Shown here piece by piece: positions 1 through 14,564 of a DNA stretch of 14,564 bases. The position numbers and the translations under genes are program-made. The stretch's first letter is position 1. Every line of letters begins with the position of its first letter. Source of the stretch: Hyphomicrobiales bacterium (GTDB lineage Bacteria; Pseudomonadota; Alphaproteobacteria; Rhizobiales; Xanthobacteraceae); NCBI GenBank assembly GCA_016201085.1, contig JACQDO010000331.1, positions 1-14,564 on the forward strand, written 5' to 3'. Below the pieces are notes generated by a model, which made no database searches, was not told where the DNA came from, and saw only the letters and a list, made by a program, of their open reading frames with translations.

Positions 1-3000
1 CCGTCGTTTTGACCCCTGTTGTAGTAGGCTCTGCCGCGGTTGGTGAAAGCCTCTGCATCATTCGGGTTGAGCGTGATCGCCTGGTCGAAATCCTGGATGG
101 CGGTGTCGTAGCGGCTCTTTTTGGCGTAAGTGGTCCCACGGTTGTAAAAGGCGTCGCCGTAACTCGGGTTCAGCTTGATCGCCTGGTCGAAATCCTGAAT
201 GGCGCGGTCGTATTGTTCCTTGGAAAGGTAGGCGTTGCCGCGGCTGTTGATAGCCCGGGCATCGTTCGGGTTTAGCTTGATGGCCTCGTCGAAATCCTGG
301 ATGGCGCGGTCGATATCGCCTTTGTTGCGATAGGCGAAGCCTCGGTTGTTGTAGGCTTGGGCGTTTTTTGCATCGAGTTGAATTGCCTGATTCAGGTCCG
401 CTATGCTGCGATCGGTCTCGCCCTTGGCCCCATAGGCAATAGCGCGGTCGTTGAACGCGATGGCGAGTTTTGGATCGAGCCGGATGGTCCGATCGAAGTC
501 TTCGATGGCGCGATCGATCTCGCCCTTATTGCGATAGCAGAGGCCACGATTGTTGAGCGCCAAGACATTATTGGGATTGAGCCGGACCGCGTGGCTGAAG
601 TCGGCAATAGCGCGGTCGTAGTCGTTTTTGTTGCGATAGGACAGGCCCCGACCGTAATAACCAAGCTCATCGTTGGGATTCAACTTGATCGCCCGGTCGA
701 AGTCGGCGACGGCGCGATCGTAGTCGCGCTTTTCGTAATAAGCGCTGCCGCGCTGGTAGAAGCCGATTGCAAATGTTTGGTCGAGCTGCAGCGCCTGGCC
801 GAAATCCGCTATCGCCCGATCTATGTCGCCCCTTTTCCGGTAAGCGACGCCCCGATTGTATAAAACATGGGCATTCTTTGGATCGCGCTTGGCTGCTTGG
901 TCGAAGTCCGCGATCGCGCGATCATTGTTGTCTTTCACTCCGTAGGCGAGAGCGCGAGCATAGTAGGCGGCCGCATCGTCCGGGTTGAGCTTGATCGCCT
1001 GATCGAAATCGGCGATGGCGCGGTCGTAATTTTGCTTAGAGGCGTACGCATTGCCGCGATTATACAGCGCGGCGGCGGAGTTGGCATTGAGCTTGATCGC
1101 CTGGTCGAAATTCTGGATCGCGCCGTCGATATCGTTCTTGTCGCGGAATGCCAGGCCGCGATTGTAGAAAGCCAGCGCATTTGCAGGATCGAGCCCCGCC
1201 GCACGGTCGAAATCCGCGACGGCCCGGTCGGTCTCGCCCTTAAACGCGTAGGCAACGCCGCGGTTGTTGAAGGCAAACGCGTAATTTGGATTTAATTGCA
1301 GCGCCCGGTCGAAGTCCGCGATCGCGCGATCATAGTCGCGCCGCTTGATATAAGCAGTGGCGCGGTTGTTGTACGCCGTTGTATCCGTCGGCTGAAGCTT
1401 AAGGGCGCGGTCGAAGTCCTGAATCGCCCGGCCATAGTCGTGCTTGTCGTAATAGCTGTTCCCGCGGTTATAGAAAGCGAGTGCGTAGCGAGGCTCCAGC
1501 TTGATCGCCGAATCGAAGTCCGCGATGGCGCGGTCCAATTGCCCCTTTGCGGCGTAAGAGATGCCCCGGTTGCCGAATGCCGGAGCGTATCGCAAGTCGG
1601 CCTGAATCGCCTGATCAAAATCGGCAATGGCACGATCGAGATCGCCCTTTAAGACAAACACAATCCCCCGATCGTTGAATGAGATCGGGTAATCCGAATT
1701 GAGCTTGATGGCCTCGCTCAGGTCCGCGATCGCCCGATCGTATTCACGCCTACCGGCGTAAGAATTTCCGCGATTATTGAACGCCAGCGCGATTTTCGGA
1801 TTCAGCTTGATCGATTGGTCAAAATCGGCAATGGCACGCGCATAATCGCGCTTCTCTTGATAGGCGGTGCCGCGATTGTAAAAAGCGAAAGCGTTTTTCG
1901 GCTCCAGGCGGATCGTTTGGTCAAGATCGGCAATGGCGCGATCGTAATCCTGCATTTCGTAGCGCGCGATGGCGCGGTCGTAATATGACTTGGCATAATT
2001 CTGGTTGAGCTTGATCGCCTGGTCGAAATCGGCGATGGCGTGTTGATAATTGGCTTTCCGATAATAAGCGTTTGCGCGGTGGTGAAATGCCAGGAAATCC
2101 GCCGCGTTGATCTTGATCGCCTGATCGAAATCCGCGATGGCGCCGTCGTACTGCCGCCTTGATACGAAGGCGACGCCGCGGTCGATGAAAGCGAGCGCAA
2201 AGCTTGGGCTGACCTTGAGTGCGCCCCTCGCCTCGACGTCGGCGCGATCGTAGCCGCGCTGGTTTCTTGCCTCGTCGACGCGAGCCGCAATGGTGTAATT
2301 GGTATCGATCTTCGCCAACTGTCCGAAATCCGCGATCGCGCTCTCGTAGTCGTGTTTATCGTAGTAAGCGACACCGCGATCATGGACGGCATAGAAATCC
2401 TTGGCGTTGAGCTTGATCGCCTGGTCGAAATCGGCGATGGCGCGGTCGTATTCGCGCTTGTCGTAGAAAGCATTGCCGCGATTGTAATACGCGACGGAAT
2501 ATGACGGTTTGATCTTTATGGCCTTGTCGAATTCGGCAATGGCACGGTCGAACTCGCCTCGGTTTTGATAGGCGAAACCGCGATTGCTCAACGCGATGAC
2601 GTTGGCCGGGTCCAGCCTGATCGCCTGGTCGAAATCGGCAATGGCAGCGCCGCTATCGCCTTTCATGCCATAGGCAATGCCCCGGTCGTGATAGGCCTGG
2701 ACGTAGCCGGGCTTGATCCGGATCGCCTGGGTGAAATCCGCTATGGCGCGATCGAAACCGCGCCGGTCGGAATAAGTATTGCCACGGTTGTAATAAGCCA
2801 GCGCGTAGTTCGGATCGAGCCGGATGGCCTGATCGTAGTCGGCGATGGCCCGGTCACCGTCTCCCTTGCTGCGTAGTGCGAAGCCGCGGTTGTTATAGGC
2901 GACCGAGAAGTTGGCATTGAGCTTAAGCGCCTGGCTGAAATCGGCGACGGCGCGATCGAAGTCACGCTTGCCGGAATAGGCCAAGCCACGCGCATTATAG

Positions 3001-5267
3001 GCAAGCTCTTGCTTGGGGGCTATTTCGAGCGTCCGATCGAGGTCACGGATAGCTCGGTCATGATCGCTTGCGGCCTCATAAGCTTCGCCCCGATGATACA
3101 GTGCAGCGGCAAACCTGGGATTGAGTTCGATGGCCCGGTCAAAGTCAGCGATGGCGCGTTTGATCTCGCCCTTGTTGCGCAAGGCCACGCCGCGACTGTC
3201 TAGCGCGCTATCGAAATCCGGCTTGGCCTTGATGGCCCGGTCGTAATCGGCGATGGCGCGATCGAGCTCGCCCTTCTCCTGGAAGATGGCCCCGCGGTTG
3301 TGCAGCGCCGCCGCATAGTTTGGATTGATCGTGATCGCCTGGTCGAAGTCGGAGACTGCCCGATTCATGTTGCCTTGATTGCGGTAGACAATACCGCGGC
3401 TATTGTAGGGACCTTCGAAGTTTGGATTGAAAATGATGGCTTGATCGAAATCCTTCAGCGCCAGCCCGAACCGGCCCATGGCGGCATGGGTGTTGCCGCG
3501 CTCGACGAAGGCGCTGGCCGATCCCGGATCGAGCTTGATCGCCTGATCGTAGTCATGGATCGCGCGTACGTAGTCGCCTTTCTCACGCAATGCATTGCCG
3601 CGATCGATGAAGGCGGCCGTCGATTTAGCATCCAGCCGGATGGCCTGATCGAAATCGGCGATGGCGCGCTCTAACTCGCCTTTCTTGCGATACAGCAGAC
3701 CGCGGGCATGCACCACGGCAGCATCTTGCGGTTCAAGCCGGACGGCCCGCTCGAAGTCCTTCGCCGCGCCATCGTAATCGTGCCTCTCGTAGAACACGTC
3801 CCCGCGATTGTAATAAGCCTTGCCATAATCGGAATTGAGTTCGATGGCCACGTTGAAATCGCGCAAGGCGCTGGCCGCGTCACCCCGGCGGCGATAGGCG
3901 AGCCCCCGACTGTTATAGGCCCGTGCGTACTTAGGATCGTGTTCGATGGTCCTGGTAAAATCCTGCACCGCGCGTTCGAAGTCGCCCTTGCCGATATAAG
4001 CCAGCCCGCGGCTGTAGAATGCCAGTGCATCATTCGGGTCGATCTGTATGGCCCGGTCGAAATCGGCAATGGCACGGTCGTAGTCGCGCTTATTCCGGTA
4101 GACCTCGCCCCGAGACTTCAACGCGACAGAGAATTTGGCATCGAGCCTGATCGCTTGATCGAGGTCGGCGATGGCGCGGTCAAGCTCGCCTTTGGCCTCG
4201 TACGCCAAGCCGCGGATACCGAACGCCGGGGCGAAGTCCGGCTTGACGTTGATCGCCAAATTCAAGTCGCGGATGGCACGATCATAGTCGTGCTTAAGGT
4301 AATAGACCTTGCCGCGCTCGTAATAGGCTTGCGGATTGTTGGCTTCCAGGCCAACCGCCTTATCAAAATCCGCCAACGCACGCTCGATATTGTCTTTGTC
4401 GCGGTATGCCAGACCGCGCTGATAAAGCGCGAGCGCTGGGCTGGTATCCAAGCGGATTGCCTCGGTGAAGTCCGCGATGGCGCGGTCCTCATCGCCTTTC
4501 GCGCGATAGGCAAGGCCGCGGTTGTAGTATGCGAGCACATTCTTTCCGTCGAGCTGGATCGCCGCGCCAAAGTCGGCGATGGCGCGATCTGTTTCACCGC
4601 GCGCGCGGTAGGTAAGTCCACGTTGGTAAAGAGCGAGCGCATCCTTTGGGACGAGCGTGATCGCCTGGCTAAGATCCCGGAGCGCGCGCTCGTAATCGCG
4701 TTTCTCGTAAGAGGCCAGGCCGCGATTGTAATAGGCCGGCGCATAGCCATTATTGAGACGGATCGCCTGATCGTAATTCTCGATCGCGCGATCGTAATCG
4801 CGTTTATCGTAATAAGCGCTGCCGCGATTGTAGAAAGCGAGCGCGTTGTTGCGGTCAAGCTGGATAGCCGCGCTGAAATCGGCGATGGCGCGATCGGTTT
4901 CGCCGCGCGCGCGGTAGGCGAAGCCACGGTTATTATAGGCGGAGGCATCGCGCGGATCGAGCAGGATCGCGCGATCGAAGTCGGCGATGGCGCGGGCGGC
5001 GTCGCCCTTGTTTGCATAGGCAATGCCGCGATCGATAAGCGCCTGCACGAATTGCGGGTCGATCCCGATCGCTCGGTCGAACTCTTGAATTGCACTTTCG
5101 ATGTCGCCCCGCTCACGCGCGGTGAGACCGTGGGCATGCAGCGCGACGGCATCCTTAGCGCCTTGCTGCGGCTGCTGCTCGGTTTGCGCAAGCGCCGAGG
5201 CGGCTGTCAGCAGCATGACCGCCGACATCAGCCCCCTACTCGTGACGCGCAGCCAGCTCCCCACCAT
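1..5267 (-). CDS. Giant exported TPR-repeat protein, 3' end beyond window
   Basis: The frame starts at ATG 5265-5267 and stays open to the left edge: 1755 complete codons without a stop, so the C-terminus is missing. AAGGG lies five bases before the ATG. The N-terminus is an export signal: residues 1-13 carry two arginines, then a hydrophobic stretch (LMSAVMLLTAASALA) and a likely signal peptidase I site after Ala27. From about residue 40 the protein is continuous 34-residue TPR units resembling AYYNRGLAYRNKGDYDRAIA followed by DFDQAIRLDP, about 50 in view, with no other domain visible. TPR solenoids are protein-protein interaction scaffolds, so a periplasmic or surface scaffold is inferred; no partner or pathway can be assigned. 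It diverges from an L,D-transpeptidase gene, which hints at a cell-envelope role. An internal start at Met14 is possible but would lose the basic part of the signal peptide. Confidence 0.93.
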   Translation of the reverse strand, partial: MVGSWLRVTSRGLMSAVMLLTAASALAQTEQQPQQGAKDAVALHAHGLTARERGDIESAIQEFDRAIGIDPQFVQALIDRGIAYANKGDAARAIADFDRAILLDPRDASAYNNRGFAYRARGETDRAIADFSAAIQLDRNNALAFYNRGSAYYDKRDYDRAIENYDQAIRLNNGYAPAYYNRGLASYEKRDYERALRDLSQAITLVPKDALALYQRGLTYRARGETDRAIADFGAAIQLDGKNVLAYYNRGLAYRAKGDEDRAIADFTEAIRLDTSPALALYQRGLAYRDKDNIERALADFDKAVGLEANNPQAYYERGKVYYLKHDYDRAIRDLNLAINVKPDFAPAFGIRGLAYEAKGELDRAIADLDQAIRLDAKFSVALKSRGEVYRNKRDYDRAIADFDRAIQIDPNDALAFYSRGLAYIGKGDFERAVQDFTRTIEHDPKYARAYNSRGLAYRRRGDAASALRDFNVAIELNSDYGKAYYNRGDVFYERHDYDGAAKDFERAVRLEPQDAAVVHARGLLYRKKGELERAIADFDQAIRLDAKSTAAFIDRGNALREKGDYVRAIHDYDQAIKLDPGSASAFVERGNTHAAMGRFGLALKDFDQAIIFNPNFEGPYNSRGIVYRNQGNMNRAVSDFDQAITINPNYAAALHNRGAIFQEKGELDRAIADYDRAIKAKPDFDSALDSRGVALRNKGEIKRAIADFDRAIELNPRFAAALYHRGEAYEAASDHDRAIRDLDRTLEIAPKQELAYNARGLAYSGKRDFDRAVADFSQALKLNANFSVAYNNRGFALRSKGDGDRAIADYDQAIRLDPNYALAYYNRGNTYSDRRGFDRAIADFTQAIRIKPGYVQAYHDRGIAYGMKGDSGAAIADFDQAIRLDPANVIALSNRGFAYQNRGEFDRAIAEFDKAIKIKPSYSVAYYNRGNAFYDKREYDRAIADFDQAIKLNAKDFYAVHDRGVAYYDKHDYESAIADFGQLAKIDTNYTIAARVDEARNQRGYDRADVEARGALKVSPSFALAFIDRGVAFVSRRQYDGAIADFDQAIKINAADFLAFHHRANAYYRKANYQHAIADFDQAIKLNQNYAKSYYDRAIARYEMQDYDRAIADLDQTIRLEPKNAFAFYNRGTAYQEKRDYARAIADFDQSIKLNPKIALAFNNRGNSYAGRREYDRAIADLSEAIKLNSDYPISFNDRGIVFVLKGDLDRAIADFDQAIQADLRYAPAFGNRGISYAAKGQLDRAIADFDSAIKLEPRYALAFYNRGNSYYDKHDYGRAIQDFDRALKLQPTDTTAYNNRATAYIKRRDYDRAIADFDRALQLNPNYAFAFNNRGVAYAFKGETDRAVADFDRAAGLDPANALAFYNRGLAFRDKNDIDGAIQNFDQAIKLNANSAAALYNRGNAYASKQNYDRAIADFDQAIKLNPDDAAAYYARALAYGVKDNNDRAIADFDQAAKRDPKNAHVLYNRGVAYRKRGDIDRAIADFGQALQLDQTFAIGFYQRGSAYYEKRDYDRAVADFDRAIKLNPNDELGYYGRGLSYRNKNDYDRAIADFSHAVRLNPNNVLALNNRGLCYRNKGEIDRAIEDFDRTIRLDPKLAIAFNDRAIAYGAKGETDRSIADLNQAIQLDAKNAQAYNNRGFAYRNKGDIDRAIQDFDEAIKLNPNDARAINSRGNAYLSKEQYDRAIQDFDQAIKLNPSYGDAFYNRGTTYAKKSRYDTAIQDFDQAITLNPNDAEAFTNRGRAYYNRGQND
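3..5150 (-). repeat. Tandem 102-bp repeat array encoding about 50 TPR units
   Basis: Related 102-bp units run without a break through the coding region; each encodes one 34-residue TPR. The anchor reading GATGGCGCGGTCG-like on the plus strand recurs every 102 bp; the matching segment starts near 79, 181, 283, 385 and 487, and the same phase holds beyond 4900. Copies differ widely in sequence, so this is an old diversified array rather than a recent minisatellite. A higher-order relation is visible: the segments at 4585 and 4891 are nearly identical and lie 306 bp (three units) apart, suggesting block duplication. One unit near 2206-2300 is degenerate but keeps the spacing. Confidence 0.93.
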
Positions 5268-5560
5268 GTTTGCCCTTGCAGGCTTGCGCGCGGACCGACG
5301 GCAAGCATTATCCCCAGAGCCACAATTAGAGAGATGCGAGACAAGCGAAATAGTTCCATTCACCGGCACCAAAATTAACATTATCTGCGGCGGTTGCGCG
5401 AGATTTTCCGATCGATGAATAAGCGCGTCAGAGCAAATAATTACGACCAAGATGGAACTTATTATTCCGCCGTCATGGAACTTATTCGAAGAATTCCTAT
5501 TTACCTTGTTTGACGCACAACAGATTATTAGAAGGTCGTTACACATTGGAGGGATGTGTT
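5268..5560. promoter_or_regulatory. Divergent intergenic region with repeated ATGGAAC boxes
   Basis: This 293-bp gap separates the divergent TPR and transpeptidase genes and is clearly AT-richer than its flanks. The 12-mer ATGGAACTTATT occurs twice in direct orientation, at 5452-5463 and 5475-5486, 23 bp apart (about two helical turns). The core appears inverted as GTTCCAT at 5353-5359. The spacing suits side-by-side binding of a regulator, so an operator controlling one or both genes is inferred. I could not find a convincing sigma-70 promoter on either strand: a GATAAT lies about 40 bases upstream of the TPR start but has no good -35 partner. Confidence 0.4.
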
Positions 5561-7471
5561 TTGCGGGGATGCATTGTTTTAGCCGCATTATCGGTTGTGG
5601 GCTGTCTCGCTTTGGCGACTTCCGGTCAAGTCGTTGCGGCGCCGCGCAATCCTCAAGGTGTCGAGCCAAAAAAAGATCCGCCAAAAAAGGACCAGGATGC
5701 AACGCTGCCCAGCGAGCTACCGGCGGGGCCTCTGCACATCATCGTTTCCATCGGGAAGCAGCGCGCCGAGCTTTACAGCAACGGCGAACCGATTATCAGC
5801 ATGCCCGTATCCACCGGCACGGCCGACCACCCGACGCCGACCGGCGTATTTTCGATATTGCAGAAGCGGACCTGGCATGAATCGAATATTTACTCCGCCG
5901 CGCCGATGCCGTTCATGCAACGCATCACATGGTCGGGCGTAGCCCTGCACGAAGGTGTCTTGCCGGGATATCCCGCTTCACATGGCTGCATCCGGCTGCC
6001 GCGCAGTTTCGCAACATGGCTGTTCGGTTTCACGGATTTGGGGGTCCGTGTCATCGTGGCGAAGGACGATCCGAAGGTGGAAGACATTACGCATCCGCTT
6101 TTGTTCGCGAGCAGGAGGATATCCGGGTCCGGTGCCGAGCTAATTTCTCAAGAGACCGGTATCGTCTATCGCGCCAATGTCTCAATTCCGGCGTCACGCA
6201 AGCTAACGAATATCGATGCCGATGCGGGAAACGCGCAGGATGCGGCTCGCATCGATACCATTTCGGTATTTATCAGCAAGAAAGAGGGCCGGATGTTCGT
6301 CCGGCGCAATTTCGCCTCCTTGTTCGATGCGCCTGTTCATTTTGAGAACCGGCAAAGGCCGATTGGTACGCACGTATTTACAGCCATGGATTTCAATAAC
6401 CGCGGGCCGGATATGCGGTGGACTGTCGTCTCAATGAAAAGCGAGGATACAAGCGACGAACTGCACGATCGATACAGTATCGATGAGCGATGGGTCGGCG
6501 GCCGCGCGATAAGGACCGCTTGGTTCAGCCGTGAACGTTGGACACCGTTGCCCCCGGACGAGGTGCTTGACCGTATCTATATTCCGCAAGAAGCGATCGA
6601 CCGAATTTCGGAATTCCTGACGCCGGGATCTTCGCTGATCGTTTCCGACGAAGGCCTCAACAAGGAGATCCGCAAGCACACCGAGTTTGTCGTGCTGACC
6701 TCTCCTCCCGCCGCGTTCCTTAAACCGGAAACGGCCGACAAAGACAGGCGCCGCGCGCTACGTCAGGAGCCCGTCACGCGGACGCAACCGGTTGCGCCAC
6801 AAACGCCACAGCGCACAAGACCCGATGACGCCCCTGCGGTGGATGACCGGCGTCCAGTCATCCGTCCGACCGCCGCGGAGCCGGTCGCACTGCAATCGTC
6901 ACGCAATGAAAAATCCGATGCCGCCGCTGCTCTGGACAAGCGGCGTTCAATCTCTCACCCGACACCCGCGGTATCGGCGGAAACTCCATCATTACTACCC
7001 GCAAAATTGGATGTCTTGCCAATACCGGACGATCGGCGCGACATGCCTCGTCCGACCCCCGCGGCGCAGGCCGTAACTCCGTCGTTACAACCCGCAGAAC
7101 TGGATGCCGCGCAGCGTGCGGAGGATCAGCACTCCGTATCCGGACCGACCGGCGTGGAGCCGGCCGCGCCGCAATCGTCGCGACGCGCAGGACTCAATGC
7201 AGCGCATCGTGTGAATAGCCGGCGCGTAATTTCTCGAACGACAAATGAGGAACTGGCCGCAACTCAATCACGGCGCGCAAATTTCGAAGACGCTCCTCGC
7301 GTAGACAATCGACGTTCCATTTACCGCTCGACAAACTCCGAACCTGCCGCGCCTCAATCGACACAAGGCGTAAAATTTGACGCCAGCGCGCGTGCCGACG
7401 ATCGACGTTCAATTTCTCGCGCGGCCGGCGTGGAGGCCGCCGTAAAGAAGATCGAATTGGTCCCACCATAA
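5561..7471 (+). CDS. Periplasmic YkuD-family L,D-transpeptidase with repeat tail
   Basis: 636 residues. L,D-transpeptidases of the YkuD family cross-link peptidoglycan stems (3-3 links) or attach proteins to them, using a catalytic cysteine in the periplasm. I chose the TTG at 5561 because GGAGGG (5548-5553) lies seven bases upstream and the product then begins MRGCIVLAALSVVGCLALAT, a signal peptide ending ...VVAA. The frame also permits TTG at 5510, without a ribosome binding site. The YkuD domain spans about residues 50-160, with His130 and the motif SHGCIRLP (His141, Cys143, Arg145). Residues about 215-390 form a second conserved-looking region (ISVFISKKEGRMFVRRNF, then PIGTHVFTAMD) found in alphaproteobacterial family members; its role is unknown to me. 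Residues 428 to about 625 are 31-residue tandem repeats rich in Arg, Pro, Ser and Ala, probably disordered. Confidence 0.9.
   Translation: MRGCIVLAALSVVGCLALATSGQVVAAPRNPQGVEPKKDPPKKDQDATLPSELPAGPLHIIVSIGKQRAELYSNGEPIISMPVSTGTADHPTPTGVFSILQKRTWHESNIYSAAPMPFMQRITWSGVALHEGVLPGYPASHGCIRLPRSFATWLFGFTDLGVRVIVAKDDPKVEDITHPLLFASRRISGSGAELISQETGIVYRANVSIPASRKLTNIDADAGNAQDAARIDTISVFISKKEGRMFVRRNFASLFDAPVHFENRQRPIGTHVFTAMDFNNRGPDMRWTVVSMKSEDTSDELHDRYSIDERWVGGRAIRTAWFSRERWTPLPPDEVLDRIYIPQEAIDRISEFLTPGSSLIVSDEGLNKEIRKHTEFVVLTSPPAAFLKPETADKDRRRALRQEPVTRTQPVAPQTPQRTRPDDAPAVDDRRPVIRPTAAEPVALQSSRNEKSDAAAALDKRRSISHPTPAVSAETPSLLPAKLDVLPIPDDRRDMPRPTPAAQAVTPSLQPAELDAAQRAEDQHSVSGPTGVEPAAPQSSRRAGLNAAHRVNSRRVISRTTNEELAATQSRRANFEDAPRVDNRRSIYRSTNSEPAAPQSTQGVKFDASARADDRRSISRAAGVEAAVKKIELVPP
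6842..7435 (+). repeat. 93-bp tandem repeats in the transpeptidase tail
   Basis: Seven units of 31 residues (one of 30) are in register, each starting with an Arg-rich core: DDRR, DKRR, DDRR, EDQH, NSRR, DNRR, DDRR. The core is followed by a Ser/Ile-Arg-Pro-Thr segment and then an EPAAPQS-like segment. The last unit is cut short before the stop. Units start at about 6842, 6935, 7028, 7121, 7214, 7304 and 7397. Sequence divergence between copies shows they are not recent. Confidence 0.85.
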
Positions 7472-7479
7472 CGAGATAC

Positions 7480-7508
7480 AAAAAAGCCCGGCGCTCTCTG
7501 CACAGGCT
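7480..7508 (-). terminator. Probable rho-independent terminator of the autotransporter gene
   Basis: Read on the minus strand, AGCCTG (7503-7508) can pair with CGGGCT (7485-7490, one G-U pair) around a 12-base loop and is followed by six T residues (7480-7485). It lies 19 bases past the stop of the beta-barrel gene and sits between two convergent genes, so it could also slow plus-strand transcripts. The stem is short, hence only moderate confidence. Confidence 0.5.
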
Positions 7509-7526
7509 CACTCTTCGTCTTAATTC

Positions 7527-8627
7527 TCAGAATTGCCACGTCGCGCGCGCGTTGCCGGTCCAGATCTTGTAAGACGCGCCGATGCCGCCATATTCGCAGC
7601 CGATCGCGACCGTCATGCCGCCTTTGCCGGTGAAAGCGATACCGGACGTTACGCGTCCCGACCAGCCGTCACCGATGCCGACAATCGGCTGACCGCCCGC
7701 CAGCGCATTGTCGGAGGAAAACCGCCAGTCGCCATACAAGCCGGCATAGGGCGCGATTTTGATGTCGCCGCTGCTCCACGGCCGGATCAGCTTGGCACCG
7801 GTGCTCACTCGCCCGGCGGTGAAATTACGATCCGGTTGCGCGGTGCCGAGACTATCGGTCCAGGCAGTTTGCCGCTCCCACAATGCGTAGACGTTGGCCG
7901 AGGGCTCGACGATGAAGCTACCGACGCCATAACTCCCGGTCAGGCCGGTGGAGGCGATCCAGCGGTTGCCGTCGAATGAACCGGTCGCGGCGCTCGACGC
8001 AGCCGAATATGACATTCGCGTATAGCCGAGCACGACGTCGAACCGCGCGTTGGAAGCCACCCGCCAGCCGAGAAAACCGCCGACGCTGCCGCCGTTGCCC
8101 TTCATGCTGCCGGCAAGCGCGGCGATGCTATATTTGAGATGCTCGTAACCCGTAAAGACGCCAACCAGCACGTCGGGCGTCAGCTTGCGGGCGAGTCCGC
8201 CGGTGACGTTGGCCTGGTTACCGTTGAGGCCAACATTGGGGTCGTGGTTCTGCCAGCCGGTGCCGCGCGCATCGAGCCATGCGCTCCACTCCCGCTCGAT
8301 AAGCGATTTGCGCGGCCGGGCCTTGTACACGTTGTCGGACTGGCCCACCGCGGCAAAGGCGTCATTGCCGCCAACGGTGACCGGATTGCCGAACACATCG
8401 CCAATAACGTCGCCGACCTGGCTGGCGATGACCTGGCCGGACACGCTGGCGACAGACTTGGTGATGTCGGTTGTCAATGAGAGGCAAGTCGTCAGTGGGA
8501 GGCAGATCTGGGCGAAGGCTTGCCCCCCGTTCGCGAGAACGATACCCGCGAATGCCGCAAAAAACACGGCTGCCCTGCGCAGGTGCAGGCGGCCGCGAAA
8601 TCGCGCCGCAAGTCCGCTGACTGGCAT
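7527..8627 (-). CDS. Outer-membrane beta-barrel protein, autotransporter-domain type
   Basis: 366 residues. The N-terminus has a basic region, a hydrophobic stretch (AVFFAAFAGIVLANGGQAFA) and a signal peptidase I site near Ala39/Gln40. Residues about 40-110 form a short linker containing EREWSAWLDARGTGW, an entry segment commonly seen before autotransporter barrels. Residues about 125-366 are alternating polar and hydrophobic strands rich in Gly, Tyr and Trp, ending ARATWQF with the C-terminal Phe that outer-membrane barrels use for BAM recognition. Autotransporters normally carry a long passenger domain; here it is absent, so this is a barrel-only member or a general porin-like protein. GGGGG six bases before the ATG supports the start. 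It is convergent with the transpeptidase gene. Substrate and role cannot be told from the sequence. Confidence 0.83.
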   Translation of the reverse strand: MPVSGLAARFRGRLHLRRAAVFFAAFAGIVLANGGQAFAQICLPLTTCLSLTTDITKSVASVSGQVIASQVGDVIGDVFGNPVTVGGNDAFAAVGQSDNVYKARPRKSLIEREWSAWLDARGTGWQNHDPNVGLNGNQANVTGGLARKLTPDVLVGVFTGYEHLKYSIAALAGSMKGNGGSVGGFLGWRVASNARFDVVLGYTRMSYSAASSAATGSFDGNRWIASTGLTGSYGVGSFIVEPSANVYALWERQTAWTDSLGTAQPDRNFTAGRVSTGAKLIRPWSSGDIKIAPYAGLYGDWRFSSDNALAGGQPIVGIGDGWSGRVTSGIAFTGKGGMTVAIGCEYGGIGASYKIWTGNARATWQF

Positions 8628-9050
8628 TGGTCACCCCCATATGTCCCCAAAATGGAGCACACGCAGACGCAACCAACGATCGGATGAAGCCACCTGCAAT
8701 ATCACGCGCGTCGCGCCGGCGCGATAGGCCCGCTCGGCCTGCAACACTACATTCACGGAACCAGCGCTGCGCTGTCCGCAGTCAAATCAATCGCATCCGT
8801 CTAGGATAGTAGCTGATTCGCGGTCCCGTAAAGACGGTGCAATACGATATTGGCGGGACACGCCCGGAACTTCGCGCCATGCCCATGGCCTCCTTGACCC
8901 TCTCGTCGACCGTCAGGGGCGGTTCGCTCGTACAGCCGACATTTTGTCCAGATCGGGTTCGATTGGGAGGTTTTCAACCGCACCGGCAATGACGATCCAT
9001 CGAATTCAGCCGTTACACCGGCCCAGGCGTCATCGCGCGCTCCTTGTAAC
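8628..9050. other. Intergenic region between selC and the barrel gene, no confident gene
   Basis: About 420 bases without a gene I can support. It should hold the barrel gene's promoter and the end of the sel transcript. Visible items: a perfect 14-bp palindrome TCGCGCCGGCGCGA at 8711-8724; an AGGAG site followed by a six-codon frame at 9013-9033 (-), whose ATG overlaps the selB stop; and a frame at 8782-9000 (-) interrupted by one UGA. None has enough support to be called a gene. Confidence 0.5.
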
Positions 9051-11105
9051 TGGCGGAAGAGAGAGGGAGTCGAACCCACCAAGGACCGGCTCGCGGCCCC
9101 TCCCGGATTTGAAGTCCGGCCGCCCCACCGGGGACGATTCTCTTCCAGATTGTTGCTGATCGCGGCTCGCCGCTTCCGCCGAGTTGCGGAACAGATCAAG
9201 CCGATGCTTGTTGATGCGCCGCAGATCGCCGCGACGCAGCGTGACACCATGGCGGTCGAAGAATTCGAGGATCTGAATGGCGACCTTGCGGCCATTGTCC
9301 ACCCGATCACGAAATTGCGCCGCGGAGAATTGTCCGTCGGTCGCCGTTGCGGCGAGATCGGCAATGATATCGACCATTTCCGCCACGGTGGCGCGCAGGA
9401 AGAAATGATCGTGCGAGACCTCGTCGACCTTGCCCATGCGTCCGAGCAATTTAAGCATTCGCCGCACGTCGATCTCGCGCAGTGTCTGTAAAGAGGCGAT
9501 GTCGCGCACGCGCGGCGGCCGGAAGCGCTCGCCCCTGCCGAGCAAGGGAGCGATCTTGTTCCAGGTTTTTTCATCCTCCGGTGTCAAACGAACTTCGTGA
9601 CCGGCGAGCCGCGCCCAGGCGCCGTTCAAAGCAATCTCTTTGCTCTGCACAAGTTCCTGAAGAAACGATAGAAATACCGCTGTCGGCAGCCGCGGCTCAA
9701 GTTGCGACCGCAGCCGTTCAAGACCGATGCCGGCCAGATCGGGATTGTCGGCATGGAAGCATTGCAGCGTCGCCAACAGGCTGCGCTTGAAGCGCAGCCA
9801 CACCGGAGCCGAGAGCGCGAAAACGCGGTCGTCCGCTATTGCCTTGGTCACGCCAGGGCGCTCGCCGATTGTTCGCGCCCGGTCTTCGCTCAATGCGCGG
9901 TCACGGGCGAAGGCAGACAGATCGACATGATACGGAGAAATATCGAGCAAAGCCGCGAGCGCCTGCTCGGCATCGCGAATGGCATGAGCCCGCAACTGGG
10001 CGAGACGTTCCGGCGTGCGGCGCTTGCGGGCCGGCGCGCGCAGATCGAGAAATTCTCCGCCGCCGATGGTGCGTTGCGCCGTGGTGTCGCGCAGCACGAA
10101 GCGGTCGCCTTCCGCCGCCGCGATCGGCCGATCGAGCACGAGCTGCACCGGCGCCTCACCGCCGGGCGAGATCGGCGCGTCGCCCAGCAGCACAATGCGG
10201 GCGCCAACCTCGGTCGCGGCATGATGCAGGCGGGCCGGCATCCACTGGCTCACCGGCTTCGGCTCGGTCGCGAGCAGGCGCAAGGTTGCGTCGATACGAT
10301 CAGTCGGTGCGTGCAGAGCGGGATCGAGCACCATCTGGCCGCGCGCGATGGCGTCCTTGGTCACACCCTCGCCCGCCAGATTGAGCGCGCAACGCTGCCC
10401 CGCCACGCCCCGCTCGGTCGGCCGGTTCTGCGCATGGATCGAGCGCACCCGCGCAACCAGGCCGGACGGGCTGATCGTGACGCGGTCGCCGGTCGAGACC
10501 GCGCCCGACAGCACGGTACCGGTCACCACCGTACCGGCGCCCGGAAGCGTGAATGAGCGGTCGACGGCAAGCCGAAAGCGCTCGGAAGCGGCGCGCGCTT
10601 GAATCGTGTTGGCGGCATCGAACAGCCGGCCGCGCAATTCATCGGTGCCGGCGCCGCTCACGGTCGAAACCGGAACGATCTCGGCGCCAGCAAGGTTCGT
10701 ACCTTCCAGCAACTGCGCGATCTCAGTCGTGACTTTCGCGAGTTGTTCGGTGGCGACCAGATCGGCTTTGGTGAGCGCGACGATGCCGCGGTCTATCCCG
10801 AGCAGATTAACGATCGCCAGGTGTTCGCGGGTCTGCGGCATGACGCCGTCATCGGCGGCAATCGCCAGCAGCACGAAATCGATGCCGGTGGCGCCGGCCA
10901 GCATATTGTGCACGAACTTCTCGTGGCCGGGCACATCGACGAAGCCGAGTACCGCGCCGTCCGGCGCCGCCAGATAGGCGAAGCCGAGATCGATGGAAAT
11001 GCCGCGCGCCTTCTCTTCCTTGAGGCGGTCGGTGTCGACGCCGGTGAGCGCGCGCACCAGCGCGGTCTTGCCGTGATCGATGTGGCCGGCGGTGCCGACG
11101 ATCAT
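9030..11105 (-). CDS. selB: Selenocysteine-specific elongation factor SelB
   Basis: SelB is the GTPase that carries Sec-tRNA to the ribosome at UGA codons followed by a SECIS hairpin. Residues 1-14 read MIVGTAGHIDHGKT (P-loop). Further motifs are the switch region RGISIDLGFAYL (about 35-45), DVPGHE (57-62) and TKAD (112-115), followed by EF-Tu-like beta-barrel domains and the C-terminal winged-helix region that binds SECIS, ending near GRKVAIQILEFFDRHGV. The ATG at 11105 overlaps the selA stop (ATGA), so the two are translationally coupled; a longer reading to 11174 would run into selA and is unlikely. Oddity: after about residue 650, where the family normally ends, the frame has no stop and reads through the whole selC tRNA gene (codons 654-685) to a TGA at 9030-9032, giving 691 residues in total. 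Confidence 0.93.
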   Translation of the reverse strand: MIVGTAGHIDHGKTALVRALTGVDTDRLKEEKARGISIDLGFAYLAAPDGAVLGFVDVPGHEKFVHNMLAGATGIDFVLLAIAADDGVMPQTREHLAIVNLLGIDRGIVALTKADLVATEQLAKVTTEIAQLLEGTNLAGAEIVPVSTVSGAGTDELRGRLFDAANTIQARAASERFRLAVDRSFTLPGAGTVVTGTVLSGAVSTGDRVTISPSGLVARVRSIHAQNRPTERGVAGQRCALNLAGEGVTKDAIARGQMVLDPALHAPTDRIDATLRLLATEPKPVSQWMPARLHHAATEVGARIVLLGDAPISPGGEAPVQLVLDRPIAAAEGDRFVLRDTTAQRTIGGGEFLDLRAPARKRRTPERLAQLRAHAIRDAEQALAALLDISPYHVDLSAFARDRALSEDRARTIGERPGVTKAIADDRVFALSAPVWLRFKRSLLATLQCFHADNPDLAGIGLERLRSQLEPRLPTAVFLSFLQELVQSKEIALNGAWARLAGHEVRLTPEDEKTWNKIAPLLGRGERFRPPRVRDIASLQTLREIDVRRMLKLLGRMGKVDEVSHDHFFLRATVAEMVDIIADLAATATDGQFSAAQFRDRVDNGRKVAIQILEFFDRHGVTLRRGDLRRINKHRLDLFRNSAEAASRDQQQSGRESSPVGRPDFKSGRGREPVLGGFDSLSLPPVTRSAR
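9051..9146 (-). tRNA. selC: tRNA-Sec (anticodon UCA), CCA encoded
   Basis: The minus strand from 9146 begins GGAAGAGA, which pairs with TCTCTTCC (9055-9062) to give the 8-bp acceptor stem typical of bacterial tRNA-Sec; discriminator G and CCA follow. The D arm is GUCCC-CGGU-GGGGC. The anticodon stem CCGGA/UCCGG encloses CUUCAAA, with anticodon UCA at 9110-9112. A long variable arm (GGGCCG/CGGUCC) and a T loop UUCGACU complete the structure. At 96 bases with CCA, and with the same layout as E. coli selC, the identity is clear. Oddities: the T stem GUGGG/CCCUC has a U-U mismatch (9078 against 9064), and the gene lies entirely inside the open frame of selB on the same strand. Confidence 0.95.
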
Positions 11106-12313
11106 TTTACCGGTTCTCCCGCGAGTTCGAGCGTTGCAAGATTGGCGACAAAGCCTGTCTCGTCGTCGAGGCAACGCAAATCGAGGATCAGCGCGTTGTC
11201 GTCGATACGGCCGATGACGGGAACCGGAAGCTGTCGCAGCGCGATCGAGAGCGCCGCGAGCATGCGACCGCCACGTTTGGCGCCGCGAGCCCGAATGGCG
11301 AGGCCAGCGCTTGGGACCTTCGCCATCGGCAAGGCACCGGAGCCGATTTGGCTGGCGCAGGCGGCCACCGCCACCTCGAAGCCGCTGCCGAATTTTTCCG
11401 CGACCACCGGCAACAGCCGGCGCGCCGCCGCTTCGACCTGCTTCTTCGGCCGTGCCAGCAGCCGCATAGTCGGTAGCCGTTCGGCCAACCGGTCTGGGTC
11501 GCGATAAAGTTTAAGCGTCGCTTCCAGCGCGGCCAGCCGAATCTTGCCGAGGTCGATGACCAGCGGGACCTTGCGCTCATGCGCCAGCGCCGCGAGTTCG
11601 CGCGCGCCGACCTCCTTGGTGAAGCCTTCGATGCGGTAATTGGACGTGTGCACCTTGAGCACCAGCCCGGTCTTCGGCCCGATGGCGCCGACATAGTCCT
11701 TCTTGTGCGTGCGGTTGGTGGTGCCGACTTCGGTGAGCTTGGCGCCGGCGCGGCTCATGATCTCGGGCATGCGGAAGGCGCCGCCGATCTCGATCGACTC
11801 GCCGCGCGAGACGATGGCCTCGCGCCCCTTGGCCAGCGTATTGAGCACCAGCAGCACCGCGGCGGCATTGTTGTTGACCACCGTGGCATCCTCCGCGCCG
11901 GTCAATTCGCACAGCAGATCGCGCACCAGATCGTCGCGGTCGCCGCGCTTGCCGTCGCCGAGATCGAATTCGAGCGCGACCGCGTTGCGCATCGCCATAG
12001 TGGCAGCCTCGACCGCGGCTTCGGCGAGCAGCGCGCGGCCGAGATTGGTATGCAGCACGGTGCCGGTGAGGTTGAAGACAGGGCGTAGATTGGGCTGCGC
12101 TTGCGCCTCCAGCCGCATCCGCGCCGCGGTCGCAACCTCACTCGCGTCGCTGGGCGCGATCCCTACAACGCGCGACGCCGCCAGCGCCGAGCGCACGGCT
12201 GCAACGGCGGCCGGACGGCCAAACCGCTCGATCACACCCGCCGCAAGCGGCGTCCGCAGCACCTCGTCGACCGACGGTAGATTGCGTAATGCGGCGGGTG
12301 TCGATTTTTGCAT
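11102..12313 (-). CDS. selA: L-seryl-tRNA(Sec) selenium transferase SelA, lacking the PLP-lysine segment
   Basis: SelA is a PLP enzyme that converts Ser-tRNA(Sec) to Sec-tRNA(Sec) with selenophosphate. The N-terminal domain (LPSVDEVL) and core motifs NLTGTVLHTNLGRALL, NNNAAAVLLVL, SRGE, EIGGAFRMPEIM, VGTTNRTH and KVHTSNY are intact, as is the C-terminal part (SQIGSGALP, LPVPVIGRI). However, after VPLVIDLG (Gly256) the sequence goes straight to KIRLAALEATLKLY (Lys257), at 11545/11546. In E. coli SelA these two points are separated by about 67 residues, including the FSGDKLLGGPQAG motif with the PLP-binding lysine. The length of 403, against 463 in E. coli, fits. As read, the product cannot be an active selenium transferase. 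The ATG at 12313 has GAGG eight bases upstream; a start at 12394 would add a tail not typical of the family. Its stop overlaps the selB start. Confidence 0.9.
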   Translation of the reverse strand: MQKSTPAALRNLPSVDEVLRTPLAAGVIERFGRPAAVAAVRSALAASRVVGIAPSDASEVATAARMRLEAQAQPNLRPVFNLTGTVLHTNLGRALLAEAAVEAATMAMRNAVALEFDLGDGKRGDRDDLVRDLLCELTGAEDATVVNNNAAAVLLVLNTLAKGREAIVSRGESIEIGGAFRMPEIMSRAGAKLTEVGTTNRTHKKDYVGAIGPKTGLVLKVHTSNYRIEGFTKEVGARELAALAHERKVPLVIDLGKIRLAALEATLKLYRDPDRLAERLPTMRLLARPKKQVEAAARRLLPVVAEKFGSGFEVAVAACASQIGSGALPMAKVPSAGLAIRARGAKRGGRMLAALSIALRQLPVPVIGRIDDNALILDLRCLDDETGFVANLATLELAGEPVK

Positions 12314-12323
12314 CGCCACCGCC

Positions 12324-12401
12324 TCAATAACCGAGCGGAAACGGATTGACGCCGCCGACCGCGCTTGGGTCCGGCAGCAGGTCGCGTATATCACGGCGCA
12401 T
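12324..12401 (-). pseudogene. 25-codon frame before selA, possible FdhE C-terminal remnant
   Basis: An ATG at 12401 opens 25 codons ending VGGVNPFPLGY, with its TGA (12324-12326) overlapping the GAGG ribosome binding site of selA. The ending resembles the C-terminus of the formate dehydrogenase accessory protein FdhE (E. coli ends near INPFLFPGE), and fdhE often sits near sel and fdh genes. In-frame stops lie immediately upstream and I see no FdhE zinc-ribbon cysteines further up. It may be a decayed end of fdhE, a short leader peptide coupled to selA, or chance. The FdhE link rests on memory of the family only. Confidence 0.3.
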
Positions 12402-12737
12402 CACTCAACCTCACGAACCACACGGGCCACGTGGTCTGTTGGGACCGGCGCCCGCTGCGCAGCGGTCGGCCGTCCGTTGTTATTCAAGCACGCCTGTCTT
12501 GCCGCCGGCGAGCGCTCGCAACCCTATGCGGTGGCGCCGCCAATCAAAGGCACGTTAGCACATTGAACGGCGGCGATATCAGCCAGGATGCCGCATTCTG
12601 GCCGGGTGTGCCGCAAGACTACGCAACCGGATGTCACGAAGGCGGCCTTGGCTTTTGCAGCGGCGTGGCTGCTCTCAGTTCCCAGACCGGCCGTCACGAG
12701 AGTAGGATGGCCAAGTAGAGCGTGAGGGAGGATTGCA
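12402..12737. other. Divergent selA/selD intergenic region
   Basis: 336 bases between the selA-side frame and selD. The frames present lack recognisable domains. On the plus strand 12582-12602 can form a hairpin (8-bp stem GCCAGGAT/ATTCTGGC with one G-U pair, five-base loop) in the probable selD leader; no T-run follows, so it is not a terminator. Promoters for selA (-) and selD (+) should lie here, but none is convincing by eye. Confidence 0.4.
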
Positions 12738-13796
12738 GTGAATGTCCCCATCGTGCGACTGACGAGCCTCGCCCACGGCGGCGGCTGCGGCTGCGGCTGC
12801 AAGCTGGCGCCTTCGGTGCTGCAACAGCTTCTAGCCGACCAAGCGCTGGCCGCGCCTTATCGCCAACTGCTGGTCGGCACCGAGACCGGCGACGACGCCG
12901 CCGTGTGGCAGCTCGACGACGGCACTTGCGTAATCGCGACCACCGATTTCTTCATGCCGGTCGTGGACGATCCCTACGATTTCGGCCGGATTGCCGCGAC
13001 CAATGCCATCTCCGATGTCTATGCGATGGGTGGCAAGCCGATTTTCGCCTTGGCGATTTTAGGAATCCCGATCGACAAGATTTCACCTGAAACAGTGCGC
13101 GAAATTCTCAAAGGCGGCGCGGCGGTTTGCGCCTCCGCCGGCATTCCGGTCGCCGGCGGGCACTCCATCGACTCGCCTGAGCCGATCTACGGTCTTGCCG
13201 TCATCGGTATTTGCAACACGAATGAGGTGCGGCGCAATTCCGATGCGAAGCCTGGCGATGCCATCATCCTGACCAAGCCGCTCGGTGTCGGCATCTACTC
13301 GGCTGCGATCAAGAAAGGCGCGCTGTCCGGCGCCGGGTACGCGGACATGATCGCCACGACCACCCTGCTCAATCGGGTCGGCGCCGAGCTGGCGACGGAT
13401 TCCGCGGTCCATGCGATCACGGACGTGACCGGGTTCGGGCTGCTCGGGCACGGGTTGGAAATGGCGCGTGGCTCGAAGCTGACCGTCGTTGTGCGTGCCA
13501 ACGATCTGCCGCTCTTGCCGGAAGCCGCGTCGCTGGCCCAGCAGGGCTTTGTCACTGGTGCGTCAATTCGGAATTGGGCAAGTTACGGCGGCGACGTGGT
13601 GCTGCCGGCCGGACTTCCCGACTGGCGACGCCATCTGCTGACCGATCCGCAAACCTCCGGCGGGCTGTTGATCTCCTGCGCGCCCGAGCGAGCCGATGCG
13701 ATCGTGCAGACGGTTACCGCCGCCGGCTATCCCGCCGCGCGCGTGATCGGGCGCGCAGTGGCAGGCGCGCCGGAAATTCGGGTGGAGACCGACTGA
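12738..13796 (+). CDS. selD: Selenophosphate synthase SelD
   Basis: 352 residues. SelD makes selenophosphate from selenide and ATP, the selenium donor for SelA and for selenouridine in tRNA. The start is GTG 12738, with GGGAGG six bases upstream. Family hallmarks are a Gly/Cys-rich N-terminus with the catalytic Cys and Lys, [68 protein letters not shown] and [11 protein letters not shown]. Oddity: the motif reads [13 protein letters not shown], whereas E. coli has HGAGCGCKISP. A third GGC-TGC unit (12783-12800) adds two residues and a third Cys (Cys17, 19, 21, Lys22). The catalytic position is Cys, so SelD is not itself a selenoprotein. It ends in TGATAA and diverges from selA. Confidence 0.95.
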
Positions 13797-13863
13797 TAAA
13801 TTATTGGCGCCTTCAAATTTTGTGGCCGCGCCGCGGGAACGTGGAATTTTTCCGCATGCGAAC
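13797..13863. other. Short gap between convergent selD and CoxS-type genes
   Basis: 67 bases, partly AT-rich, with a short T-run within GGAATTTTTCC near 13841-13852. No convincing terminator hairpin is visible for either gene. Confidence 0.3.
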
Positions 13864-14336
<473 letters not shown>

Positions 14337-14340
<4 letters not shown>

Positions 14341-14564
14341 CGACGCTCCCCCGCACGCTGGTAGGCAATGGCGGCTACCCGGCGCGCCATGACGCCGGCG
14401 ATTTTGGTTCGGTATTCGATCGTGCCGCGTTTGTCGTCGATCGGTTTGCAAGCGCGTCGCGCCGTCCGGTCGAGCGCAGCGAGCGTCGCCTCGTCGAGCT
14501 TATGTCCGATCAAGGCGGCAGCGGCCTCGGCAACCAGGATCGCGGTTGGTGCCACCGCGCCCAG
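14337..14564 (-). CDS. C-terminus of a CoxM-type FAD-binding subunit, 5' end beyond window
   Basis: The last 75 codons of a gene entering from the right edge. The sequence LGAVAPTAILVAEAAAALIG, then DEATLAALDRTARRACKP, DDKRGTIEYR and MARRVAAIAYQRA matches the C-terminal domain of FAD subunits in the CO/xanthine dehydrogenase family (the conserved P-x-D-D-x-R-G-x-x-E-Y-R block is present). An ATG inside the piece could be mistaken for a start, but the frame continues to the edge. It overlaps the CoxS-type gene by four bases, consistent with joint translation of the two subunits. Confidence 0.85.

What the first reader, a model, noticed from the sequence alone, without database searches (positions are those of the whole stretch)
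11530..11560. SelA has an in-frame gap of about 67 residues that removes its PLP lysine
Seen: ...VPLVIDLG is followed directly by KIRLAALEATLKLY. Known: E. coli SelA has about 67 residues between the equivalent points, including FSGDKLLGGPQAG with the PLP-binding lysine. Inference: the enzyme is inactive as encoded, although both flanks are well conserved and the reading frame is kept. With selB, selC and selD still present, this is either a recent loss of Sec synthesis, an assembly deletion, or a SelA that works with a second copy or in another role.
Basis: partly seen in the sequence, partly recalled or inferred. Interest (0 to 1): 0.72.

Follow-up and report, generated by a model that had tools for sequence, protein, structure and literature searches.

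The report
Selenocysteine operon caught in mid-decay
A bacterium known only from metagenome DNA carries a selenocysteine gene cluster in which the enzyme that makes selenocysteine has lost its catalytic core and usual partner genes are missing or reduced to a scar, which looks like an amino-acid system being lost, although an assembly error at the key spot cannot be ruled out without the raw reads.

Summary
selA (window 11102-12313, minus) lacks exactly 201 nt (67 codons) at 11545/11546, in frame, including the SGDKLLGG lysine segment kept by all 73 named relative loci fetched. No second selA and no stray copy of the segment was found in the MAG (88.6% complete). No repeat at the edges would make an assembler drop it.

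The new evidence lies next door. In the sister genome and its clade the order is fdnG-fdnH-fdnI-fdhE-selA-sel1-selB-selC, with a UGA codon in fdnG. In the window, fdnGHI are absent from the locus, fdhE is a 25-codon scar behind its conserved 26-nt leader, and sel1 is gone. No FdhE, close FdnI or UGA-containing formate dehydrogenase was found in the MAG; 11 of 13 other genus members with Sec signals have the UGA gene. SelB, SelD and tRNA-Sec look intact, and the rest of selA shows normal constraint.

Best reading: a Sec-decoding trait being lost after its client enzyme, with selA hit recently. An assembly error at selA alone remains possible (about 0.2). Three other MAG loci show eroded fdhE beside an intact selA. 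Trait loss is known; this intermediate is a new example.

The parts
11102..12313 (-). selA with a 67-codon in-frame internal deletion (403 aa; junction at 11545/11546)
11545..11546 (-). deletion junction: codon GGC (Gly of DLG) joined directly to AAG (Lys of KIRLAAL); 201 nt missing
12324..12401 (-). fdhE scar: 25-codon ORF MRRDIRDLLPDPSAVGGVNPFPLGY* keeping an FdhE N-terminal motif (LPDPS) and its C-terminal end
   Evidence: FdhE of the sister is 305 aa
12319..12357 (-). DNA tail of fdhE still in place just 5' of selA (33 of 39 nt identical to sister L164)
12408..12433 (-). 26-nt leader that precedes fdhE in relatives, 25 of 26 nt identical to L022/L164, L024 and L027
   Evidence: 500 shuffles (score 24, shuffle maximum 16)
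9030..11105 (-). selB, start codon overlapping the selA stop (ATGA); ORF runs on through selC, as in relatives; the Sel1-repeat gene that separates selA and selB in the sister is absent
9055..9146 (-). selC, tRNA-Sec (anticodon TCA), full-length match, 73.2 bits
12738..13796 (+). selD, full length, keeps GCGCGCK near the N-terminus

Best explanation
This is the selenocysteine (Sec) gene cluster of an uncultured Pseudolabrys-like alphaproteobacterium that is losing Sec use. Shown by sequence: where its clade has fdnGHI-fdhE-selA-sel1-selB-selC, this locus has no fdnGHI, an fdhE scar, no sel1, and a selA without 67 codons including the PLP lysine. Inferred steps: the Sec-containing formate dehydrogenase went first, perhaps covered by the Cys-type formate dehydrogenases still in the MAG. 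With no known client left, selection on Sec synthesis relaxed, and a clean in-frame deletion then removed the catalytic core of SelA. Such a SelA should not bind PLP as a Schiff base or convert Ser-tRNA-Sec to Sec-tRNA-Sec. SelB, tRNA-Sec and SelD have not yet decayed, so the selA lesion is young. In-frame deletions may be favoured because genes of this tightly packed operon are translationally coupled; that is a guess.
For: Exact 67-codon gap. No other selA found in the MAG. fdhE tail and leader scars in the syntenic place (shuffle control). FdhE found in 12 of 14 genus members tested, not in own or G066. Close FdnI in the same 12 of 14. UGA-fdnG in 11 of 13 other genus members (9 of 10, 2 of 3), none in own. 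No stop codon inside any of the 13 own matches to formate-DH-alph or the 15 to Fdh-alpha, and two own Fdh sites read Cys. The window is sister to L022 (tree support 0.973), and all eight other members of the surrounding clade have sel1. Flanks and selB are under normal constraint (dN/dS 0.11-0.21 for window against L022 and L024, 0.14-0.27 between those two), so the lesion is recent if real. Best predicted models: mean pLDDT 65.6, pTM 0.40 for the deleted protein, 75.6 and 0.61 for the intact sister with the same 32 rows. tRNA-Sec is patchy in the genus, 13 of 43 genomes above 72 bits.
Against: One contig of one MAG and no reads: an artefact at selA alone remains possible. The MAG lacks about 11%, so a client gene or second selA may sit in the missing part. 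Selenoproteins outside the formate dehydrogenase families were not searched. SelB, SelD and tRNA-Sec show no decay. selD does not share the history of selAB (82.8% to G066 but 67.6% to the sister G064), so the cluster may be a mosaic rather than a simple collapse. Loss of fdhE alone does not prove loss of Sec use: L042, L067 and L086 have eroded fdhE with an intact selA. The window looks like a MAG and those three are titled MAGs, so a cause in metagenome assembly is not excluded. The sister also has a match like the own Cys-type gene (G064 C291), so that enzyme is not a new substitute. The two weakest of five models of the intact sister (60.6, 58.5) are no better than those of the deleted protein.
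Confidence: 0.7

Rival explanations
1. Assembly or read artefact: selA is intact in the cell and 201 nt were dropped in this contig; the operon rearrangement is older and unrelated, and Sec decoding still works for some other selenoprotein.
For: Only one contig shows it; no listed relative shares it; flanks and selB show normal constraint; selB, selC and selD are intact.
Against: No repeat joins the edges in relatives: 1 nt in register, longest word 6-8 nt within 40 nt, in 6 of 6 checked; the window's own missing sequence is unknown. Both flanks match the same sister gene at 82-83%, so it is no chimera of two different genes. Two neighbouring operon genes are gone as well: fdhE left a scar, sel1 none that I saw. 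None of 10 ORFs from two other contigs of this genome (10 of 31 listed) had a best model broken into separate stretches.
Confidence: 0.2
2. The shortened SelA is a functional protein with a new role, for example a tRNA-Sec-binding or partner subunit without catalysis.
For: Reading frame kept; N-terminal domain (PF12390) kept; flanks conserved.
Against: No second member of the shape among the proteins listed; two strands next to the PLP lysine are removed and the rest is predicted less well; one third of random deletions keep frame.
Confidence: 0.04
3. A second, complete selA lies in the unassembled 11% of the genome and the window copy is a redundant relic.
For: The genome is 88.57% complete.
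Against: The window copy is the syntenic, operonic one; no fragment of another was found in own. The 10 selA-bearing relatives show one copy each, listed as two pieces because the query has the gap.
Confidence: 0.06

Closest known systems
SelA, L-seryl-tRNA(Sec) selenium transferase (TIGR00474, PF03841/PF12390)
   Same: Over the NCBIfam cut-off (432.1 against 267.9 bits); N-terminal domain and C-terminal part colinear; syntenic with selB-selC
   Different: Lacks the 67 residues with the PLP lysine, so it is a family member by descent but not expected to be an active enzyme
Loss of Sec decoding with surviving selA in Helicobacter pylori/H. acinonychis (PMC4607533; abstract and section 23 read)
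   Same: SelA altered with loss of the Sec trait
   Different: [quoted passage not shown] here the N-terminal domain is kept, the PLP segment is lost, and selB, selC and selD remain
selA-selB-selC operon with neighbouring fdhA, the only selenoprotein gene, in alphaproteobacteria (PMC1794560; passages read)
   Same: Relatives here have this cluster with a UGA fdnG
   Different: In the window the fdn part is gone and fdhE is a scar
selC nested in the selB ORF of Alphaproteobacteria (PMC8124441; abstract and Results read)
   Same: The window's selB ORF runs through selC to 9030; so do 41 of 49 relative loci where both ends were seen, and 4 more overlap it in part
   Different: No difference found

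Membership tests
Active bacterial SelA | Sequence family score (TIGR00474 cut-off) | tested here: met
   432.1 bits against 267.9
Active bacterial SelA | PLP-binding lysine in SGDKLLGG | tested here: not met
   absent; present in 73 of 73 named loci
Active bacterial SelA | N-terminal domain (Pfam Se-cys_synth_N; tRNA-binding according to PMC4607533) | tested here: met
   PF12390, 45.2 bits
Active bacterial SelA | Decamer formation and Sec synthase activity | not testable with these tools
   needs protein
Sec-decoding trait | selB and selC present and intact (called signatures in PMC1273633; only the start of its abstract seen, in the listings) | tested here: met
Sec-decoding trait | selD present and intact | tested here: met
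Sec-decoding trait | At least one UGA-Sec client gene | tested here: inconclusive
   none in the formate dehydrogenase families; other families not searched; genome 88.6% complete
Decaying operon (pseudogene scars) | Remnants of lost genes at syntenic places | tested here: met
   fdhE tail and leader; no remnant of sel1 or fdnGHI recognised
Assembly collapse at a repeat | Direct repeat of about k-mer length at both edges | tested here: not met
   1 nt in register, longest nearby word 6-8 nt, 6 of 6 relatives; own missing sequence unknown

The most novel reading that the evidence does not exclude
The lineage has stopped making Sec but still selects for translation through the wrecked operon into selB and selC: lost genes were cut out only by in-frame or coupling-keeping deletions (fdhE to 25 codons, selA minus 67, sel1 removed so that selA and selB overlap by ATGA; in-frame fdhE joins in L042 and L086). 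That would mean the SelB-tRNA-Sec pair has a use that does not need SelA.
Probability: 0.06. Interest if true: 0.8.

Novelty: new member of a known kind. Interest (0 to 1): 0.42.

Why it matters
How a genome drops an expanded genetic code is mostly inferred from end states. A locus with the client operon erased, its accessory gene a scar and the Sec synthase newly broken, while tRNA-Sec, SelB and SelD are still good, suggests an order of events. L042 (client operon eroded, selA intact) and L086 would be earlier steps of the same path, so a comparative test in this genus (13 of 43 genomes with a clear tRNA-Sec) becomes possible. It also warns that counting selA by family score would wrongly call this genome able to make Sec.

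Tried and rejected
A T-stem mismatch in tRNA-Sec that I suspected (noted) is not a lesion: the same bases occur in relatives. A 'lost stop codon' of selB running into selC is not decay: 45 of 49 relative loci overlap in this way and it is published (PMC8124441). The first SelB comparisons were made in the wrong frame and are void (selB rows); replace them. The first junction search used a region beside the junction and was repeated across it. The first FdhE search of the own genome had no positive control and was repeated with 13 other genomes. A shared selD-next-to-selA arrangement with G066 was considered: no selA or selB piece lies on G066's selD contig, so it was dropped; G066 was not searched for selA. 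The idea that fdhE erosion always goes with selA loss is refuted by L042, L067 and L086. Relaxed selection on selA was tested and not seen: one change at 98 near-invariant columns (L173S); eight relatives have 0-2 at 123-124 columns. Paper searches for a decaying selA: one search listed 8 papers and none. I read parts of four papers, none whole, so I do not claim this is absent from print.

Full report
WHAT WAS CLAIMED AND WHAT IS THERE. The window is the whole of contig C526 of a draft genome (by its look a MAG) of 3.66 Mb in 526 contigs, 88.57% complete, 2.38% contaminated. Its nearest named relatives are Pseudolabrys and other Xanthobacteraceae. selA lies at 11102-12313 on the minus strand and encodes 403 residues. 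Its two halves match SelA models in separate stretches. In 12 of 12 relative loci that I measured (11 distinct contigs) the same points are 201 nt, 67 codons, apart, between DLG and KIRLA or its equivalent. All 73 named loci found keep the lysine segment (72 by motif, L025 with a one-residue variant). In the wider protein search 231 of 234 fetched proteins match the motif; the misses are the window itself, P0210 (lysine kept) and P0230 (segment scrambled).

IS IT THE ONLY SELA? A search of the own genome with the window protein gives one place. A search with the complete sister protein P0002, which includes the missing segment, gives only the two halves in this contig, E up to 1. So no second copy and no orphan fragment was found in the assembly. 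About 11% of the genome is missing.

THE NEIGHBOURHOOD. In the sister genome (G064; its contig C393 is the 18,025-base contig of L022) the order is fdnG with one in-frame TGA, fdnH, fdnI, fdhE, selA, a Sel1-repeat gene, selB. selB runs off the contig; its last residues and selC are at the start of contig C271. selD lies on the other side of fdnG, pointing away. Of the 73 named loci, 51 have an fdhE match within the DNA held upstream of selA, and 48 of these are near full length. Not all of these have sel1: the Microvirga loci, for instance, have selA next to selB. In the window selD (12738-13796, plus) points away from selA (minus), only about 420 bases apart. That gap holds the 26-nt leader that stands just before fdhE in L022, L024 and L027 (25 of 26 identical), then a 25-codon ORF whose end is the fdhE C-terminus (GGVNPFPLGY* against RGAVNPFLLGY*), then selA. 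The leader region scores 24 against the sister's fdhE region; the best of 500 dinucleotide shuffles scores 16. For the whole 124-nt region the figures are 31 and 26. The Sel1 gene (PF08238) is gone and selA and selB overlap as ATGA. No remnant of fdnGHI was recognised between the leader and selD. The window groups with L022 (support 0.973), and all eight other members of the surrounding clade (L022-L027, L029 and L032) have the Sel1 gene, so sel1 was most simply lost on the window's line.

THE CLIENT. FdhE has a match in 12 of 14 genus members tested, all but the own genome and G066. A close FdnI (58% or more) is in the same 12 of 14; the own genome has only 27% matches. A UGA-containing fdnG is found in 9 of 10 selA-bearing genus members (G001 has only an N-terminal piece) and in G062 and G064 but not G066, so 11 of 13. 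The own genome has no stop inside any of its 13 matches to formate-DH-alph or 15 matches to Fdh-alpha. Two of its Fdh sites read Cys (ARICHSTT on C397, TRLCHASS on C381). The sister has a match like the C397 one (C291), so this enzyme is not a new arrival. Passages of PMC1794560 say that the neighbouring fdhA encodes the only selenoprotein in the alphaproteobacteria with this cluster, in the genomes then known. So the known client was not found here, within the limits of an incomplete genome. Other selenoprotein families were not searched. [quoted passage not shown] that caution applies here.

WHAT IS STILL INTACT. tRNA-Sec scores 73.2 bits; five of seven relative loci scanned have one, at 70.7-80.3 bits. 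SelB is 81.5% identical to the sister over 626 residues and has no change at 102 near-invariant columns. SelA outside the gap has one (L173S) at 98; eight relatives have 0-2 at 123-124. dN/dS for window against L022 is 0.175 and 0.114 in the two selA parts and 0.135 in selB; between L022 and L024 it is 0.14, 0.265 and 0.151 (synonymous distances are large, 0.6-1.0). So the selA lesion is recent, or not real. The fdhE scar has changes in its C-terminus, as expected for an older lesion (inference from few residues).

ARTEFACT OR REAL. In six of six relatives the two edges of the gap share one base in register and no word over 8 bases within 40 nt, so a repeat collapse is unlikely. Both flanks match the same sister gene at 82-83%. 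Ten ORFs from two other contigs of the genome (10 of 31 listed) show no split matches to their best models; this is a small control. The strongest argument is that two neighbouring genes of the same operon are gone as well: fdhE with a scar, sel1 without one. None of this replaces reads. Against it, the three eroded relatives below are metagenome assemblies, as the window's genome seems to be.

STRUCTURE. With the same 32 sequences, the best model of the intact sister has mean pLDDT 75.6 and pTM 0.61, that of the window protein 65.6 and 0.40. The five models range from 58.5 to 75.6 and from 59.7 to 65.6, so the weaker ones overlap. In the sister's best model the removed residues hold two strands (284-288, 299-303) on either side of the PLP lysine (291); the strand at 142-146 is no longer predicted in the window protein. 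Both alignments are shallow.

PARALLELS. L042 has fdnG broken by a frameshift and a stop and ending before the Sec codon, only the end of fdnH, and fdnI and fdhE with internal deletions that keep frame, followed by selA, sel1 and selB. L086 has a piece of fdnI fused in frame to pieces of fdhE before selA. L067 has only the end of fdhE, beside another Fdh with an in-frame TGA. selA keeps the lysine segment in all three. So erosion of the fdn-fdhE part is seen elsewhere with selA intact, and the window looks like a later step. It also means fdhE loss alone does not show that Sec use has ended.

COMPARISON WITH WHAT IS KNOWN. In Helicobacter pylori SelA lost its tRNA-binding end and kept PLP binding while the rest of the system vanished (PMC4607533, abstract and section 23). 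The window shows the reverse kind of damage. The nesting of selC in selB is published (PMC8124441, abstract and Results). tRNA-Sec hits above 72 bits occur in 13 of 43 genomes of the genus, own included. In that search 30 of 43 genomes exceed the family cut-off of 47 bits and all 14 control genomes ring, but every other listed hit is at about 55 bits or less; the own one at 47 bits is tRNA-Ser by ARAGORN and I take the rest to be of that kind, unchecked. selA is present in 10 of 35 other same-genus genomes searched.

VERDICT. The finding is real in the sequence and is best explained as part of a decaying Sec operon (0.7). Artefact at selA alone keeps about 0.2.

Noticed in passing
L042 1610-2962: Fdn operon of another Hyphomicrobiales MAG eroded gene by gene (fdnG frameshift and stop, fdnH end only, fdnI and fdhE internally deleted in frame) with selA, sel1 and selB complete downstream.
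   Followed up: partly
L086 2461-2958: One ORF fuses a piece of FdnI with N- and C-terminal pieces of FdhE, just before selA; selD lies divergently upstream, much as in the window.
   Followed up: partly
L067 581-2452 (minus) and 2810-2972: A different formate dehydrogenase with an in-frame TGA at the likely Sec position (CNRT*HAPSVAG) beside a selA that has only the 3' end of fdhE. L064 and L078 also have a minus-strand match to fdnG, not examined.
   Followed up: no
window 12408-12433; L022 2040-2065; L024 1992-2017; L027 2044-2069: A 26-nt sequence (CACGTGGCCCGTGCGGTTCGTGAGGT) identical in three relatives just before fdhE; possible regulatory or ribosome-loading element.
   Followed up: partly
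window 12738-13796: SelD is 82.8% identical to that of G066 but only 67.6% to the sister G064, whereas SelA and SelB are about 82% to G064: selD has another history, or G064's was replaced.
   Followed up: partly
G066 C63 and C39 (L140, L163): Another genus member (74% complete) with tRNA-Sec, part of selB and selD but no FdhE, close FdnI or formate-DH-alph match; its selA was not searched.
   Followed up: partly
window 9030-9215: selB ORF continues through the whole tRNA-Sec gene, as in 41 of 49 relative loci; a published trait (PMC8124441).
   Followed up: yes
protein P0230 (403 aa, contig of 145,537 bases): Another SelA whose SGDKLLGG segment is scrambled, perhaps by two compensating frameshifts; perhaps a sequencing error.
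   Followed up: no
G000 C397:1-927 and C461:1-1869: A Cys-type formate dehydrogenase alpha subunit seems split over two contig ends of the genome, with an FdnI-like gene (27%) after it on C461.
   Followed up: partly
window 1-5400: Many long ORFs on both strands with a repeating pattern; probably a long TPR-repeat gene on the minus strand that runs off the contig (from the look of the sequence, not tested).
   Followed up: no
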